Both the position numbers and the translations under genes were made by a program. From contig BPGT01000002.1 in NCBI GenBank assembly GCA_026003175.1, positions 1,116,001 to 1,180,000 on the forward strand: a stretch of DNA of 64,000 bases. Direction: 5' to 3'. Below the pieces are notes generated by a model that was not told the DNA's origin, did no database searches, and saw nothing but the letters and a program-made list of their open reading frames with translations. This document shows positions 1 through 64,000 of this stretch, piece by piece (positions within the stretch are counted from its first letter, which is position 1; every line of letters starts with the position of its first letter). This DNA is from Armatimonadota bacterium (lineage in GTDB: Bacteria; Armatimonadota; HRBIN16).

Positions 1-532
1 CCTCATCCGCATATGCCCCCCCACACGATAACCCCATCACCCACACCCGACCCCCCTGCCAACACCCCAACGCCACCACCTTCACATGCGACCGCTGCTG
101 ACGTACCTGTGCCCCACGCAAATACTGCGCCAAAAACGGTGAGGCATACCCCACGCCCGTGCCATCCACAAACACACACGGCGTTTCACGGGTCGGTGTC
201 TCTGACGCGATGCCCTGCTGGGCAAGCCAAGTGAGCAGTTGGTGCAGGCGTTCGTCTGCAAGATGCTGCAAGCGGTAGGCGAGCGTGCCTAAGGCAGGCA
301 GGGGTTGGTCGGGCAGCAGTTCTGGGGCGAGGGCGAACAGTAGGCGTCGGTAGGAGGCGTTTTCGCGCACTCCCAGCAAGAGGAGGGTGAGGATGAGCGC
401 TTCGGGGTATTTGTAGGGTCGCCCGCGGCGTGGGGGCAGAGGATGGATTTGGCAGAAGCGTTGGACGATGGTGAAGATGACCTTCACCGACAGGGTAGTG
501 AGTCTGCTTTGTGGTAGGTATCGTCGTTTCAT
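1..532 (-). CDS. Transposase, N-terminal part (runs off the left edge)
   Basis: An open frame starts at ATG 532 on the minus strand (MKRRYLPQSRL...) and stays open to base 1, so about 177 N-terminal residues are present and the C-terminus lies outside the window. A basic N-terminus precedes RGRPYKYPEALILTLL, a helical region, and then CVFVDGTGVGYASPF near residues 134-148. That VDGTG segment looks like the first Asp of a DDE transposase of the IS4/IS5 type (DDE_Tnp_1-like). It is divergent from the first small gene of the Rhs island. Terminal inverted repeats cannot be seen because one end is outside. Family assignment is from motif appearance only. Confidence 0.72.
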   Translation of the reverse strand, partial: MKRRYLPQSRLTTLSVKVIFTIVQRFCQIHPLPPRRGRPYKYPEALILTLLLLGVRENASYRRLLFALAPELLPDQPLPALGTLAYRLQHLADERLHQLLTWLAQQGIASETPTRETPCVFVDGTGVGYASPFLAQYLRGAQVRQQRSHVKVVALGCWQGGRVWVMGLSCGGAYADE

Positions 533-585
533 GGAATCGATATACCCGATACTAACCGATTTTTTGAACACCCTCCTTGAATCTC

Positions 586-614
586 TTGACATACTAAGTA
601 CTTTACATTAGAAT
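586..614 (+). promoter_or_regulatory. Sigma-70 type promoter for the small membrane gene
   Basis: A perfect -35 TTGACA at 586-591 is followed after exactly 17 bases by TAGAAT at 609-614 (5 of 6 to TATAAT). The predicted start is near 621, 14 bases before a GGAGG ribosome site at 635-639 and 26 bases before the ATG at 647. It lies between the divergent transposase and the small membrane gene. Confidence 0.75.
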
Positions 615-646
615 GGAACTATTAACTTGCATTTGGAGGCAGGGCG

Positions 647-916
647 ATGGGAGCGATGAAATCTGAAAGGACATGGTTGTACATTCTGAAAGTGACGACC
701 TTTTGTGCAGCAACAGGGGTTGTCTCAGGAATAACAATGCTTGGGATGGGTTTTACCCCAGCCGAGTGGGATATGTTGCGTGCAGTAGTACTTGCACTCT
801 GGTGGCTGCCCACAGCGCTTTTTGTAATTTTCTGGTTACTCCACCTTTATGGTCCCACTTTTGTCCTGTCGTTAGCGGGTATACTGGTAGGAGTCAGGAT
901 GGGCACATCTGGTTGA
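647..916 (+). CDS. Small membrane protein, possible orphan immunity protein
   Basis: The 89-residue product has a short charged N-terminus (MGAMKSERTW) and about three hydrophobic segments, at roughly residues 11-33, 43-65 and 68-84. It has an exact GGAGG site eight bases upstream and a strong promoter in front. No family is recognised. Its size, membrane character and position just before the first Rhs core fragment match the other small membrane genes that follow Rhs tips in this island. A role as an immunity protein left behind after loss of its toxin tip is therefore reasonable, but it is inference from position only. A second ATG lies at 656. Confidence 0.6.
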   Translation: MGAMKSERTWLYILKVTTFCAATGVVSGITMLGMGFTPAEWDMLRAVVLALWWLPTALFVIFWLLHLYGPTFVLSLAGILVGVRMGTSG

Positions 917-1075
917 GTTGTTTTGCGCTGGGCGGTTGTATCGTGTCTTTGTCATCTTGCGCTACTGATAAACGCGCCATTATATGAGGTTTTCTCTCAT
1001 GGTTCGGTGGTGCGGTTTGCCATTCTACTGCTATGTCCATCAATGCGGTACCTGATTGGGCAATGATATCGAGGT

Positions 1076-1739
1076 GTGAGCACAGATGCAGCCTGTCTGG
1101 TAGGCGCATACCCATTTGTTGACCCGCAGGGCAACGCGGTGCATGTGCTGGACGATGACGGTCGCACAGTGCTGGCGAACCTTGCGTATGATGCGTGGGG
1201 TCAGTTGATGTCCGGCAGCAACTCTACGCCCTACGGTTACAAAGCGCAATGGGGCTACACCACCGACGTGGAAACTGGTATACTGTTACTGACGCACCGT
1301 TACCTTGACCCCGCGACGGGGAGGTTTTTGACGAGAGACCCGATAGGAATTGAGGGTGGCATCAATCTGTATGCGTACGTGGGGAATGGGGTAGTCGATT
1401 ACTATGATCCAGAAGGCGAACTGCCCCGTCGAGGGGGGACCTTGGCACCCTCCGGAAAAGGTAAAGGTAGCTTGCAGACCTAGCGATGATTGCCGCCTAA
1501 TACGAGGTAAGATCTGGAATCTGCTCAGAATGCTACGTTCTCACAAAGGGTGGGACGAGCACGTCCCATCGCCACGAGGCGGCGGCAAGCACAGTAAAGA
1601 GATAGAGGATTTGGAAAAAGCCCTATTGAGATGCTTGAGCCTTTGGGCAAAGAAATGTCGGCCTCCCAAGAAGGCGGAGACTCGGGCAAGTTGCCATCCT
1701 GACATGCCTATTGATTGGCAGAAGTACTATCCAGACTGA
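1076..1739 (+). pseudogene. Orphan Rhs core fragment 1 with C-terminal tip, frameshifted
   Basis: This is the longest core fragment: it begins upstream of VDPQGNAVHVLDDDGRTVL and covers AYDAWGQL, YGYKAQWGYT, LDPATGRFLTRDPIG and LYAYVGNGVV, ending at the DPEG junction. The frame opened at GTG 1076 stops at 1483. Moving to the next frame at the run of six G at 1433-1438 gives a continuous tip of about 100 residues to 1739 (GGPWHPPEKVKVACRPSDD..., later KHSKEIEDLEKALLRC). That tip has six Cys and a conserved-looking KH..EIEDLEKAL segment, but I do not recognise its family. There is no plausible ribosome site, so it is probably silent donor sequence. One G fewer would restore the frame. Confidence 0.75.
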
Positions 1740-1775
1740 CCATTAAACGCCAACTGCGATATTGAGGCAACTACA

Positions 1776-2369
1776 ATGCACCACAATAATCTGCTTAAGA
1801 AAATTCTAGAGGAGTCTCGGGGAAGTAGCACGCTTCCGCGCCAGATGGTCCTTTCCTGGATGCGCAGCCAAGACATCGAGGTCATGGCACTTGTAGAGCA
1901 ATTGCTTGGGGATAGGCGGTTTACAGACCGAATACATCCTCCTCTGCAGTTCGAGGAGTACCATGCGTTCTTGGTGCGCTACATCGAGCAATGCATCTGG
2001 AGAGATGTGCGCAACCACGAGTACGTACTGGAGAGATGGGAGGCAGGCTACCGTTTAACGACCTACTTCTGGTATCTTCTAGATAACCCTTCTCTCCCCC
2101 ATTATGCAATAGAGGACCTGAAGCGGTTGCTGGTTCGTCTGCTTGAGAGACATGAACTGAGGGATTTCGTCGTCAACTCGGTGCTCGAACACGTACTGGA
2201 ACATCCGCAGGCAGCAAAGCACTTCGTGGATTGGCATAGGCATCCCCAGCTGCGCGAGGCATACGAGCAAGCAATGACATGGGCTACCACTATCCCAAAA
2301 GAGGATAGCATGTTGTACATTCACAAGCGGTTTGTCGAGATGGTAGGAAAGGATGAGGAGCAGGAATAG
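1776..2369 (+). CDS. Putative immunity protein for Rhs tip 1
   Basis: The 197-residue product is acidic and almost wholly helical, without a signal peptide or membrane segment. A GAGG site lies eight bases before ATG 1776. The gene starts 36 bases after the end of tip 1 and runs directly into the next core fragment, which begins within a few bases of its stop. I do not recognise the family. The position right after a polymorphic-toxin tip is the standard place for a cognate immunity gene, and a soluble helical protein would suit a toxin acting in the cytoplasm. The assignment rests on position. Confidence 0.6.
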   Translation: MHHNNLLKKILEESRGSSTLPRQMVLSWMRSQDIEVMALVEQLLGDRRFTDRIHPPLQFEEYHAFLVRYIEQCIWRDVRNHEYVLERWEAGYRLTTYFWYLLDNPSLPHYAIEDLKRLLVRLLERHELRDFVVNSVLEHVLEHPQAAKHFVDWHRHPQLREAYEQAMTWATTIPKEDSMLYIHKRFVEMVGKDEEQE

Positions 2370-2956
2370 AGGCTACTACACGGACATGGAAACGGGTATA
2401 CTCTTACTGACGCACCGTTACCTTGACCCCGCGACGGGGAGGTTTCTGACCAGAGACCCGATTGGGTTGGAGGGAGGCGTGAACCTGTATGCTTATGTGG
2501 GCAATGGGGTGGTGGTGCTCAGCGATAGCAAGGGTATGCGTGGGGCGCCGGAAGCCCCTTGCCCCAGAAAGATGCCCCATATCAGCTGTAATACCCTTGG
2601 AGGTGTGATAGGGCTACCTAAAACTGACCCTGCTTATAGGTGTGCTCAGGAAGTTTGTCGTTGGTGGGCGAGGGAGTACAATGAGATTGACAAGATAGTG
2701 AGTAAGCTGTGCAACACAGTGATAGATTGTGCTGAAACCAACAGGATACTTCCTCCAATACCGCATGAGTCTTCCTGTTGGCGTGAAGGGGGGTACCGAG
2801 AGGCCACACTGGTTGGACGACTGGATACCCAGTCTTTGCTGTGTCGAATGCCAGAAGCGGGTCTGCTTTTGGTTTGAGGAACCGGCGAAGCAGCTTCTTA
2901 ACAGCGTAACGAACGCTCGGCTTCGTCGATGTTGGCGGCAGTACCACGGGTGGTAA
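2353..2956 (+). pseudogene. Orphan Rhs core fragment 2 with C-terminal tip, frameshifted
   Basis: The core starts at about 2370 with GYYTDMETGILLLTHRY and runs through LDPATGRFLTRDPIG to NLYAYVGNGVV. The SDSKGM segment stands where DPxG normally marks the tip boundary. The starting frame stops at 2877, but the +1 frame continues to 2956 and reads well (HWLDDWIPSL, CCVECQKRVCFWFEEP). The natural switch point is the run of six G at 2788-2793, and one G fewer restores a continuous tip of about 150 residues. In that reading the stop at 2954-2956 is one base before the next gene, as expected for a coupled toxin-immunity pair. The tip is Cys-rich; its family is not recognised. Confidence 0.73.
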
Positions 2957-2957
2957 A

Positions 2958-3509
2958 ATGAGCATAGCGCAGTACTTCAGACGAAGGTTTATATTCTGGG
3001 TCGTTGTGCTGGGGCTGATATCCCTAGCGTACTGGCTAGCCATTTATCTCACTCGTCCTATAGGGTATCAGAAGGGTGCGTTTCGTGAATACGAGACCAG
3101 CTCCGGGGTCTGTATACAGATGCCGAACTTCAGCATCGTGTATGAACTGGATTGTTTCCGTAGCGTTTGGCCGAAGCATATTGCCTCTCCGGGGTGGGCA
3201 GCAGTGCAAGAGGTGCGGCTGCGAGATCAAGGTTGCACGGTGGTCGTCCGGTCTTTCACGTATGAACGCGGTTCTGCTGAGCGGGAGATGAAGCGTTGGG
3301 TGTCGGATTTGACAGAGGATAGGGCGCTACTGCAGGAACGCGCAACCGTTTCCGGTCATCCTGCGCTGAAGCTCTCGGCACCTGGTACGCTGTACCTGTT
3401 CGTCGTTTGGGATGACACAAAATTGCTAGAAATGCAGGCGGATGGCTGCCGAGACGAGGAACACCAACGATGCTTGCGCAAACTCATGGACTCGTTAGAG
3501 CTGCGATAG
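2958..3509 (+). CDS. Membrane-anchored putative immunity protein for tip 2
   Basis: The 183-residue product has one N-terminal membrane segment (residues about 11-31, FIFWVVVLGLISLAYWLAIY) and then a soluble domain with several Cys and a mixed alpha/beta look. It starts one base after the restored stop of tip 2, so the two are probably translated together. No family is recognised. A single-pass protein with its globular part outside the cytoplasm would suit a toxin acting in the periplasm or at the membrane, but the topology is predicted only by eye. Confidence 0.6.
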   Translation: MSIAQYFRRRFIFWVVVLGLISLAYWLAIYLTRPIGYQKGAFREYETSSGVCIQMPNFSIVYELDCFRSVWPKHIASPGWAAVQEVRLRDQGCTVVVRSFTYERGSAEREMKRWVSDLTEDRALLQERATVSGHPALKLSAPGTLYLFVVWDDTKLLEMQADGCRDEEHQRCLRKLMDSLELR

Positions 3510-3528
3510 GCACAGGCAGGGGAGGTGA

Positions 3529-3666
3529 ATGCATCCTGTTCAGCAGAATTGCCAAGATTTCGCCAATTGCCTGCTCAAGAAATGCGGTTTGCCCCACAGG
3601 AAGTATACGCTTCATGGAAGATGGGGGGATTATGGCTCTAACCAGTTCTGGGTACAGACACGATGA
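3529..3666 (+). pseudogene. Remnant of a Rhs tip with an NCQDFA motif
   Basis: A short frame of 45 codons begins after an excellent GGGAGGTGA ribosome-like stretch. It reads MHPVQQNCQDFANCLLKKCG and ends in GSNQFWVQTR. The N-C-Q-D-F segment resembles the catalytic Cys region of permuted papain-like (NlpC/LRAT-type) domains found in some polymorphic toxins, where a His lies upstream. No such upstream half exists here, so this looks like the 3' scrap of a lost tip. It overlaps the start of the next membrane gene in another frame. The similarity is judged by motif only. Confidence 0.4.
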
Positions 3667-4153
3667 GAGTTATCCAACCTCCTTACTAAAGGTGGACGCA
3701 GTTCTGGTAACAGCGGGAGTCACAGCAGTTGTTACAGGTCTGACTCGTTTGGTGCAGCTGGCATTCTCCAACGAGGAGATATCCGTCTATCTGTGGGCCG
3801 ATCCGAGGCACCCATTGCAGTGGTGGATTTGGTATATCGCGCTGAGCATGAGCGTGATCGTGTGGGCTCCATACGGTTTGGTAGTAGGTTTAGCCGACCT
3901 ACTTGTTTGGGCACGCATCACAGGAGGCTGGAGGTCGTGGTTCGCTGAGGCTCTGGTCTGCATCTTTTGTAGTGCGTTGTTCGGTTTCAACTGGTGGGGT
4001 TGGATGCGGGAAGGCGAAAGCTTAACCTTCGTTTGGCAGCGCGTTCCGGCTTTGCTGATTGGGGCAGCGGCGGGTGTCATGGGTCGGCGGATGTTTATGC
4101 GAAGGCGTTTGGGCAGAGCCCGAGTGTCCTCCCGTTCGCTTCCGCCCTCATAG
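3614..4153 (+). CDS. Polytopic membrane protein, putative immunity
   Basis: From ATG 3614 (AGGAAG about ten bases upstream) the product has 179 residues; ATG 3632 is an alternative start. It has about four membrane segments: VLVTAGVTAVVTGLTRLVQL, then one after a DPRHPLQ loop, one around ALVCIFCSALFGFNWW, and ALLIGAAAGVMG. The C-terminus is Arg-rich. A longer open frame reaches back to 3470 but has no ribosome site there. The gene follows the NCQDFA remnant, so it may be immunity to that lost tip. Family not recognised. Confidence 0.55.
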   Translation: MEDGGIMALTSSGYRHDESYPTSLLKVDAVLVTAGVTAVVTGLTRLVQLAFSNEEISVYLWADPRHPLQWWIWYIALSMSVIVWAPYGLVVGLADLLVWARITGGWRSWFAEALVCIFCSALFGFNWWGWMREGESLTFVWQRVPALLIGAAAGVMGRRMFMRRRLGRARVSSRSLPPS

Positions 4154-4208
4154 CCTCTACGGATTAGGCGGGAACGGCGTGGTCAGCGGGTTTGTTGCGC
4201 TGCTTCTT
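4152..4208 (+). other. Possible worn Rhs core relic
   Basis: Directly after the preceding stop, one frame reads LYGLGGNGVVSGFVALLLA before a TGA. This echoes NLYAYVGNGVV, the last conserved block of the core fragments, and sits where a core fragment would be expected. The match is short and could be chance. Confidence 0.3.
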
Positions 4209-4210
4209 GC

Positions 4211-4240
4211 TTGACACTTCCCACATAGGAAAGGTATGCT
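4211..4240 (+). promoter_or_regulatory. Promoter of the AbrB-like/Doc toxin-antitoxin module
   Basis: TTGACA at 4211-4216 and TATGCT at 4235-4240 are separated by 18 bases. The predicted start is about 30 bases before the antitoxin ATG. This gives the module its own promoter inside the Rhs island. Confidence 0.55.
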
Positions 4241-4277
4241 ACCCATGTGAGCCTACGGGTGAGGTGCGCATGAAGCG

Positions 4278-4493
4278 ATGAGAACACTGACCATACAGCG
4301 CATAGGCAATCAGGCTGGCATCCTGCTGCCAGAGGACCTGTTAGCCCATTTAGGGGATGAGCAAGTGATTGCGATAGAAACCCCTTACGGGTTGGAGTTG
4401 CTCCCCTATGACCCTGATCTTGCCAGACAGTTGCAAGAGGCGGAGGCGGTGATGGCTGAAGATGTTGAGGTACTTCGCCGGCTGTCGGGCTGA
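4278..4493 (+). CDS. AbrB/MazE-type antitoxin
   Basis: The 71-residue protein begins with a SpoVT/AbrB-like swapped-hairpin DNA-binding domain (MRTLTIQRIGNQAGILLPED, then a HLGDEQ turn). Its acidic helical tail (QLQEAEAVMAEDVEVLRRL) is typical of the toxin-neutralising end. Its TGA overlaps the ATG of the Doc gene (TGATG at 4491-4495), so the pair is translationally coupled. It should bind the Doc toxin and repress the module promoter just upstream. Doc is most often paired with Phd; an AbrB-type partner is a known but less common exchange. Confidence 0.85.
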   Translation: MRTLTIQRIGNQAGILLPEDLLAHLGDEQVIAIETPYGLELLPYDPDLARQLQEAEAVMAEDVEVLRRLSG

Positions 4494-4891
4494 TGGGACC
4501 GGTCTGGTTGCGTAAGGAGTTGGTTCTGATCGTGCATCGCAGGCAAGTTCTGCAGCATGGAGGCACATTGGGCATCCGCGATGAGGGCTTGCTAGAATCT
4601 GCCTTAGCACGCCCTCGTCAGATATTTGCTTACGAGCCAGGAGCGAATATCGCCCGTTTGGCAGCAGCATATGCATGGGGCATAGTGCACAACCATCCCT
4701 TCGTGGACGGCAACAAACGCACAGCTTTGGTGGCATGCAGGGTGTTTCTACGGTTGAATGGTTATGACCTTGCGGCGCCTGCCGAAGAGAAGTATGCAAT
4801 GTTTATGGGTATCGCGTCGGGTACGGTTTCGGAGGAGGAGTTGCTTCGGTGGCTTGAGGAGCGTATAGTGCCTGCTTCGTTAGGCTATTGA
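4493..4891 (+). CDS. doc: Death-on-curing (Doc/Fic) family toxin
   Basis: The 132-residue product is full length for Doc. The Fic motif HPFVDGNKRTA lies near residues 67-77, with the catalytic His preceding F-x-D-G-N-K-R. N-terminal IRDEGLLESALARP is also typical of Doc. Family members phosphorylate EF-Tu and so stop translation until the antitoxin neutralises them. The frame is intact, with all motif residues present. The next Rhs core fragment begins about 15 bases after its stop. Confidence 0.92.
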   Translation: MGPVWLRKELVLIVHRRQVLQHGGTLGIRDEGLLESALARPRQIFAYEPGANIARLAAAYAWGIVHNHPFVDGNKRTALVACRVFLRLNGYDLAAPAEEKYAMFMGIASGTVSEEELLRWLEERIVPASLGY

Positions 4892-4904
4892 CGCCCCTTC
4901 ATCG

Positions 4905-5456
4905 TTGTTACTAGACCCTGCGACGGGTAGGTTCCTGACCAGAGACCCGATAGGTTCTGAGGGTGAGGTCAATTTGTATGCGTATGTGGGCAATGGGGTG
5001 GTGATTAACCAAGACTCTAGTGGGTACTGGGGCATACCAGCATGTATCGGGGGTGGTTTCGTCTATTGGGCGCACGACTGTTTGGAGACAGCAAAGCGAG
5101 TTGGGGACGAGTGCAAGAATTGGCCCCACTCCCATAGCGGCACGCCGAAGGGTGGGGATAAATTAGTGCATTGTGTTGCCGCTTGTCTGATCGGATTACG
5201 AGCGAAAGCTGGGATAGCTTGTGCTTGGTTGGCGGCACGCTCAACGGAGCGAGAGGGAGGTAATCCATTTGGGCGCCTTAAACCACCAGGCGACCCGCTC
5301 GATGAGAAGGCTGCACTGGATGGAGTAGACTGTGCTACTACGCTCAAACGTGGCATCGTTATTGAAGGCAAGCGTATACGTCATGTAGGGACAGGAAACG
5401 ATTGGTTGGATTGTCAGAAATGTTGTCATGACAAGGGGTATCGTCGATGGAAGTGA
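4905..5456 (+). CDS. Orphan Rhs core fragment 3 with C-terminal tip
   Basis: This is the shortest tip-bearing core fragment: it begins at LLDPATGRFLTRDPIG and lacks the YGYKAQWG and LLLTHRY blocks. It continues through NLYAYVGNGVV to QDSSGY, then a tip of about 140 residues. The tip carries GGDKLVHCVAACLIG, later GVDCATTLKRG and DCQKCCHDKG. The K-x-x-H-C-x3-C pattern followed by a charged helix and a D...G segment recurs in uncharacterised polymorphic-toxin tips; I do not know its activity. The frame could begin at TTG 4905, but there is no ribosome site, so it is likely silent until recombined. Its end overlaps the next gene by ten bases. Confidence 0.75.
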   Translation: MLLDPATGRFLTRDPIGSEGEVNLYAYVGNGVVINQDSSGYWGIPACIGGGFVYWAHDCLETAKRVGDECKNWPHSHSGTPKGGDKLVHCVAACLIGLRAKAGIACAWLAARSTEREGGNPFGRLKPPGDPLDEKAALDGVDCATTLKRGIVIEGKRIRHVGTGNDWLDCQKCCHDKGYRRWK

Positions 5457-6082
5457 AGGAAAGAAAGGTCCTATACCTGTTTGTTCTCACTATGCTCTGT
5501 TTGCTCATGTACTTTATCTGGTGGATAGGTACGAACCCTTACCATAGACTGCTGGAAGACAATTTGTTGCGTCATCGCCCTACGTATCAGGCATGGTTGA
5601 CAGCGCGCAGTATCAAAGAGATTTCGGGGGAGAAAGTGGTTTTTGGGGTGGATGGTCAGGCAACAGCCCCCGAATGCACAAGTGGATGCTATGTCGACAG
5701 TATTCAGGTTTATCGTGGCGAAGGCGATGAATGGATAGTTATGAGATGGTTGCATGACAACAATTTACGCAGGGTGCTTGTGGCGTCGCGCTCCTTAGAG
5801 GGGCGGCTCAGGGCTAAGTTGTTTCTGGAGCAGAACAAGGGGCTACTTGGTGCGCAGTTCCCCATTAGCGACCGTGTCGCTCTATATGATGTGGATCACT
5901 GGCTTAGAAGTGGGAAGCTACGTGCAGGCACGTGGTTATCGGGTTCTATCTCCACCCGGAGTGTAGTGTTACAGTCCAGTATCCTGGGAGAGGAAGCAGG
6001 AGGTGTGCCTGTTCCCTTTTGGTGTTACTGGGAGATTGGCGAAGACGGGCAGGTATTGGCACGAGGGCTGTATGGCTCATAG
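5447..6082 (+). CDS. Membrane-anchored putative immunity protein for tip 3
   Basis: The 211-residue product starts with ATG 5447 inside the last codons of tip 3. It has one N-terminal membrane segment (VLYLFVLTMLCLLMYFIWWI, residues 8-27) followed by a globular domain of about 180 residues. The start overlap argues for coupled translation with the tip. Its TAG stop at 6080-6082 is in the same frame as the next Rhs core, so read-through would join the two. Architecture resembles the tip 2 immunity candidate, but I see no clear sequence similarity between them. Family unknown. Confidence 0.62.
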   Translation: MEVKERKVLYLFVLTMLCLLMYFIWWIGTNPYHRLLEDNLLRHRPTYQAWLTARSIKEISGEKVVFGVDGQATAPECTSGCYVDSIQVYRGEGDEWIVMRWLHDNNLRRVLVASRSLEGRLRAKLFLEQNKGLLGAQFPISDRVALYDVDHWLRSGKLRAGTWLSGSISTRSVVLQSSILGEEAGGVPVPFWCYWEIGEDGQVLARGLYGS

Positions 6083-6751
6083 GGGGCTGAATGGAGGCAG
6101 CTTCTCAACCCCACTCCCTACGGCTACAAAGCCCAGTGGGGCTACACCACGGATGTAGAAACAGGTATACTCTTACTGACGCACCGTTACCTTGACCCCG
6201 CGACGGGGAGGTTTCTGACGAGAGACCCGATTGGGTTGGAGGGAGGCGTGAACCTGTATGCTTATGTGGGCAATGGGGTGGTAATGAGCGTGGACCCGAT
6301 TGGCTTTAATGTGGTCGATTGCGACAAATTGGTAAGGTCTCTTGCAGAAAGGGCAAAGAAGGTCGGAGAGCTTAAAGACTATTATGAAAAACATCGATGC
6401 TTAGACAAGGGCCATACAAAGAAAGCAAAACAAGAGTGCGAAACGATGGCAGATGAGATAGCCCGCTTCAGAAAGTATTGCTATAAGCATCCGAACTATG
6501 ACGAATTGCTGGGTAAATGGTTAAAGGCGTACAAGTTCTGCGTAGATTATGGTAGTCCGCGTAGATGGGATGTGCCTGAGTTTATTCATGAGCCAGGGCT
6601 AAAGGACTGTACCATCGAAGCATGTTTGGCACTTGGTATCGTACGTGCGGGGGTGATTTGCTATAGGCTGGGGCAGCAAGCGGTGAAGTGCGTTCCTGAT
6701 CTGCTTCGGGGTCTACGACCTTCGCCTGATCTGATACCTTACATGAAGTAG
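6083..6751 (+). CDS. Orphan Rhs core fragment 4 with C-terminal tip
   Basis: The frame opens right after the preceding stop and reads LLNPTPYGYKAQWGYTTDVE, LLLTHRYLDPATGRFLTRDP and NLYAYVGNGVV. VDPIGF marks the tip boundary. The tip of about 155 residues is rich in Lys, Glu and Cys, with predicted helices (SLAERAKKVGELKDYYEKHR) and a GH pair, and ends at PDLIPYMK. The family is not recognised. No start codon with a ribosome site exists in the core, although internal TTG codons could serve. It is probably a silent cassette. Confidence 0.72.
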   Translation, partial: GAEWRQLLNPTPYGYKAQWGYTTDVETGILLLTHRYLDPATGRFLTRDPIGLEGGVNLYAYVGNGVVMSVDPIGFNVVDCDKLVRSLAERAKKVGELKDYYEKHRCLDKGHTKKAKQECETMADEIARFRKYCYKHPNYDELLGKWLKAYKFCVDYGSPRRWDVPEFIHEPGLKDCTIEACLALGIVRAGVICYRLGQQAVKCVPDLLRGLRPSPDLIPYMK

Positions 6752-6765
6752 GAGACAGACTAGGA

Positions 6766-8097
6766 ATGCCACGGCGATTACCCATGATTGACTTACAGCC
6801 TGCGCATTTTGTGGGGAGGCTACTCTACCTGACGAGATGGTTGCTTGCACCCGAAAAAGCAAACGACATCGCCTGCATGGTCTTGCGCGTGCCAGATGAA
6901 GCGGAGGAATCCGCCTTTGAACGCACGGGTGAGCCTCCAGATGCGATACAGCTAGCACGTGCTTCATTTATTGCGGAGGCTTTGTTTCACGATGCAATGA
7001 TTGAGTATACGGACCTACTTGCTTTAGGACAGCCTCACGCCCAGCCTACTAATCACGGGGGCATTGACTGCTGGGGGCACGCGCACCCCATCTATGGCAG
7101 CGATGTAGTTTGGGCTCATTTTTGCTGGTTGTTATCCATGTTGCTTGCTCGGTGCCAAGATGGTAAACCCAAGCATGTAAGCCTTGACCCCGTATTGGCA
7201 GAATCCTTCGAAAGGCGATTGGATGAGTACCTTGGCGATACGTATGCATGGTGGTATGCAAAGGCTCCAACCATTCAGAATACAGAGACCATTGTAAACA
7301 TGCCGCCTTCGCTCATGCGTCTCAAGGATAGTTTGGAGAAGCTCTTTACTACTCTTGATAGATGGAACACAAGCCCTTACCACAACCTTTATCTACTTGA
7401 GGAGTTCTACCATGTAGCGTATAGCTATCACGAGGTATACAGTGCTGTAGCGGATGCGCTAACTCATAAGTGGCAGAGGCAACTCAGCGGTACCACGGTA
7501 TCGTTCCCCAGAATGGTTGGACACTTCGCAGACAATGACGCTCCCAAAGTCATGGTGCGATTATCTTATGCGTTTGCTTCTGCCGAAGCATGTCGTATGT
7601 CAGGTTTGGACCAGATAAACTCGATCCGTCTTGCAGAACGTCTATCAAGAACCTACAAATTGACACAATTGCTCTTTTCCTTGATGGGGGTGGAGCAAAC
7701 TCACGTAGCTACACTTGAAAGCGAAACACAGTTCATGGTGAGGCTTGTCATACAGTTGCCTTCCTTTTGGGAGTGGTATACTGAGAGTGTTCTGCTCCCT
7801 CTTGACACGACGGTGATCCCTATCGATCAGTCGCATGTGAATGCTATAGATGGGGAGATATCTACACTCTTGGCCAAGAATCCTCTGTGGACACTGGGCG
7901 ATGAGGCGATGACAACTCTTCCTATAGAAACAAAGATGCTTCACCCCGCTACAGACGTCGCACGCTGGCTACAACAATTCGCCACTTCTCCTCTCCATCC
8001 CTTAGCCTTACTGCAAAGTATCCACAAACTGGAAGGACATATCTGGACAATATTCGATAGTTTGCTACTTAAGGCGATTGCGCAATGCAAAAGGTAG
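6766..8097 (+). CDS. Unrecognised 443-residue protein, cargo after tip 4
   Basis: The gene starts 14 bases after tip 4 (GGAG about 12 bases before ATG 6766; ATG 6784 is an alternative). The product is soluble-looking and largely helical, with a hydrophobic core and no signal peptide. Distinct stretches are GGIDCWGHAHPIYGSD near residue 98 and SPYHNLYLLEEFYHVAYSYH near residue 207. It is far larger than a usual immunity protein and its codons are more AT-rich than the chromosomal genes to the right. It may be immunity to tip 4 or unrelated cargo. I do not recognise the family. Confidence 0.6.
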   Translation: MPRRLPMIDLQPAHFVGRLLYLTRWLLAPEKANDIACMVLRVPDEAEESAFERTGEPPDAIQLARASFIAEALFHDAMIEYTDLLALGQPHAQPTNHGGIDCWGHAHPIYGSDVVWAHFCWLLSMLLARCQDGKPKHVSLDPVLAESFERRLDEYLGDTYAWWYAKAPTIQNTETIVNMPPSLMRLKDSLEKLFTTLDRWNTSPYHNLYLLEEFYHVAYSYHEVYSAVADALTHKWQRQLSGTTVSFPRMVGHFADNDAPKVMVRLSYAFASAEACRMSGLDQINSIRLAERLSRTYKLTQLLFSLMGVEQTHVATLESETQFMVRLVIQLPSFWEWYTESVLLPLDTTVIPIDQSHVNAIDGEISTLLAKNPLWTLGDEAMTTLPIETKMLHPATDVARWLQQFATSPLHPLALLQSIHKLEGHIWTIFDSLLLKAIAQCKR

Positions 8098-8285
8098 ATG
8101 AACAGTGAGCATGCATGGTGGGTGCAAGCCCGCTAGCTATGCCGGCTGTTACTGACAGACGGATTTTACTCATTCATCGTGAGCCTCGTGGATGTTTGGG
8201 TGCCGCGTCAAGAGATTGCTTGGCGACGCACCGTTGAAGGCGCCAGTGGTAGAAACATCGCCCGAACGGATATAAATGGTACGAG

Positions 8286-8501
8286 GTGAGCAACATGTGG
8301 ACCATACGCGGAGTCTACGATGGCAAAACAATACGTCCCCTGCCTGGAGAGCGCCTTCCCGATGTAGAAGGCGAGGTGCCTGTCCAGATTATCTTTCAGT
8401 TGGAAGACACCCCTGCAGCGAGGTTGCTTCGCATCAGAGGGGCACATCCCCCTCTCCCCTTCCCCGTGCGTGAGTTGGCAGACTATGAACGCACCCATTA
8501 A
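8286..8501 (+). CDS. VapB-like antitoxin of a broken VapBC pair
   Basis: The 71-residue protein starts MSNMWTIRGVYDGKTIRPLP, a beta-hairpin start like that of small antitoxins of the AF2212/DUF104 sort, and has a helical, charged end (VRELADYERTH). A GAGGTGA ribosome site precedes ATG 8286. Its last codons overlap the ATG of a PIN-domain frame at 8485, the usual VapBC arrangement. With the toxin cut off, the antitoxin is now an orphan. Identification relies on the overlapping PIN start as much as on its own sequence. Confidence 0.65.
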   Translation: MSNMWTIRGVYDGKTIRPLPGERLPDVEGEVPVQIIFQLEDTPAARLLRIRGAHPPLPFPVRELADYERTH

Positions 8502-8565
8502 AGCGGCTGTTATTGACGCTTCGGTCGCCCTCAAACGGACGTGGAAACTGGTATACTGTTACTGA
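8485..8565 (+). pseudogene. VapC (PIN toxin) 5' fragment cut by Rhs core 5
   Basis: The frame MNAPIKAAVIDASVALK is the start of a PIN domain, where the first catalytic Asp lies in V-I-D-A-S. At about 8537 the sequence switches abruptly to the Rhs core (GACGTGGAAACTGG...), and the frame ends in the wrong register at 8565. About 110-120 residues of a normal VapC are missing. The join shows that a core fragment replaced the rest of the toxin gene by recombination or insertion. Confidence 0.75.
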
Positions 8566-9107
8566 CACACCGTTACCTTGACCCCGCGACGGGGAGGTTT
8601 CTGACGAGGGACCCGATTGGGTTGGAGGGAGGCGTGAACCTGTATGCTTATGTGGGCAATGGGGTGGTGGTGCTTAAAGACCCTACTGGGCTTATACCCC
8701 CTATTGTCGGTCTGTTGGTAAAGCAGTGCTTGGAGGGGGCAGCGGGTTCAGCTTTGGGTAACTTGGCTGAGTGGCTCACGTGCATGCTCGGTGCGCTGAT
8801 TCGTGGCTACGGTATTAAAGAAGCAGCGTCAGCATGTGGAGGACTTCCGGTGAACGGGTGTGAGATCCTGGCTGGCTGCATTGGCGGAATACTTGGGGGA
8901 CCTTTCGCAAAGAGATTACCGCCATGGCTGCAGAAGAAGCTGCAAGATCTATCAGAGGAGATTGTGGGTTGGCTTACGTCTGGTTTCTGCCGGGGTATTA
9001 CACTCCCTCCACCTCCTAAGCGTCCACGTCCGAAGCCGGTGCCTATGCCTCGTCCTCCTGATGACCCAAAGCAATGTGGTTACCAACCACCTCCGCGTTA
9101 TCCATAA
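8538..9107 (+). CDS. Orphan Rhs core fragment 5 with hydrophobic, Pro-tailed tip
   Basis: The core begins at DVETGILLLTHRY, right at the VapC junction, and ends at NLYAYVGNGVV with KDPTGL as boundary. The tip (about 140 residues) is glycine-rich and hydrophobic, with regularly placed Cys: IVGLLVKQCLEGAAG, SACGG, NGCEILAGCIGGILGGP. It finishes in a Pro/Arg tail (PPPPKRPRPKPVPMPRPP). That composition suggests a membrane-active domain, and the following gene encodes a small membrane protein. The activity is a guess. Tip 6 has the same layout. Confidence 0.72.
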   Translation, partial: DVETGILLLTHRYLDPATGRFLTRDPIGLEGGVNLYAYVGNGVVVLKDPTGLIPPIVGLLVKQCLEGAAGSALGNLAEWLTCMLGALIRGYGIKEAASACGGLPVNGCEILAGCIGGILGGPFAKRLPPWLQKKLQDLSEEIVGWLTSGFCRGITLPPPPKRPRPKPVPMPRPPDDPKQCGYQPPPRYP

Positions 9108-9137
9108 AAACGGTGCAGTCGAGGAAGGAGGTATAGC

Positions 9138-9404
9138 ATGAGGGAGTTCCTGTTGTATACGACTATAGGTTTAGCCATGATACTGAGCCAAACCTGGTGG
9201 TACCCCAAGCATATAGGATGGGCACGCACCTTGGCGATTTGGCTAGTAGGGGCACTTGTAGTGGCAGCTTTCGCTTCCATAACACGCTTGTTATCATTTC
9301 ATCACGAGCGGTATAGAGATTGGCTTGCGATTTTAGTGGTTGCCATATTAGCAGCAGCAGTTATTGGCTTAACAAGAGGATTGTGGGTGGTTCCAAAGCC
9401 GTAG
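9138..9404 (+). CDS. Small membrane protein, putative immunity to tip 5
   Basis: The 88-residue product has three membrane segments (residues about 4-20, 30-47 and 62-80) and little else. A full GGAGG site lies six bases before ATG 9138, and the gene begins 30 bases after the tip 5 stop. Small integral membrane immunity proteins commonly protect against pore-forming toxins, which fits the hydrophobic character of tip 5. Family not recognised. Confidence 0.65.
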   Translation: MREFLLYTTIGLAMILSQTWWYPKHIGWARTLAIWLVGALVVAAFASITRLLSFHHERYRDWLAILVVAILAAAVIGLTRGLWVVPKP

Positions 9405-9423
9405 AGCAGAGCCTTGTTGGACC

Positions 9424-10017
9424 GACCCCACGCCTTACGGCTACAAAGCCCAGTGGGGCTACACCACGGATGTAGAAACAGGTATACTCTTACTGACGCA
9501 CCGTTACCTTGACCCCGCGACGGGGAGGTTTCTGACGAGAGACCCGATTGGGTTGGAGGGAGGCGTGAACCTGTATGCTTATGTGGGCAATGGGGTGGTG
9601 AAAGAGAAAGACCCAATAGGTCTGCGAGCACTGATATTGCCCTTAATACAATTGCCTCGTGACATTCGGGCGCAAATCGCTGCATGTTTGGCTGGAGCGG
9701 CGTGGGGGTGGATATCGGAGTGTTTTTATTATAGAGAATGGAGATCTCCTACCTGGAAGGCGAGCTGTATGGGGTGCTGCACCGCTTTGGGTCTCTGGGA
9801 CCTTTACAAAAAGCGGTATGGTCAGGGCGCAGTAAAAACGCTCTGCGCCTCTATCTGCGGAATGCTGGCAGACCTGTTCTCGGCTGAGGAGCGTCCGTAC
9901 TTTCCTCCCTATCCGCCTGTTCCACCCCCTGGAGTAGGACCCCAGCCGGGAGATCCGAACAGACCTTTGCCGGGCGAGTGTATCCGTTTGCCCAATGGGA
10001 GGGTAGTTTGCGGATGA
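9424..10017 (+). CDS. Orphan Rhs core fragment 6 with hydrophobic, Pro-tailed tip
   Basis: The core starts at PTPYGYKAQWGYTTDVE and runs through LDPATGRFLTRDPIG to NLYAYVGNGVV, with KDPIGL as boundary. The tip of about 135 residues has amphipathic, Cys-bearing helices (IAACLAGAAWGWISECF, SCMGCCTALGLW, LCASICGMLADLF). It ends in a Pro/Gly tail (FPPYPPVPPPGVGPQPGDP) and CIRLPNGRVVCG. The layout matches tip 5 and both precede multi-pass membrane genes. Its TGA overlaps the next ATG (ATGA at 10014-10017). No ribosome site precedes the core. Confidence 0.73.
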   Translation, partial: DPTPYGYKAQWGYTTDVETGILLLTHRYLDPATGRFLTRDPIGLEGGVNLYAYVGNGVVKEKDPIGLRALILPLIQLPRDIRAQIAACLAGAAWGWISECFYYREWRSPTWKASCMGCCTALGLWDLYKKRYGQGAVKTLCASICGMLADLFSAEERPYFPPYPPVPPPGVGPQPGDPNRPLPGECIRLPNGRVVCG

Positions 10018-10430
10018 GCAGAGGAGCCTTCCTGCACACCACTTACGACTTTGTGGTGACATTCTTTTTATGGAGTATAACCCTACTCCTGTGGGGTCTG
10101 CTCTTTCGGCACAAAGCCCAGCGGGAAGAACTTTCCACAAGTGTGGAGGCTGGTGATGACTGGTTGACGGTTCTGAAGATAATGCTTACATTTTCGGTAT
10201 CCGTCATAGCGGTCCCGTACCCTCCCAGTGGATTAGAGTATGTCTTCGCGATATTCACATGGTTTATTGTGTCTGCTCCACTGTGCAACTATCTATTAAA
10301 ACGGTTGACAAACAGGGGTGGACGCATTCATTTGTTTGCCTCTGCTCTTATAGCATCCCTTGCCTGGCTAGCAGCAGCAATTGCTTTCAGATTCGCCTGG
10401 GTATGCTTTCGAACTATCGCGTACGGGTGA
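10014..10430 (+). CDS. Multi-pass membrane protein, putative immunity to tip 6
   Basis: Starting at ATG 10014 (coupled by ATGA to tip 6) the product has 138 residues. It has about four membrane segments, around TFFLWSITLLLWGLLF, ILTF..VSVIAVPY, FAIFTWFIVSAPLCNYLL and ALIASLAWLAAAIAFRF. The same frame is open back to 9978, but those codons lie inside the tip and lack a ribosome site. Family not recognised. Its stop is immediately followed by the last core fragment. Confidence 0.65.
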   Translation: MSRGAFLHTTYDFVVTFFLWSITLLLWGLLFRHKAQREELSTSVEAGDDWLTVLKIMLTFSVSVIAVPYPPSGLEYVFAIFTWFIVSAPLCNYLLKRLTNRGGRIHLFASALIASLAWLAAAIAFRFAWVCFRTIAYG

Positions 10431-10575
10431 ACCTTGCGTATGATGCGTGGGGTCAGCTTATCTCTGGAAGCAACCCCACCCCCTACGGCTACAAAGCGCA
10501 ATGGGGCTACACCACCGACGTGGAAACTGGTATACTGTTACTGACGCACCGTTACCTTGACCCCGCGACGGGGAG
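10430..10575 (+). other. Rhs core fragment 7, without a tip, joined to the zinc operon
   Basis: The sequence encodes NLAYDAWGQLISGSNPTPYG, YKAQWGYTTDVETG and LLLTHRYLDPATGRF, then diverges from all other copies at 10576. Only about 20 bases further on lies the stop codon of the minus-strand zinc permease gene. The fragment therefore lost its LTRDPIG block and tip and marks the right boundary of the island. Confidence 0.85.
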
Positions 10576-10596
10576 ATTTTCGCTTCGGCAGAAGCT

Positions 10597-11397
10597 CTAT
10601 CCCTCTCGTCGGAAAAGCACCGACAGTATAAACACCCCTGCTGCGGTGAGCACAATGGCTGCGCCGGACGCGGTGCCGAACCAGTAAGAAGCATATAGCC
10701 CCAGCACACTGCTGCTGCCCCCGATCACGCAGGCAGCAACCGCCATCCCACGAAAGCTGCGTGTGAGATTACGCGCAGCGGCAGCTGGTAATAACAGCAT
10801 CGCCGTTACCAGCACAATGCCAATCAGCTTGAGCGACAGCGTGACCATCACCGCCAGCAACACCAGGAAAAGCGTATCTACCCGGGCGGCGGAAGTGCCC
10901 ATCGCCATCGCCATCTCGCGGTGCACGGACACCCGCAACAGCGCGTTCCACATCGCCAGTATCGCCAACACGCCCCCTGCGCACATCACCGCCACCAGCC
11001 ACACGTCTTCCCATGCCAGCGCGAGGATGTCGCCAAACAGGAACTGGAAGAGTCCCGGCTGATAGCCCTGCAGGATGCCCAGTAGCAGGATACCTGCCCC
11101 CGCGCACAGAGCTAAGTACACGCCGATAACAGTATCCGCCGGTATCTCCGTGCGGTGCAGGGTGAGGACGATAGCGAGTGTTACCAGCACCGCGAAGGCG
11201 ATGACCGTCGGCATGGCAGGGGTCATCAACAGGGCAGACAGCGCCAGCCCAGTGAACGCCGAGTGAGCTACTGCCTCACTGAAAAAAGAGAGACGCCGTG
11301 TTACCACAAATACGCCGATGAGTGGCAGGCTGAATCCCAACAGCACGGAGGCAATCAACGCACGCTGGAAGAAGGGATACTGCAAAATCTCCATCAT
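10597..11397 (-). CDS. znuB: Zinc ABC transporter permease (ABC-3 family)
   Basis: The protein of 266 residues has about eight to nine membrane segments and the ABC-3 family look (SLPLIGVFVVTRRLSFFSEA near the N-terminus, HSAFTGLALSAL, and the cytoplasmic loop around RTEIPADTVIG). The start is placed at ATG 11397, which overlaps the ATPase stop (ATGATGA-type overlap at 11394-11397). The frame is open a further 39 codons upstream but inside the ATPase gene. It forms the membrane channel for the solute-binding protein encoded at the head of this operon. Its 3' end lies next to the Rhs island boundary but is intact. Confidence 0.92.
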   Translation of the reverse strand: MMEILQYPFFQRALIASVLLGFSLPLIGVFVVTRRLSFFSEAVAHSAFTGLALSALLMTPAMPTVIAFAVLVTLAIVLTLHRTEIPADTVIGVYLALCAGAGILLLGILQGYQPGLFQFLFGDILALAWEDVWLVAVMCAGGVLAILAMWNALLRVSVHREMAMAMGTSAARVDTLFLVLLAVMVTLSLKLIGIVLVTAMLLLPAAAARNLTRSFRGMAVAACVIGGSSSVLGLYASYWFGTASGAAIVLTAAGVFILSVLFRREG

Positions 11398-12122
11398 GGC
11401 TGGTGCTCCCGATGGGTATAGAGTGTCATCTCCTGTCCATAGACGAGGCGAACCATCTCGGCGTTCAGCGCCTGAGCAGGTGGTCCGAAGCAGAGCAATC
11501 TCCGGTTCAGGCACAGCACCTGCGAAGCATAGCGCGTCACCACGCTGAGGTCATGCGAGACCAGCACCACCGTCAGATGACGTTGTGCGCGTAAGCGTTC
11601 GATAATGTCGTAGAATCGGCTCTCGCCTTCGATATCCACGCCCGTCGCAGGCTCGTCTAGAAAAAGGATCTGTGGCTCGCGCAGGAGGTTGAGTGCAATC
11701 ACTACACGCTGAAGCTGCCCGCCAGAGAGTTTCCCAATCGGATGGTGTAGCATCCGGTGGACGCCGACCTCCTGCAGGGCAGATTCGAGGTTTGCTAGAG
11801 AAGCGTGTGGTGCGTAGGCTCGCAGCATCTCCTTCACTGTGAGCGGAAGGTAGCGGTCGTACTCCAGCCGCTGGGGTACATACCCCACCCGCTTGCGCAG
11901 TTCACCCAGCTGGGAGATGGGTACCCCGAACAGGGTGATGCTGCCGGAAGCCAGGGGCACCAGACCCAGCACCGCACGTAGCAGGGTGGTCTTGCCTGCG
12001 CCGTTAGGACCGATGATAGCAACCGTGCTGCCACGCTCCACCTGCAGGGTGATATTCTCGATGAGGCGCGTGCCGCCTATCTCCACGCTGACGTTGTGCA
12101 CATCCAGAATGATGTCTGCCAT
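11394..12122 (-). CDS. znuC: Zinc ABC transporter ATP-binding protein
   Basis: The 242-residue ATPase shows Walker A GPNGAGKTT (near residue 38), Q-loop VGYVPQR, signature LSGGQLQR (near residue 133), Walker B ILFLDEPATGVD and the switch His in VLVSHDL. Length and motif spacing fit the ZnuC/TroB group. Its ATG directly follows the TAA of the methyltransferase gene and its stop overlaps the permease start, so the three are co-translated. It powers metal import with the ABC-3 permease. Confidence 0.93.
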   Translation of the reverse strand: MADIILDVHNVSVEIGGTRLIENITLQVERGSTVAIIGPNGAGKTTLLRAVLGLVPLASGSITLFGVPISQLGELRKRVGYVPQRLEYDRYLPLTVKEMLRAYAPHASLANLESALQEVGVHRMLHHPIGKLSGGQLQRVVIALNLLREPQILFLDEPATGVDIEGESRFYDIIERLRAQRHLTVVLVSHDLSVVTRYASQVLCLNRRLLCFGPPAQALNAEMVRLVYGQEMTLYTHREHQP

Positions 12123-12929
12123 TTATGCCCCCTTGCTCCCCGAGGCGAGCCACACGTAACCTAGCACGCTCCGCAGGGATTCCACCGGCAAATGCGCGCT
12201 CACCAGTTCGTAAAACTCCTTGCGCGTGAAACGATAGTAGTAGATGCCGCCCGGATGCATCCCCTGTTTGGCTCCGCTCCATCGGGTCAGCCATGACCAG
12301 TGATAACCGGATATCGCGTATCGTCCGCCCGGCTTGAGCACTCGTGCTATCTCCGCCAGAACCTGCAGGCGTAATCGGTCGCTGGGAAGGTGTTCCACCA
12401 GCTGGCAACTGGCGGTTGCATCCAGCACTTCGTCAGCCAGAGGCAAAAAGCAGGCATCCGCGTGTATCAGCAGCGTCTTCTCCCACACACCCGCTTCCTG
12501 CATCCGCTGGCGACATAACCGCAAGCTCTGCAGCGAAAAATCCACACCGACCACGCGATTGGCAAGCCCGGCAAAGTGCTGCAGCATCCGTCCGGTGCCA
12601 CAGCCGATCTCTGCCAGCGTAGTGAACCGCTGCGATTTGCCGCGCAGTGCACGGAGCGTCAGGTGGGTCTCCACCGGCGATAGGAGCCACAGCCCCAGCA
12701 ATTGGTCATATTGTGAAGCCTGTGCATCTCGCGCCTGCATCTCGGACTGCTTGCGCAGCCACTCTTCGCGCTCATGCGCTGTGGCGAGGTCGGGCAACAC
12801 GAAGCTGGGAATGCCGTCCACTATGGGAAATGTTCGTCGACATTCCTTACACTCTATTACCCCCTCTCCCGTGAGCAACTGCGCGTGGTCAAAGGGACAT
12901 CTCAATATCTCCATCTGCCACTGTTGCAT
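12123..12929 (-). CDS. SAM-dependent methyltransferase with N-terminal zinc ribbon
   Basis: The N-terminus holds a Trm112-like zinc ribbon: a CPFD knuckle at residue 11, then a C-x2-C pair in ECKEC. A class I methyltransferase follows: motif I EIGCGTGRML near residue 107, GVDFS for motif II, and VLKPGGR for the post-motif. The product has 268 residues. The substrate is unknown; similar proteins act on RNA, quinones or small molecules. It sits between the zinc-binding protein and ATPase genes with no gaps that would allow a separate promoter. It may therefore be co-regulated by zinc, and its zinc ribbon makes that link sensible. Confidence 0.85.
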   Translation of the reverse strand: MQQWQMEILRCPFDHAQLLTGEGVIECKECRRTFPIVDGIPSFVLPDLATAHEREEWLRKQSEMQARDAQASQYDQLLGLWLLSPVETHLTLRALRGKSQRFTTLAEIGCGTGRMLQHFAGLANRVVGVDFSLQSLRLCRQRMQEAGVWEKTLLIHADACFLPLADEVLDATASCQLVEHLPSDRLRLQVLAEIARVLKPGGRYAISGYHWSWLTRWSGAKQGMHPGGIYYYRFTRKEFYELVSAHLPVESLRSVLGYVWLASGSKGA

Positions 12930-12951
12930 CCTCCACTCCTTACCAAAAGCA

Positions 12952-13929
12952 CTAACGCATCGCTTTATCCAGTGTTTCGATGTTGCGCATCATACGCTGC
13001 TGATAGCTTTCGCCCGGCTGATGCCACGTTCGCTCCAGTGGGTCCAGCAGAAATACCGGCACGCCGAGGTCTGCGGCCACCGCTTCCACCAGCCGTGAGG
13101 AGGCTGGGGGCGCGGCGAAAATCACTTTTACCCCTTCGCGACGCGCGGTACGCATCAGGTCGCGCAGCCATCGAGCGGACGGCTCGACACCGGGCAGCGG
13201 TTCAAACACAGCAACCTGCTCCAGCCCCGCCTCTTCCGCGAGATAGCGGTATGCTCCGTGCGCCGCGATAAACTTCTTCTGCTTCCACTTTTTTGCCCGT
13301 TCTCTCAGAGTGTAGTGCAGCTGCTGCAGCTCCGAGAGAAGCTGGTTCGCGTTGCGCTGGTAGTCATCGGCGTGCTCCGGATCCAGAGCAATCAGTGCAT
13401 CTCTGGCGTTTTGCACCATGCGCATCGCGTTCCGAAAGGACAACCAGACGTGAGGGTCCACTGCTTCAGCGTGCTCAGCATGGTATCCTTCCACAGCGTG
13501 ATGCTCATGCTCTGCCGCAGCAGGCAGCGTCCAGCACCCATTTGCTAATTCTACCACGCGCGGGTGTCTGCGCCCAAGCCCACGAAGCATGGTGTCCAGA
13601 AAAGGTTCTGCCCCCAGCCCCAGCGCGAACACTGCGCCTGCTTGCTGAAGCAGCTTCATCTGCCGGGCGGTTGGCGCGAAGGCATGTAGTTCTCCCTCTG
13701 GGGGCAGCAGGGTTTGCACGGAGATGTGCTGACCACCCACCTGCCTGACGATGTCGGCTACGGGGAAGAAAGTCGCCACGATGCTCAATGGCTTCTTCTC
13801 GCTGGTGACAGAACGGTTTGCATCATGTGAGGTGCAGCTGACGAGAGCGAGAAGCCATACCCACAGCAAGATAGTCTGCTTCGACCTCAGGTGTTTACAT
13901 CTTTTTTGTAATTTTTCAACTTTTCCCAT
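12952..13929 (-). CDS. znuA: Zinc-binding lipoprotein of the ABC transporter
   Basis: The 325-residue protein has a basic N-terminus and a lipobox-like LLALVSC ending at about Cys 32, so it is probably membrane-anchored outside the cytoplasm. Metal ligands typical of cluster A-I proteins are visible: His in PPEGELHAFAPT, His in DPHVWLS, His in AAHGAYRYLAEEAG and Asp in FLLDPLE. A His-rich loop (HEHHAVEGYHAEH) before DPHVW points to zinc rather than manganese. It heads the znuA-methyltransferase-znuC-znuB operon. AGGT lies about eight bases before ATG 13929. Confidence 0.93.
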   Translation of the reverse strand: MGKVEKLQKRCKHLRSKQTILLWVWLLALVSCTSHDANRSVTSEKKPLSIVATFFPVADIVRQVGGQHISVQTLLPPEGELHAFAPTARQMKLLQQAGAVFALGLGAEPFLDTMLRGLGRRHPRVVELANGCWTLPAAAEHEHHAVEGYHAEHAEAVDPHVWLSFRNAMRMVQNARDALIALDPEHADDYQRNANQLLSELQQLHYTLRERAKKWKQKKFIAAHGAYRYLAEEAGLEQVAVFEPLPGVEPSARWLRDLMRTARREGVKVIFAAPPASSRLVEAVAADLGVPVFLLDPLERTWHQPGESYQQRMMRNIETLDKAMR

Positions 13930-13965
13930 ATATTTACCTGATTTCCTTGCAAGTTGTCCACCTAA

Positions 13966-13979
13966 CCGTAATTATACGG
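13966..13979 (-). promoter_or_regulatory. Operator palindrome overlapping the zinc operon -10
   Basis: CCGTA-ATTA-TACGG forms an inverted repeat with perfect five-base arms, and the minus strand of the same bases holds an exact TATAAT. The predicted start lies about 30 bases before the znuA ATG. A repressor bound here would block the polymerase. A Zur/Fur-family protein is the obvious candidate, but the motif is shorter than the classic Fur-family box. Confidence 0.5.
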
Positions 13980-14000
13980 AAGATTCTTTATGGTTGCACT

Positions 14001-14008
14001 ACCGATAA
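14001..14008 (+). promoter_or_regulatory. Possible sigma-28 type -10 element before flagellin
   Basis: ACCGATAA matches seven of eight bases of the sigma-28 -10 consensus GCCGATAA, about 147 bases before the flagellin ATG. No convincing TAAA is found 15 bases further upstream, so this is weak. Confidence 0.28.
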
Positions 14009-14154
14009 GTGGGTAGGAGACCAAAACATAGAAACGCACGTTGGGGCATCAACCCTTCCTTCGCCAGCGCCGTCTTCCACCCTGCGTGCGTTTCACTGAC
14101 GAGGACGAGCAGGAGGCTCGAGAGCAAGACAACTCAAGGAGGAAACGGTAGAAG

Positions 14155-15633
14155 ATGAGTCTTCGCATTAACACCAACATCACCGCGATGAACGCCATGC
14201 GCGCGTTGAGCAGCACCAGCGAAGCCTTCGCGCGCTCGATCGAGCGGTTGTCGTCTGGTATGCGCATCAATCGTGGCGCAGATGACCCCGCAGGGCTGAT
14301 TATCTCCGAAAACCTGCGCGCCCAGATGGCAGGTATGTCGCAGGCGGTGTCCAACGCGCAGGATGCGGCAAACCTTTTGAAGACTGCCGAGGGTGGTCTG
14401 GATGAAATCCATAACCTGCTGCGCACCATGCGACAACTCGCGGTGCACGCCAGCAACACCGGTGTCAACGACCTGACGGCTTTGCAGGCGGACCAGACCC
14501 AAATCCGCTCCGCTCTGGAAAGCCTCAACCGCATCGCCGAACAGACCCAGTTCGGTACCAAGAAACTGCTGGACGGAACCGCAGGCATCTCCGCCCAGGT
14601 CACCGATACCGCACGACTGGCGGGTATCTTCATCGGCAACACCTTCAACGGCGTCATCGTGCAAAGCGGCGATGTCACCATCACCGTCAACACCGCTGCC
14701 ACCCGCGCTCAGGTGCTGGGCACCGCTACCTATGCCAGCGTCAACGCCTCCATCTCCACCGTCGGCGGCGGAACCAGCGGCGCAGGAGGCACGGTGGTCA
14801 TCAACGGACAGTCCATCACCGTCTCGGGCAATGACACCGTGCAGACCCTCATTGACCGCATCAACGCGCTGACCAGTGTGACCGGTGTGAGCGCGATGTT
14901 CAGTTCCGGCAACGGCAGTGGCGTGGTGGTGCTGACGCAGGTGAACTACGGAGCGAACTTCAGCGTGCAGGCGAACCAGAGCGCGACGTTGCTGTTTGCG
15001 TCGGGCACGTCCAGTTCCAGCACGGGTGTCGATGCGGTGGTGACGGTTTCGGTGACCACATCGGCTGGAGTGACCTCGGCGTTGTTCACGGGAGGTCGTG
15101 CTTCTGGCGACAGTGGTTTGAAGGTGAAGGACGCCTACGGCAACACGTTGTTGTTGACGGAGGCAGGCAACAGCACGGCGATTAGCAACGCGCGGGTAGC
15201 GGTGGTCTCGGCGCAGAGCTTGGTGTTCCAGATAGGCGCGAACGCAGGGCAGACCGCTCGCGTAGCGTTGTCGGACGTACGTGCCAGCCAGCTGGGTACA
15301 ACCGCGGTGGCCGGAAAGTCGCTGAGTTCCATCGACGTCACCACGCTGGATGGTGCGCAGAACGCGATCAAGATAATCGACGAGGCGATTTCGCAGGTGA
15401 GCCAGCTGCGCGGTAGCATCGGTGCGTTTCAGAAGAACGTTCTGGAGAGCACGATGCGTTCATTGAACGTTGCCCGCGAGAATCTGGCGGCCTCGGAGAG
15501 CGCGATTCGCGACACCAACGTTGCCGAGGAAGTGATGAACTACACGAAGTTGCAGATTCTGCAGCAGGCGGGCATGGCGGTGCTGGCACAGGCGAACGCC
15601 GCGCCGCAGATGGTGCTGTCGCTTCTCCGCTAA
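14155..15633 (+). CDS. fliC: Flagellin
   Basis: The 492-residue protein has both conserved ends of flagellin: MSLRINTNITAMNAMRALSS with RLSSGMRINRGADDPAGLII at the N-terminus, and ESAIRDTNVAEEVMNYTKLQ with QANAAPQMVLSLLR at the C-terminus. The central part (about residues 165-390) is a variable, Ser/Thr/Gly-rich surface domain. An AAGGAGG site lies about ten bases upstream. No chaperone, export or other flagellar gene is nearby, so this is a lone filament gene. A strong terminator follows. Confidence 0.96.
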   Translation: MSLRINTNITAMNAMRALSSTSEAFARSIERLSSGMRINRGADDPAGLIISENLRAQMAGMSQAVSNAQDAANLLKTAEGGLDEIHNLLRTMRQLAVHASNTGVNDLTALQADQTQIRSALESLNRIAEQTQFGTKKLLDGTAGISAQVTDTARLAGIFIGNTFNGVIVQSGDVTITVNTAATRAQVLGTATYASVNASISTVGGGTSGAGGTVVINGQSITVSGNDTVQTLIDRINALTSVTGVSAMFSSGNGSGVVVLTQVNYGANFSVQANQSATLLFASGTSSSSTGVDAVVTVSVTTSAGVTSALFTGGRASGDSGLKVKDAYGNTLLLTEAGNSTAISNARVAVVSAQSLVFQIGANAGQTARVALSDVRASQLGTTAVAGKSLSSIDVTTLDGAQNAIKIIDEAISQVSQLRGSIGAFQKNVLESTMRSLNVARENLAASESAIRDTNVAEEVMNYTKLQILQQAGMAVLAQANAAPQMVLSLLR

Positions 15634-15653
15634 AAAGAAAGGCGAGCTAGTAA

Positions 15654-15687
15654 GCAAGGGCGGGGTTCCCCCGCCCTTGCGTTTTTT
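15654..15687 (+). terminator. Intrinsic terminator after flagellin
   Basis: A perfect 12-base stem (15654-15665 with 15669-15680, loop TTC) is followed by G and six T. The T-run overlaps the stop codon region of the convergent dehydrogenase gene. Confidence 0.93.
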
Positions 15688-16696
15688 AGACTACCGTCCA
15701 GTCAAACACCACACCCATCGCCGCCGAACGGTCATGACGAAGCATGTGATACGCCTGCGGAGCCTCGTGTGGCGTGAATCGGTGTGTAATCAGGTCGTTC
15801 ACCCGCATGTCCCCACGTGCCACATAGGTGAAAAAGAGTTTGTACATCTCCGCTTGCGTCCACGGGGCATGGTCGGTGCTGACCGCTGGCGGGTTACTGG
15901 CGTGCGTGCCGATGATGCGCAACCCCTTGGTAATCACGTCACCGGTCAGGAACTGCTGCGACGGCTCGCCCGTGTCGCCCAGCAAAATGAGCTTACCGAA
16001 TTTTCGGAGAAGGGTGAGGGCGGGAGCGAACACCGAGGCAATGCCGGTGATGTCATAAACCACCTCGGCGCCCTTGCCATCCGTTAGCCCCAGAATCTCA
16101 TCTCGCGCCTCCTGCACTCGTTTCGCAATAACGGTAGTGGCGCCATGCTCTTTCGCCATTTTCAAGCGAGGCTCGGCTGGGTCCACCACAATAATCTGCC
16201 GTGCGCCTTGCAAACGCAGGTACTGCACCGTCAGCTGCCCCAGCAGCCCCGCTCCGATAAGCACCACGTTGTCGCCCAGCTGGTGTTCAGCAGCACGCAC
16301 CGCGTTTTGCGAAATCATCGCCAGAGCAAACCACGAAGCGTCCTCGTCGTTCACCTCGTCGGGCACTTTGACCGGCAAGCTGGCATCCACTACATGCCAC
16401 TGTCGGTGCGACCGCTGGAAAACCACCCTGTCTCCCGGCTTCAGATTCGTCACTCCTTCGCCAACCTGCTCTACCACGCCCATCATGCTGTAGCCGGGCG
16501 GGAAGGGGTACTTTACCCAGCGGTCCCAATGCGTGCCCTCCTCAAACAACCTGCCCAGGCAGATACATTCCGTGCCGGTGCTGATCAGGCTTTTCCGTGC
16601 GCGCACCAGCACCTGTCCCGGTCCCACTGGCGGCACATTCTCCCTGACAAGTTCCACCTGGTCCTTACCGGTGAAGTAGATACACAGCGACTCCAT
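15686..16696 (-). CDS. Zinc-type alcohol dehydrogenase family oxidoreductase
   Basis: From ATG 16696 (AGGAGG six bases upstream) the product has 336 residues; the frame is open to 16807 but without support. It is a medium-chain dehydrogenase/reductase: the N-terminal GroES-like domain contains the GYSMMGVVEQVGEGV segment and the NAD(P) fold carries LIGAGLLGQLTVQYLRLQGA. The classic catalytic Cys-Gly-x-Cys-x-x-Asp motif is replaced by SLISTGTECICLG, as in sorbitol-dehydrogenase-like proteins with altered metal ligands. It follows galactokinase by ten bases, so a sugar or sugar-alcohol substrate is plausible. Confidence 0.85.
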   Translation of the reverse strand: MESLCIYFTGKDQVELVRENVPPVGPGQVLVRARKSLISTGTECICLGRLFEEGTHWDRWVKYPFPPGYSMMGVVEQVGEGVTNLKPGDRVVFQRSHRQWHVVDASLPVKVPDEVNDEDASWFALAMISQNAVRAAEHQLGDNVVLIGAGLLGQLTVQYLRLQGARQIIVVDPAEPRLKMAKEHGATTVIAKRVQEARDEILGLTDGKGAEVVYDITGIASVFAPALTLLRKFGKLILLGDTGEPSQQFLTGDVITKGLRIIGTHASNPPAVSTDHAPWTQAEMYKLFFTYVARGDMRVNDLITHRFTPHEAPQAYHMLRHDRSAAMGVVFDWTVV

Positions 16697-16706
16697 CTCG
16701 AACCTC

Positions 16707-17873
16707 CTATTCACGAAGTGCTTTCGCTCCCTGCGAAATGTGACAACGGTGAACGCCGGGTTGTATCCCCGTGCGCCGGGTGTACTCTTCGGATACCTGC
16801 AGAGCAAACTGCTCCATCTGCCGGTCGTGCACGAGATTGATAGTGGCTCCTCCCCAGCCGGCGCCGGTCAAGCGTGCCCCTATCGCGCCATGCTCTCTCG
16901 CCAGTCCTACCAGCAGGTCCAGCTCAGGGGTGGAGTTTTCGTAGTCTACCCGACTGCTTTCGTGAGAGGCGAACATCAGCTCGCCCAGCCGCGCGATGTC
17001 GCCGCGATGCAACGCCTCACGCCCATCCAGCACACGCTTGTTCTCACTAATCACATGGCGTGCCCGCCTGCGCAAAGGCTCGGGCATCTGCGCCTCCCAC
17101 CGAAGGAACTCTTCCCAACTGACATCGCGCAATAGCTGCACGTGCTGGCCCAACCGTTCGCGGAACCATGCCGCCGCCTCCATGCACTCGCGGTGGCGCG
17201 TAGCGTAGTCGCCGCTGACCAGCGTATGCTGCGCCATCGAGTGGATAAGGATCAGCCCGAACGAATCGCCCGGCAAAGCCATTGCTTCATGCTCTTCGGT
17301 ACGGGTGTCCAGAAAGAGGATGCTATCTTTCTCACCGAAAACGGAAGAGAACTGGTCTAAAATACCGCACGGCATCCCCACAAACTCGTTCTCGGCTCGG
17401 CGACACAGTTTGGCGATCTCCCAACGGGGCAGGCTGGCGCCGTGTAGCTCCATGATCGCCATCGCAGTCGCTACCTCCAACGACGCGCTACTACTAACCC
17501 CCGCGCCGATGGGCACGTTGCCCGTTACCACCGCCTCAAAGGGTTCTATCGAGATGCCCACTTTTTGCAGTTCCACTACCACCCCCTTCACATAGTCTGC
17601 CCAGCGGTCGTGAGGGTCCCGCTGTATGGCATCCAGCGTGAAAGAGGCTTCGGTGCCTTTCTGCTGGGCAAAAACGCGACATTGCACTGAGCTGCTCTTT
17701 CCTGCGGCGACCACTGTGACGCGGTCAATCGCCGCGCTCATCACGTAACCGCCGTTGTAGTCAGTGTGGTTGCCCAACACCTCCACCCTGCCGGGTGCAA
17801 TGCCGTACGCAGTAGGCAGTCTTCCATATCGCTCCTGAAAGGATTTTCGTGCCTGTTCTACAACCTCAAACAT
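16707..17873 (-). CDS. galK: Galactokinase (GHMP family)
   Basis: With ATG 17873 the protein has 388 residues and the usual 26-residue lead before the galactokinase signature APGRVEVLGNHTDYNGG. The ATP-binding GHMP loop is PIGAGVSSSASLEVA and the C-terminal motif is RLTGAGWGGATINLV. The Asp-Tyr-Asn that contacts galactose is present; the usual Glu before His-Thr-Asp-Tyr is Asn here. It phosphorylates galactose at C1 as the first Leloir step. An upstream in-frame ATG (17897) and further open frame to 18071 are less likely starts. The dehydrogenase gene follows in the same operon. Confidence 0.9.
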   Translation of the reverse strand: MFEVVEQARKSFQERYGRLPTAYGIAPGRVEVLGNHTDYNGGYVMSAAIDRVTVVAAGKSSSVQCRVFAQQKGTEASFTLDAIQRDPHDRWADYVKGVVVELQKVGISIEPFEAVVTGNVPIGAGVSSSASLEVATAMAIMELHGASLPRWEIAKLCRRAENEFVGMPCGILDQFSSVFGEKDSILFLDTRTEEHEAMALPGDSFGLILIHSMAQHTLVSGDYATRHRECMEAAAWFRERLGQHVQLLRDVSWEEFLRWEAQMPEPLRRRARHVISENKRVLDGREALHRGDIARLGELMFASHESSRVDYENSTPELDLLVGLAREHGAIGARLTGAGWGGATINLVHDRQMEQFALQVSEEYTRRTGIQPGVHRCHISQGAKALRE

Positions 17874-18013
17874 TCTCCTCTCACTCCGCGAATGGTTCAT
17901 CCTTCGCAACGATTTCGCGAAGAGCTGCCTTTCTCCTGCCGATAATGGAGAAGGTGACCTCCCTGTCATTCCATAAACTAAACCTGTAAAGACAAAGGGA
18001 TGTGGAGGTTGAG

Positions 18014-19972
18014 ATGCCACGACCCGTGGTGCTGGGCAACGGTGAGATACTGGTCTGCGAAGACAGCGCACTGAATATCCGCGATTTCTATTTTCCCTAC
18101 GTGGGGCTGTTCAATCACCTCAGCGGGCACAAAATCCGCATGGGCGTGTGGTGCGATGGGCGATTCTCCTGGCTGGATAGCGGCGAATGGGCAATCACTA
18201 TCGATTATCTGCCGGACACGCTCGTGACGCAATGCACCGCGGTACATTCTGGCATGAATCTCAGCCTGGTCATCAACGACTGCGTCTCGCATCGTGAGAA
18301 CGTCTTCTTGAGGCGGGTGCGGCTGCGCAATCTCAGCGACTTCCCACGCGAAGTACGGGTCTTCTTTTCGCACAACTTCCATATTGCTGAAACCGACATC
18401 GGCGATACTGCGTTCTACAACCCCTTCCTGCAGGCGGTGATACATTACAAACGCGACAGCTGGTTTCTGGCTACCGGTACCAGCCGATACAACGGCATCT
18501 ATCAGTATGCCTGTGGTGTGAAAGGGTTTGGGGGCGCGGAGGGCACCTGGCGCGATTGCGAGGACGGCGAGCTGAGCGGGCGCCCCATCGAACAGGGGTC
18601 GGTAGACAGTTCCATCAGTTTCCGTCTGTTGCTTGCACCCGGCGAAGAAGAGGACCTGCACTACTGGATAGCTGCAGGGCGGGATTACCAGCAAGTGCGC
18701 GTGCTCCACAGCCATGTGGTGGAACGAGGCTTCGACGAGATAATTCGCGACACCGCGAACTACTGGGCGCGATGGTCGGAGAAGGGAGCGGCGTTGGTGC
18801 AGACCTTGCCCGAGCCGGTAGCGAAACTATTCCGCCGCAGCCTGCTGGTGATGCGCACACAGATAGATGACCGAGGAGCGGTCATCGCGGCAAACGACAC
18901 CGATATCATGAGCACCGCCCGAGCACACTACAGCTACATGTGGCCCCGCGACGGAGCTATCGTTGCCTATGCGCTGGACACCATCGGTTATCCCGATACC
19001 ACGCGCCGCTTCTTCGAGTTCTGCGCCCGCGTACTGCCCAAAGACCGCCCGGTGCTGATGCACAAATACTCCGCCGATGGCTCCGTGGGCTCCTCCTGGC
19101 ATCCGTGGGTCATCGGCGACCAGCATGAAATCCCGTTCCAAGAAGACAGTACAGCGTCGGTGCTGTGGGCGCTATGGCATCACTATCAATGCTACCACGA
19201 CCTGGAGTTCATCGCTTCTCTCTACGAGAGCCTTATCCTGCCAACGGCGCGCTTTATGGCAACCTATCGTGACCCACAGACACGCTTGCCATTGCCCAGC
19301 TATGACCTCTGGGAAGAGCGCAGGGGTATCCACACGTACACCTGTGCTTCCGTGTATGCCGCTCTACGTGCAGCAGCACGATTCGCTCACCTCTTCGGCG
19401 ACGATGAGGAGCACGAACTGTTCCGCACCGCTGCGCAGGAGGTCAGAGACGGTATCCTGAACACCCTCTACGACGAAAACACAAACTGCTTTGTTCGAAC
19501 GATCGTCCCGGATGTGCAGGGGCACTATAGCCGGGACACGACGGCGGACAGCAGTGTGCTGGGCGTGCTGCGCTATGGCGTGCTGGACGCCGACGCCCCG
19601 CAAACGCAACGCTGCGTCCAATACACGCGAGAGAAGCTCTGGGTGAACACCTCCATAGGCGGGCTGGCAAGATATGAGAACGACTACTACCACCGCAGAA
19701 GCTACGAAGTGCCCGGCAACCCCTGGATTATCTGCACTCTCTGGCTGGCGGAGTACGAGATAGAGAAAGCAAACAGCCCTGCTGACCTGCGCACAGCAAT
19801 GGAACTGATCGAATGGGCGACGCAACGCTCCATGCAGACAGGGGTACTGCCCGAACAGGTAGACCCTCACACGGGCGAACCGCTCTCGGTAGCGCCGCTG
19901 ACATGGAGCCATGCGGAGTACGTATACGTGGTGATGGCATATCTGCGCCGTCTGCGCGAAATGATGGAGTAA
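18014..19972 (+). CDS. GH15 family glucoamylase/trehalase-like glycosidase
   Basis: The 652-residue protein starts at ATG 18014 (GGAGG at 18004-18008); GTG 18002 is also in frame. It has an N-terminal beta-sandwich domain and an (alpha/alpha)6 barrel of GH15. Barrel landmarks are HYSYMWPRDGAIVAYALD, SYDLWEERRGIHTYTCASVY (general acid Glu) and GVLPEQVDPHTGEPL (second Glu), then LTWSHAEYV. There is no signal peptide, so it probably acts in the cytoplasm on malto- or trehalose-type oligosaccharides. The gene is divergent from galactokinase and shares a 140-base promoter region. Confidence 0.9.
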   Translation: MPRPVVLGNGEILVCEDSALNIRDFYFPYVGLFNHLSGHKIRMGVWCDGRFSWLDSGEWAITIDYLPDTLVTQCTAVHSGMNLSLVINDCVSHRENVFLRRVRLRNLSDFPREVRVFFSHNFHIAETDIGDTAFYNPFLQAVIHYKRDSWFLATGTSRYNGIYQYACGVKGFGGAEGTWRDCEDGELSGRPIEQGSVDSSISFRLLLAPGEEEDLHYWIAAGRDYQQVRVLHSHVVERGFDEIIRDTANYWARWSEKGAALVQTLPEPVAKLFRRSLLVMRTQIDDRGAVIAANDTDIMSTARAHYSYMWPRDGAIVAYALDTIGYPDTTRRFFEFCARVLPKDRPVLMHKYSADGSVGSSWHPWVIGDQHEIPFQEDSTASVLWALWHHYQCYHDLEFIASLYESLILPTARFMATYRDPQTRLPLPSYDLWEERRGIHTYTCASVYAALRAAARFAHLFGDDEEHELFRTAAQEVRDGILNTLYDENTNCFVRTIVPDVQGHYSRDTTADSSVLGVLRYGVLDADAPQTQRCVQYTREKLWVNTSIGGLARYENDYYHRRSYEVPGNPWIICTLWLAEYEIEKANSPADLRTAMELIEWATQRSMQTGVLPEQVDPHTGEPLSVAPLTWSHAEYVYVVMAYLRRLREMME

Positions 19973-20020
19973 GATAGCACACTTTTCACTCCATTTAGAG
20001 CCTTTAGCACTGCATACCCC

Positions 20021-20070
20021 TTGACAAACAAACACTTTCAGGTATACTATTGTAGCGATTGGCTATACTA
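20021..20070 (+). promoter_or_regulatory. Promoter and phased repeats before the Rrf2 gene
   Basis: TTGACA at 20021-20026 and TATACT at 20043-20048 (16-base spacer) form a good promoter. TATACTA occurs at 20043-20049 and again at 20064-20070, exactly 21 bases apart, so both copies face the same side of the helix. The first covers the -10, which suggests autoregulation by the Rrf2 protein. Confidence 0.55.
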
Positions 20071-20089
20071 CACTAAGTGAGGATGTGAG

Positions 20090-20536
20090 ATGATTCGCCT
20101 TTTAGACAGCGGAGTGCAAACCGAGTATGCCGTGCGTGCGCTTGCTTGCCTGGCCAAACGAGGGGAGGGCGCCATTGTCACCGTCAAGGAGCTGGCGCAA
20201 GAAGCGGACGTGTCTGTGAACTTCCTGTACACCATCTTTAAGGATCTTGAGCAGCACGGTCTGGTGCACGCTCATCGTGGGCGGGAGCGTGGTTTCTCGC
20301 TCACTCGCCCTCCCAGCCAGATTAGCTATCTGGACATCCTGCATGCCTGCGAGGGGCAGATAGAGAAAAAGCAGTGCCTTCTGGACCACCGCGTAATGTG
20401 CGACAACGTCCATCCCTGCGCCGCCCACGAGGCTTGGAACTCGCTGCGCGAGATGGCGGAACGCCAGCTGGCAAAGGTCACCTTAGACCAGATTGTGGCG
20501 AAGAACCCGCCCTGGGAACAGACACGGGCTAAATAA
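20090..20536 (+). CDS. Rrf2-family transcriptional regulator
   Basis: The 148-residue protein has the Rrf2 winged helix: EYAVRALACLAKRGEG, then TVKELAQEADVSVNFLYTIFKDLEQHGLV and the HRGRERGFSL wing. Three Cys at 96, 104 and 110 (C-x7-C-x5-C) lie where IscR-type proteins bind an iron-sulfur cluster, though the first spacing is longer than in IscR. It probably senses redox, iron-sulfur or nitric oxide status. It overlaps the convergent DeoR gene by eight bases at the 3' end. Confidence 0.9.
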   Translation: MIRLLDSGVQTEYAVRALACLAKRGEGAIVTVKELAQEADVSVNFLYTIFKDLEQHGLVHAHRGRERGFSLTRPPSQISYLDILHACEGQIEKKQCLLDHRVMCDNVHPCAAHEAWNSLREMAERQLAKVTLDQIVAKNPPWEQTRAK

Positions 20537-21299
20537 GGGGCGCAAGCAGCACGCGCACGCCTGCTTCCTCGAAGGCTTTCACCGCATCGGGGGAGGCGCC
20601 ACTGTCGACGATCAGCACATGCGCGGCGTGGACGGGGGCGACTTGCGCAAAGGCGATTTGTCCTAATTTCGCGTGGTCTGCCACGACAATCACCTGCCGC
20701 GCGTGCTGCATCATTTTGCGCTTGACGGCGGCGGCTTCGAAATCCACGCTGGTGTAGCCTGCGCGCGCGTCCACCCCGTTGAACGACAGGAAGGCGTGGT
20801 CTACGTAAATCACGTCCAGCGCGTGCAGCACCAGCTCGCCCAGCGTGGCGCGACGTGCGGCATGAACGCTGCCCCCTAGCAGTACCACTTCCATATCCTT
20901 GCGCTCCGTCAGCTCCAGCGCGATAGCCAGCGAGTTGGTGACTACCTTCAGCCCTCTGCGCTGTTTTAGCTGAAGCGCGACCTCGAAGGTGGTAGTTCCT
21001 GCATCCAGCAGTACCGTCTCCTCGTCCTGCACCAGCGTCGCCGCTACGCGCGCGATGGCTCGCTTCTCCAGCAGATTCTTCATCTCGCGGATAGCGTATG
21101 GCGGCTCATACAGCGTGCTTTCCACAGGCAATGCCCCCCCGTGCGTGCGCCTCAGCAAGCCTTGCTTCTCCAGAAAGCTTAAATCCGCGCGGATGGTAGG
21201 TGCGGAAACACCAAAGCGCGCACTCAGCTCGTCCACGGTGACCTTGCCCTGCTGTCGCAACTGGTGCAGTATCTGTTGTCTTCTTTCCTCAGCAAACAT
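20529..21299 (-). CDS. DeoR-family transcriptional regulator
   Basis: The 256-residue protein has the DeoR N-terminal helix-turn-helix (RRQQILHQLRQQGKVTVDEL, SAPTIRADLSFLEKQGLL, THGGALP). The sugar-phosphate sensing DeoRC domain follows, with LLDAGTTTFEVALQL, VVTNSLAIALEL and VVADHAKLGQIAF. These proteins repress sugar-catabolic genes and respond to phosphorylated sugars. It is divergent from the E1 dehydrogenase gene across about 100 bases, so that gene is one possible target. Confidence 0.93.
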   Translation of the reverse strand: MFAEERRQQILHQLRQQGKVTVDELSARFGVSAPTIRADLSFLEKQGLLRRTHGGALPVESTLYEPPYAIREMKNLLEKRAIARVAATLVQDEETVLLDAGTTTFEVALQLKQRRGLKVVTNSLAIALELTERKDMEVVLLGGSVHAARRATLGELVLHALDVIYVDHAFLSFNGVDARAGYTSVDFEAAAVKRKMMQHARQVIVVADHAKLGQIAFAQVAPVHAAHVLIVDSGASPDAVKAFEEAGVRVLLAPLI

Positions 21300-21398
21300 T
21301 TTCGTTTATTTACGCTTAGGGCATTGAATGTTTTCCTTTGTTGCTGTATTATATCAACAGATGGCTTGAAACGCAATATCGCAGGAGGCAAGGTGGAA

Positions 21399-23642
21399 AT
21401 GGCAGTGAGCACGAGAACAAAAAAAGTCACCGACCCCATTTATCAGGAGCCAAAAGAGAAGCTTCTGGATTACCTGCGCACCATGTACGAGATTCGCTTC
21501 TTTGAGGAGAAAGTATATGAGCTGGTGCGCAGTCGGCAGATAAAGGGCGCGTCGCACCTGTACGCCGGTCAAGAGGCGGTAGCGGTAGGCGCAGTGGCTT
21601 CCATTACCCGCAACGATATGATTACCAGCACGCACCGCGGACACGGGCACTGCGGTGCTATTGGCAACCTGTGGTGCGACAGCGAGCAAGACCGCCAGAT
21701 GCACTGGAACAAGATGCTGGCAGAGCTGATGGGGCGTGAAACAGGCTACTGTCGCGGACGCGGTGGGTCAATGCACATCGCTGACGTGGAAAAAGGCAAT
21801 CTCGGCGCGACGGGCATTGTGGGCGGTAATATCCCCATCGCCGTCGGTGCTGCGCTGGCGGAAAGCTTCAAGCAATCAGGTGCAGTGGTGCTCTGCTTCT
21901 TTGGAGACGGCGCGGTAAACACCGGTTCGTTCCATGAATCGCTCAACCTCGCGGCGGTCACGCACGATGGTCTTCCTGTTGTCTTTATCTGCGAGAACAA
22001 CCTGTATGCCATGTCCATGCCCTGGCACGACCGCAGTGTACCCGAAGCCCCTTATGCCTCGCGCGTGCGCGACGTGGTGAAGCGGGCAGAAGCGTACGGT
22101 ATTCCCGGTTTCCAGTGCAACGGCATGGACGTACTGGATGTAAAGGAAAAGGTATCGCAGGCAGTGCAGATGTGTCGCGAGGGTAAAGGTCCCGTGCTGG
22201 TGGAGGCGCGTACCTACCGCTACTTCGGGCATTCACTTTCCGACCAGCAGCGCTACCGCACCAAAGAGGAACTGGAAGAGTATCGCCAGCGTGACCCCAT
22301 CCTGCTACTGCGCCATCGAATGCTGGAAGCGGGAATTGCCACCGAAGCAGAGATGGACGCAGTGATGGAGAAGGCACGCCAGACCATCGACGAGGCAGAG
22401 CGGTTCGCCAAAGCCAGTCCCCTGCCTCCTGCAGTGGAGCTGTTCGACGACCTGTACGTGCCCAAAGACCCCATTGAGTTCGCCCGCGAACGCGAGCAGG
22501 AAGAAGCGTTGCGTGCTCGCATCCGCCCCATTGAGGATGAAATCCGCCGCACCGCGCGCGAGCAGGCAGGCGCACCAGGCGGAGCCACCTTGCCCAAACT
22601 GAAGAAGGAAGACGTCCAGCGGCTGGAGGAGAAGTACGGTATCCCCATCAAGTATTACAACGAGGCGCTGGCGCAGGCACATGCTGAAGAGATGCGCCGG
22701 GACTGGCGTGTGTTCGTTATGGGTGAGGATGTCGGGCTGTACGGCGGGGCGTACGCCGCCACACGCGGGCTATGGGACGAGTTCGGTGGTCGGCGCGTGA
22801 TAGACACGCCCATCTCCGAGCTGGCTATTGCGGGCGCAGGAGCAGGCGCGGCGATGCGTGGCATGAGACCTATTGTGGAGTTCCAGTACGTGGACTTCAC
22901 CACGCTTGGCTCCGACCAGATTCTGCACAACGCTGCCTATAACCGCTACATGTTCGGCGGCAAGACCAAAGTGCCGGTGGTGTACCGCTCGCAGGGTGGC
23001 GTTGGGCGTTGCATCGCCGCGCACCATAGCGAAAGCCTCGAAGGATGGTGGCTTCACGTGCCGGGAATCTACCTGGTCATGCCATCCACTCCCTATGATG
23101 CTAAGGGCTTGCTCAAAGCGGCGGTGCGCGACGACAACCCCGTTATGTTCCTCGAGCACAAACTGCTCTACTCCGGCGTGATGGGACCGGTGCCTGAGGA
23201 GGACTATATCATCCCGCTGGGCGTTGCGGATATCAAGAAACCCGGCGAGGATGTGACCATCGTGGCATATTCGCGCATGGTGCACGTCGCGCTGGACGCG
23301 GCTTGGGACCTGGAGGAGCAGGAAGGCATTCGTTGTGAGGTGATAGACCCGCGCACGCTGCACCCGCTGGACGTGGCAACCATCGCCAACTCGGTGCGCA
23401 AGACGGGGCGTGTCATCCTGATGTCCGAAGGCTGGACGAAGGGCGGCGTCGCCAACGAGTTCCTGCGCCAGATACTGGAGTATCGCTTCGAGAACGGCTA
23501 TAGCGGATGGGACTATCTGGACATGCAGCCGGTGATCCTGGCGGCGAAGGACGTGCCCGTGCCGATGAGTGAGCCGCTGGAAGACGCCTCCATCCCCACC
23601 CGCGAGGATGTGATTGCAGCGGTGCATTTGCTGTGCCAGTAG
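21399..23642 (+). CDS. Fused alpha-beta 2-oxoacid dehydrogenase E1 component
   Basis: From ATG 21399 (AGGAGG and AAGGTGG just upstream) the product has 747 residues; the frame is open to 21264 but without support. Residues 1-350 are the E1 alpha domain with the thiamine-diphosphate motif GDGAVNTGSFHESLN ending in ENN. A charged linker (about 370-415) leads to the E1 beta transketolase-like domain (FVMGEDVGLYGGAYAAT, RVIDTPISELAIAGAGAG, SEGWTKGGV). It decarboxylates pyruvate, a branched-chain 2-oxoacid or acetoin; the substrate cannot be read from the sequence. No E2 or E3 gene is adjacent. Confidence 0.92.
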   Translation: MAVSTRTKKVTDPIYQEPKEKLLDYLRTMYEIRFFEEKVYELVRSRQIKGASHLYAGQEAVAVGAVASITRNDMITSTHRGHGHCGAIGNLWCDSEQDRQMHWNKMLAELMGRETGYCRGRGGSMHIADVEKGNLGATGIVGGNIPIAVGAALAESFKQSGAVVLCFFGDGAVNTGSFHESLNLAAVTHDGLPVVFICENNLYAMSMPWHDRSVPEAPYASRVRDVVKRAEAYGIPGFQCNGMDVLDVKEKVSQAVQMCREGKGPVLVEARTYRYFGHSLSDQQRYRTKEELEEYRQRDPILLLRHRMLEAGIATEAEMDAVMEKARQTIDEAERFAKASPLPPAVELFDDLYVPKDPIEFAREREQEEALRARIRPIEDEIRRTAREQAGAPGGATLPKLKKEDVQRLEEKYGIPIKYYNEALAQAHAEEMRRDWRVFVMGEDVGLYGGAYAATRGLWDEFGGRRVIDTPISELAIAGAGAGAAMRGMRPIVEFQYVDFTTLGSDQILHNAAYNRYMFGGKTKVPVVYRSQGGVGRCIAAHHSESLEGWWLHVPGIYLVMPSTPYDAKGLLKAAVRDDNPVMFLEHKLLYSGVMGPVPEEDYIIPLGVADIKKPGEDVTIVAYSRMVHVALDAAWDLEEQEGIRCEVIDPRTLHPLDVATIANSVRKTGRVILMSEGWTKGGVANEFLRQILEYRFENGYSGWDYLDMQPVILAAKDVPVPMSEPLEDASIPTREDVIAAVHLLCQ

Positions 23643-23654
23643 GTTAGTTCTTAC

Positions 23655-23682
23655 ACCCTCCCCGTCTCACGACGGGGAGGGT
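23655..23682. terminator. Hairpin between convergent genes
   Basis: A perfect 12-base stem (23655-23666 with 23671-23682, loop TCAC) separates the E1 stop from the convergent ATPase stop. There is no clear T-run on either side, so it may be a weak bidirectional terminator or a member of the GC-rich palindromic repeats found elsewhere in the window. Confidence 0.55.
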
Positions 23683-23703
23683 AAAGCTCTCACCAAGCCA
23701 TAT

Positions 23704-24969
23704 CTACATGAGCCCGGTCAGGCTGCTAACCGCCTCCTCCGGCGTTGCGACCACCTGCGCCCCGTTCGCTTTCAACCGTTCGATAATCTCCGTCGCCTGG
23801 CCGCCGGTGAAGTCGCGCTCGCGCCAGTTGCAGTCCGCCAGCAGTACTCGCTTGCCCGCTCGCTGCCCCTCTTCCACCGCCTGCAGGTTCGCGAGATTGC
23901 CGTGCCCAAACGCCACTGGCGCGATAAGTATCGCCTCCGCTTTTGCCAGCGCGTCGCGCAACAGCGCAAGGCTCTCGGGCGAAATGGGCGTAAACGGCGC
24001 CTCGGTGATGACCTCTGCCCCCAACTCCTGCGCGATTTCCTCATCGCTATCCAGCAGGTGCAATACGCCCACTGACACATACCACCCCGCTCGCGCCAGC
24101 GTGCCAATCCACGCTGCACCCGTGCCGCCACCGCATACCACATGCACTCGCCTGCCGTTGTCACCCTGTGCCTCCACATGCTGTAACGTGCGTGGCAACA
24201 CGTGCGGGCGACCAGTCGCCGGGTTTACCCGCACCCATGCGTCCAGTCCGAACACCCGCGCCAGCAGCACAGGCGTAATCACCTCCGACGGCGTGCCATC
24301 CGCCACGATTTGCCCCTGCCTTAAGACAATCAACCGGTCGCAGAACTCGGAAGCGAGATTGATGTCGTGCAACGCCGCCAGCACCGTTAACCCCTCTTCA
24401 CGGTTCAGCTGGCGCAACAGGGAGAGCGTGCCCACCTGGTGCGCTACGTCCAGGTGCGTCAACGGCTCGTCCAGAAACAGCAGGGGCGTCTCCTGCGCCA
24501 ATCCACGCGCCAGAACCACCCGCTGTCTCTCGCCGCCGCTCAGCGTGTGGAAGGCTCGCTCCGCCAGCGACAGGCTGTCCGTGCGCTCCATCGCCTGCCG
24601 GGTCGCCTGCACGTCCTCCGCACGCTCTCTGCCCCACCAGCCGATATGCGGCGCGCGACCCAGCAACACCACCTCCCATGCGGTGAAACTGAACGCCACA
24701 TCCTCGCGCTGGGGCACAAACGCCAGCTTCTGCGCCGCTTCCTTTGCGCGCATTTGGCTCAGCGGCTGTCCATCCAGCCATACTTGCCCCCTCCGCGGTT
24801 TCAGCACCCCGCTGAGCACGCGCAGCAGTGTGGACTTGCCGCTACCATTTGGACCCAGCAAGCCCACGAACTCGCCACGCGAGACACGCAGGTGAATACC
24901 CTTCAGTACGGGCAACGTGCTGTATCCTGCCCATACATCTTCCGCACGTATGATTTCTGCACTCATCAT
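23704..24969 (-). CDS. FecE/BtuD-type ABC ATPase with extra C-terminal domain
   Basis: Residues 1-255 are an iron-siderophore/cobalamin-type ATPase: Walker A GPNGSGKST, FVPQRED Q-loop, signature LSGGERQRV, Walker B LLFLDEPLTHLD and switch AALHDINLA. Residues about 280-421 form a second alpha/beta domain starting HVVCGGGTGAAWIG and containing HLLDSDEEIAQELG and VLLADCNWRERDF. Similar extensions occur on some archaeal and bacterial BtuD-like proteins, with unknown role. No permease or binding protein is next to it. MM at the start gives ATG 24969 or 24966. Confidence 0.85.
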   Translation of the reverse strand: MMSAEIIRAEDVWAGYSTLPVLKGIHLRVSRGEFVGLLGPNGSGKSTLLRVLSGVLKPRRGQVWLDGQPLSQMRAKEAAQKLAFVPQREDVAFSFTAWEVVLLGRAPHIGWWGRERAEDVQATRQAMERTDSLSLAERAFHTLSGGERQRVVLARGLAQETPLLFLDEPLTHLDVAHQVGTLSLLRQLNREEGLTVLAALHDINLASEFCDRLIVLRQGQIVADGTPSEVITPVLLARVFGLDAWVRVNPATGRPHVLPRTLQHVEAQGDNGRRVHVVCGGGTGAAWIGTLARAGWYVSVGVLHLLDSDEEIAQELGAEVITEAPFTPISPESLALLRDALAKAEAILIAPVAFGHGNLANLQAVEEGQRAGKRVLLADCNWRERDFTGGQATEIIERLKANGAQVVATPEEAVSSLTGLM

Positions 24970-25020
24970 GAATTGACAACCCGGACGTTTAGTGCTATGC
25001 TTGTCCCGGTAGTGAAACCG

Positions 25021-25123
25021 CTGCCGAACCTGCTCAGGCAGTGCGTTAAGCCCCTTTGTCGAGGGGGCTAAATCTTCTGGAGGGTCACGCCCCGTCGTCC
25101 GATGCGACGGAGTGTATTCCTCC
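25021..25123 (+). ncRNA. Structured leader upstream of the HAF/dockerin gene
   Basis: Three hairpins can be drawn in order: CTGCC with GGCAG; AGCCCC with GGGGCT; and a nested element with GGAGG at 25079-25083 pairing CCTCC at 25119-25123 around CCGTCG/CGACGG (25092-25097 with 25105-25110). It ends about 48 bases before the GTG start. The second hairpin is terminator-like but lacks a good T-run. It matches no riboswitch class I can recall. A cis-regulatory RNA is possible but unproven. Confidence 0.35.
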
Positions 25124-25171
25124 GAAGGCTATATCAAGGTACAGCCACATTAAGAAAGGAGTGACAACAAG

Positions 25172-26674
25172 GTGATTCGCCTGCAAACTCTCTACGTTTT
25201 CACTTGCGCGCTCTCCTTCGCGTTGTGCCTCTGCGCTGCCCATGCACAGTATACCATTATCGACCTGGGCGCGATTACCGCCAACGGGCAAAGCCGAGGC
25301 TACGGCATCAATAACCTCGGCGAGGTCGCCGGATGGTCGGATGGACATGCCTTCTTCTGGACGGGAGGCGTGATGATTGACCTCGGTGTGTTATCGGGCA
25401 CCGCCAGCGAAGGGCGCGATGTGAACGACCTGGGGCAGGTCGTGGGCTGGAGCGATACCGCCCAGGCGCGCCATCCCTTCATCTGGCGCGACGTGAACGG
25501 CAATTTGCGTGCCGACCCGGGCGAGATGGTAGACCTGCGTCCTATTCCCAACACATGGCAGGGGCGCGCGTACGGCATCAATAACGCCGGGCACGTTGCG
25601 GGATGGTCCGCCATCAACCCTGATGGAGTGTACCACGCCTTTCGCTGGAGCTACAACACGGGCGGCTGGTGGGATTGGTATGACCTCGGCAATATCACCA
25701 GCAATCCCGACGAAATCAGCCTCGCCAACGACATCAACAACCTGGGGCAGGTAGTGGGAGGCTCCGGCGCGGCGGGCAGTCGACGCGCCTTCCGTACACA
25801 GCCTTACGCTGCTATCAATCCGCTTACCGATGCCCTGCCTTACCTGCCCAACGGCACCACTGCCGAAGCCTTCGGCATCAATGACCGGGGGCAGGTGGTA
25901 GGCTTCTCCAACACGCGCGTGGGAACCAGCACCGTTACTCGCCCTGTGCTGTGGGAAGGTAGCAGCGTGACCGACCTGGGCACGCTGGGTGGCAACATTG
26001 GACGAGCTTACGGTATCAATAACCTGGGGCATGTGGTGGGCCACTCTTACCTGTCGGACAACGTTTCCCTGCGTGCATTCCTGTGGGTGAATGGCGTGCT
26101 TCGTGACCTCAACGACCTTCTGCCCACGAATTCCGGCTGGGTGCTCAACGAGGCGCGTGCCATCAACAACTTCGGGCAGATTACCGGCTATGGTGCGCAC
26201 AACGGCGTCACCCGTGCCTTCTTGATGACACCCACGCCCACTGTCATCACGGTGAACCTCGACGGCTATGGAGGCGACTACTCGAAACTATCTCTGCAGG
26301 TAGAAGTACGCTCCCTAACAACCGGTGAAGCCCTGCTCACGCTCAGCCCGACGTTGAACGCCGACGGTACATTCAACCTTATCCTCACGCCCACCACATA
26401 TACACTCGCTCTCAAAGCAGACCGCTCTCTGCGTCGCGTGCTGACGGGCATCACTCTGCCTGCAGGTACACTAATGGTGAACCTCGTTAACGGCGACGCC
26501 GACGGCGACAACGAGGTGAGCCTGTTTGACTTCGGGAAGCTGGTGGGTGCGTTTGGCAAAATAGAGGGAGAACCGGGCTTCGAACCCACCGCCGACTTCG
26601 ACGGCGACGGTGAAGTTAGCCTGTTCGACTTCGGTATCCTCGTGCGCAATTTCGGGCAAGTCGGGGACGAGTAA
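25172..26674 (+). CDS. Secreted HAF-repeat protein with C-terminal dockerin-like module
   Basis: The 500-residue product has a signal peptide (residues 1-25, ending in CAAHA). HAF-type repeats follow, each with GINNLGEVAGWS-like cores (about 8 copies between residues 30 and 350). A beta-sandwich region occupies about 355-430. The end has two calcium-loop segments (NGDADGDNEVSLFDFGKLV and DFDGDGEVSLFDFGILV), like dockerin type I. The start is GTG 25172 with AAGGAG about a dozen bases upstream. HAF proteins are extracellular with no defined activity; dockerin-like ends usually dock a protein to cohesins. No cohesin is in the window. Confidence 0.85.
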   Translation: MIRLQTLYVFTCALSFALCLCAAHAQYTIIDLGAITANGQSRGYGINNLGEVAGWSDGHAFFWTGGVMIDLGVLSGTASEGRDVNDLGQVVGWSDTAQARHPFIWRDVNGNLRADPGEMVDLRPIPNTWQGRAYGINNAGHVAGWSAINPDGVYHAFRWSYNTGGWWDWYDLGNITSNPDEISLANDINNLGQVVGGSGAAGSRRAFRTQPYAAINPLTDALPYLPNGTTAEAFGINDRGQVVGFSNTRVGTSTVTRPVLWEGSSVTDLGTLGGNIGRAYGINNLGHVVGHSYLSDNVSLRAFLWVNGVLRDLNDLLPTNSGWVLNEARAINNFGQITGYGAHNGVTRAFLMTPTPTVITVNLDGYGGDYSKLSLQVEVRSLTTGEALLTLSPTLNADGTFNLILTPTTYTLALKADRSLRRVLTGITLPAGTLMVNLVNGDADGDNEVSLFDFGKLVGAFGKIEGEPGFEPTADFDGDGEVSLFDFGILVRNFGQVGDE

Positions 26675-26902
26675 CAGCACCTTCGCTCTCCAGTGCCACC
26701 TGACCACCCCGTCTGCAGAGAGGTACTTGCCCCTCTCTGTCCCTCTCACAGGCGGGGAGAAGAGACGTCTTCCCCCCTGCTTGCGGATCTACAGGGGGGA
26801 GGCTAACAGCTCGGTAGAAGCCTTGCCCCCGTGTGGATGTGGGTTTAGCCTGCAAACTGCCCTGTCCCCCTTTCTCAAGACGCACTCATCCTGAACATAG
26901 GG

Positions 26903-26908
26903 TATACT
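26903..26908 (+). promoter_or_regulatory. Promoter -10 close to the metH start
   Basis: TATACT lies only 10 bases before ATG 26919 and there is no Shine-Dalgarno sequence in between. Transcription would start at or within a few bases of the ATG, giving a leaderless message. No clear -35 is visible. Confidence 0.35.
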
Positions 26909-26918
26909 ACAATCAGCC

Positions 26919-29441
26919 ATGAGCGACATTCTAAGAGTAGCCAGAGAACGAGTACTCTTTTTTGACGGGGCGATGGGCACGCAAATCCAGTCCCTGCACC
27001 TGACGGCAGATGACTTCGAGGGGCTGGAAGGCTGCAACGAGGTGCTCAACGCCACGCGGCCCCATCTTATTGCCCAGATTCACGCGCGCTACTTCGAAGC
27101 GGGCGCGGACATCGTGGAGACCAACACCTTCGGCGCGAACGCGATGAATCTGGGCGAATACGGTATCGCGCATCGTGTGTACGAGCTGAGCCTCAAAGGG
27201 GCGCAACTCGCACGAGAGGTTGCTCACTCCTTCACTACACCGGATAGACCGCGTTTCGTAGCGGGCTCGCTCGGTCCGGGTACCAAACTGCCCACGCTGG
27301 AACACATCACCTTTGACGAACTGGAAGCCACTTATACCGAGCAGGCGCGCGGATTATTGGACGGCGGGGTGGACCTGCTGTTGATTGAAACCGTGCAGGA
27401 TTTGCTTCAGGCAAAGGCGGCGATCAACGGCTGTCGCCACGCCATGCACGCCGCCGGGCGCATTGTGCCCATCTTTGTACAGGTGACGATGGAGACCACT
27501 GGCACCATGCTGCTGGGCAGTGAAATAGGCGCAGCGTTGACCACCCTGCTGGCGTTTCCCGACGTGGCGGCTATCGGCATGAACTGCGCCACCGGTCCCG
27601 AGCAGATGGTGGAGCATGTGCGGTATCTACACCACCACTCACCGCGCCTTATCAGCGTCCAGCCCAACGCCGGCTTGCCCGAACTGCGCGACGGCAAGAC
27701 CTTTTACCCGTTGACTCCTGAAGAGCTGGCCACTTACCACAAACAGTTTGTGGAGGAGTTCGGCGCGAATTTTGTGGGTGGTTGCTGCGGCACCACGCCG
27801 GAACACATCCGCAGGGTGGTGGAAGCGGTTGGCTTCCGCGAGCCTGCCTTACGCAACCCGGAGGTGGTCCCCGCCTGTTCCAGCCTGTACCAGTCCGTGC
27901 CTTACGAGCAGGAGAACTCCTTCCTGATAGTGGGTGAGCGACTCAACGCCAATGGCTCCAAACAGTTCCGTGAGCTGCTTCTGGCGGAAAACTACGACGA
28001 CATGGTGCAAATGGCGCGCGAGCAAGCCGCCGAAGGCGCGAACGTGCTAGATGTGTGTGTGGACTATGTGGGGCGCGACGGCGTGCACGACATGACCGAG
28101 GTGGTTCGCCGGTTGGCGACGCAGAGCACCCTGCCCCTGATGATAGACTCCACCGAGCCACCCGTCATTGAAGCCGCGCTGAAACGGCTGGGAGGCAAGT
28201 GCATCGTCAACTCGGTGAACTTCGAGGACGGTGGCAAAAGGCTACATCAAGTACTGCCGATGTGTCGCAAGTACGGTGCGGCGGTGGTGGCGCTGGCGAT
28301 AGACGAGGAGGGACAGGCACGTACCACCGAATGGAAGCTGCGCGTGGCGCAAAGGCTGGTGAAGGTCATCACGGAGGATTACGGCATCCCCCCTGAAGAT
28401 ATCTTCTTCGACGCGCTTACCTTCCCGCTCGGTTCAGGGGCAGAAGAGCTGCGACGCGATGGCATTGCCACCATCGAAGCTATTCGACAGTTCAAGCAGG
28501 AGTTTGCGCAGTGTCACACTATCCTGGGGGTCAGTAACGTCTCGTTCGGACTAAAGCCCGCCGCGCGTCATGTGCTCAACTCGGTCTTCCTGCATTACTG
28601 TCTGGAGGCGGGGCTGGATGCTGCAATTGTCCACCCTTCCAGGATCTTGCCCCTGCACCGCATTCCCGAAGAACAGCGCGAGGTCGCCAGACAACTGATT
28701 TTCGACGAACGGCGCGACGGCTACGACCCGCTGGCGGAGTTTATGAAACTTTTCGAGAAGGCGGGGAGCACTACCAAACGTGAGGACGACTGGCAATCGC
28801 TGCCTGTGGAAGAGCGTTTGAAACGCGCTATCATTGAGGGCAGACGCAATGGGCTGGAGCAGTCGCTGGACGAGGCGCTGAAAAGCCATCGCCCACTGGA
28901 CATCATTAACAACATCCTGCTGGAAGGGATGAAGGTAGTAGGCGACCTGTTCGGCAAAGGTGAGATGCAGCTGCCCTTCGTGCTACAGTCAGCGGAGGTA
29001 ATGAAAGCAGCGGTGAACTACCTCACCCCCTTCATGGAGCGCACGGAAGATGTGCAGAAGGGAACCATCGTGCTGGCCACGGTAGCGGGCGATGTGCACG
29101 ATATCGGCAAAAATCTGGTAGACATTATCCTCTCCAACAACGGCTATCGTGTGGTGAACCTGGGCATCAAGGTTCCCATAGATCGCATCCTGGAAGCAGC
29201 GGACGAGTACCGCGCAGACGCTATCGGCATGAGCGGGTTGCTGGTCAAGTCAACGATAGTGATGCGCGAGAATCTGGAAGAGATGAACCGTCGCGGCAAG
29301 TGGTATTACCCTGTGTTGCTGGGTGGCGCAGCCCTCACCCGACGCTATGTGGAGGAAGACCTGCGCCGTATCTACAAAGGGCGCGTATTCTACGGACAGG
29401 ACGCCTTCGAGGGGGCTGGTCATTATGGAGCATTTGTGTAA
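26919..29441 (+). CDS. metH: Cobalamin-dependent methionine synthase, main part
   Basis: The frame encodes 840 residues: the homocysteine methyltransferase domain (1-300, zinc ligands Cys223 in GMNCATGP and Cys289/290 in GGCCGTTP), then the methyltetrahydrofolate-binding domain (about 330-590). The cobalamin cap domain (about 630-710) and the B12-binding domain (DVHDIGKN, ligand His727) follow. It moves a methyl group from methyltetrahydrofolate to homocysteine. The frame ends at 29441 in a non-homologous tail after GQDAFEG, and the missing reactivation domain is encoded in the next frame. The switch point is the run of five G at 29411-29415; four G would join both parts. Confidence 0.94.
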   Translation: MSDILRVARERVLFFDGAMGTQIQSLHLTADDFEGLEGCNEVLNATRPHLIAQIHARYFEAGADIVETNTFGANAMNLGEYGIAHRVYELSLKGAQLAREVAHSFTTPDRPRFVAGSLGPGTKLPTLEHITFDELEATYTEQARGLLDGGVDLLLIETVQDLLQAKAAINGCRHAMHAAGRIVPIFVQVTMETTGTMLLGSEIGAALTTLLAFPDVAAIGMNCATGPEQMVEHVRYLHHHSPRLISVQPNAGLPELRDGKTFYPLTPEELATYHKQFVEEFGANFVGGCCGTTPEHIRRVVEAVGFREPALRNPEVVPACSSLYQSVPYEQENSFLIVGERLNANGSKQFRELLLAENYDDMVQMAREQAAEGANVLDVCVDYVGRDGVHDMTEVVRRLATQSTLPLMIDSTEPPVIEAALKRLGGKCIVNSVNFEDGGKRLHQVLPMCRKYGAAVVALAIDEEGQARTTEWKLRVAQRLVKVITEDYGIPPEDIFFDALTFPLGSGAEELRRDGIATIEAIRQFKQEFAQCHTILGVSNVSFGLKPAARHVLNSVFLHYCLEAGLDAAIVHPSRILPLHRIPEEQREVARQLIFDERRDGYDPLAEFMKLFEKAGSTTKREDDWQSLPVEERLKRAIIEGRRNGLEQSLDEALKSHRPLDIINNILLEGMKVVGDLFGKGEMQLPFVLQSAEVMKAAVNYLTPFMERTEDVQKGTIVLATVAGDVHDIGKNLVDIILSNNGYRVVNLGIKVPIDRILEAADEYRADAIGMSGLLVKSTIVMRENLEEMNRRGKWYYPVLLGGAALTRRYVEEDLRRIYKGRVFYGQDAFEGAGHYGAFV

Positions 29442-30372
29442 CCCGGAGAAGCCCCTGGAGACGGCTACCCTGCCTATCGCTCCGCCGCGTCCCAAACTGC
29501 CAGAGCCTTTAGAGGTAGAAGAATCACCTGCGGTAGCAGCTGGCACGGTGCGTAGTAACGCACGTACCGACGTGCCTATCCCCACCCCACCCTTCATCGG
29601 CACGCGCGTGGTGGAAGATATTCCGCTGGACGAGATATATCCCTACATCAACGAGGTCGCCCTGTTTCGTGGGCAGTGGCAGTTTCGCCGGGGCAAGATG
29701 AGCAACGAACAGTTCAACCGCTTTCTGGAGGAACATGTGCGTCCCATCTACGAACGATGGAAACAGCGCGCGAAAGAGGAAGAACTGCTGCAGCCGAAGG
29801 TCGTCTATGGTTATTTCTGGGCAAACTCCGACGGCGACGACCTCATCATCTATCGCGAGGATGGCGAAACGGAATGGTTGCGCTTCACTTTCCCTCGCCA
29901 GCCCTCACCTCCGCACAAGTGCATCTCCGATTTCTTCCGCCCGGTGCAAAGCGGCGAGCGCGACGTAGTTGCGTTTCACCTCGTCACGATGGGACCTCGA
30001 GTGAGCGAAGTAGAACGTGAACTGTTTGCTAAACACCAGTATCAGGACTACCTCTATCTGCATGGATTGGGAGTGGAAGCTACCGAAGCGCTGGCAGAGT
30101 ACTGGCACAAGCGCATCCGCGAGGAGCTGGGCATCGCCGACGAGGACGCGAAGGAGATAAGGCTACTCTTTTCGCTGAAGTATCGAGGCTGTCGCTATTC
30201 GTTCGGCTATCCCGCCTGCCCCAATCTGGAGGACCAGGCGAAGCTGTTTGAGTTACTGCATCCCGAACGCATCGGCGTAACGCTTACAGAGGAGTACCAG
30301 CTGGTTCCCGAACAAAGTACCTCGGCGATTATCGTACATCACCCCGACGCGAAGTACTTCAACATACGGTAG
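29425..30372 (+). CDS. metH: MetH reactivation domain, out of frame with the main part
   Basis: From ATG 29425 the frame encodes 315 residues that continue MetH directly (VIMEHLCNPEKP). A Pro-rich linker follows, then the B12-dependent methionine synthase activation domain: PPFIGTRVVEDIPLDEI, VYGYFWANSDGDDLIIY, GCRYSFGYPACPNLEDQ. This domain remethylates the oxidised cofactor using SAM. The frame is also open to 29323 inside the upstream part. Either the genome carries a real +1 G mutation or separate subunit, or the sequence has an extra G. An internal restart at 29425 coupled to the 29441 stop is possible but unlikely for this family. Confidence 0.88.
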   Translation: MEHLCNPEKPLETATLPIAPPRPKLPEPLEVEESPAVAAGTVRSNARTDVPIPTPPFIGTRVVEDIPLDEIYPYINEVALFRGQWQFRRGKMSNEQFNRFLEEHVRPIYERWKQRAKEEELLQPKVVYGYFWANSDGDDLIIYREDGETEWLRFTFPRQPSPPHKCISDFFRPVQSGERDVVAFHLVTMGPRVSEVERELFAKHQYQDYLYLHGLGVEATEALAEYWHKRIREELGIADEDAKEIRLLFSLKYRGCRYSFGYPACPNLEDQAKLFELLHPERIGVTLTEEYQLVPEQSTSAIIVHHPDAKYFNIR

Positions 30373-30708
30373 CGCAATTCCCTACTCTTCTGGGGGGATA
30401 GCCCTCAGTGAGACGCGTCGAGCCCTGCAGTGTAGCCGCCGCCCCGCCTATCAGGATGTACCGCCAAAAGCACGTATTGACCACCCTGTGCAGCCGAGGG
30501 TCTTGCCTGTGAAACGCCGCTGATAACATCCCTTGCTGCTGCCTGGATAGCAGTAGCAGGAGCAATCCGCCTCATCGCGAAAACAAAGCCCTGCGGACGG
30601 CTCTTATACGAATAGTTTTATTGCGGGAGATGTCACCCCAGACAGCATACTATCAGCGCATCTCGCGTGGGGAAAATTCAGAAATTAGGCTGGTAGGAGG
30701 CGAGAGCG
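30373..30708. other. Intergenic stretch with nothing recognised
   Basis: This 336-base stretch lies between metH and the next gene. It contains an AGGAGG ribosome site at its right end for the following gene, but I see no RNA gene, clear promoter or conserved coding frame. A short minus-strand frame here has no ribosome site or family resemblance. Confidence 0.5.
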
Positions 30709-32070
30709 ATGCGAAACGAGATGTGGGAGATAGACTCGTACTGGGAACTGTTCGTGGACGGTGCAGTGATAGAGAGCCTCGAGGGGCAGGCACGATTGCA
30801 GCTGCACCATCCGGTGCCACAGGAGGTGGTGCTGGAGTGCGACCGACCATGGGAAGGCAACACCAGCGGTTACTTCAGCGTATTGCAAGATGGCAACTCC
30901 TTCAGGATGTACTATCGCGGTTCGGGCTTTGACAAGCGCAAACAGAAAGTCCCCCATGGTGAGGTAACCTGCATGGCAGAGAGTAATGACGGTGTCCACT
31001 GGAGTCGCCCCAACCTCGGACTGTTTGAGTTTGGTGGTTCGAAGCGCAACAATATCGTATGGATAGGCGAGGAGAGCCATGACTTCGCGCCCTTCGTAGA
31101 TACCAACCCTCGCTGCGATGCCCGTGCAAGATACAAAGCATTGGGGCGCAGCCAGGACGGGCTGATAGCGTTCGAATCGCCCGATGGTATCCGCTGGCGA
31201 CGCATGCAAGACAAACCGGTGATCACGAAAGGAGCTTTCGACTCGCTGAACGTTGCCTTCTGGGACGAGGTGCTGGGTAAGTACCGCGACTATCATCGTG
31301 GTTTTCGGGACGGCTATCGCGACGTGATGACCTGCGAATCCGATGATTTTCTCCACTGGACGAAACCGCGCTGGCTGGACTGGGGTGATGCACCACGTGA
31401 GCACCTGTATACCAACGCCATCCGCCCCTATTTTCGTAACCCTCGCATCCTGCTGGGCTTTCCCATGCGATTCGTGCCCGACCGTGCCAAAGTGCCTGAA
31501 GACCCCTACCCCGCCCTGTGCGATAATGTGTTGATTGTTAGTCGGGACGGATTGCATTTCAAAAGGTGGCTGGAGGCGTTCCAGCGTCCCGGTCCGCAGC
31601 GTGAGCGATGGGTGAACCGCAACAATATGCCCGCCTGGGGGCTACTGGTGACGCGCTCTGCGCTGCCCGGCTGTCCCGACGAGATTTCGTTCTACTCGGT
31701 GGAAGGCTATTATCTACCCAACCAGACTGCGCGCGTGCGACGGTTCACCCTGAGGATAGACGGCTTCGTGTCGGTAAACGCACCATATTCTGGCGGCGAG
31801 GTGCTGACGAAACCCCTGACGCTGCAGGGTGATAGACTACAAATCAACTACTCCACCTCTGCGGTCGGCAGTGTCAAGGTGGAGGTAACGGACCCGCGGG
31901 GCAACCCGATTAGAGGCTTCGCTGCCCCCGACTGTGTGGAGATGTATGGTGATGAAGTAGGGGCAGATGTACGCTGGAAGGCTGGCGATATCCGCTCCCT
32001 GCGTGGCAAACCGGTGCGCCTGCGTTTCCTGCTGCGAGATGCCGACCTGTATGCTTTCCGATGCGCGTAG
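30709..32070 (+). CDS. Beta-propeller glycosidase-like protein
   Basis: The 453-residue protein has an AGGAGG site eight bases before ATG 30709 and no signal peptide. Repeated short motifs suit a five-bladed propeller of the GH32/GH43/GH68 type: YFSVLQDGNSFRMYYRG, CMAESNDGVHWSRPNLGLFE, FESPDGIRWRRM and CESDDFLHWTKP. A C-terminal beta-sandwich follows from about residue 365. Proteins of this kind are frequent in planctomycetes and related saprophytes, mostly without assigned substrate. A catalytic triad cannot be fixed with confidence. Confidence 0.65.
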   Translation: MRNEMWEIDSYWELFVDGAVIESLEGQARLQLHHPVPQEVVLECDRPWEGNTSGYFSVLQDGNSFRMYYRGSGFDKRKQKVPHGEVTCMAESNDGVHWSRPNLGLFEFGGSKRNNIVWIGEESHDFAPFVDTNPRCDARARYKALGRSQDGLIAFESPDGIRWRRMQDKPVITKGAFDSLNVAFWDEVLGKYRDYHRGFRDGYRDVMTCESDDFLHWTKPRWLDWGDAPREHLYTNAIRPYFRNPRILLGFPMRFVPDRAKVPEDPYPALCDNVLIVSRDGLHFKRWLEAFQRPGPQRERWVNRNNMPAWGLLVTRSALPGCPDEISFYSVEGYYLPNQTARVRRFTLRIDGFVSVNAPYSGGEVLTKPLTLQGDRLQINYSTSAVGSVKVEVTDPRGNPIRGFAAPDCVEMYGDEVGADVRWKAGDIRSLRGKPVRLRFLLRDADLYAFRCA

Positions 32071-32416
32071 CGGGACGCGCTATAAGTCTGTCAAGCGTCA
32101 TCACTGGCTATCCCATGTGGAGGGCAGGCTCCCGCCGATCCGTTGGTATCCGAACCTAACCCCCTGCCCCCCTTCCCTGCGAGGGAAGGGGGAACCACGA
32201 TTGCCCCTCTCCTCATAGGAGAGGGGGACGGGGGTGAGGTTGGTCTGGCGCAGGAGATGGCTTCGCCACTCGCAAGGGCACTTGGGGTGTGCGAGAAAAG
32301 ACTTTTGGCAAGATGGATGCTTGACAGACTAATAGACCGGTCACAAATGGAGGTCAGAAAGTAGCGTAGAGGAGCGAAACAGGAGGGCTTTACTCGCCTT
32401 TTAGAGCCGTAACCAC
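32071..32416. other. Intergenic stretch carrying two palindromic repeats
   Basis: This 346-base gap separates the convergent glycosidase-like and DUF2339 genes. Its centre is taken up by the two GC-rich hairpins listed separately; the rest shows no gene. Confidence 0.6.
32168..32226. repeat. Two adjacent GC-rich palindromes
   Basis: The first has 11-base perfect arms (CCCCCTTCCCT at 32168-32178 and its complement at 32182-32192, loop GCG). The second has 10-base arms (32204-32213 with 32217-32226, loop CAT). The first shares its arms with the palindrome at 43530-43556, so this is a dispersed REP-like family. Confidence 0.75.
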
Positions 32417-35125
32417 TCAGGTATGCCGCAGGCTGCCCGTTCTGCCGACACCGTACCTGCTATACAGCCAGGAGATGGCTATCAGCGTGAGCCCGAGACC
32501 TCCAAACGATAGAATACGCATCGGCGTATCCAGAAAGCTCAGGTCAAACAGGAACACCTTCAGCGCGGTAAAGCCTAACAACCCTAACGCAGCGAGCCGC
32601 ACAGGCTGCAGAGAACGCACAATGCCCACAATCAGCATCACCGCCCCGAACAGCGTCCACACCAGCGAAATCGCCATCTGTGCCGGGCGCTGCCAATCGC
32701 CTTTCAGCGCACCCATGACGTGCCAGTAGTAGAAAGCCTCATAGGTCTCTTGTGTAACGCCCCATAGCAGCACCACCAGCGCCAGCGCGACGATGCCTCC
32801 GGTTAGCGATACCTCCGACGAGGTACTCTGCGATGGGTGTCGGCTGAGAAGCACCGCTATCCACACCGTCGCTAGCACGGTCGCCGCAAACGCTAGCGCA
32901 CGCAGGTTCAATAGGGGACCCCATGCAACAGACGTTGCTGAACCGGGCAGGGTAAACAGCGAGTACATCAACAGTACCACAACTGCCGCACTCCCAGCCA
33001 GATAACCCAGCAACCGCATCCCCAGCAGATCCCACGTGATACCCAGCGTAACGAACAGCGCGGCAAGCAGGCTCCATAGCGGCACCAGTGCAAACCACGC
33101 CGCGACCGCCCACAGCTGCGGGTCTATAGACATCCGCCAGGCACGAAAGCCCAGATACACTTCTGCAGAAAGCCCTATCCACATCAACATGCTGACCAAT
33201 ACGCTCAGATAACCGAAGGCTTGCGCCTCCTCTGGAGCGGCACGCCCCCGTTCCCGAGCCACCATCCACGCCAGTAATCCTAGCAAGATGCCCACCAGCA
33301 AGGTGGAGAGCCAGCGGATGTTCCAGAAGGGTGTCCAGGCGTCCACAGGCGCAGAAGCCATCGCCCATACCGGCAGTACCGCTGCCAGCGTCGCAACGAG
33401 GAGCGCACCGAAGCGCACCCACAGGTCGCTCACCCTTGCGCCTAGCCAGTGCAAGAGCGGGGCATATACTGCCCAAACAATAGCCACCGAGTACATTGCC
33501 ACTGCTTGCCACGCCTGCCCGAGACGGGGAGACTGCCACTGCACAGCAAGGGCGGTCTCCTGCGCCAGCAACCATGCTCCACCCAACGCCGCCAGCGCGC
33601 TATACCATGGCGCGAGCTCGTCTTTTATCGCTTGCGCTCGCCGGCTCTCCGCCGCCATCCACGCCGTTGCTGCAACAGCCGTCAACAAGGGCAAACCGCG
33701 CTCGTTCAAGAAAAGCAGATGCCGTTGCGCTTCCACAGTGAGTACGACCGCCGCCAGAGCCAGTAGAGTGAAGCCCCACACAATTTGCCCGGCGCGGTGC
33801 AACAACGGGCTGTTCAATCGCAATCCTAACGCCACCAGCACCGCTGACTGCACGCTCCAGCCTACCACCAGCCAGTCTTGTTTTAGCTGCATCGGTACGG
33901 CAATAGTGAGGAAGAACAGTGCAATGCCACCCAGGCTGTCTCGCAAGTTGCGGTTGTGAGGAGCCCGTTGGTGAACGAGTCCGCTTAGCCCACCCAAAAG
34001 CACCGCCAGCACAAGGGCGAAAGCAGAAGGATAATCCCCCAGTGCTTCACCGATGAGGGCGTAACCCGCCAGCGCATACACGCCCGCATCGGCAAATACC
34101 AGCAACAGCTCCTCCACCTGAGTGTTGGCGCGCTGCACCAGACTACGGAAACAGGCGCATCCGAGGAACAGCAAGAAGTTCAGCGTGACGTATGCGAAAA
34201 CCGACCAGCGGAAACGCTCCTGATAGTTGTCCACTGCCCAGCCCAGCACCAGCAGGATAGTGGCGAAGAAGCTCAGCCATACCAGCGCACGCCACTGCCG
34301 GTACAGCGACACGGCGAGGATGCCCGCGTTCAACACCGTCACGTAGGTAAGAAGCGGGTAAGGACTGGCAGACGCCCCACCTTCAGAACGCAGCAACACT
34401 GGCGTCAGAAACCCGCCAATAGTAGCGAGTATGCTGAGGCTCATCGCATCGTAGCGCAGAGCGAGCATAACCCCCAGAAAAACGGTCGCCGCCATCAGCG
34501 CAAAGGAAAGCTCAAAGGAGAACAGGTGATACCGCTGCGCCCCTGCCCAAATGCTCAGGTAGAGCACCGCGATGCCTGCTCCTGAGATGCCCTCGCTAAA
34601 CCATCGCTCCACCCGCTTGCGCGAATACTCACCGAACGCAAGCAACGCCGCCCCCACCGCGAAACCCAGTACCAGTTTGACTACTTCACCCAGCAGTTGC
34701 CACGTGTACGCAAGGAAAAAGGCGAGCGCAAAGAAGGTGGCGATAGAACCAACCCAGAGCGCGCCTTTGCCTCCCACCAGTTGCTCCCAGTAGCCGCCGA
34801 TGCCCGGCTCCGCTCCTGTCACCAGCGGAGTGACCGGAGGCGCAGGTTCGGTTGGAGGAGGTGTCTCGGAAGGTTGGAGGGTCACTCGAGCAACGGTTTC
34901 CTCGGAAAGCGGGGGGATAACAGGGGGCGGTGGGATAACGGGTTGCGCCGCAATAACGTCGCGCGAAGTAGACGGTTCCGAAGGAGTGGGTACTGCTGTC
35001 TCTGCGGATAAAGAGGGGCGTGTCTGTTGTTCTACCCGCTCCACACGCTGCGTCAGTTCTTCTATCCGACGCTCCAGCTGTTCTAACCGCTGCAGAACCA
35101 GGTCCGAGCCATCGTGCTCAGGCAT
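32417..35125 (-). CDS. DUF2339 multi-pass membrane protein
   Basis: The 902-residue protein begins with a short coiled coil (LVLQRLEQLERRIEELTQRV), then a Pro/Thr-rich linker (about 40-105). More than 20 membrane segments follow, starting at about residue 118 (ALWVGSIATFFALAFFLAYT). GYWEQLVGGKGALWVGS and the segment near TPMRILSFGGLGLTLI are typical of DUF2339. AGGGGG lies nine bases before ATG 35125. The function of the family is unknown; a role at the cell envelope is assumed from topology. It appears to be monocistronic. Confidence 0.92.
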   Translation of the reverse strand: MPEHDGSDLVLQRLEQLERRIEELTQRVERVEQQTRPSLSAETAVPTPSEPSTSRDVIAAQPVIPPPPVIPPLSEETVARVTLQPSETPPPTEPAPPVTPLVTGAEPGIGGYWEQLVGGKGALWVGSIATFFALAFFLAYTWQLLGEVVKLVLGFAVGAALLAFGEYSRKRVERWFSEGISGAGIAVLYLSIWAGAQRYHLFSFELSFALMAATVFLGVMLALRYDAMSLSILATIGGFLTPVLLRSEGGASASPYPLLTYVTVLNAGILAVSLYRQWRALVWLSFFATILLVLGWAVDNYQERFRWSVFAYVTLNFLLFLGCACFRSLVQRANTQVEELLLVFADAGVYALAGYALIGEALGDYPSAFALVLAVLLGGLSGLVHQRAPHNRNLRDSLGGIALFFLTIAVPMQLKQDWLVVGWSVQSAVLVALGLRLNSPLLHRAGQIVWGFTLLALAAVVLTVEAQRHLLFLNERGLPLLTAVAATAWMAAESRRAQAIKDELAPWYSALAALGGAWLLAQETALAVQWQSPRLGQAWQAVAMYSVAIVWAVYAPLLHWLGARVSDLWVRFGALLVATLAAVLPVWAMASAPVDAWTPFWNIRWLSTLLVGILLGLLAWMVARERGRAAPEEAQAFGYLSVLVSMLMWIGLSAEVYLGFRAWRMSIDPQLWAVAAWFALVPLWSLLAALFVTLGITWDLLGMRLLGYLAGSAAVVVLLMYSLFTLPGSATSVAWGPLLNLRALAFAATVLATVWIAVLLSRHPSQSTSSEVSLTGGIVALALVVLLWGVTQETYEAFYYWHVMGALKGDWQRPAQMAISLVWTLFGAVMLIVGIVRSLQPVRLAALGLLGFTALKVFLFDLSFLDTPMRILSFGGLGLTLIAISWLYSRYGVGRTGSLRHT

Positions 35126-35315
35126 GATCGATTACCCCCTGGCAGTGTTCGCGTGGTATTTTGCATCAACAACAAGCAAAGCCTTTGTGCGCAGACCACA
35201 AATCCCGAACAGCTTCTACCATGAAATACGACACTCTATTATCCCGAAAAGTTTCATCATGCGCGGGCGTAGCGTTTTTACGCCTCAGGCTGGGAGTTGT
35301 TCAAGGGTATTATAG

Positions 35316-35400
35316 CAAAAAAACCCACAGGTCAGTGCTGCCTCCGACCTGTGGGAAGTTGGGTGTGCTGCCGATAGGATTGTCCAGTAGTGCTTAGCCT
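35316..35400 (-). ncRNA. Candidate small RNA of about 85 bases
   Basis: On the minus strand an exact TATAAT (35412-35407) is followed about 85 bases later by a textbook intrinsic terminator, with no reading frame between. The predicted RNA starts near 35400 and contains one upstream unpaired stretch and the terminal hairpin with a GGAGGCAGC loop. The loop could pair with ribosome sites as in trans-acting small RNAs. The -35 is poor. It matches no RNA family that I recognise. Confidence 0.4.
35317..35355 (-). terminator. Minus-strand intrinsic terminator with no gene upstream
   Basis: A 10-base perfect stem (CCCACAGGTC at 35324-35333 with 35346-35355, 12-base loop) is followed on the minus strand by seven T (35323-35317). 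The only possible source of transcription is the short region up to about 35,560. Confidence 0.8.
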
Positions 35401-35578
35401 ATCTAAATTATACGGTATTTTTGCGCAAAAATCCAGAGTTTTCGATAGCCTTCCCAAAATTTTTCGTAAAAAATGGCCTCTCCGCGCCGTATAGTCCCCC
35501 TGGGTCTGCTGGCAGGTTTCCTCACGAAGAAGATGGAATATTAGCTGCAAAGGCGTGCACCACACCGGAGGGACACTT

Positions 35579-36664
35579 ATGCAGACGCTAACCAGCGTGG
35601 AACGCATACACAACATCCTGAAGCGTCAGCCAGTAGACCGCATCGGTGTCTTCGAGCATTTCTGGGGCGATACCTACAAAAGCTGGCTGGAAGAAGGCTA
35701 CATCCGCGAGGGCGAAAACCTTGCCGACCATTTCGGCTACGATCTGGAGCTCTGCTGGCCCTTCAATATGATAGCCGACTTGGACTACGTGCCGGAAGTG
35801 ATGGAAGAGACGGCAGAAACCATCCTCGTGCGCGATGGAAACGGCGCATTGCTACGCCGTCACAAACTACACGACTCCACACCGGAACATGTGGACTTTC
35901 TGGTGAAAGACCGCCGCGCATGGGAGGAGCATATCAAACCGAAGCTGACGCCAGACCGCCGGCGTATCAACTTCGAAGCCTACCGCAATACACGCCGCTA
36001 CGCGCAGGAGAAACAGCGATTCTTTTGCTGGTCGGGCGTGAATGTGTTCGAACTGATGCACCCCGTCTGCGGTCACGAGTATATGCTGATGGGCATGATT
36101 GACGACCCCGAGTGGGTGAAAGATATGGTCCACACCTACGCCGACCTGACCATTCATCTCATGGAAATCTTGTTCGCCGAGGAGGGGCTACCAGACGGCA
36201 CCTGGTTCTACGAAGACATGGGTTTCAAGGGGCGTCCCTTCATGTCGCCCGCAATGTATAAAGAAATCGTGCAGCCGGGACACATCAAGACCATTCAGTT
36301 CGCCAAGAGCCTGGGGCTTCCGGTGATTATGCATTCTTGTGGCTATGTGGAACCGCTAGTGCCGGGCATGATCGAGGCGGGCATTGACTGCCTGCAGGTG
36401 ATTGAGGTCAAAGCGGGTATGGACCTGGTGCGTCTATACCGCAACTTCGGCGACCGGCTCTCCTTCATGGGCGGCATCGATGTGCGCGTACTCTATTCTA
36501 ACGACAAGCGCAAAATAGACGCCGAGCTGGAGGCGAAAATCCCTGTCGTGAAAGGTAACTACGGCTACGTACTGCACAGCGACCACTCCATCCCCAATAC
36601 CGTGCACTACGAGACCTATCGCTACTTCGTACAACGGGGACTGGAGCTGGGCAGGTACGACTAA
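35579..36664 (+). CDS. Uroporphyrinogen decarboxylase (URO-D) family protein
   Basis: From ATG 35579 (GGAGG seven bases upstream) the product has 361 residues. It has the URO-D barrel start (TSVERIHNILKRQPVDRIGV) and the HSCGYVEPLVPGMIEAGIDC segment that resembles corrinoid methyltransferases of the MtaA/MtbA branch rather than HemE. Key HemE arginines at the N-terminus are not evident. In saprophytes with many glycosidases such proteins are often found near sugar-degradation genes. The true substrate is unknown. The DUF4038 gene converges on it. Confidence 0.85.
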   Translation: MQTLTSVERIHNILKRQPVDRIGVFEHFWGDTYKSWLEEGYIREGENLADHFGYDLELCWPFNMIADLDYVPEVMEETAETILVRDGNGALLRRHKLHDSTPEHVDFLVKDRRAWEEHIKPKLTPDRRRINFEAYRNTRRYAQEKQRFFCWSGVNVFELMHPVCGHEYMLMGMIDDPEWVKDMVHTYADLTIHLMEILFAEEGLPDGTWFYEDMGFKGRPFMSPAMYKEIVQPGHIKTIQFAKSLGLPVIMHSCGYVEPLVPGMIEAGIDCLQVIEVKAGMDLVRLYRNFGDRLSFMGGIDVRVLYSNDKRKIDAELEAKIPVVKGNYGYVLHSDHSIPNTVHYETYRYFVQRGLELGRYD

Positions 36665-36673
36665 GCCCCACTT

Positions 36674-38014
36674 TCAGGTAGCAGGCTTTCGGTATCGCTT
36701 GCCCACCTCATCCAGCACCAGAACCCAGTCTTCCTCGCTCGTTTCGCCTCCGGGAGGAGTGAAAGTGCGCTCGCCGCGCCGAGCAAACTCTCCGACCAAT
36801 TGTGCCTGCCCGTTGCGCGGATTAAACCACCATGCCCGGAGGCTTTTACCGTTCAACTTCTCCGTATCCACAGTCACCGACATGGGCACAGGTAGGTAAA
36901 CGAAGGCATAACTGCCGTCTACGCTTCGTGCGGCGCGAATATGTTGCGCGCCCTTGCCGACGTCGCCGACTATCAACGACTGGTCAGGCACACGCAAGAG
37001 TATCGGGCGAGAGAGCATCAACGCCTTCACATACCGCATCTGTGAAGCACCGGGCAGGAGAAGCGCTTCTTTCCACGAGGTACGTGCATGGGAGATCGGC
37101 TGTCGCTTGCCCGGTTCATACATCTGCCAGATGTCGTGGCAGCCGTAGGTATGTCCATGCGCCCCCGCCAGCAGTGCCCAGTAAGCAGCACGACGCACGT
37201 CGTGGTCGTTGAACCAGCCGTTTTTGGGGTCCCAGTTGATGGGGTGGTCTTCGTAGTTCGGCTCTCCGTCCATACAGGGCTTGACAGGCTCAAGCCGATA
37301 GTCCCGCTCAATCATCTCGTAATTGGGTATCGGTCTGGCATGATGTCCCGACTGCAGCATATTGAAATCCAGCCACTCTTCTTCATGCAGCCACCGCGAG
37401 CTGGACTGCCCGCCCATCGGGTGGTAAGTGATGAGGTGTTCCCCTCCATCCCCCCTGCGCAGTCCGTCCGCCATCGCCCGCCATATCGCCAGATGGGTGT
37501 CGTTCTCTATCGGGCGGTCGCCCCCTAAAATCCAGATGATGGGTTTCCCCCGATAGCGTTTCCCAAGAAACTCGCCGTAGATGCGGGCATTGTCCGGGGT
37601 GAAAATCTCGGGACCCGCACCCCACTTTTTGTTCACCTTGTCGCCCCAGGTGGGCAACATACCGATGTACAGTCCCAGTTCCTCTGCCCTGCTCACAATG
37701 AAATCCACATGGCGGAAGTAATCCTCGTTGGGCTGGGTGGGATCGTTGTGATGCAGAGGGGTATGTCCGTATGCGTTGGGCGTGCCCAACCCGTCGAACT
37801 CCGCCAGCGCAACCGCCTGTATGACGGTGAAGCCTTTGGCGGCACGGTCTCTTAGGTACAGATCCGCCTCCTCACGTGTGAGGCGATGAAACAGCTCCCA
37901 CGCGGTATCCCCCAGATAGAAGAAGGGACGTCCCCTTTCGGTCACCAGATAGCGCCCGCTACAGGGATGTGTTGGGTGACGAAACACCTTTAGACGTGGC
38001 AATCTCGCAGGCAT
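36674..38014 (-). CDS. DUF4038 apiosidase-like glycosidase
   Basis: From ATG 38014 (GGAGGA six to seven bases upstream) the product has 446 residues. It is a TIM-barrel protein of the DUF4038/GH140 kind: [20 protein letters not shown] near residue 30, [34 protein letters not shown] and [10 protein letters not shown]. The Asp after ILGG and the Glu in DGEPNYE are the expected catalytic residues. A C-terminal beta domain (from about 355, collagen-binding-like) ends the protein. No signal peptide is seen. GH140 enzymes release apiose from pectin; here substrate is inferred from family only. Confidence 0.85.
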
Positions 38015-38075
38015 CTTTTTCCTCCTCCAGGCAGCTGTATAAGACGCCGACGGAGGTGAATCCTTCTCGGAAAGG

Positions 38076-38954
38076 CTAATATCCGTATGCTCCTGACGAG
38101 GCAATGTAGGTGCGATAGGTTGGAAGCATGACTGCAGCCAGCATGACTGCCGTCATGACCGCACATACCGTAACGATGAGCCAGGTGGGTTTTCGTTTCA
38201 GCCCGGGCAGAAGGACAAACAACGGAGTTAAAGAGGCTATTGACAGTACAGCGATACGCCACACGGGAACCGGCACAAAAGCGATTGCATTTACCCAGAT
38301 AAGCCCCAGCGTACCGGCGACGAAAGCCACGCCTCCTGAGCCAATGCTGCCCTCTCGTCGCCAGAACACAAGGGGCACCGTTGCACCAATCACCGCAGCA
38401 ACTGCACCGCTGAACTGCGACAGCGACGAGCTATTAGACCACAGCAGCACCAGTCCTCCGCCTCCTGCCACCATCGACAGTACCAGCGGCACCAGTATCC
38501 CCGGCATATTGGCCGCTAATCGCGCCTGCAGGCTCCACCACAACCACCAGCCCAGTGCCAGCGAGATCCACCAGATATACGCCGAGGCTCCTTGCCACAC
38601 GTTACCCATTAGCGGACGTAGCACGAACCAGGAGATGGCCGCTACCAGCACGGCACGTCCCGCATCACGCAGAAGGGGGCTATTGGCGGCAAAATGCTCG
38701 ATAACGCCCCACACAGCAACGATGGTAGCAACCACAAAGAGCCACTCGTTCGAGTCCACCGGAGGAAAGCTCATCGGCAAGCCGACTATGCGCCAGTGGG
38801 CGAAAAGGTATCCAGCCGCCAGGGCAAGGGGGGTGCCCCAGTGCGTAGGCACCCCCTCCCTGCGCCACGCACGCCAGCTCACTGCCAGAATGAGCAATGT
38901 GATCACAGCGGGGAGCAGTGCCCCCCACACGAGCTGTTGTGCGAAAAAGGTCAT
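38076..38954 (-). CDS. Multi-pass membrane protein, unknown function
   Basis: The 292-residue protein has about nine to ten hydrophobic segments from the N-terminus ([20 protein letters not shown]) to the C-terminus ([19 protein letters not shown]), with short loops. It starts 11 bases after the yceI stop with a GGAGG-like site (TAGGAGGC) upstream, so it is the third gene of the arsR-yceI operon. I do not recognise the family. Confidence 0.7.
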
Positions 38955-38965
38955 GAAATAGCCTC

Positions 38966-39544
38966 CTACTGTCTTCCCGCTTCTACACTGAGGGTGATGC
39001 GCACCTCGTCCCCTAAGGCAGGTAGTCCGTACCGGATGCCGAATTCGCTGCGCCGGATGGTGAAGGTGGTCTCAAAGCCGATGATTTCGCGCCCCTGCGG
39101 GTTCTTACCCTTGCCCGTCAGGGTAACGTTGGCAGTAACAGGACGAGTGACGCCGCGTATCGTCAGGTTGCCCTTCACCTGCACCGTGTTCGCGTTCACC
39201 CTTCGCACCTCCGTGCTGCGGAAGGTGATGGTGGGGAACTGTCGCGTGTTGAAGAAATCCGGACTGCGCAGGTGGTTATCGCGCTGTTCGTTCGCAGTGT
39301 AGACGCTATTGGCATCTACCTCAATAGCAACCGAACTGCGCTCAGGGTTACGCTCGTCGATCGTGATAGAGCCGGTTACCTGATTGAAACGACCGTAGAC
39401 GTATGCGGTGTTCATGTGCTTTACCCGAAACACCAACGAGGTATGTACCGGGTCAATCTGGTAAGTTTGCGCGGCTGCAGGCATCGCCCACAGCACGCCA
39501 AGCCAACTTGCTACCACAGCCAAAACGCCTAAAGGTTTGTACAT
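38966..39544 (-). CDS. YceI-family periplasmic lipid-binding protein
   Basis: From ATG 39544 (GGAGGAGGAT upstream) the product has 192 residues with a signal peptide ending at AMPAAAQ (about residue 26). The YceI beta-barrel follows: YQIDPVHTSLVFRVKHM, FNQVTGSITIDERNPERSS and LTIRGVTRPVTANVTL. YceI proteins bind isoprenoid lipids in the periplasm and are often induced by stress. The preceding arsR-type gene ends four bases before this start, so the regulator probably controls it. Confidence 0.93.
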   Translation of the reverse strand: MYKPLGVLAVVASWLGVLWAMPAAAQTYQIDPVHTSLVFRVKHMNTAYVYGRFNQVTGSITIDERNPERSSVAIEVDANSVYTANEQRDNHLRSPDFFNTRQFPTITFRSTEVRRVNANTVQVKGNLTIRGVTRPVTANVTLTGKGKNPQGREIIGFETTFTIRRSEFGIRYGLPALGDEVRITLSVEAGRQ

Positions 39545-39548
39545 TGTC

Positions 39549-39893
39549 TTATCCTCCTCCTTGTTGATGTATGTCTTCGCGCGGCTCGCGCGCGGTTGCT
39601 GCCTGAGGGACTGTTGGTTCCATAGACAGCGAACGCAACAAGTGCTCACCGAAAATCTGCACTGCGTCTTTTCGTAAGCGAAAGTAATGATGTTGCCCCT
39701 GTTTGCGCATCTCTACCAGCCCGGCGTTTACCAACATGTTCAGATGATGCGAAACGGTCGCCTGGGCGACGGGAAAAAGCTGTGCCAGCTGCCCACACGA
39801 TATTTCCTCGTGCGAAGCAATCACTTTGAGGATAGCGAAACGTGTTGGGTCAGCAATCGCTTTGGCTATACGCACCAGATTCGAGTCATCCAT
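39549..39893 (-). CDS. ArsR-family transcriptional regulator
   Basis: The 114-residue protein has an ArsR winged helix (IAKAIADPTRFAILKVIAS, CGQLAQLFPVAQATVSHHLN, MRKQGQHHYFRL). It lacks an ELCVCDL metal-binding box; only one Cys lies near the first helix, so it is probably not a classic metal sensor. The C-terminal tail after residue 95 is polar and likely disordered. It leads the operon with yceI and the membrane protein and is divergent from ndh. Confidence 0.9.
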   Translation of the reverse strand: MDDSNLVRIAKAIADPTRFAILKVIASHEEISCGQLAQLFPVAQATVSHHLNMLVNAGLVEMRKQGQHHYFRLRKDAVQIFGEHLLRSLSMEPTVPQAATAREPREDIHQQGGG

Positions 39894-39934
39894 CTGTATC
39901 GCCTAGCTCATTCTTAAGATGTTCACCTATGCTT

Positions 39935-40001
39935 CTATACATCTATACAGCTACGAAAAGTTCCCTACACGAAACTCAATAGCGAGCGAAAAAGGTATAA
40001 T
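39935..40001. promoter_or_regulatory. Shared promoter region between arsR-type gene and ndh
   Basis: A tandem CTATACA repeat (39935-39941 and 39943-39949) lies about 42 bases upstream of the ArsR start. On the plus side an exact TATAAT at 39996-40001 lies 64 bases before the ndh ATG. The repeats may be an operator for the ArsR protein. No -35 is convincing on either strand. Confidence 0.35.
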
Positions 40002-40065
40002 TAGTGTAGATAAATATTTTCCGCCGTGACCGCGCCTGTCTCCCTACAGATGAAGGAGGTTTGCC

Positions 40066-41367
40066 ATGCGAAACACACACGTGGTTGTTCTCGGCGCAGG
40101 TTTCGGCGGTCTGAGCGCAGTGAAGTATCTGGCAAAAGACCGCCGCGTGCGCGTGACGCTGGTGGATAGAAACAACTACCACCTGTTTCAGCCCCTGCTG
40201 TATCAGGTAGCGATTGCCGGTCTGGAGGCTCCACAGGTTGCCTGGCCCATTCGCGCGATGTTACGTCGCTACCCCAATGCCCGCTTCTTGATGGGCAACG
40301 TCGAGTCGGTAGACCCGATAGACAAGCGGGTATGGGTAGATGGCAAGCCGGTGTCTTACGATTACCTGGTGGTATCGCTCGGAAGCACCCCGCACGATTA
40401 CGGTATTCCGGGCGTACGCGAGAATGCCATCCCGCTCAAGTCGCTGGGCAACGCGATGGCTATCCGGGACAGGATATTCAGCGCAGTAGAGGAAGCGGTG
40501 ATGACAATAGAATCGACGCGCAGGCAGGCGCTGCTCACCTTTGTGGTGGTAGGCGGCGGTCCGACGGGAGTGGAACTGGCAGGTGCGCTGGCGGAGCTGA
40601 AAAGGCACGTGCTGGTACGGGATTATCCTGAGATTGCGCCTGAAGAGATGCGCATTGTGCTCATCGAGGCAGCAGACCGCCTGCTCGGTTACCTCTCACT
40701 GCAGGCTTCCACTTACACCCGCCGTGTGCTGGAGCAGATGGGAGTAACGGTCACGACAGGTGCTGCGGTCTCAGAAGTAAGCCCCTTCGGGGTTTACCTG
40801 AGGGATGGCAGTTTCATCCCCAGCTATCTGGTCATCTGGACAGCAGGCGTCAAGGGAATCAGCATACCTGGCTTGCCAGAAGGACACAACGGACGCATCC
40901 CAACCACTCCAGAATTGTATATTCCCGACCTGCCCGATATCTACGTGGTGGGTGATCTAAACGGTCTGTCGGTGGCAGGCAAACCTTTGCCTCAGGTGGC
41001 TCCGATGGCAAAGCAGCAGGGTGCCTGGGCAGCACGTAACATCCTGCGACGCCTGCACGGGCAGCCCGAGTTGCCCTTCCGCTATCGCGATAAAGGGAAC
41101 TTGGTGACCATCGGGCGCAACCACGCTGTTGGCGAGGTGAAAGGCGTTCGCTTCGCAGGTCGTCTGGCTTGGTTGACGTGGCTAGCCGTGCATATCTACT
41201 ACCTGACCGGTTTTCGCAATCGGCTGATGGTAATGGGGAACTGGATATACAGCTACCTCACTTACGATTTCGCCGTGCGCGTGATTCACCGCAGGCACCA
41301 GTTCCCATACCCCTCCGAAGAGCAAACACCTTCGGACCTGGAGCCGCTAACCAACTCGCCTAGTTAA
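40066..41367 (+). CDS. ndh: Type II NADH dehydrogenase
   Basis: The 433-residue flavoprotein has an FAD-binding N-terminus (VVVLGAGFGGLSAVKYLAKD) and NHLFQPLLYQVA-like YHLFQPLLYQVAIAGLEA. The NADH-binding motif is VVVGGGPTGVELAGALAEL, and the C-terminal FAD contact is DIYVVGDLNG. The C-terminal hydrophobic helix region (AWLTWLAVHIYYLTGFRNRL) anchors it to the membrane. It oxidises NADH and reduces quinone without pumping protons. GGAGG lies eight bases before ATG 40066. It appears to be monocistronic. Confidence 0.95.
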   Translation: MRNTHVVVLGAGFGGLSAVKYLAKDRRVRVTLVDRNNYHLFQPLLYQVAIAGLEAPQVAWPIRAMLRRYPNARFLMGNVESVDPIDKRVWVDGKPVSYDYLVVSLGSTPHDYGIPGVRENAIPLKSLGNAMAIRDRIFSAVEEAVMTIESTRRQALLTFVVVGGGPTGVELAGALAELKRHVLVRDYPEIAPEEMRIVLIEAADRLLGYLSLQASTYTRRVLEQMGVTVTTGAAVSEVSPFGVYLRDGSFIPSYLVIWTAGVKGISIPGLPEGHNGRIPTTPELYIPDLPDIYVVGDLNGLSVAGKPLPQVAPMAKQQGAWAARNILRRLHGQPELPFRYRDKGNLVTIGRNHAVGEVKGVRFAGRLAWLTWLAVHIYYLTGFRNRLMVMGNWIYSYLTYDFAVRVIHRRHQFPYPSEEQTPSDLEPLTNSPS

Positions 41368-41384
41368 GAGGGCGAAACGTGTTA

Positions 41385-41414
41385 GCAGGAGGGCGGAGGT
41401 ATCCACCCTCCTGC
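41385..41414 (+). terminator. Hairpin after ndh
   Basis: A 9-base perfect stem (41385-41393 with 41406-41414) with a 12-base loop follows the ndh stop by 17 bases. It lacks a T-run, so termination is only possible. Confidence 0.4.
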
Positions 41415-41631
41415 ACTGTATTGCATCACCTCACTAAAGTTTTGAATAGCTGAAGCTTTTGGTTTGGGTTGACTCCTTTTAGCTTCTTATGCTAAGATAC
41501 ACCAGTCAACGAGATGTGACGGCTATCTCCAGGGGGATGTGTGACACCCTTGCCGCTCTCTCACCTTTCGCCTCTTGACGCCGCCGCGTGTTGTTGACCA
41601 CAATCACCCTCCAGAAAGGAGAGCAATTCAC

Positions 41632-43524
41632 ATGCACACGGTACGTGTCGTGCTGGCATTGTGCGCGCTGCTTGTCTGCAGCGGCAACCTGCCGGCGCAA
41701 CAGTCCTTCACCTATCAGGGAATGCTTAAAGAGAGCGGTGTTCCCGCCAACGGCGCGTATGACTTTCGTTTTCGCCTGTGGAGTAGCGCTTCAGGTGGCT
41801 CACAGAGCGGAGCCGATCTGTTCATCAACGACCTGACCGTGCAGGGTGGGCAGTTCACTACCGAATTGAACTTTGGCAACGTATGGGATGGCTCGGAACG
41901 CTATCTAGAGATTGCGGTGCGGGCCGGCTCCAGCACGGGTGCATACACGACACTGGCTCCGCGCGTGAAAATCACCCGTGCACCCTATGCTATCCGTGCG
42001 GATACTGCACCACCTGTGGGTGCAGCCGGCGGCGACTTGAGCGGAACCTATCCCTACCCGGTGGTGGCGGGGATGCAGGGACGCCCTGTAGGGAATACCG
42101 CACCGACTGCCGGACAGGTACTGAAGTGGGACGGGAGCGCATGGTCGCCTTCTACAGACTTGCGCGATCAGTTCTGGCTGGCATCCGGGAGCGACATTTT
42201 CTACAATGCGGGCAAAGTGGGAGTAGGAACGAGCAGTCCGTATTATCCGCTACATGTGGAAGGGTCTGAAGGAGCGGTGTACGGCAGGGCAACCAGCGTT
42301 AGCTCCAGCGCTAACGGCGTGACCGGACAAAGTGACAGCCCTGGAGGTAAAGGCATCTTTGGTCTAGCAACTGCCGCTAATAGTTTGGGATACGGTGTAT
42401 ATGGGGAAAACTGGGGTACTGACGGCAGCGGCGTGCTTGGCTATTCAACCGCCTCCACGGGTCCTACCGTTGGTGTGATTGGGCGAAGCGTCAGCACATC
42501 CGGCAAAGGCGTCGTGGGCGAGGTATCTGCCAGCAGTGGCACCACCTATGGTGTGTATGGGTGGAGCAACAGCCCATCGGGCACAGGAGTCTTTGGGTGG
42601 ACAACCGCCTCCCTTGGAACCACCTCTGGCGTGGCTGGGCAAAACGACAGCTCGGGTGGTAGAGGCGTCTTTGGGTGGGCAAGCGCCTCCGACGGCTACA
42701 CCACCGGCGTGTACGGGAAAAGCGACAGCACGAACGGCACAGGCGTCTCTGGGTGGGCAAGCGCCGCTAGCGGTAACACCACCGGTGTGCATGGGCAAAG
42801 TAACAGCACATCGGGCACAGGCGTGTATGGCCATGCAACTGCCTCCAGCGGCAACACCATCGGTGTGTATGGGCGAAGCAATAGCACTGCGGGCGACGCC
42901 ATCGTCGGGTGGGCAAGCGCCACCACCGGCAGCACCACCGGCGTGTATGGGCAAAGCAATAGCACTGCGGGTTTTGGCGTATATGGCTGGAAACCCAGCG
43001 GAGGTTCAGGTTACGGCGTCTACTATGTGGGCGGCTTGGCAGGCACAGGTACCAAGTCGTTCCAGATGGACCACCCCCTGAGTCCCGAAACCCATTTCCT
43101 CAACCACTTCTGCACGGAGGGTCCAGAGCCTTACAACGCCTATAGCGGAAATGTCACCACAGACGCTCAAGGCTATGCGGTGGTGCAACTGCCCGATTAC
43201 TTTGAGATCATCAACCGAGACTTCCGTTACCAACTCACCTGCATTGGGCAGTTCGCACAGGCGATTGTCGCCGAGGAGATACGGAACAATCGCTTTGTGA
43301 TCCGTACTGACAAGCCGTACGTCAAGGTCTCGTGGCGTGTAGAAGCCATCCGCAACGACCGATGGGTGCAGGAATACGGCTATGAGGCAGAGCAGCCCAA
43401 GCCCGCAGAGTATCGGGGCAAGTATCTGCATCCCGAACTGTACGGTCAGCCGAAGGAACTGGGCATCCACTATCGCCCGATGCCGGAGCGTGAGACGACA
43501 CCCGTGGAACCTGACAAGAGATAA
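41632..43524 (+). CDS. Secreted tail-fibre-like protein with 26-residue repeats
   Basis: From ATG 41632 (AAAGGAGA upstream) the product has 630 residues with a signal peptide ending near residue 22 (GNLPAQQ). Residues 25-125 look like a beta domain common to such proteins (SFTYQGMLKESGVPANGAYDF). A GTYPYPVV segment and a short KVGVGTSSPYYPLHVEG stretch follow, the latter as seen in endosialidase-type tail proteins. A Gly/Ser/Thr repeat region comes next, then a C-terminal beta-rich domain (about 485-615). It is probably an extracellular fibre or adhesin. No phage genes are near. Confidence 0.75.
   Translation: MHTVRVVLALCALLVCSGNLPAQQSFTYQGMLKESGVPANGAYDFRFRLWSSASGGSQSGADLFINDLTVQGGQFTTELNFGNVWDGSERYLEIAVRAGSSTGAYTTLAPRVKITRAPYAIRADTAPPVGAAGGDLSGTYPYPVVAGMQGRPVGNTAPTAGQVLKWDGSAWSPSTDLRDQFWLASGSDIFYNAGKVGVGTSSPYYPLHVEGSEGAVYGRATSVSSSANGVTGQSDSPGGKGIFGLATAANSLGYGVYGENWGTDGSGVLGYSTASTGPTVGVIGRSVSTSGKGVVGEVSASSGTTYGVYGWSNSPSGTGVFGWTTASLGTTSGVAGQNDSSGGRGVFGWASASDGYTTGVYGKSDSTNGTGVSGWASAASGNTTGVHGQSNSTSGTGVYGHATASSGNTIGVYGRSNSTAGDAIVGWASATTGSTTGVYGQSNSTAGFGVYGWKPSGGSGYGVYYVGGLAGTGTKSFQMDHPLSPETHFLNHFCTEGPEPYNAYSGNVTTDAQGYAVVQLPDYFEIINRDFRYQLTCIGQFAQAIVAEEIRNNRFVIRTDKPYVKVSWRVEAIRNDRWVQEYGYEAEQPKPAEYRGKYLHPELYGQPKELGIHYRPMPERETTPVEPDKR
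42550..42999 (+). repeat. Six tandem 78-base coding repeats
   Basis: Units begin at 42550, 42628, 42706, 42784, 42862 and 42940 (the last partial). Each encodes 26 residues of the pattern GVYGxSNSxxGTGVxGWAxA. More divergent copies lie upstream from about 42290. The exact spacing without indels suggests a regular beta-helix coil. Confidence 0.85.
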
Positions 43525-43529
43525 AATCT

Positions 43530-43556
43530 GCCCCCTTCCCTCGCAGGGAAGGGGGC
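43530..43556. repeat. GC-rich palindrome after the repeat protein
   Basis: It has perfect 12-base arms (43530-43541 with 43545-43556, loop CGC), five bases after a stop codon. The arms are the same as in the palindrome at 32168-32192. It may also end transcription between convergent genes. Confidence 0.75.
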
Positions 43557-43582
43557 GTATGGGCAAACGCAGAAGGCATTGC

Positions 43583-44125
43583 TTAAGAACGCTCGCCACT
43601 CAGCGGATGCATCTCCTTTCTGCCATCAGCGTACACCGCAACCCACTGTGCCAACCGTTCGCCCAGTCGTCGGCAGGAAGCGATCTCATTTTCCGAACGT
43701 GGCTCGCCCGCTAACACCGCACCGTAGTGCAGAGTGAACTGTTTGCCCACATAGTCAGTGACGCCAAACACCAGAAAACCGAAGTTCATCAGCACGGTCA
43801 GGATAGCCATACACGTTAACTCTGCGCCACCTCCCCACCCACCAGATGAGGAAAAGGCACAGCCGATTTTACCGTCCACTTTGCCCCAGACACTGCCCCC
43901 AACCTCATCCCACCAGCGCTTCATGCGCCAGGAGAGAGTACCCATGTTGGTGGGCGAACCAACTGCAATACCATCACACCACAGGATGTCATCTGCAGTG
44001 GCTTCATCCACACTCTTTAGGCGCACTGCAGTGCCCGGCACAGACTCTGCACCCTTCACCACCTGTTCCGCCATCTTGCGCGTGTTGCCTGAAGCAGTAT
44101 CGTAAAGCACCAGCACTTTGCCCAT
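43583..44125 (-). CDS. Flavodoxin-fold NAD(P)H:quinone reductase-like protein
   Basis: The 180-residue protein has the FMN phosphate loop LYDTASGNTRKMAEQV at the N-terminus and GSPTNMGTLSWRMKRW. The aromatic loop is FSSSGGWGGGAELTCM, as in WrbA-type flavodoxins. It probably carries out two-electron reduction of quinones or serves as an electron carrier. It is divergent from the CBS-DUF1385 gene. Confidence 0.88.
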   Translation of the reverse strand: MGKVLVLYDTASGNTRKMAEQVVKGAESVPGTAVRLKSVDEATADDILWCDGIAVGSPTNMGTLSWRMKRWWDEVGGSVWGKVDGKIGCAFSSSGGWGGGAELTCMAILTVLMNFGFLVFGVTDYVGKQFTLHYGAVLAGEPRSENEIASCRRLGERLAQWVAVYADGRKEMHPLSGERS

Positions 44126-44256
44126 CGTCGCCTTCTACCTCCCTATTAAGATGCTTATCTATATATCAATACGTCCTGCCGCCAACAGGAGTTCCTACCC
44201 TGAGTCTATCAAAAATGACCGCTTTCGAGGTATGCTTATACAGAGGCTCATAAAAC

Positions 44257-45405
44257 ATGATGCTTTGGAGCTTACCCGTCGATCGATATATGACCAGTGT
44301 ACCGGTGCTCTCGCCGGAGGACCCGCTGGCGAAAGCGGTTGCGCTGGCTCGCGCGGCGCGCACCAGCACCTTGCCGGTCGTACAGAACGGACGATTGATC
44401 GGCGTTATCGCGGAGTCGGACATCGCTCGGTTGATGCAGCAGGGTGACCCGCAGCAGCAGCAGTACCTACCCGTTAGTGCCGCGATGACGAGGGACGTGC
44501 TTTTCATTACGCCGGTCACCCCTACCTCACATGCATTGCAGGTTATGCAGGAGTATGGTTTCTCCTCCCTGCCTGTGGTTTCAAAAGAGGGCGAGTACAT
44601 GGGCGTGGTGCTGCGGTCAGATGTGCTAGCACTGACGTGCGACACCGTACGCCCACCGATGGTGGGTGGAATGGCTACCCCGCTGGGTGTGTACCTGACC
44701 GGTGGTGGTGTACGCGCCGGAGCAGGCGATTTAGGTCTATTCCTGACGGGTGTGCTGCTGATGACGCTGAACCTCATCGCACTGGTGCTGGTCTACTCCG
44801 GCTGCAGGTGGATTCAGCAGCAGACAGGTTTTCCTCTGTATGCGATGTTGCTCTCTCCCACCGCTTCGCTAATCGACTGGCAGGACTGGGTCGGTATGGC
44901 TCTTCGCGCCATGCCGATTGTCTTGTTCTTGCTGCTGGTACGCCTCTCCCCTATTGCCGGCGTGCACGCCGCAGAGCATATGACGGTTCATGCCATCGAG
45001 CGGGGCGAACCGCTGGAACCCGAGTACGTGCGACGGATGCCGCGCGTGCATCCCCGATGCGGTACCAATCTGGCGGCAGGAGCTATGATTTTTCTAACGC
45101 TGGCAAACATCAACACCGGCATCTACCGGGATGTGACGCTACTGCTCGCCTTCGTCACCACGCTGCTGACATGGCGACCGGTCGGCAATTTACTGCAGGC
45201 GCTATTCACCACACGCCCTCCCAGCGAGCGACAGCTGCGTAACGGTATCGAGGCAGGAAAGCAGTTATTGCATCGCTATCGGATGCAGGGATACCGCTCG
45301 CTGACCTTCCGAGAACGAATCTGGAATATGGGTATTTTACAGATTGCCGCGGGCATGATGCTCGTGTGGTGGCTGCTGGACATAATGGGCTTCGGTATCT
45401 GGTAA
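44257..45405 (+). CDS. CBS-domain pair fused to a DUF1385 membrane domain
   Basis: The 382-residue protein has two CBS domains (residues 1-60: YMTSVPVLSPEDPLAKAVAL, GVIAESDIARLM; 70-130: AMTRDVLFITPVTPTSHALQ, GVVLRSDVLAL). The DUF1385 signature follows: MVGGMATPLGVYLTGGGVRA, later GVHAAEHMTVHAIERGE and RMPRVHPRCGTN. It includes four to five membrane segments. DUF1385 proteins usually lack CBS domains. The fusion suggests that adenine nucleotides gate the membrane part, whose activity is unknown. Confidence 0.87.
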   Translation: MMLWSLPVDRYMTSVPVLSPEDPLAKAVALARAARTSTLPVVQNGRLIGVIAESDIARLMQQGDPQQQQYLPVSAAMTRDVLFITPVTPTSHALQVMQEYGFSSLPVVSKEGEYMGVVLRSDVLALTCDTVRPPMVGGMATPLGVYLTGGGVRAGAGDLGLFLTGVLLMTLNLIALVLVYSGCRWIQQQTGFPLYAMLLSPTASLIDWQDWVGMALRAMPIVLFLLLVRLSPIAGVHAAEHMTVHAIERGEPLEPEYVRRMPRVHPRCGTNLAAGAMIFLTLANINTGIYRDVTLLLAFVTTLLTWRPVGNLLQALFTTRPPSERQLRNGIEAGKQLLHRYRMQGYRSLTFRERIWNMGILQIAAGMMLVWWLLDIMGFGIW

Positions 45406-45597
45406 TCGACACATAACTTACCATACTGTCCGCGTTACAACCCTGCAGTGTGCCACTTCCCACTTTTTTCAGCAAATTTTTCGTACAAAACCTCAGAATC
45501 CCCTTTAGATTTTTGAACAGATGCCGATAATACCCTGTGGTTCGCTGTTCATTTCGCCTGCTTCGGGCAGGAGGAGCTCGTACGGAGGAGAGTCACG

Positions 45598-46662
45598 ATG
45601 CAAGCTGTAATCCTTGCGGGAGGACAGGGCACGCGCTTACGTCCATTAACTGCGCGCACTCCCAAACCCATGGTACCTCTGTTTGACCGCCCTGTGATGG
45701 AGCATACGTTGCTGTTGTTACGAAAGCACGGTATCCAGCAGGTGTTTGTCACGTTGTCGTACAGGGCGCGAGAGATTATCGATTACTTTGGCGGCGGCAG
45801 TCGCTGGGACATGCGCATCCACTACTCCATCGAGGATGAACCGATGGGAACGGCAGGAGGTGTACGGCGGTTCGCTACTTCCCTGCACGACACCTTTCTG
45901 GTCATCTCCGGCGATGCGGTGACCGACTTCGACCTGAGCGAGGCGGTAGCGTTCCATCGACGCAAGGGCGCCGTTGCCACGATGCTACTCTACTCGGTAG
46001 AAGACCCCACACCTTTCGGTATCGTAGAGACAGACAGCGATGGCAGAATCCGCCGTTTTTTGGAAAAGCCATCCGCCAACGAGGTCTTCACCAACACGGT
46101 CAACACCGGCATCTATGTGCTGGAGCCATACGCTCTGCGCTTCGTGCCCGATGACCAGCCTTTCGACTTTAGCCGAAACCTGTTTCCGCGTCTGCTGACG
46201 AACAACGATCCTTTCTTTGGCTTCCGGGCAAGCGGTTACTGGTGCGACATCGGCAACCTGCTGCAGTACCGACAGGCGCACTTCGACGCGCTGACGAATA
46301 AGGTATCGCTGGAGTTGCCCGCAGAGCCGGTGCGCCCAGGCGGCTGGATAGGCGAGAACGCTGTGGTAGACAGCAAAGTCAAGCTGGAACCGCCGTTCTA
46401 CGTCGGCGCAGGCACGAGGCTACAGCGAGGGGCAGCTATCGGCAAACATGCCGTCATCGGCGCACGCTGTCTGGTGGAAAGCGAAGCCTCTATCCGCGCC
46501 TCTATCGTGGGACCCGATGCACGGGTAGGAGCGGGCACGCAGCTGATGCATTGTGTGGTGGATTCCGGCGCGCATGTGGAAGCGCGCACCGCTCTGAGCA
46601 ACGCGGTGCTCTCGGCGGAAATCACCGCTCCTTTAGCTTCTTCCCTGCCATTGGCGGCGTAA
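45598..46662 (+). CDS. Sugar nucleotidyltransferase (NDP-sugar pyrophosphorylase)
   Basis: The 354-residue protein has the nucleotide-binding motif MQAVILAGGQGTRLRPLTAR, with TPKPMVPLFDRPVMEH. The catalytic Asp region is FLVISGDAVTDFDLS and EKPSANEVFTNTVNTGIYV follows. A left-handed beta-helix (about 250-340) contains hexapeptide-like GENAVV, GAGTRL and GKHAVI repeats. It is closest in look to mannose-1-phosphate guanylyltransferase-type enzymes, but glucose-1-phosphate transfer cannot be excluded. GGAGGAG precedes ATG 45598. It supplies activated sugar for glycan synthesis. Confidence 0.9.
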   Translation: MQAVILAGGQGTRLRPLTARTPKPMVPLFDRPVMEHTLLLLRKHGIQQVFVTLSYRAREIIDYFGGGSRWDMRIHYSIEDEPMGTAGGVRRFATSLHDTFLVISGDAVTDFDLSEAVAFHRRKGAVATMLLYSVEDPTPFGIVETDSDGRIRRFLEKPSANEVFTNTVNTGIYVLEPYALRFVPDDQPFDFSRNLFPRLLTNNDPFFGFRASGYWCDIGNLLQYRQAHFDALTNKVSLELPAEPVRPGGWIGENAVVDSKVKLEPPFYVGAGTRLQRGAAIGKHAVIGARCLVESEASIRASIVGPDARVGAGTQLMHCVVDSGAHVEARTALSNAVLSAEITAPLASSLPLAA

Positions 46663-46664
46663 CA

Positions 46665-46693
46665 AGCAGGGCGGGCAATCTGCCCGCCCTGCT
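46665..46693. terminator. Hairpin between convergent genes
   Basis: A perfect 13-base stem (46665-46677 with 46681-46693, loop ATC) lies between the nucleotidyltransferase stop and the dehydrogenase stop. No T-run is present on either side. Confidence 0.6.
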
Positions 46694-46706
46694 CATAACG
46701 GATAGA

Positions 46707-47798
46707 CTACGGCACCAGCAGCACCTTGATCGACTCTCGTGCCTCGTGTACCATCTCGACGCCGCGACGGAATTCAGAGAGAGGCAGCTGGTGGGTGACA
46801 ATGCCATCCGTCTTCAGCAAGCCGCGACTGAGGTAATCTATCACTTTCGGGTAGCAATAGGGACCCAAATGGGAGCCGTATACGTTCAGCTCCTTCACAT
46901 CGCCCAAGATCGTCCAGTCTACCGTAACCGGTTCCTGTAGCACGCTGAACACTACGAAGTTGCCCGCTTTGCGGATGATATCCAGCCCCAGCAGGATACC
47001 CTGCGGGTGTCCGGTGGCTTCGATGTACACGTCACAGCCGTAGCCGCCGGTTAACCGCTTGATTTCCGCACACACATCGTCGCGCGATGGGTTCAGCACC
47101 ATGTCCGCGCCTAGCCGCTTTGCCACCTCCAGTCGATGGTCACGCAGGTCAAGCGCAACCAGCAGGGCAGGGTTCTTCAATCGGGCACATGCCACCATAC
47201 CCAGCCCTAAAGGTCCCATGCCGGCGATAACCACCACATCACCGAACTGAACCTGACCACGCTCCACCGCGTGCATCGAGCACGCCAACGGCTCAATTAA
47301 CGCTGCCTGCTCGGTAGGCAGGCTTTCAGGGATACGATATACGCGCGCGTTGGCAGGATAGCGCATATACTGCGCCCAACCACCCTGCGCCTTCTCGCGG
47401 AAGCCGAAAATCTCGCGGTCGCGGCACAGCCAGTACATTCCCCGGTCGCACATCCGGCACTTGCCACAAGGCACAATCTGCTCAGCGATGGCGCGGTCGC
47501 CCACTTGCAAACCAAAACGTTCGGCTGCGCCCTCTCCCAATGCGACCACCCTTCCAGTGAACTCATGGCCGGGAACCACCGGCGGCTGCACATAGCGCGG
47601 ACGTGTAGCGTCACCCCAGATAGAAGGGTTGCCGTAGAAACACTTCACATCACTGGCGCAGATACCACATGCCTCCACCTGCACAACGACCTCCCCCGGG
47701 CGAGGCTCGGGCACAGGTATCTGTTCCAGACGATAGTCCTCCGGTGCGTAGCAACGCACCGCTTGCATCGTTTCCGGTAGACTGGCACTGCTCATCAT
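46707..47798 (-). CDS. Zinc-dependent medium-chain alcohol/polyol dehydrogenase
   Basis: The 363-residue protein has catalytic-zinc motif CGICASDVKCFYG (near residue 44) and PPVVPGHEFTGRVVALGEG. The structural-zinc cluster is CGKCRMCDRGMYWLC and the Rossmann motif is VVIAGMGPLGLGMVACARL. The pattern fits threonine/sorbitol/erythritol-type dehydrogenases. AGGGGG precedes ATG 47798, and ATG 47795 is also possible. Substrate unknown; a polyol is likely. Confidence 0.92.
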   Translation of the reverse strand: MMSSASLPETMQAVRCYAPEDYRLEQIPVPEPRPGEVVVQVEACGICASDVKCFYGNPSIWGDATRPRYVQPPVVPGHEFTGRVVALGEGAAERFGLQVGDRAIAEQIVPCGKCRMCDRGMYWLCRDREIFGFREKAQGGWAQYMRYPANARVYRIPESLPTEQAALIEPLACSMHAVERGQVQFGDVVVIAGMGPLGLGMVACARLKNPALLVALDLRDHRLEVAKRLGADMVLNPSRDDVCAEIKRLTGGYGCDVYIEATGHPQGILLGLDIIRKAGNFVVFSVLQEPVTVDWTILGDVKELNVYGSHLGPYCYPKVIDYLSRGLLKTDGIVTHQLPLSEFRRGVEMVHEARESIKVLLVP

Positions 47799-48006
47799 GG
47801 TTCCCCCTTACCGGAGCGAGATGGCTCTCGCAGCATCATGTCAATGTGGTTACAGGGTCAACTGGCGACTGCAAGCTGCGGGCAACGACGACAAAACCTC
47901 CTTCGAGAGATTGGCAACCTGCCCCCAGCCGGTTTCGTTGGCTGTTGCCCGCGCTTTCCAATCGCCAGGGCGGTACAAGATGTTGAGAAACACACCCAAC
48001 GACTTG

Positions 48007-48276
48007 TTAGTACCCTCCTGATGCCGGCGGGCGTTGTGGGGCAGTAGGTGCACCGGGCTGTCCCTGAGCCGCGCCCGGAGCCGCTGCACCGGGCCGTCCA
48101 CCAGGAGCCATGCCGGGCGGGGGCATACCGGGCCCACCCACAGGGATCCGCCCGCCAGGGGGAATGGGCACGACGGCGGGTTCCGCAAAGAAGTAGCGCC
48201 ACCCGATAATCCCCAGTATCACTACCACCACGAGTATCACAATGGCGGCAGTGACAGGGTTAATCTCTTTTTTCAT
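48007..48276 (-). CDS. Small membrane protein with Pro/Gly-rich tail
   Basis: From ATG 48276 (AGGAGG seven bases upstream) the product has 89 residues. It has a short basic start (MKKEINPV), one membrane segment (TAAIVILVVVVILGIIGWRY), and a low-complexity Pro/Gly/Ala tail (PPGGRIPVGGPGMPPPGMAP and more). The tail is probably outside the cytoplasm. The frame is open to 48423 but without support. Family unknown. It is divergent from the PIG-L gene. Confidence 0.7.
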   Translation of the reverse strand: MKKEINPVTAAIVILVVVVILGIIGWRYFFAEPAVVPIPPGGRIPVGGPGMPPPGMAPGGRPGAAAPGAAQGQPGAPTAPQRPPASGGY

Positions 48277-48421
48277 CCTGCCACCTCCTGAAGATGTGGA
48301 GTATATCTCTTCTTCGCGCCCGTACGAGACGATTCCTGCTCCCGTCCCCAACGCCACCCGGAAGGACGAGGCAGGATTCGCGCGAATCTGAAGAGGAGAT
48401 ACGATGGAGAAGGAGGTCAGC

Positions 48422-49246
48422 ATGCGATATATCCTCGCTATCGGTGCGCACCCTGACGATGTAGAAGGCAGTGTCGGCGGAACCCTGACGCTGATGCGCC
48501 AACGGGGAGATACAGTGCGGTTTCTCAGCGTGACGGACGGCGGTAAGGGACATTACCGGCAAGAATATGCTGAGAATCCCCGCCTGCTGGTAGAGCGCCG
48601 CATGGCGGAGGCAGAGCGTGCCGCTGCACGTATCGGCGCGGAGTTCCGGTGCCTGGGGACGCCCGACGGCGGAGTGTATGTTACCCACGAAACCGCCTCC
48701 TCCATGATACGCGCCATCCGTTCCTTCGGCGAGCCGGGCAGAGGTCCCGACCTGATATTGGTCAACCGTCTCAACGACTACCATCGCGATCACCGCGTTA
48801 CTGCCCAGCTGGTGCTGGACGCGGCGTACTTGCTCATCGTGCCGACAGTATGCGCCGATACGCCTGCATTGCGCAAAATGCCGGTCATCATGTACTGGCA
48901 CGATGATTTCACCGAACCGGTTCCCTTCCGCGCCGACGTGGTGGTGGGCATAGACCACGTAATGGAAACCAAAATCGATATGTTGTGTAGCCACGAATCC
49001 CAGTTTCGAGAATGGATACCCTACACGATGGGCATGTCTCCCCTTCCCCTCACCCGAGAGCAGATGCGTGAGTGGGTGACCGCGTGGATGCATCGCGATG
49101 CCCGCAACGCGAAGGCTGCCGGTGAGAGATGCCAACCGCGGATTGTCCCCAGCGGTCACTACGAGTTCGCAGAAGCCTTTCAGGTGAGCGAATACGGCAC
49201 GCAACCCACCGACGAGTGGCTCAGGGAGATGTTCACCTTCTCGTAA
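48422..49246 (+). CDS. PIG-L/LmbE-family deacetylase
   Basis: The 274-residue protein begins MRYILAIGAHPDDVEGSVGG, the zinc-binding AHPDD motif of the family. A later DYHRDHRVTAQLV provides the third ligand (HxxH). Members remove acetyl groups from N-acetylglucosamine-linked or similar substrates. ATG 48422 has GGAGG seven bases upstream and fits the family start; ATG 48404 (six residues more) also has a GAGGAG site. It is monocistronic and followed by tmRNA. Confidence 0.92.
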   Translation: MRYILAIGAHPDDVEGSVGGTLTLMRQRGDTVRFLSVTDGGKGHYRQEYAENPRLLVERRMAEAERAAARIGAEFRCLGTPDGGVYVTHETASSMIRAIRSFGEPGRGPDLILVNRLNDYHRDHRVTAQLVLDAAYLLIVPTVCADTPALRKMPVIMYWHDDFTEPVPFRADVVVGIDHVMETKIDMLCSHESQFREWIPYTMGMSPLPLTREQMREWVTAWMHRDARNAKAAGERCQPRIVPSGHYEFAEAFQVSEYGTQPTDEWLREMFTFS

Positions 49247-49277
49247 GCGGGGTGAAACAAAAGGTCAGTGAATGTTG

Positions 49278-49283
49278 TATAAT
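49278..49283 (+). promoter_or_regulatory. -10 element of the tmRNA gene
   Basis: An exact TATAAT lies 17 bases before the mature tmRNA 5' end. The -35 region is poor. Confidence 0.55.
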
Positions 49284-49299
49284 ATAGGTGGCTACCCGT

Positions 49300-49658
49300 G
49301 GGGGCGATTGGTGTCGACAGGGTAGAGGCGCGCTCAGGCTGCGAGCCGAGGTGCCGTTGGCCTCGTAAAAAAGCGGCAAAAAAATAAGAGCGACTCCTCA
49401 GTACGCTCTCGCTGCCTAATTAAGTAGGCAGCCGTCCTGCCGCCTCCTGCCGGCCGAGGCGGATGTGGGCGTGTGCTATGCCGGATAGCCTGAACGGAAG
49501 CGTTCACCGCCGTTCGGGCGAAAGCATAGGGTGAACTGGCTCGAGGGTAAGCCTGCCATCGGGCGTACCCGAGAGCGAGATGCAAAACGATGGCTACGCT
49601 CGTAGACGCCTGGGGCAAATCACTCTGGACGAGGGTTCGAGTCCCTCCGCCTCCACCA
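49300..49658 (+). ncRNA. ssrA: tmRNA (ssrA)
   Basis: The 5' end GGGGGCGATTGGTGTCGAC and the 3' end GGGTTCGAGTCCCTCC...CCACCA form the tRNA-like domain; the 7-base acceptor stem pairs GGGGGCG with CGCCTCC. The T arm with GGTTCGAGTCC is complete and CCA is encoded (49656-49658). The tag frame runs from the likely resume codon GGC at 49375 to TAA at 49417-49419 and encodes GKKIRATPQYALAA, ending in the ALAA degradation signal. Pseudoknot-rich sequence fills 49,430-49,590. It rescues stalled ribosomes with SmpB and tags the nascent protein for proteolysis. Confidence 0.97.
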
Positions 49659-49672
49659 GATGTGCAGATGCG

Positions 49673-49702
49673 AAAAACCCCCGCGAACCGTTCGCGGGGG
49701 TT
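49673..49702 (-). terminator. Intrinsic terminator of the PEP-CTERM gene
   Basis: A perfect 12-base stem (49676-49687 with 49691-49702, loop CCG) is followed on the minus strand by five T. It lies 22 bases after the PEP-CTERM stop and may also stop tmRNA transcription from the other side. Confidence 0.8.
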
Positions 49703-49723
49703 GATGATTTCGGAAAGGGAACA

Positions 49724-50497
49724 CTACTTACGCCAACGCAACAGGACAAACGCAGGTGCGGCAACGCCGCTCAACCACAACACCATTGTGCCGGGCTCCG
49801 GGACGACGTTCAGCTGAAGCAGATTGTACTCCCATCCCTGACCGCAGTCCCAGCGAATGTAGCCCGTTGCGTGGGTTTGGTACTGGCGTACCTGAGCGGC
49901 CAAGGCGGCAACGTCGTCAGTATTTACTTCGTCCCACCATTTGCCGTTGCTATCGTAGGGCGGAGCTTCATCGTCCGTCGCCCACCACGCAAAGCCGAAG
50001 GTGCCGATGACACCATCAGGGTTGCCATCGTTATCTTTGTCGTAATCTATCCAGCTGGACGGCTGTATCCAGCCATTAGTAGGAATGCCACCCACAAGGT
50101 TAGCGACCTCTAGATCGTAGTTGTTCCAGTTGTATACGTAGTTGACACCTTCCCAGTCCACCATCCAGTTAACCTGGAAATTGCACTGCTGGAGCTCAGT
50201 GGTGGTTTTACCCGGCACCCAGTAAATCCAGTGTAGCCGTTTGCCGAGGTCCATCGTGCTGTACACGATTTCCTCTTCCGGCTCGAAATACGTCGTGCCG
50301 GGGTGTGCTCCGCTACGCATGTTGACGAAGGTATCCGCCGCCACGTCGGCTTTGGTAGCTGTCCACCACGGTGCCCAGTTCGACGACCCGTACACATTCG
50401 GCGCGGTATCTGCATACAGCTGGGCATTAATTGTACCCGCGTACGCGCTCACCGCCACAGCCAACACCGCAACCACGACCAACCACACTTTTCGCAT
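49724..50497 (-). CDS. PEP-CTERM sorting-domain protein
   Basis: From ATG 50497 (AAAGGAG upstream) the product has 257 residues: signal peptide (MRKVWLVVVAVLAVAVSAYA), a Trp/Tyr/Asn-rich extracellular body, and a C-terminal VPEPGTMVLWLSGVAAPAF helix with LLRWRK. This is the PEP-CTERM tripartite signal, recognised by an exosortase that removes or processes the tail. Such proteins are linked to exopolysaccharide. DKDNDGNPDG resembles a calcium-binding loop. No exosortase is in the window. The function of the body is unknown. Confidence 0.9.
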   Translation of the reverse strand: MRKVWLVVVAVLAVAVSAYAGTINAQLYADTAPNVYGSSNWAPWWTATKADVAADTFVNMRSGAHPGTTYFEPEEEIVYSTMDLGKRLHWIYWVPGKTTTELQQCNFQVNWMVDWEGVNYVYNWNNYDLEVANLVGGIPTNGWIQPSSWIDYDKDNDGNPDGVIGTFGFAWWATDDEAPPYDSNGKWWDEVNTDDVAALAAQVRQYQTHATGYIRWDCGQGWEYNLLQLNVVPEPGTMVLWLSGVAAPAFVLLRWRK

Positions 50498-50660
50498 GTC
50501 CGTGTTCTCCTTTGCTCTGTAAAGATGTACCTCCATTCCCCTATATATGCAAGAATCGTACCACTCAGGGCGTTTTTGCCCACCAAGAGACAAAATTTTT
50601 AATTTTTTTTGAGAGAGAACGTTTTGAAAGACACTTAGCTTGTGCAAATTTTCCTGGATG

Positions 50661-51623
50661 TCACTCATTTACCTGCCTGACATAAGCCCTTGCACCCGGC
50701 ACCGCCCGAATCAGTCGCATACCCCGTTCCTTACCCAGCACGCACAGAGCGGTAGCAAGACTATCGGAGGTGATGCCGTCGCGGGCGATGACCGTTGCTG
50801 CCACCCGCGTTGTCAAACCCCAGCCGGTACGCGGGTCGACGATATGTGAATATCGCTTACCCTGATGCTCCACATACTGCTCGGTATCTCCCGAAGAAGA
50901 AATCGCCCCCAATGCCAGATATACCCACTGCCGTTCCGGTGAAGCGTTTTCTATCTTGATGCGCCAGCCAGCGGTGCCCGGTGGAGCCAGCCCGGCTACG
51001 ATGTCGCCCCCCGCTTCAAGCAGGGCGTGGCGGATACCGTGCTGTCGTAGCACCTCTAGTGCGCAATCCAGTATATAGCCCTTGGCGATACCGCCCAAAT
51101 CCAGTCTCATGCCGGGCACGAGTAGTTGCACCGTGCGCTCCGCGTCGTTCAGCACCATCTTCTCGTAGCCCACACGTCCTTTCGCCTCCTGCAACTCCTG
51201 CTCTGTCGGAAACTGTCCGGTGCGTCGGGCACGTCGCCAGAGCTGCACAAAGGGACCGACCGTCACGTCAAACGCGCCCTCGGTTCGCCGCGAGAGTTCT
51301 ACCGCTCGCTTCAGCACGAAGTAGAGCTCCTCGCTCACCCGCACAGGCGCACCCCCCGCCTGCGCACACAGGCGCATCAGTTCACTATCGGGGCGGTAGT
51401 CGCTCATTATCTGTTCCAGCTCGGCGATGCGCTCAAAAGCAGCAGAACAAGCGCGTTCGGCGGTCGTCTGGTCGGGTGCATAAACGGTAATGGTTACTTG
51501 CACTCCCATCGCTATCTGGCTATACTGATAACGGTGCAGAGGCGCTGCCTGCAGGCGGCCCTCTCCGCAAAGATGCCATGTCAGCAGGAGCAGAGTGATT
51601 AGAAGAACGGAGCGGAACATCAT
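50661..51623 (-). CDS. apbE: FAD:protein FMN transferase (ApbE family)
   Basis: From ATG 51623 the product has 320 residues with a signal-like N-terminus (FRSVLLITLLLLTWHLC, possibly lipoprotein at Cys 19). Family motifs are SQIAMGVQVTITVYAP, DVTVGPFVQLW, LDLGGIAKGYILDCAL, EAGGDIVAG and KRYSHIVDPRTGW. It attaches FMN to Thr or Ser of target proteins such as Nqr/Rnf or flavocytochrome subunits outside the membrane. No target gene is adjacent. Its start overlaps that proposed for the divergent FGE-like gene. Confidence 0.93.
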   Translation of the reverse strand: MMFRSVLLITLLLLTWHLCGEGRLQAAPLHRYQYSQIAMGVQVTITVYAPDQTTAERACSAAFERIAELEQIMSDYRPDSELMRLCAQAGGAPVRVSEELYFVLKRAVELSRRTEGAFDVTVGPFVQLWRRARRTGQFPTEQELQEAKGRVGYEKMVLNDAERTVQLLVPGMRLDLGGIAKGYILDCALEVLRQHGIRHALLEAGGDIVAGLAPPGTAGWRIKIENASPERQWVYLALGAISSSGDTEQYVEHQGKRYSHIVDPRTGWGLTTRVAATVIARDGITSDSLATALCVLGKERGMRLIRAVPGARAYVRQVNE

Positions 51624-52539
51624 GAGACTTGGTACACTCCTTTGGCGCTGGTGCAGGCTAAAGCCTGCAGCTACAGGGTTTCGTCCGCAACGGATTTTCA
51701 CCGTCAGCTTCGTCATTACCTGTATGGCGTTGTGGACGGCGTTAACAGCAGGGTTTGCGCAGGTGAAACAGCCGTCCTCGCCAGCGAAAACGCTGACCGC
51801 TTATACCGAAACCATTCCGGGCACTGTGGTGAAATTCGACATGATTCCCGTGTCCGGAGGAACGTACACTATTACCGACCCCAAAACAGGCAAACCCAAA
51901 CAGGTTACCATCAAGCCCTTCTACATCGGCAAGACGGAGGTCACCTGGGACGAGTTCGACGTGTTTGTGCACAGACTGGATGCCCCAGATACCCAGAAAA
52001 CGGGAGGTGCGGACGCCATTTCCCGCCCCAGCAAGCCTTACGGCGCGGTGGACAGAGGTTTCGGGCACAAAGGCTATCCCGCTATCAGCATGAGCTACCT
52101 TTCTGCACAGAAGTACTGCGAGTGGCTCTCTGCCAAGACGGGTAAGAAATACCGCCTGCCCACCGAAGCAGAGTGGGAATATGCCTGCCGTGCGGGGGTT
52201 CTGCCTGCCGGTCCGATAACCGACAGCGAGCTGCTGGACAAGATCGCCTGGCACTGGGGCAATTCGGACGACAAAACGCATAAAGTAGGAACCAAGCAAC
52301 CCAATGCGTGGGGCATTCATGACATGCTGGGCAACGTAGCAGAATGGTGCCAGCCGATGGACGATGACGTGCCGGTGGTACGCGGCGGCTCATATTACGA
52401 TGAGCCGGACAAGGTGCATCCCGCCGCTCGCAAAAAGTACACGCCCGATTGGCAGATGAATGACCCCCAGAACCCAAAGAGCAAATGGTGGCTGACCGAC
52501 GCGCCGTTTGTGGGGATGCGGGTAGTATGCGAGCCGTGA
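51622..52539 (+). CDS. Formylglycine-generating-enzyme-like protein (secreted)
   Basis: From ATG 51622 the product has 305 residues. A hydrophobic stretch (IFTVSFVITCMALWTALTAG) looks like a signal peptide or anchor. The SUMF1 fold follows: MIPVSGGTYTITDPKTGKP, PFYIGKTEVTWDEFDVFV, KKYRLPTEAEWEYACRAG, GIHDMLGNVAEWC and VVRGGSYYDE. No sulfatase is nearby, so it may be a structural or lectin-like member rather than a true formylglycine enzyme. The N-terminal 25 codons include a repeat-like palindrome, and a start at ATG 51724 is possible. It heads the glycan operon. Confidence 0.83.
   Translation: MRLGTLLWRWCRLKPAATGFRPQRIFTVSFVITCMALWTALTAGFAQVKQPSSPAKTLTAYTETIPGTVVKFDMIPVSGGTYTITDPKTGKPKQVTIKPFYIGKTEVTWDEFDVFVHRLDAPDTQKTGGADAISRPSKPYGAVDRGFGHKGYPAISMSYLSAQKYCEWLSAKTGKKYRLPTEAEWEYACRAGVLPAGPITDSELLDKIAWHWGNSDDKTHKVGTKQPNAWGIHDMLGNVAEWCQPMDDDVPVVRGGSYYDEPDKVHPAARKKYTPDWQMNDPQNPKSKWWLTDAPFVGMRVVCEP
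51653..51668. repeat. GCAGGCTAAAGCCTGC palindrome
   Basis: Arms GCAGGCT and AGCCTGC are separated by AA, followed by AGCTACAGG. This looks like a mobile or dispersed intergenic repeat. It falls inside the proposed 5' codons of the FGE-like gene, which weakens that start. Confidence 0.5.
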
Positions 52540-52541
52540 AC

Positions 52542-54104
52542 ATGATGTACCCAACCGTCGAGAATCTGACCCTTTCCGAGCGCATCGGGCAGGTGTTGTG
52601 CTTCGGCTGGCAGGATAGAGAGGCGCGCACCGTAAACGCACATGCTCGAGCTCTGGTAGAGGAGATGCAGGTGGGCAGTGTCGTGTTGCTGGGCAGAAAC
52701 GTGGATTCGAGAAATCCACAGCAAATCCGCGACACCCTCGCCGAACTGCAAAGCCTGTCGCGTATCCCGCTGTTCATCGCCATTGACCAGGAGGGTGGAA
52801 CGGTCAACCGTTTGCGTGCGCCCTTCCACGAGTTCCCGGGCAACATGGCGTTAGGTGCAACCCGTAACCCGGATTATGCCTACCGGCAGGCACAAGCACA
52901 AGCAAGGGAGCTGCTTGCGCTCGGCGTGAACTGGAACTTCGCGCCGGTAATGGACGTGAACAACAATCCCGATAACCCCATCATTGGTGTACGCTCCTAC
53001 AGCGCAGACCCGCAACTGGTGGCAGAGATGGGCACGGCGGCGATATGCGGTTATCAAGCGACAGGCTTGCTCGCCTGCGCCAAGCACTTCCCCGGGCATG
53101 GCGATACCTCAGTAGACTCGCACCTTGCTTTACCTGTTATCCCCGGCGACCGGGAGCGGCTGGACTCGGTGGAGCTGGTTCCCTTCCGTGCCGCGATTGC
53201 CGCAGGCGTCGGAGCCATCATGAGCACGCACATCCTCTTCCCTGCACTGGACGCCGAGCGACCGGCGACGATTTCGCGTGCTATCCTTACCGGGCTCCTC
53301 CGCGAAGAGATGGGCTACGAGGGGCTGGTGATTACCGACTGTCTGGAGATGAAAGCCATCGCCGATACAGTGGGCACAGCGCGAGGAGCGGTAGAGGCGC
53401 TGAAAGCGGGGGCGGATGTAGTGCTTATCGCACACACGCTGGAGGTGCAGAGGGCGGCGGTGCATATGATTCGCGAAGCCGTGCAAAGCGGCGAGCTGCC
53501 TGAAGAGCGATTGAACGAGGCGGTATCGCGCGTGCTAGCAGCCAAGCGCAGGTTTCTGTCCGCCCTACCTACCGCCGAAGGTGAGCCGTGGCTGGATCCC
53601 GAGCATGACGTATTAGAGCATGAGATCGCCCGCGCCAGCATTACAGTTGTTCAATCCGCGCCGAACGAGGGCTACCGTCTGCGAAGAGGTCAGACGCTCG
53701 CGCTGGTTTCGGCACATCACAGCCTGCCGAGGCTGGCGGAAGAGATTCGTCGTCACCAGGAAGACGTCATCGTCGTGCAACTGGAACCTGCCCTGCCCTA
53801 TGAACAGGTAAAAGAAGCCCTGCAGAAGGTTGCTGTCGCTCATCAGTGTGTGATAGCCACTTCGCCTCCTGAACCCTGGAGCCACACCCCCATAGATCAG
53901 ACAAAGCAGGCGGAACTCGTAAAGGCTCTGTACCTGAAGTTTGGGGAACGTTTGGTGGTGGTTGCCCTGCGCGAGCCGTACGACATTCGCCGCTTCCCGG
54001 AGGTAGATAACTACCTGTGCACCTACGGCTACCGTCCCTGCTCGCTGCGGGCGTTAGCAGACGCGCTGTTCGGGCGGTTTGTGCCGGCGGGGAGACTACC
54101 GTAG
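52542..54104 (+). CDS. GH3 beta-N-acetylhexosaminidase-like glycosidase
   Basis: From ATG 52542 the product has 520 residues, starting two bases after the FGE stop; ATG 52527 is an alternative overlapping start. GH3 landmarks are PLFIAIDQEGGTVNRL, LLACAKHFPGHGDTSVDSHL (the NagZ-type His-Asp acid/base loop) and LVITDCLEMKAIADT (nucleophile Asp). The C-terminal alpha/beta domain (about 390-520) completes the two-domain GH3 form, longer than single-domain NagZ. It removes terminal beta-GlcNAc or related residues. No signal peptide is seen. Confidence 0.92.
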   Translation: MMYPTVENLTLSERIGQVLCFGWQDREARTVNAHARALVEEMQVGSVVLLGRNVDSRNPQQIRDTLAELQSLSRIPLFIAIDQEGGTVNRLRAPFHEFPGNMALGATRNPDYAYRQAQAQARELLALGVNWNFAPVMDVNNNPDNPIIGVRSYSADPQLVAEMGTAAICGYQATGLLACAKHFPGHGDTSVDSHLALPVIPGDRERLDSVELVPFRAAIAAGVGAIMSTHILFPALDAERPATISRAILTGLLREEMGYEGLVITDCLEMKAIADTVGTARGAVEALKAGADVVLIAHTLEVQRAAVHMIREAVQSGELPEERLNEAVSRVLAAKRRFLSALPTAEGEPWLDPEHDVLEHEIARASITVVQSAPNEGYRLRRGQTLALVSAHHSLPRLAEEIRRHQEDVIVVQLEPALPYEQVKEALQKVAVAHQCVIATSPPEPWSHTPIDQTKQAELVKALYLKFGERLVVVALREPYDIRRFPEVDNYLCTYGYRPCSLRALADALFGRFVPAGRLP

Positions 54105-54183
54105 AACGCTAGCAGGTTTCGCTGGACCCTCTCCCGAATCGATAACCAAACTGATAACTAAAACCGAACGGAAGGAGAAGTCT

Positions 54184-54654
54184 ATGTCGGTGAAAGGTTT
54201 GGGAAATGCCACCGTTACGCAAATCGCGATAGTCGTGCATGACATCGGGGAAGCCTGCAAGCGGTGGTCGCAGATACTGGGCCAACCTGTACCTAACGTC
54301 ATCATCACCCAGCCGGGCAACGAGGTGCACATGACCTACCGGGGTCAGCCTAGCAACGCGCAGGCGAAACTGGCGTTTTTCAACCTCGGGCAGGTACAGC
54401 TGGAGCTGATAGAACCCATCGGTGAGCCCAGTACGTGGAAGGAAGCACTGGACAAGAACGGCGAATCGGTGCACCACATCGCCTTCTGGACAGAGGACAT
54501 GCAAGCCAGTGCAGAGTTTCTGAAAGAACACGGCATCCCGCTGATTCAACGCGGGGATATGGGAGAAGGACAATACGCTTACTTTGATGCCCAGAAGCAG
54601 CTGGGCGTGCAGATAGAGCTGCTGGAGCGGGTGCGCAAAGTGCGGGTGGAATAA
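54184..54654 (+). CDS. VOC-fold epimerase/glyoxalase-like protein
   Basis: The 156-residue protein resembles methylmalonyl-CoA epimerase: VTQIAIVVHDIGEACKRWSQ at the start, LAFFNLGQVQLELIEPIGE in the middle and SVHHIAFWTEDMQASAEFLK in the second half. Metal ligands normally include His of the first and second beta-alpha repeat. The first position (IAIVV) is Ala/Ile instead of His, so metal binding may differ. AAGGAG is six bases before ATG 54184. Its TAA overlaps the GH127 ATG, so it is translationally coupled to a glycosidase and may act on a sugar product. Confidence 0.85.
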   Translation: MSVKGLGNATVTQIAIVVHDIGEACKRWSQILGQPVPNVIITQPGNEVHMTYRGQPSNAQAKLAFFNLGQVQLELIEPIGEPSTWKEALDKNGESVHHIAFWTEDMQASAEFLKEHGIPLIQRGDMGEGQYAYFDAQKQLGVQIELLERVRKVRVE

Positions 54655-56915
54655 TGCAACGCAGGCAAACGCTTCTCCAGGTAGAGCCTTTCCCCCTGTC
54701 GCAGGTACGCCTGCTGGACAGCCCATTCAAGCAGGCGATGGAACGCAACGCCCGATACCTGCTTTCTCTGGAGCCCGACCGCCTGCTGCACCGCTTCCGC
54801 CTGTACGCCGGACTGCAACCGAAAGCCCCCCTCTATGGCGGCTGGGAAACGATGGGTGTTTCGGGGCACTCGTTAGGGCATCACCTCTCGGCGTGCTCCC
54901 TGCAATATGCCGCATCGGGCGAGGAAGAGTTCCTCAGGCGCGTGAACTACATCGTGAGCGAACTGGCAGAATGTCAGGCGAAGCACGGCAACGGCTACGT
55001 GAGCGCGATTCCCGAGGGCGAGCGCGTCTTCCGCGAAATCTCCGAGGGCAACATCCGCGTGCAGCCTTTTGACCTCAACGGTGTGTGGGTACCGTGGTAC
55101 ACCATGCATAAGCTGTTTGCTGGTCTGCTCGATGCGCACACCCTTTGCGGTAGCGAGCAGGCTCTGGAGGTCGCCCGAAAGCTGGGCGACTGGGCGTACC
55201 GCACCACGGAGCGGCTGAACGAAGAGCAATGGCAGAGAATGCTCGCCTGTGAGCATGGCGGGATGAACGAGGCAATGGCGAATCTGTATGCTCTTACCGG
55301 CAATGAGAAATATCTGGAACTTGCCCGCAAGTTCTACCACCGTGCAGTCTTAGACCGCCTGGCGAACGGCGAGGACTGCCTGCCCGGCTTACACGCCAAC
55401 ACGCAGATACCCAAAGTCATCGGCGTGGCGAGGCTGTACGAAATCTCCGGAGAGAAACGCTATCGCCGAATCGCCGAGTTCTTCTGGGACAGGGTAGCTC
55501 ACCACCATTCCTATGTCATCGGCGGACACAGCGACTACGAGCACTTCGGTCCGCCCGACAAGCTGTCTGACCGCTTGTCCACCAACACCTGCGAGACCTG
55601 CAACACTTACAACATGCTCAAGCTCACCCGCCACCTGTTCTCGTGGGAGCCGAAGCGGGAGTATGCCGATTTCTACGAGCGCGCGCTATACAACCATATC
55701 CTTGCCTCACAACATCCCGAAACGGGCATGGTGTGCTATTACGTCTCGCTCAAACCGGGACACTTCAAGACCTACTCTATGCCCTTCGACTCCTTCTGGT
55801 GCTGCGTGGGCACAGGCATGGAAAACCACACCAAATACGGAGACACCATTTACTTCCGCAGCAACGACGGGTTGTGGGTGAACCTGTTTATTCCCTCCGA
55901 GTTGCGCTGGCAGGAAAAGGGGCTGACTGTGCGCATGGAGACCCGCTTCCCGGAGGAGGACGGGGTACGTCTGCAATTCTCCTGCCGCGAGCCGGCGCAG
56001 ATAACGCTATCTCTGCGTGAGCCATACTGGAAATCAGGGGCGATAGCCGCCCGACTGAACGGGCGAAGCGTGCGTCTCTCTCCTGCTTCGTCAGGCTACC
56101 TGTCCCTTTCTCACCGCTGGCAAGATGGCGATCGACTGGAGGTAACTCTTCCCCAGCGACTGCACACACAGTGCATGCCGGACGACCCGAACCTGCTTGC
56201 CGTGTTGCACGGACCGATAGTGCTGGCAGGCGTGCTGGGCAAGCCCGAAGAGCCGGAACCGCGAGTGCCTGTGCTGGTGACAGGCGGCAAGCCACCTGAA
56301 GCTTGGCTAAAACCCGTGCGCGGGCAGCTGCTCGCCTGGCAGACACGAGGCGTCGGAAGACCCAACGACGCGCGTCTTATCCCCTTCTATCGCACCCACG
56401 ACCAGCGCTACACCGTCTACTGGCGCGTGGTGAGCGAGGCGCAATGGCGACAACTGGATGCCGAATATCGCGCCGAACAGGAAAGGCTGAGGGAGCTGGA
56501 AGTCCGCACGGTAGACGCGGTGCAGATAGGCGATGAAGCCTCCGAACGCGAGCATGGTCTGCAAGGCGAGAAGACGAGCGCAGGCGATTTCTCCGCAAGA
56601 CGCTGGCGGCACGCCTGGGACGGTGGATGGTTCTCCTACGAGATGAAAGTGCTTCCCAACGAGCCGGTGGAACTGCTTTGTACCTACTGGGGCAGCGATA
56701 CGGGCAACCGTGTGTTTGATATTCTGGTGGACGGTGTGAAGATAGCCACGCAAACCCTGGACAACAACGCACCCAGCAAGTTCTTCGATATGGTGCATCC
56801 CTTGTCCGTCGATCTCACCAGAGGCAAGAGTAAAGTGACCATACGATGGCAGGCGCATCCGGGCGCGATGGCAGGCGGACTGTTTGGCTGTCGCATCCTC
56901 AGGAGGAACCCGTGA
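54654..56915 (+). CDS. GH127-family beta-L-arabinofuranosidase-like enzyme
   Basis: The 753-residue protein is a DUF1680/GH127 (alpha/alpha)6 barrel enzyme. Signature segments are GGWETMGVSGHSLGHHLSAC, the zinc/catalytic cluster TNTCETCNTYNMLKLT (near residue 315), and DSFWCCVGTGMENHTKYGD (near 380). The Cys of CCVGTG is the family nucleophile, with zinc held by Glu and three Cys. A beta domain and a C-terminal module (from about 600) follow. Its ATG overlaps the preceding TAA and its TGA overlaps the next GTG, so it is the core of a tight operon. It likely removes L-arabinose from plant glycans. Confidence 0.95.
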   Translation: MQRRQTLLQVEPFPLSQVRLLDSPFKQAMERNARYLLSLEPDRLLHRFRLYAGLQPKAPLYGGWETMGVSGHSLGHHLSACSLQYAASGEEEFLRRVNYIVSELAECQAKHGNGYVSAIPEGERVFREISEGNIRVQPFDLNGVWVPWYTMHKLFAGLLDAHTLCGSEQALEVARKLGDWAYRTTERLNEEQWQRMLACEHGGMNEAMANLYALTGNEKYLELARKFYHRAVLDRLANGEDCLPGLHANTQIPKVIGVARLYEISGEKRYRRIAEFFWDRVAHHHSYVIGGHSDYEHFGPPDKLSDRLSTNTCETCNTYNMLKLTRHLFSWEPKREYADFYERALYNHILASQHPETGMVCYYVSLKPGHFKTYSMPFDSFWCCVGTGMENHTKYGDTIYFRSNDGLWVNLFIPSELRWQEKGLTVRMETRFPEEDGVRLQFSCREPAQITLSLREPYWKSGAIAARLNGRSVRLSPASSGYLSLSHRWQDGDRLEVTLPQRLHTQCMPDDPNLLAVLHGPIVLAGVLGKPEEPEPRVPVLVTGGKPPEAWLKPVRGQLLAWQTRGVGRPNDARLIPFYRTHDQRYTVYWRVVSEAQWRQLDAEYRAEQERLRELEVRTVDAVQIGDEASEREHGLQGEKTSAGDFSARRWRHAWDGGWFSYEMKVLPNEPVELLCTYWGSDTGNRVFDILVDGVKIATQTLDNNAPSKFFDMVHPLSVDLTRGKSKVTIRWQAHPGAMAGGLFGCRILRRNP

Positions 56916-59179
56916 ACATTCCCAAACCCGACTGGCTGATACTTTCCACCTACGACGCCGAGCACCTGCGCGAAATCGCCATGCCGGTCGGTGGAATCGG
57001 CACAGGCTTTTTCTGCCTCGCTGGGAAAGGGCAGCTCACCGACTGGCAGTTGATGAGCCGCCCCCATCGCGGCTGGCGACCAATGTACTCCCACCTGATA
57101 CTGTGGACGCGACAGGGCAAAGAGCGCAAACTGCGCGTGCTGGAGGGCGATCTCACCGAAGGGCTCTCCGCCGATTTCGGCGCACCGCAGGTGCTGGCGG
57201 GCATCCCGCGCATGAAACCCAAAGGCTTCGAAGCCACCTACCCATTCGGCAGGGCTTTGCTGGAAGACGAATACACCCCCGTCTCCGTGGCGATAGAAGC
57301 CTTCAACCCACTGATACCGGACGACACGTGGGCGTCCAGCCTGCCGATGGGCTTGCTCACGGTGACGCTGGCAAACCGCACCGCCCAGCCGCTGGAGGCG
57401 TCCGTGACTCTGCTCCTGAGCAACTTCGTGGGCTTCGACGGACTGGGCGGCGACTTGAAAGATAACGTCACAGAACACGAGCAGGTGGCAGGCTGGCGCG
57501 GAATGCGTTTCGCCAAAACCCGCGAGGAGGCAAACCCGCGTTTCGGCACGATGGTAATTCTTTCGGATGCGCAGGAGGTGCGCGTGGCGCGACGCTGGCG
57601 ATTCCGCGACCGGCCGTGGAACGGCGAGGCGTTGGGCATTATCGACGAACTGCTCGAGAAGGGCTATATCGTAGACGACGAGCCGGACAAACCCTGCCCG
57701 CCCAGCCCGCAGGACACATGGGATAGCTCCATGTCCGTCATGTTGAGCCTGAAAGCACGCGAGGTGCAACAGGCACGCCTGCTGATATGCTGGCACTTTC
57801 CCTATCGCCATCTCGCGGAGGTCGGCTGGTGGAGCGGTCAGCAAGGAGATACGCCCATCGTGCGCAACTACTACGCCACACAGTTCACCGACGCCACCGA
57901 TGTCGCCCGAAAGGTCATCTCCCGCCTGCCAGAGCTGCGTGAACGCACCGTCGAGTTCGTCAACCGGGTGGCGAATGTGGATGCCCCGCACAGTTTCAAA
58001 GAAGCCGCTCTGTTCAACCTCACCGCCTTGCGTTCGCATACCTGTTTCCGACTGGAGGACGGTACATTCGTCGGGTTCGAGGGATGCAGCAGTACGGGCG
58101 GCTGCTGTTCCGGCTCCTGCACGCACGTGTGGAACTATGAGCAGGCAACCATTTCCCTCTTCCCCGACCTGCACCGCAGCATGATAGAAAGCCACCTGCG
58201 ATATGGCTTGACCCCTTCCGGTGCGCATCGCTTCCGCCTGAGCCTGCCGGTGAAAAACCCTACGTGGCAAGCCGCCGCGGCAGACGGGCAGATGGGGCTG
58301 GTGGTACGTTGCTACATGCAATGGAGAAAGGACGGCGACGAGTGGCTGAAAGAGTGGTATCCTGCCATCAAGTCACTCATCGAGTTCTGTTGGGCGCCCG
58401 GCGGTTGGGACGCTGACAGGGACGGGGTGATGGAAGGCGTACAACACAATACCTACGATGTGGAGTTCGTCGGGCCGAACCCGATGTGCACGGTGTGGTA
58501 TCTTGCCGCGCTGGCAGCGATGGAGCGAATGGCGTCTCACATGGGCGACGAGGTGTTCGCTGACACCTGCCGTGAACTGCGCCAGAAGGGCAGCCAGTGG
58601 GTGGACTCGCACCTGTACAACGGACGCTACTACGTGCAGAAGATACAGCCTCCGCAAGGCAACGCCGCACCGATGACCGCACTGAGCGAAGAATACCGTA
58701 ACCCCAACCCGCGCTTCCAGGTGGGCAGCGGTTGCTTGATTGACCAGCTGGTGGGGCAACACAAAGCCAACCGTGCAGGGCTTGGCGATTTGCTCGACCG
58801 CTACCACATCCGCACCGCCTTGGAGCACATTTTCCGCTACAACTTCCGTAAACACTTCCGCGACCATTACAACAACATGCGTACCTTCGCCACCGCCGAC
58901 GAGAGCGGCACGCTGATATGCACCTGGCCCGATGGCGACCGCCCCGAACAACCTATCCCCTACTGGGGCGAGTGCATGACGGGCTTCGAATACCAGTTTG
59001 CGGTGCTGCTGCTGGATTATGGACTGCGCAAGGAGGCAGAAGCGGTGGTCAGCGCTGTTCGCGGCAGGCACAACGGCGCAAACCGCAACCCGTTCAATGA
59101 ACCCGAATGCGGCAGCTACTACGCCCGCAGTATGGCGAGCTGGGCGTTGCTGGAGGGCAAGGTTTCTACTGAGCGGTGA
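56912..59179 (+). CDS. GH116-family beta-glycosidase
   Basis: From GTG 56912 (AGGAGG five bases upstream; GTGA overlap with GH127 stop) the product has 755 residues. It resembles GBA2-type GH116: REIAMPVGGIGTGFFCL and GKGQLTDWQLMSRP in the N-terminal beta domain. The nucleophile region is CTHVWNYEQATISLFPDL and the acid/base region is WDADRDGVMEGVQHNTYDVE with FVGPNPMCTVWYLAAL. Family activity is on beta-glucosides or beta-xylosides. A longer frame reaches 56846 inside GH127. No signal peptide, so a cytoplasmic role on imported oligosaccharides is likely. Confidence 0.93.
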   Translation: MNIPKPDWLILSTYDAEHLREIAMPVGGIGTGFFCLAGKGQLTDWQLMSRPHRGWRPMYSHLILWTRQGKERKLRVLEGDLTEGLSADFGAPQVLAGIPRMKPKGFEATYPFGRALLEDEYTPVSVAIEAFNPLIPDDTWASSLPMGLLTVTLANRTAQPLEASVTLLLSNFVGFDGLGGDLKDNVTEHEQVAGWRGMRFAKTREEANPRFGTMVILSDAQEVRVARRWRFRDRPWNGEALGIIDELLEKGYIVDDEPDKPCPPSPQDTWDSSMSVMLSLKAREVQQARLLICWHFPYRHLAEVGWWSGQQGDTPIVRNYYATQFTDATDVARKVISRLPELRERTVEFVNRVANVDAPHSFKEAALFNLTALRSHTCFRLEDGTFVGFEGCSSTGGCCSGSCTHVWNYEQATISLFPDLHRSMIESHLRYGLTPSGAHRFRLSLPVKNPTWQAAAADGQMGLVVRCYMQWRKDGDEWLKEWYPAIKSLIEFCWAPGGWDADRDGVMEGVQHNTYDVEFVGPNPMCTVWYLAALAAMERMASHMGDEVFADTCRELRQKGSQWVDSHLYNGRYYVQKIQPPQGNAAPMTALSEEYRNPNPRFQVGSGCLIDQLVGQHKANRAGLGDLLDRYHIRTALEHIFRYNFRKHFRDHYNNMRTFATADESGTLICTWPDGDRPEQPIPYWGECMTGFEYQFAVLLLDYGLRKEAEAVVSAVRGRHNGANRNPFNEPECGSYYARSMASWALLEGKVSTER

Positions 59180-59226
59180 CGTTTTAGACACAAGATGGGA
59201 GGGCGAGCCGAACCGCTTTCAGAGGT

Positions 59227-59448
59227 TCATCCGCTATACGCCACAAAGTCATCCAGAGGTGCCTCAAAGTCTTCACGGATAGTCACTAAGCCGCGAGCGC
59301 TACCAAAGCGGCGTCGCCGCGCTGATGGAATGGCACTCATCTGCACCGTGCCTTCTTCAGTAGCAATCTGCACCGTGTCTCCCTGTAACACAGCTTGAAT
59401 CAGCTCGTCGAAACGTTCTTTCGCCTCCTTGCGGGAGATTTGCTGCAT
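59227..59448 (-). CDS. Phd/YefM-like antitoxin without a toxin partner
   Basis: The 73-residue protein has the Phd-like DNA-binding start (MQQISRKEAKERFDELIQAV) and EEGTVQMSAIPSARRRRFG. The tail (SARGLVTIREDFEAPLDDF) is typical of antitoxins whose partner is a PIN toxin immediately downstream. Downstream on this strand the convergent GH116 gene ends 48 bases away and no toxin follows. It is therefore an orphan, acting alone or on a toxin elsewhere. GAGGAG directly abuts the ATG, so the ribosome site is poor. Confidence 0.8.
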   Translation of the reverse strand: MQQISRKEAKERFDELIQAVLQGDTVQIATEEGTVQMSAIPSARRRRFGSARGLVTIREDFEAPLDDFVAYSG

Positions 59449-59634
59449 CTCCTCATCCCCCCTGTCTCTTTTATCTTTGACTTCACCTCCTACTATATCA
59501 TGAGAAAGGGCATAGAAGCAACTGTTCCGCAGCCTGTGCCCACCATCTCAAGCCGGTTCACGCTCTAACACGACCCAAACACACAGATTGCCAGTAACGC
59601 CCCAGCAAAGGAACTTCATCGTTCTTCAGGGAAC

Positions 59635-60549
59635 ATGGGAACAGGGGGGATGGAGATGTGGCTGACGAGCATCGGATGTATCGTGTGGATGGTGATGGGC
59701 AGTCCGCAGCAACAGTGGATGCCCCTGACCCTGCCGGCAGAGGTGGGTGAATGGAAATGGGACGGTAAGACGGACACCTATGATGCCGATACCATCTTCG
59801 ACTACATCGACGGCATCGGCGAGGTATACCGCGCCTACAACATGCAGCGGGTGTGGGTACGCCGGTATACGAAGGCAGACTCCCCTACCCTGACGGTAGA
59901 CCTGTTCCAGATGAGCACACCCGAGGACGCATTTGGAGTGTTCACCTTCGAGCGAGACGGTGAGGATACGGGCATCGGTCAAGGCTCCGACTATGCGGGC
60001 GGGATGCTCCGCTTCTGGAAAGACCGCTATTTCGTGGTGATTAGCGCTCAAGAGGAAAACGAAGCAGTGCGTCAAGCCGTGCTTCAGCTTGGTAAAGCCA
60101 TTGCTCAAGCCATCCCACGCACTGCCCCGCTACCCTCCCTACTCCAGGCGCTGCCCACCACCGGAATGTCGAAAAACAGCGTGCTGTTCTTCCGACACCC
60201 GATGATACTGAATCGTCACTTCTTCGTCGCGGACAAAGATGTGCTGAACCTCAGCCCTCGAGCAGAGGGCGTGCTGGCTCTCTATCCGGTGGGCAGGGTG
60301 AGAATGCGGGTGGTGGTCATCCGCTATCCGTCGGAGGCGGATGCAGTGAAAGCATGGAATACCTTCTCGCAAGCCTATCTGCGCGGAGGTCGTCAGAAGG
60401 GCATCGTGCAAACGGAAAACCGTCGCTGGGCGGCAGCAAAGCGGGTGGGAAGGACGCTCGCTATCGTTTTTGACGCCCCCAGCCGCAGAGAGGCTGAAGA
60501 GATGCTGAAGAGGGTACGTATCCACGAACAGGAGGCGCAGCATGAGTGA
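59635..60549 (+). CDS. DUF6599-like secreted protein
   Basis: The product has 304 residues with a short hydrophobic start (residues 8-24, WLTSIGCIVWMVMG), probably a signal peptide. The body contains WDGKTDTYDADTIFDYIDG, YRAYNMQRVWVRRY, STPEDAFGVFTFERD and GGMLRFWKDRYFVVI, the pattern of DUF6599. In family members the DYIDG segment is conserved; function is unknown. ATG 59650 and 59656 are alternative starts. It overlaps the DUF362 gene by eight bases. Confidence 0.72.
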   Translation: MGTGGMEMWLTSIGCIVWMVMGSPQQQWMPLTLPAEVGEWKWDGKTDTYDADTIFDYIDGIGEVYRAYNMQRVWVRRYTKADSPTLTVDLFQMSTPEDAFGVFTFERDGEDTGIGQGSDYAGGMLRFWKDRYFVVISAQEENEAVRQAVLQLGKAIAQAIPRTAPLPSLLQALPTTGMSKNSVLFFRHPMILNRHFFVADKDVLNLSPRAEGVLALYPVGRVRMRVVVIRYPSEADAVKAWNTFSQAYLRGGRQKGIVQTENRRWAAAKRVGRTLAIVFDAPSRREAEEMLKRVRIHEQEAQHE

Positions 60550-61417
60550 ACTGGTACTGACCCGACGTGACCTGCTCAAAGCAACGGCGGGCGCCGCGGT
60601 TGCCGCTCTGACTCCTGAGGTGCTGGCGCAGGAGAAACCCAGGCGAGCCAAAGTGGTGCTGGTACGCCACAAGGAGGTGATCGACGCACAGGGCAAAATC
60701 CACGAGAACGTGCTGATGCAGATGTTAGACGAGGCGGTCACTGCCCTGCTGGGCGTGAAAAACCCGGTAGATGCGTGGAAGCGTCTTGTCAAGCCCACTG
60801 ACCTAGTGGGTATCAAGAGCAACGTCTGGAATCCCCTTCCTACCCCGAAACAGGTGGAGCAAGCCATCCGAAAGCGACTGATGGACGCGGGTGTTTCGGA
60901 AGGCAATATCCGCATCGATGACCGTGGCGCCAGGCAAACGCTGGCAGATTGCACCGCCCTCATTAATGTGCGCCCCGTACGCACGCACTGGTGGTCAGGC
61001 ATTGGCGGATGCATCAAGAACTACATCATCTTCTCAGAGAACCCATCCAGTTATCACCCGGATGCCTGTTCCTCGCTCGCTTCGGTGTGGAACCTGCCTG
61101 CGGTCAAGGGCAAGACGCGCCTGAATATCTTGCTCGCGTTGACACCGCTCTTCCACGGGCGGGGACCCCATCACTGGGACCCGCGCTACGTCTGGCAGTA
61201 CAAAGGGTTGTTCGTGTCGCTGGACCCGGTGGCGGTAGACGCGATGGGGCTGAAACTGATACAGGCAAAGCGTCTGCAGCACTTCGGAGAAGACGTCGCT
61301 CTGGAGACTCCTCCCAAACACATCCGTGAAGCGGAGGTAAAATATGGACTGGGGGTCAGTGACCCCAACCGGATAGACCTGGTCCAGCTGGGCTGGAAAG
61401 AAGACATTTTGATATAA
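60542..61417 (+). CDS. DUF362 protein with Tat signal
   Basis: The 291-residue protein starts with a twin-arginine signal (LTRRDLLKATAGAAVAALTP, ending at VLAQ). The DUF362 domain follows: DLVGIKSNVWNPLPTPKQVE, INVRPVRTHWWSGIGGCIKN and GLFVSLDPVAVDAMGLKLI. AGGAGG lies six bases before ATG 60542. Tat export implies that it folds in the cytoplasm, often with a cofactor, before secretion. It overlaps the DUF6599 gene, and the two are commonly neighbours in related genomes, though their joint role is unknown. Confidence 0.87.
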   Translation: MSELVLTRRDLLKATAGAAVAALTPEVLAQEKPRRAKVVLVRHKEVIDAQGKIHENVLMQMLDEAVTALLGVKNPVDAWKRLVKPTDLVGIKSNVWNPLPTPKQVEQAIRKRLMDAGVSEGNIRIDDRGARQTLADCTALINVRPVRTHWWSGIGGCIKNYIIFSENPSSYHPDACSSLASVWNLPAVKGKTRLNILLALTPLFHGRGPHHWDPRYVWQYKGLFVSLDPVAVDAMGLKLIQAKRLQHFGEDVALETPPKHIREAEVKYGLGVSDPNRIDLVQLGWKEDILI

Positions 61418-61427
61418 GAGGTGACTG

Positions 61428-62024
61428 ATGCTGGGCAAGGCGCTGCGTTCGAAGACTGCCATCCGTCGTCTGCATGAGCAGTATGCTGCTCAGTACGGCA
61501 GAGAGATGACCATCGCCTTCCTGCTGCAGGATTGGGATGACCCGTATAACGTGGGTGGCATGTTTCGCGTGGCGGATGCGGTAGGCGCGAAGGAGCTCAT
61601 CATGACGGGGCATACCCCCCTACCCCCGCATCCGCAAATCCACGTCACCTCGATGGGACATCATCGGCGTATCCCCTTCCGCTATTTTGAACACCATGAG
61701 GAGGCGATTGCCCGTTTGAAACTGGAAGGTTACCACCTGGTGGCGATAGAAATCGCCGAGCACGCCCAACACTACAAAGATTATCTGTACCCCGAAAAGG
61801 TCTGTTTCGTCGTCGGCAACGAGGTGAACGGGGTATACAACAAGGTGCTGGCGATGTGCGACGGGGCGGTATTTATCCCCATGGCAGGTAAGGGCAAGTC
61901 GTTGAATGTGGTGGTTGCAGCGGCAGTGGTGGCGTTCGAGGCGTGGCAACAGCCCGAGCACGAGGAGGGTTCTACGAGTTCTCTGCCCCCTGGAGAAACC
62001 ATTCCAGCGCCGTTTGAACAGTAA
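61428..62024 (+). CDS. SpoU/TrmH-family RNA 2'-O-methyltransferase
   Basis: The 198-residue protein has the three SPOUT motifs: DDPYNVGGMFRVADAVGA (motif 1, near residue 37), VCFVVGNEVNGV (motif 2) and IPMAGKGKSLNVVVAAAVVAF (motif 3). The SAM-binding knot forms from motifs 2 and 3. It probably methylates a ribose in tRNA or rRNA; the target cannot be told. The gene follows DUF362 by ten bases. Its last 53 bases overlap the convergent ATPase gene. Confidence 0.94.
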   Translation: MLGKALRSKTAIRRLHEQYAAQYGREMTIAFLLQDWDDPYNVGGMFRVADAVGAKELIMTGHTPLPPHPQIHVTSMGHHRRIPFRYFEHHEEAIARLKLEGYHLVAIEIAEHAQHYKDYLYPEKVCFVVGNEVNGVYNKVLAMCDGAVFIPMAGKGKSLNVVVAAAVVAFEAWQQPEHEEGSTSSLPPGETIPAPFEQ

Positions 62025-63285
62025 CTCCCTCTGGCATGTTGTGCGGAGGTGGGTAGAGAGTTATCAAACGACGCTGAGCGTGTGGATACCATTGCGCAGC
62101 CTCTACCAGTGCACGTACTTCTCGCTCGGCGGTCTGGCGATCCGTCAGGTCAGCACATACCTGTATGAGATCTTCACCTCCATCCCAATAACGCGCGAGA
62201 AAGTCCACCTCGTACCCTTTGGGGGTACGCACATAATGCACCTCTGCGTCGCGGCGCATCAGTTCCAGCAGCACACAGGTTTCCAGAGCACGTCCGAGAT
62301 GGGATCGCTCGCTTCGATCGTATATCGGTATGAATCCCGGGTCCACAGGGTACACCTTGCGAGGGTTTACCATCCTCTGTCGCTCGGAAGAAGCCGCTAT
62401 GGAAATGGCGCGCACGAGAAAGGCATCTTCCAGATAGGACAGGTAATCGTAAACATTTTCCTTGCCAATAGCAATGCCCTGTGAACGCAGGTCGTGATAC
62501 ATTCTGTTCACACTACACATGCCTGCAGGGTTTGAGAGCAAAAATGTCACCATCCAGCGCAGAGCCACAGGATGAGACACATCGTAACGCTCAATCACGT
62601 CGCGAAGAAGCACTACATCCACATAACCGCGAAGCAGCTGATAGCGGTCCCTGGCGGGTACTCCCTGCGCTTCTGGGAAACCACCCTCCAGCAAATACGC
62701 CTCCAACCGATTCTGCAGGAAGGAAAGGTCCGTTTGGGGCAGATGTGTTACAGGCTGTTCTGGTACGATACCTTGATGGCGCAGATATTCCCTGAAGCTG
62801 AACGGATAGAGTCGCACCTCCATCGCACGCCCCCGCATACTGGTTGCCACCTCTCGCGAGAGTAAGCGCGCTGAGGAACCCGAAAGGAACACCTTTATCT
62901 TTTCGGTGTCCATCAGTCGGCGCACAAAGGTTTCCCACCCTGAGACCACCTGTATCTCGTCCAGAAAGAACACTACCCTCTCACTTTGACGCTTCCGAGG
63001 ATAGAGCAGGTAATACTCCTCTACCAGCACCTGCAGATCGGTGGCTTGCATTCCCATCAGGCGATCATCCTCGAAGCTGAAAAAGAGCAGAGAATCACGA
63101 GGCACACCTGCTCTCAGGTGCTCACCCAGAACCTGCCACAGGAAGGTGGTTTTGCCCACACGACGCATTCCCACTACTGCAATGGCTTTGCCCGGCACCT
63201 GAGGCAATCGCACATCACGCGGAGTGAGTGTGGGTATCTCTGCATGGATGCTATCTATGATTTTTTGTCGTATCCAGTCGCGCAT
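61972..63285 (-). CDS. AAA_14/DUF4143 ATPase
   Basis: The 437-residue protein has Walker A VVGMRRVGKTTFL (near residue 38) and Walker B RVVFFLDEIQVVSGW. The sensor is VFLSGSSARLLSREVA, and the DUF4143 part (about 250-400) includes VRTPKGYEVDFLARY, a nuclease-like Asp region. These proteins are widespread, mobile and poorly understood, often regulated as accessory or toxin-like modules. Its 3' end overlaps the SpoU gene. Two palindromes lie directly upstream. Confidence 0.92.
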   Translation of the reverse strand: MRDWIRQKIIDSIHAEIPTLTPRDVRLPQVPGKAIAVVGMRRVGKTTFLWQVLGEHLRAGVPRDSLLFFSFEDDRLMGMQATDLQVLVEEYYLLYPRKRQSERVVFFLDEIQVVSGWETFVRRLMDTEKIKVFLSGSSARLLSREVATSMRGRAMEVRLYPFSFREYLRHQGIVPEQPVTHLPQTDLSFLQNRLEAYLLEGGFPEAQGVPARDRYQLLRGYVDVVLLRDVIERYDVSHPVALRWMVTFLLSNPAGMCSVNRMYHDLRSQGIAIGKENVYDYLSYLEDAFLVRAISIAASSERQRMVNPRKVYPVDPGFIPIYDRSERSHLGRALETCVLLELMRRDAEVHYVRTPKGYEVDFLARYWDGGEDLIQVCADLTDRQTAEREVRALVEAAQWYPHAQRRLITLYPPPHNMPEGVTVQTALEWFLQGAENS

Positions 63286-63327
63286 GGTAGCACAGGGTCG
63301 GACTTTTCCAGGAATATTCTATCACAG

Positions 63328-63382
63328 ATTTTCCTTCTACGAAGGAAAATCTTGCCCCTATTTTTCCTTCAGGGAAGGAAAA
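63328..63382 (-). promoter_or_regulatory. Twin palindromes upstream of the AAA_14 ATPase
   Basis: TTTTCCTTC-N3-GAAGGAAAA occurs twice: at 63329-63349 (with one further A/T base on each side) and 63362-63382. Their centres are 33 bases apart, about three helix turns. They lie 43 to 97 bases upstream of the ATPase ATG and 30 to 84 bases after the CarB stop, a place suited to a dimeric repressor. Confidence 0.65.
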
Positions 63383-63411
63383 TTGCTGGGGCGAGGAACA
63401 CAACGCAGCTT

Positions 63412-64000
63412 TTAGCCGCTCTCGCCCTGTTCGTACGAGGAGTAGTAGTACGGCGTTTCCGCTTCGAACTCGGCGGCGCAGGTGTCTACCATCTTGTACA
63501 CCGGCTCGATACCCAGCGCCTTGCGTGCCCGGCGTAACGTCATCTCGTCCACACCGGCGATGTCTGCCAGCATCGCATCGGGAAAGCCTTTGCCCTTCGC
63601 CGCGCGCAGCAGCTCCTCAGCCGGGTGCTGGTTGCAGGGGTTCTGCACCAGGTCACGCAGCTCGCGGGCGTGCAGCCTCAGGCGCGTCTCCAGCTCCACT
63701 AGCTGGCGTATCTTTTCCAGAAACCAGGGGTCTATGCTGGAGATTTGCGCCACCTCTTCCACCATCATGCCCCGACGGAACGCCTCCGCAACGATGAAGA
63801 TGCGCTCATCGGTGGCGACCGCCAGCCCCTCTTCAATCTGCATATCAGAGAGCGCAGCCACCCCTCGCCGCGTCAGTCCCATCACACCGATTTCCAGACT
63901 GCGCAGCGCCTTCATCAGCGCTCCTTCAAAGGTGCGGTCAATTGCCATCACTTCACCTGTCGCCTTCATCTGGGTGCCAATGCGTCGGTCAGCGGTGACG
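63412..64000 (-). CDS. carB: Carbamoyl-phosphate synthase large chain, end of the N-terminal half (partial)
   Basis: The frame enters from the right edge (RRIGTQMKATGEVMAIDRTF) and corresponds to roughly residues 355-555 of CarB. This is the end of the first ATP-grasp domain and the oligomerisation domain (GFPDAMLADIAGV, EPVYKMVDTCAAEFEAETPY, YYYSSYEQGESG). It then stops at 63412, exactly before the region where full-length CarB continues with the second synthetase half. Split large chains are known from Aquifex and methanogens. An ATG at 63969 is internal, not the true start. Confidence 0.85.
   Translation of the reverse strand, partial: VTADRRIGTQMKATGEVMAIDRTFEGALMKALRSLEIGVMGLTRRGVAALSDMQIEEGLAVATDERIFIVAEAFRRGMMVEEVAQISSIDPWFLEKIRQLVELETRLRLHARELRDLVQNPCNQHPAEELLRAAKGKGFPDAMLADIAGVDEMTLRRARKALGIEPVYKMVDTCAAEFEAETPYYYSSYEQGESG

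What the first reader, a model, noticed from the sequence alone, without database searches (positions are those of the whole stretch)
8286..8565. VapBC toxin beheaded at an Rhs core junction
An intact antitoxin overlaps a PIN-domain start (VIDASVALK) that turns into the Rhs core at about 8537. This captures a junction made when a tip cassette landed in or recombined with a toxin gene. It shows that the array grows at the expense of neighbouring modules and leaves an antitoxin behind.
Basis: partly seen in the sequence, partly recalled or inferred. Interest (0 to 1): 0.62.

Follow-up and report, generated by a model that had tools for sequence, protein, structure and literature searches.

The report
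Beheaded vapBC remnant in Rhs array
A bacterial toxin–antitoxin pair sitting inside a row of recycled Rhs toxin-tip genes has kept its antitoxin gene but lost almost all of its toxin gene at a joint with Rhs core DNA; the loss is real, old and shared with a sister genome, and is an example of a known kind of decay, not of a new system.

Summary
At 8286–8501 lies a full-length 71-aa VapB-like antitoxin gene, overlapped by 17 nt by a vapC start (8485). After 17 codons (MNAPIKAAVIDASVALK) this start runs into Rhs core DNA at about 8536. Intact relatives exist: Bacterium HR15 has two vapBC pairs, and two further genomes have full PIN-domain VapC of about 150 aa. The joint is no assembly error: a sister species (G006) has it too. 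A third (G001, Bacterium HR16) is cut at another point. The "complete small gene" alternative fails, because the three short frames end differently.

No vapC remainder was found in the window's genome, so simple cassette insertion into vapC is unlikely; the joint shares about 1 nt. Five of the window's six internal core starts spare the upstream gene. Array change between sister genomes runs core-to-core. A second TA module (MazE/Doc) in these arrays lost its toxin twice by internal deletion, without any cassette. All close copies of both TA modules found in this genus lie in Rhs arrays. Ordinary decay of array passengers; modest interest.

The parts
1178..10597 (+). Rhs tip array: seven core fragments (starts 1178, 2371, about 4911, 6092, 8535, 9421, 10430), mostly each followed by a different tip; no full-length Rhs head gene found next to it
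   Evidence: tblastn with core protein, direct repeats, genus-wide core search
4278..4493 (+). MazE-like (doc_partner) antitoxin of a second TA module in the array
   Evidence: TIGR02609 E 1.6e-5, below its cut-off
4493..4891 (+). Doc toxin, intact here; next core starts about 16-19 nt after its stop
   Evidence: TIGR01550 E 1.8e-20; Fic PF02661 E 2.4e-19
6766..8097 (+). 443-aa ORF, putative immunity gene of the preceding tip, no family match
   Evidence: ORF, no Pfam/NCBIfam match; 2.0% divergence from G006
8136..8285 (+). remnant of the 3' end of a membrane-protein gene that stands longer upstream of vapB in G001 and G009
   Evidence: alignment A2, ORFs in L005 and L007
8286..8501 (+). vapB-like antitoxin gene, 71 aa, full length
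   Evidence: 88%, 87%, 68% identical to G001, G006, HR15 homologues
8485..8536 (+). vapC remnant: first 17 codons (MNAPIKAAVIDASVALK), only the first PIN acidic residue kept; frame runs on to a stop at 8565
   Evidence: translation, alignment with intact VapC
8535..8538 (.). non-homologous joint vapC | Rhs core, about 1 nt shared
   Evidence: comparison of window, G006, G001 and intact vapC
8535..8669 (+). Rhs core fragment (core positions 29-73)
   Evidence: TIGR03696 E 2.4e-14
8541..9107 (+). ORF of core remnant plus displaced tip, 188 aa
9138..9404 (+). 88-aa ORF, putative immunity gene; its boundary with the next core is 100% identical in two other arrays

Best explanation
The feature is a dead vapBC toxin-antitoxin module carried as a passenger in an Rhs tip array of an Armatimonadota bacterium. 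Shown: the antitoxin is full length, the toxin is reduced to 17 codons, the joint goes straight into Rhs core DNA, and the joint is present in two species. Inferred: an incoming core-tip-immunity fragment whose tail carried vapBC was anchored by core homology, and its far end was joined without homology inside a resident core, cutting vapC; or a later deletion ran from vapC into the next core. Losing the toxin is tolerated while losing the antitoxin first would be harmful, so antitoxin-only remnants are what survives. The joint has since been inherited like other cassette boundaries while core-to-core recombination exchanged the neighbouring tips.
For: Intact vapBC in HR15 (two pairs), G175 and G176 with about 150-aa PIN VapC; same joint in G006, different shorter joint in G001. 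No vapC remainder in the array or genome. About 1 nt shared at the joint. Window segment between the cores at 2371-2513 and 6148-6282 is replaced in G006 by a single core, as core-to-core exchange would give. Cassette boundaries are inherited intact across arrays (for example the 88-aa and 150-aa ORF-core boundaries). In this genus all 4 vapB, all 5 close MazE and all 3 close Doc copies lie in Rhs arrays. Doc lost twice by internal deletion with MazE kept (G003-C52, G009). The published proposal of homology-facilitated illegitimate recombination for such arrays (PMC5361080) predicts just such a non-homologous end.
Against: No pre-joint allele (intact vapBC inside an Rhs array) was found, so the order of events is inferred. 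Antitoxin activity of the 71-aa protein is untested and no family model matches it. Three or four toxin-side lesions against none on an antitoxin beside an intact toxin is too few to prove selection: toxin genes are about twice as long.
Confidence: 0.72

Rival explanations
1. A tip cassette (or the resident core) inserted directly into an intact vapC that already lay in or beside the array.
For: The joint is exactly vapC to core and core fragments do start at many different points.
Against: No vapC 3' remainder in the array or elsewhere in the genome; 5 of 6 internal core starts in the window spare the upstream gene.
Confidence: 0.12
2. A plain deletion after capture: vapBC was whole and followed by a core, and a deletion removed most of vapC and the 5' part of that core fragment, without any cassette movement. 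(This is one of the two branches of the best explanation.)
For: Internal deletions with 1-3 nt of shared sequence killed Doc in G003-C52 and G009 in the same kind of place; G001's shorter joint can be derived from the window's by a deletion of about 33 nt; solo vapB without vapC also outside arrays in HOT.MAX.079.
Against: No relative with whole vapBC followed by a core was found, so it cannot be told from capture-time cutting.
Confidence: 0.38
3. The orphan VapB is kept by selection, as protection against related VapC (anti-addiction) or as a regulator.
For: Frame intact in three species; dN/dS 0.22-0.41 between beheaded copies, G000 against G001 low in a simulation (P 0.008), the other two pairs not significant.
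Against: vapB diverges 7.5% between G000 and G006 against 2.0% in the neighbouring 443-aa gene, though the higher dS suggests separate histories; G009 has lost most of vapB; no promoter-like site found.
Confidence: 0.2
4. The short frame 8485-8565 is a complete small gene with its own function.
For: It has a start codon and overlaps the end of vapB.
Against: C-termini differ: window ...VALKRTWKLVYCY, G006 ...VALKRM, G001 ...VIDASVTGAPLL; intact homologues are PIN proteins.
Confidence: 0.02

Closest known systems
Rhs loci diversified by C-terminal displacement (Jackson et al. 2009, PMC2935791; Snodgrassella alvi arrays, PMC5727410)
   Same: String of core fragments of varying length, each with another tip and a putative immunity gene; difference between sister genomes fits core-to-core exchange; orphan immunity genes left after toxin loss are reported in S. 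alvi
   Different: Here the array also carries VapBC-like and MazE/Doc modules between immunity gene and next core; no full-length Rhs head gene was found by this particular array
VapBC type II toxin-antitoxin modules (PIN-domain VapC)
   Same: Gene order, 17-nt overlap, PIN start motif VIDASVALK; intact homologues match PF01850
   Different: VapC is reduced to 17 codons; the antitoxin matches no Pfam or NCBIfam model
Orphan antitoxins of degraded TA pairs (Klebsiella survey, PMC7192599)
   Same: Antitoxin gene kept without a toxin
   Different: Here the lesion can be placed to the base and lies at an Rhs core joint
Immunity gene arrays by sequential displacement in Vibrio cholerae (PMC5361080)
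   Same: Proposed mechanism, homology-facilitated illegitimate recombination, gives one homologous and one non-homologous end
   Different: There the leftovers are immunity genes of T6SS effectors; here a TA module

Membership tests
VapBC type II TA module | Full PIN-domain toxin with its acidic active-site residues | tested here: not met
   Only 17 codons remain, with the first Asp (D11); intact homologues continue with the later conserved E and D positions
VapBC type II TA module | Small antitoxin gene upstream, overlapping or abutting the toxin start | tested here: met
   71-aa ORF, 17-nt overlap, as in HR15
VapBC type II TA module | Antitoxin neutralises the toxin | not testable with these tools
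   No family model or PDB chain matches the antitoxin
Rhs array with displaced tips | Repeated core fragments each followed by a different tip | tested here: met
Rhs array with displaced tips | Full-length Rhs gene at the 5' end of the array | tested here: not met
   No strong core match between 1096001 and the first fragment at 1117232 and no Rhs-sized ORF just upstream; some other arrays of the genus have one (open frames of about 1300 aa)
Rhs array with displaced tips | Tip exchange by core-to-core recombination | tested here: met
   G000 against G006: the window's cores at 2371-2513 and 6148-6282, with all between them, correspond to one core in G006
Orphan antitoxin | Antitoxin frame intact with no functional partner gene beside it | tested here: met
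Homology-facilitated illegitimate recombination | One homologous end and one end joined without homology | tested here: inconclusive
   The joint shares about 1 nt; donor and recipient before the event were not found

The most novel reading that the evidence does not exclude
In this genus TA modules (vapBC, MazE/Doc) are dedicated passengers of Rhs cassettes, which keep the cassettes in the genome until the toxin is lost, after which the antitoxin is kept as protection against kin that still carry the whole pair.
Probability: 0.15. Interest if true: 0.55.

Novelty: new member of a known kind. Interest (0 to 1): 0.27.

Why it matters
It gives base-exact examples, with intact outgroup alleles, of TA modules in polymorphic-toxin arrays that have lost the toxin and kept the antitoxin. 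The confinement of two TA modules to Rhs arrays in one genus (all close copies found) makes it testable whether TA modules help to keep such arrays. It does not show a new mechanism.

Tried and rejected
Chance or misassembly: rejected, same joint in G006. Short frame as a gene: rejected. Rest of vapC downstream or elsewhere: not found. First thought that G009 vapB was joined to core: wrong; it is joined to the leader of the MazE gene (noted). Family identity of the antitoxin: no match in Pfam, NCBIfam, PADLOC or PDB. Selection on orphan vapB: signal too weak. Promoter-like site ahead of vapB: none found. Order and class searches added nothing, because among the genomes held they contain only this genus. 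Structure prediction was not used: intact homologues are already placed by PF01850.

Full report
What is there. The window lies in a 4.1-Mb genome (G000, contig C2, 1116001-1180000). Its congeners include Bacterium HR16; more distant relatives of the antitoxin are in Bacterium HR15 and an Armatimonadetes MAG. From about 1178 to 10597 the window carries a string of seven Rhs core fragments, mostly followed by different tips and small ORFs. At 8286-8501 a 71-aa ORF is overlapped by 17 nt by a second frame starting at 8485, which reads MNAPIKAAVIDASVALK and then RTWKLVYCY*. From 8535/8536 on the DNA is Rhs core.

Intact homologues. A genome-collection scan and a search of 291 phylum genomes found the same antitoxin family in eight genomes. 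In Bacterium HR15 (L013, matching G182) there are two tandem pairs, each with a full VapC of 154-156 aa; G175 and G176 have full VapC as well, and G180 is cut by a contig end. HR15 VapC matches PF01850 (E 5.5e-10) and PIN proteins in the PDB. The window's 17 codons align with the start of these proteins, and only the first of the conserved acidic positions remains.

The joint in relatives. G006 has the same joint, CTCAAACGGATGTAGAAACTGGTA, with unrelated sequence about 24 nt into the core (a weak transposase match in one short frame). G001 (HR16) is cut earlier, GACGCTTCGGT|TACTGGCGCACCG, and can be derived from the window type by a deletion of about 33 nt, or can be independent. G009 keeps 19 codons of vapB, joined to the leader of a MazE gene. 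HOT.MAX.079 has a solo vapB with a thiolase gene behind it and no core in the locus held. The three short vapC frames end differently, so this is no conserved small gene.

How the joint arose. Intact vapC reads CTGAAATGGGTC (HR15) or CTCAAGTGGGTT (G180) here; the core reads TACACGGACATGG or CACCGACGTGG; the joint CTCAA|ACGGACGTGG shares about 1 nt, which says only that no long homology was used. A simple insertion into vapC should leave the other part of vapC beyond the insert; no such part is in the array or, as a close homologue, in the genome. Two readings remain: vapBC was the tail of a captured fragment and was cut when its end was joined into a resident core, or a deletion joined vapC to the next core later. 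One literature proposal for such arrays, homology-facilitated illegitimate recombination, has one homologous and one non-homologous end (PMC5361080); the circle model for rhs tips uses homologous recombination only (PMC2935791). I cannot decide between the two readings.

Does the array grow at the neighbours' expense? Mostly not. Five of six internal core starts in the window lie within about 20 nt of the stop of an upstream ORF. Boundaries between upstream ORF and core are inherited as they are: the 88-aa ORF boundary is 100% identical in three arrays, the 150-aa ORF boundary occurs three times, the 197-aa ORF boundary in G000 and G006. Between G000 and G006 the segment bounded by the cores at 2371-2513 and 6148-6282 comes or goes as exchange between cores would do it. 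The tip and 443-aa gene differ by 2.0% between these genomes, vapB by 7.5%, with dS 0.032 (443-aa gene) against 0.148 (vapB), so they have separate histories.

A second TA module tells the same story. MazE/Doc at 4278-4891 is intact in the window and in G006 and nearly so in G003-C63; in G003-C52 and G009 Doc is internally deleted while MazE is kept. In the genus all five close MazE copies, all three close Doc copies and all four vapB copies lie in Rhs arrays, which make up a small part of each genome. Toxin lesions with the antitoxin kept: three or four events; antitoxin lesions beside a working toxin: none. This is what harm by an unguarded toxin would give, but toxin genes are about twice as long, so the count alone proves little. 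Orphan immunity genes left after toxin decay are described in Snodgrassella alvi (PMC5727410), and orphan antitoxins are common in Klebsiella (PMC7192599).

Verdict. It is a well-documented case of toxin loss in a TA passenger of an Rhs array: a new member of a known kind, of modest interest. The more general pattern, two TA modules confined to Rhs arrays in one genus, is the part worth following.

Noticed in passing
window 4278-4891; L064, L069, L070, L057: A MazE/Doc module sits ahead of a core in Rhs arrays of four genomes; Doc is internally deleted in G003-C52 and G009 with the antitoxin kept.
   Followed up: yes
window 9138-9600; L060 around 8211; L063 around 4217: The last 400 bp up to the core behind the 88-aa ORF are 100% identical in three arrays of two species, pointing to recent exchange.
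   Followed up: partly
L063 around 5226 and 9103; window 10430: The same 150-aa ORF and its core boundary occur twice in one G006 array and once at the end of the window's array.
   Followed up: no
L006 (G006:C4, about 151237-153638): About 2.4 kb of unrelated DNA follow the first 24 nt of core behind vapC'; one short frame has a weak DDE transposase match. The next core starts close to where the first breaks off.
   Followed up: partly
L013 3001-4506 (Bacterium HR15): Two tandem vapBC pairs whose antitoxins share their N-terminal half and whose toxins share an almost identical C-terminal stretch, suggesting recombination between the pairs.
   Followed up: no
L014 2839-3063 (HOT.MAX.079): Solo vapB without vapC, no Rhs core in the locus held, followed directly by a thiolase gene.
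   Followed up: partly
window 10430-10650: The last core of the array breaks off in ATGRF and abuts, on the opposite strand, what looks like a metal ABC-transporter permease gene (by eye, not tested).
   Followed up: no
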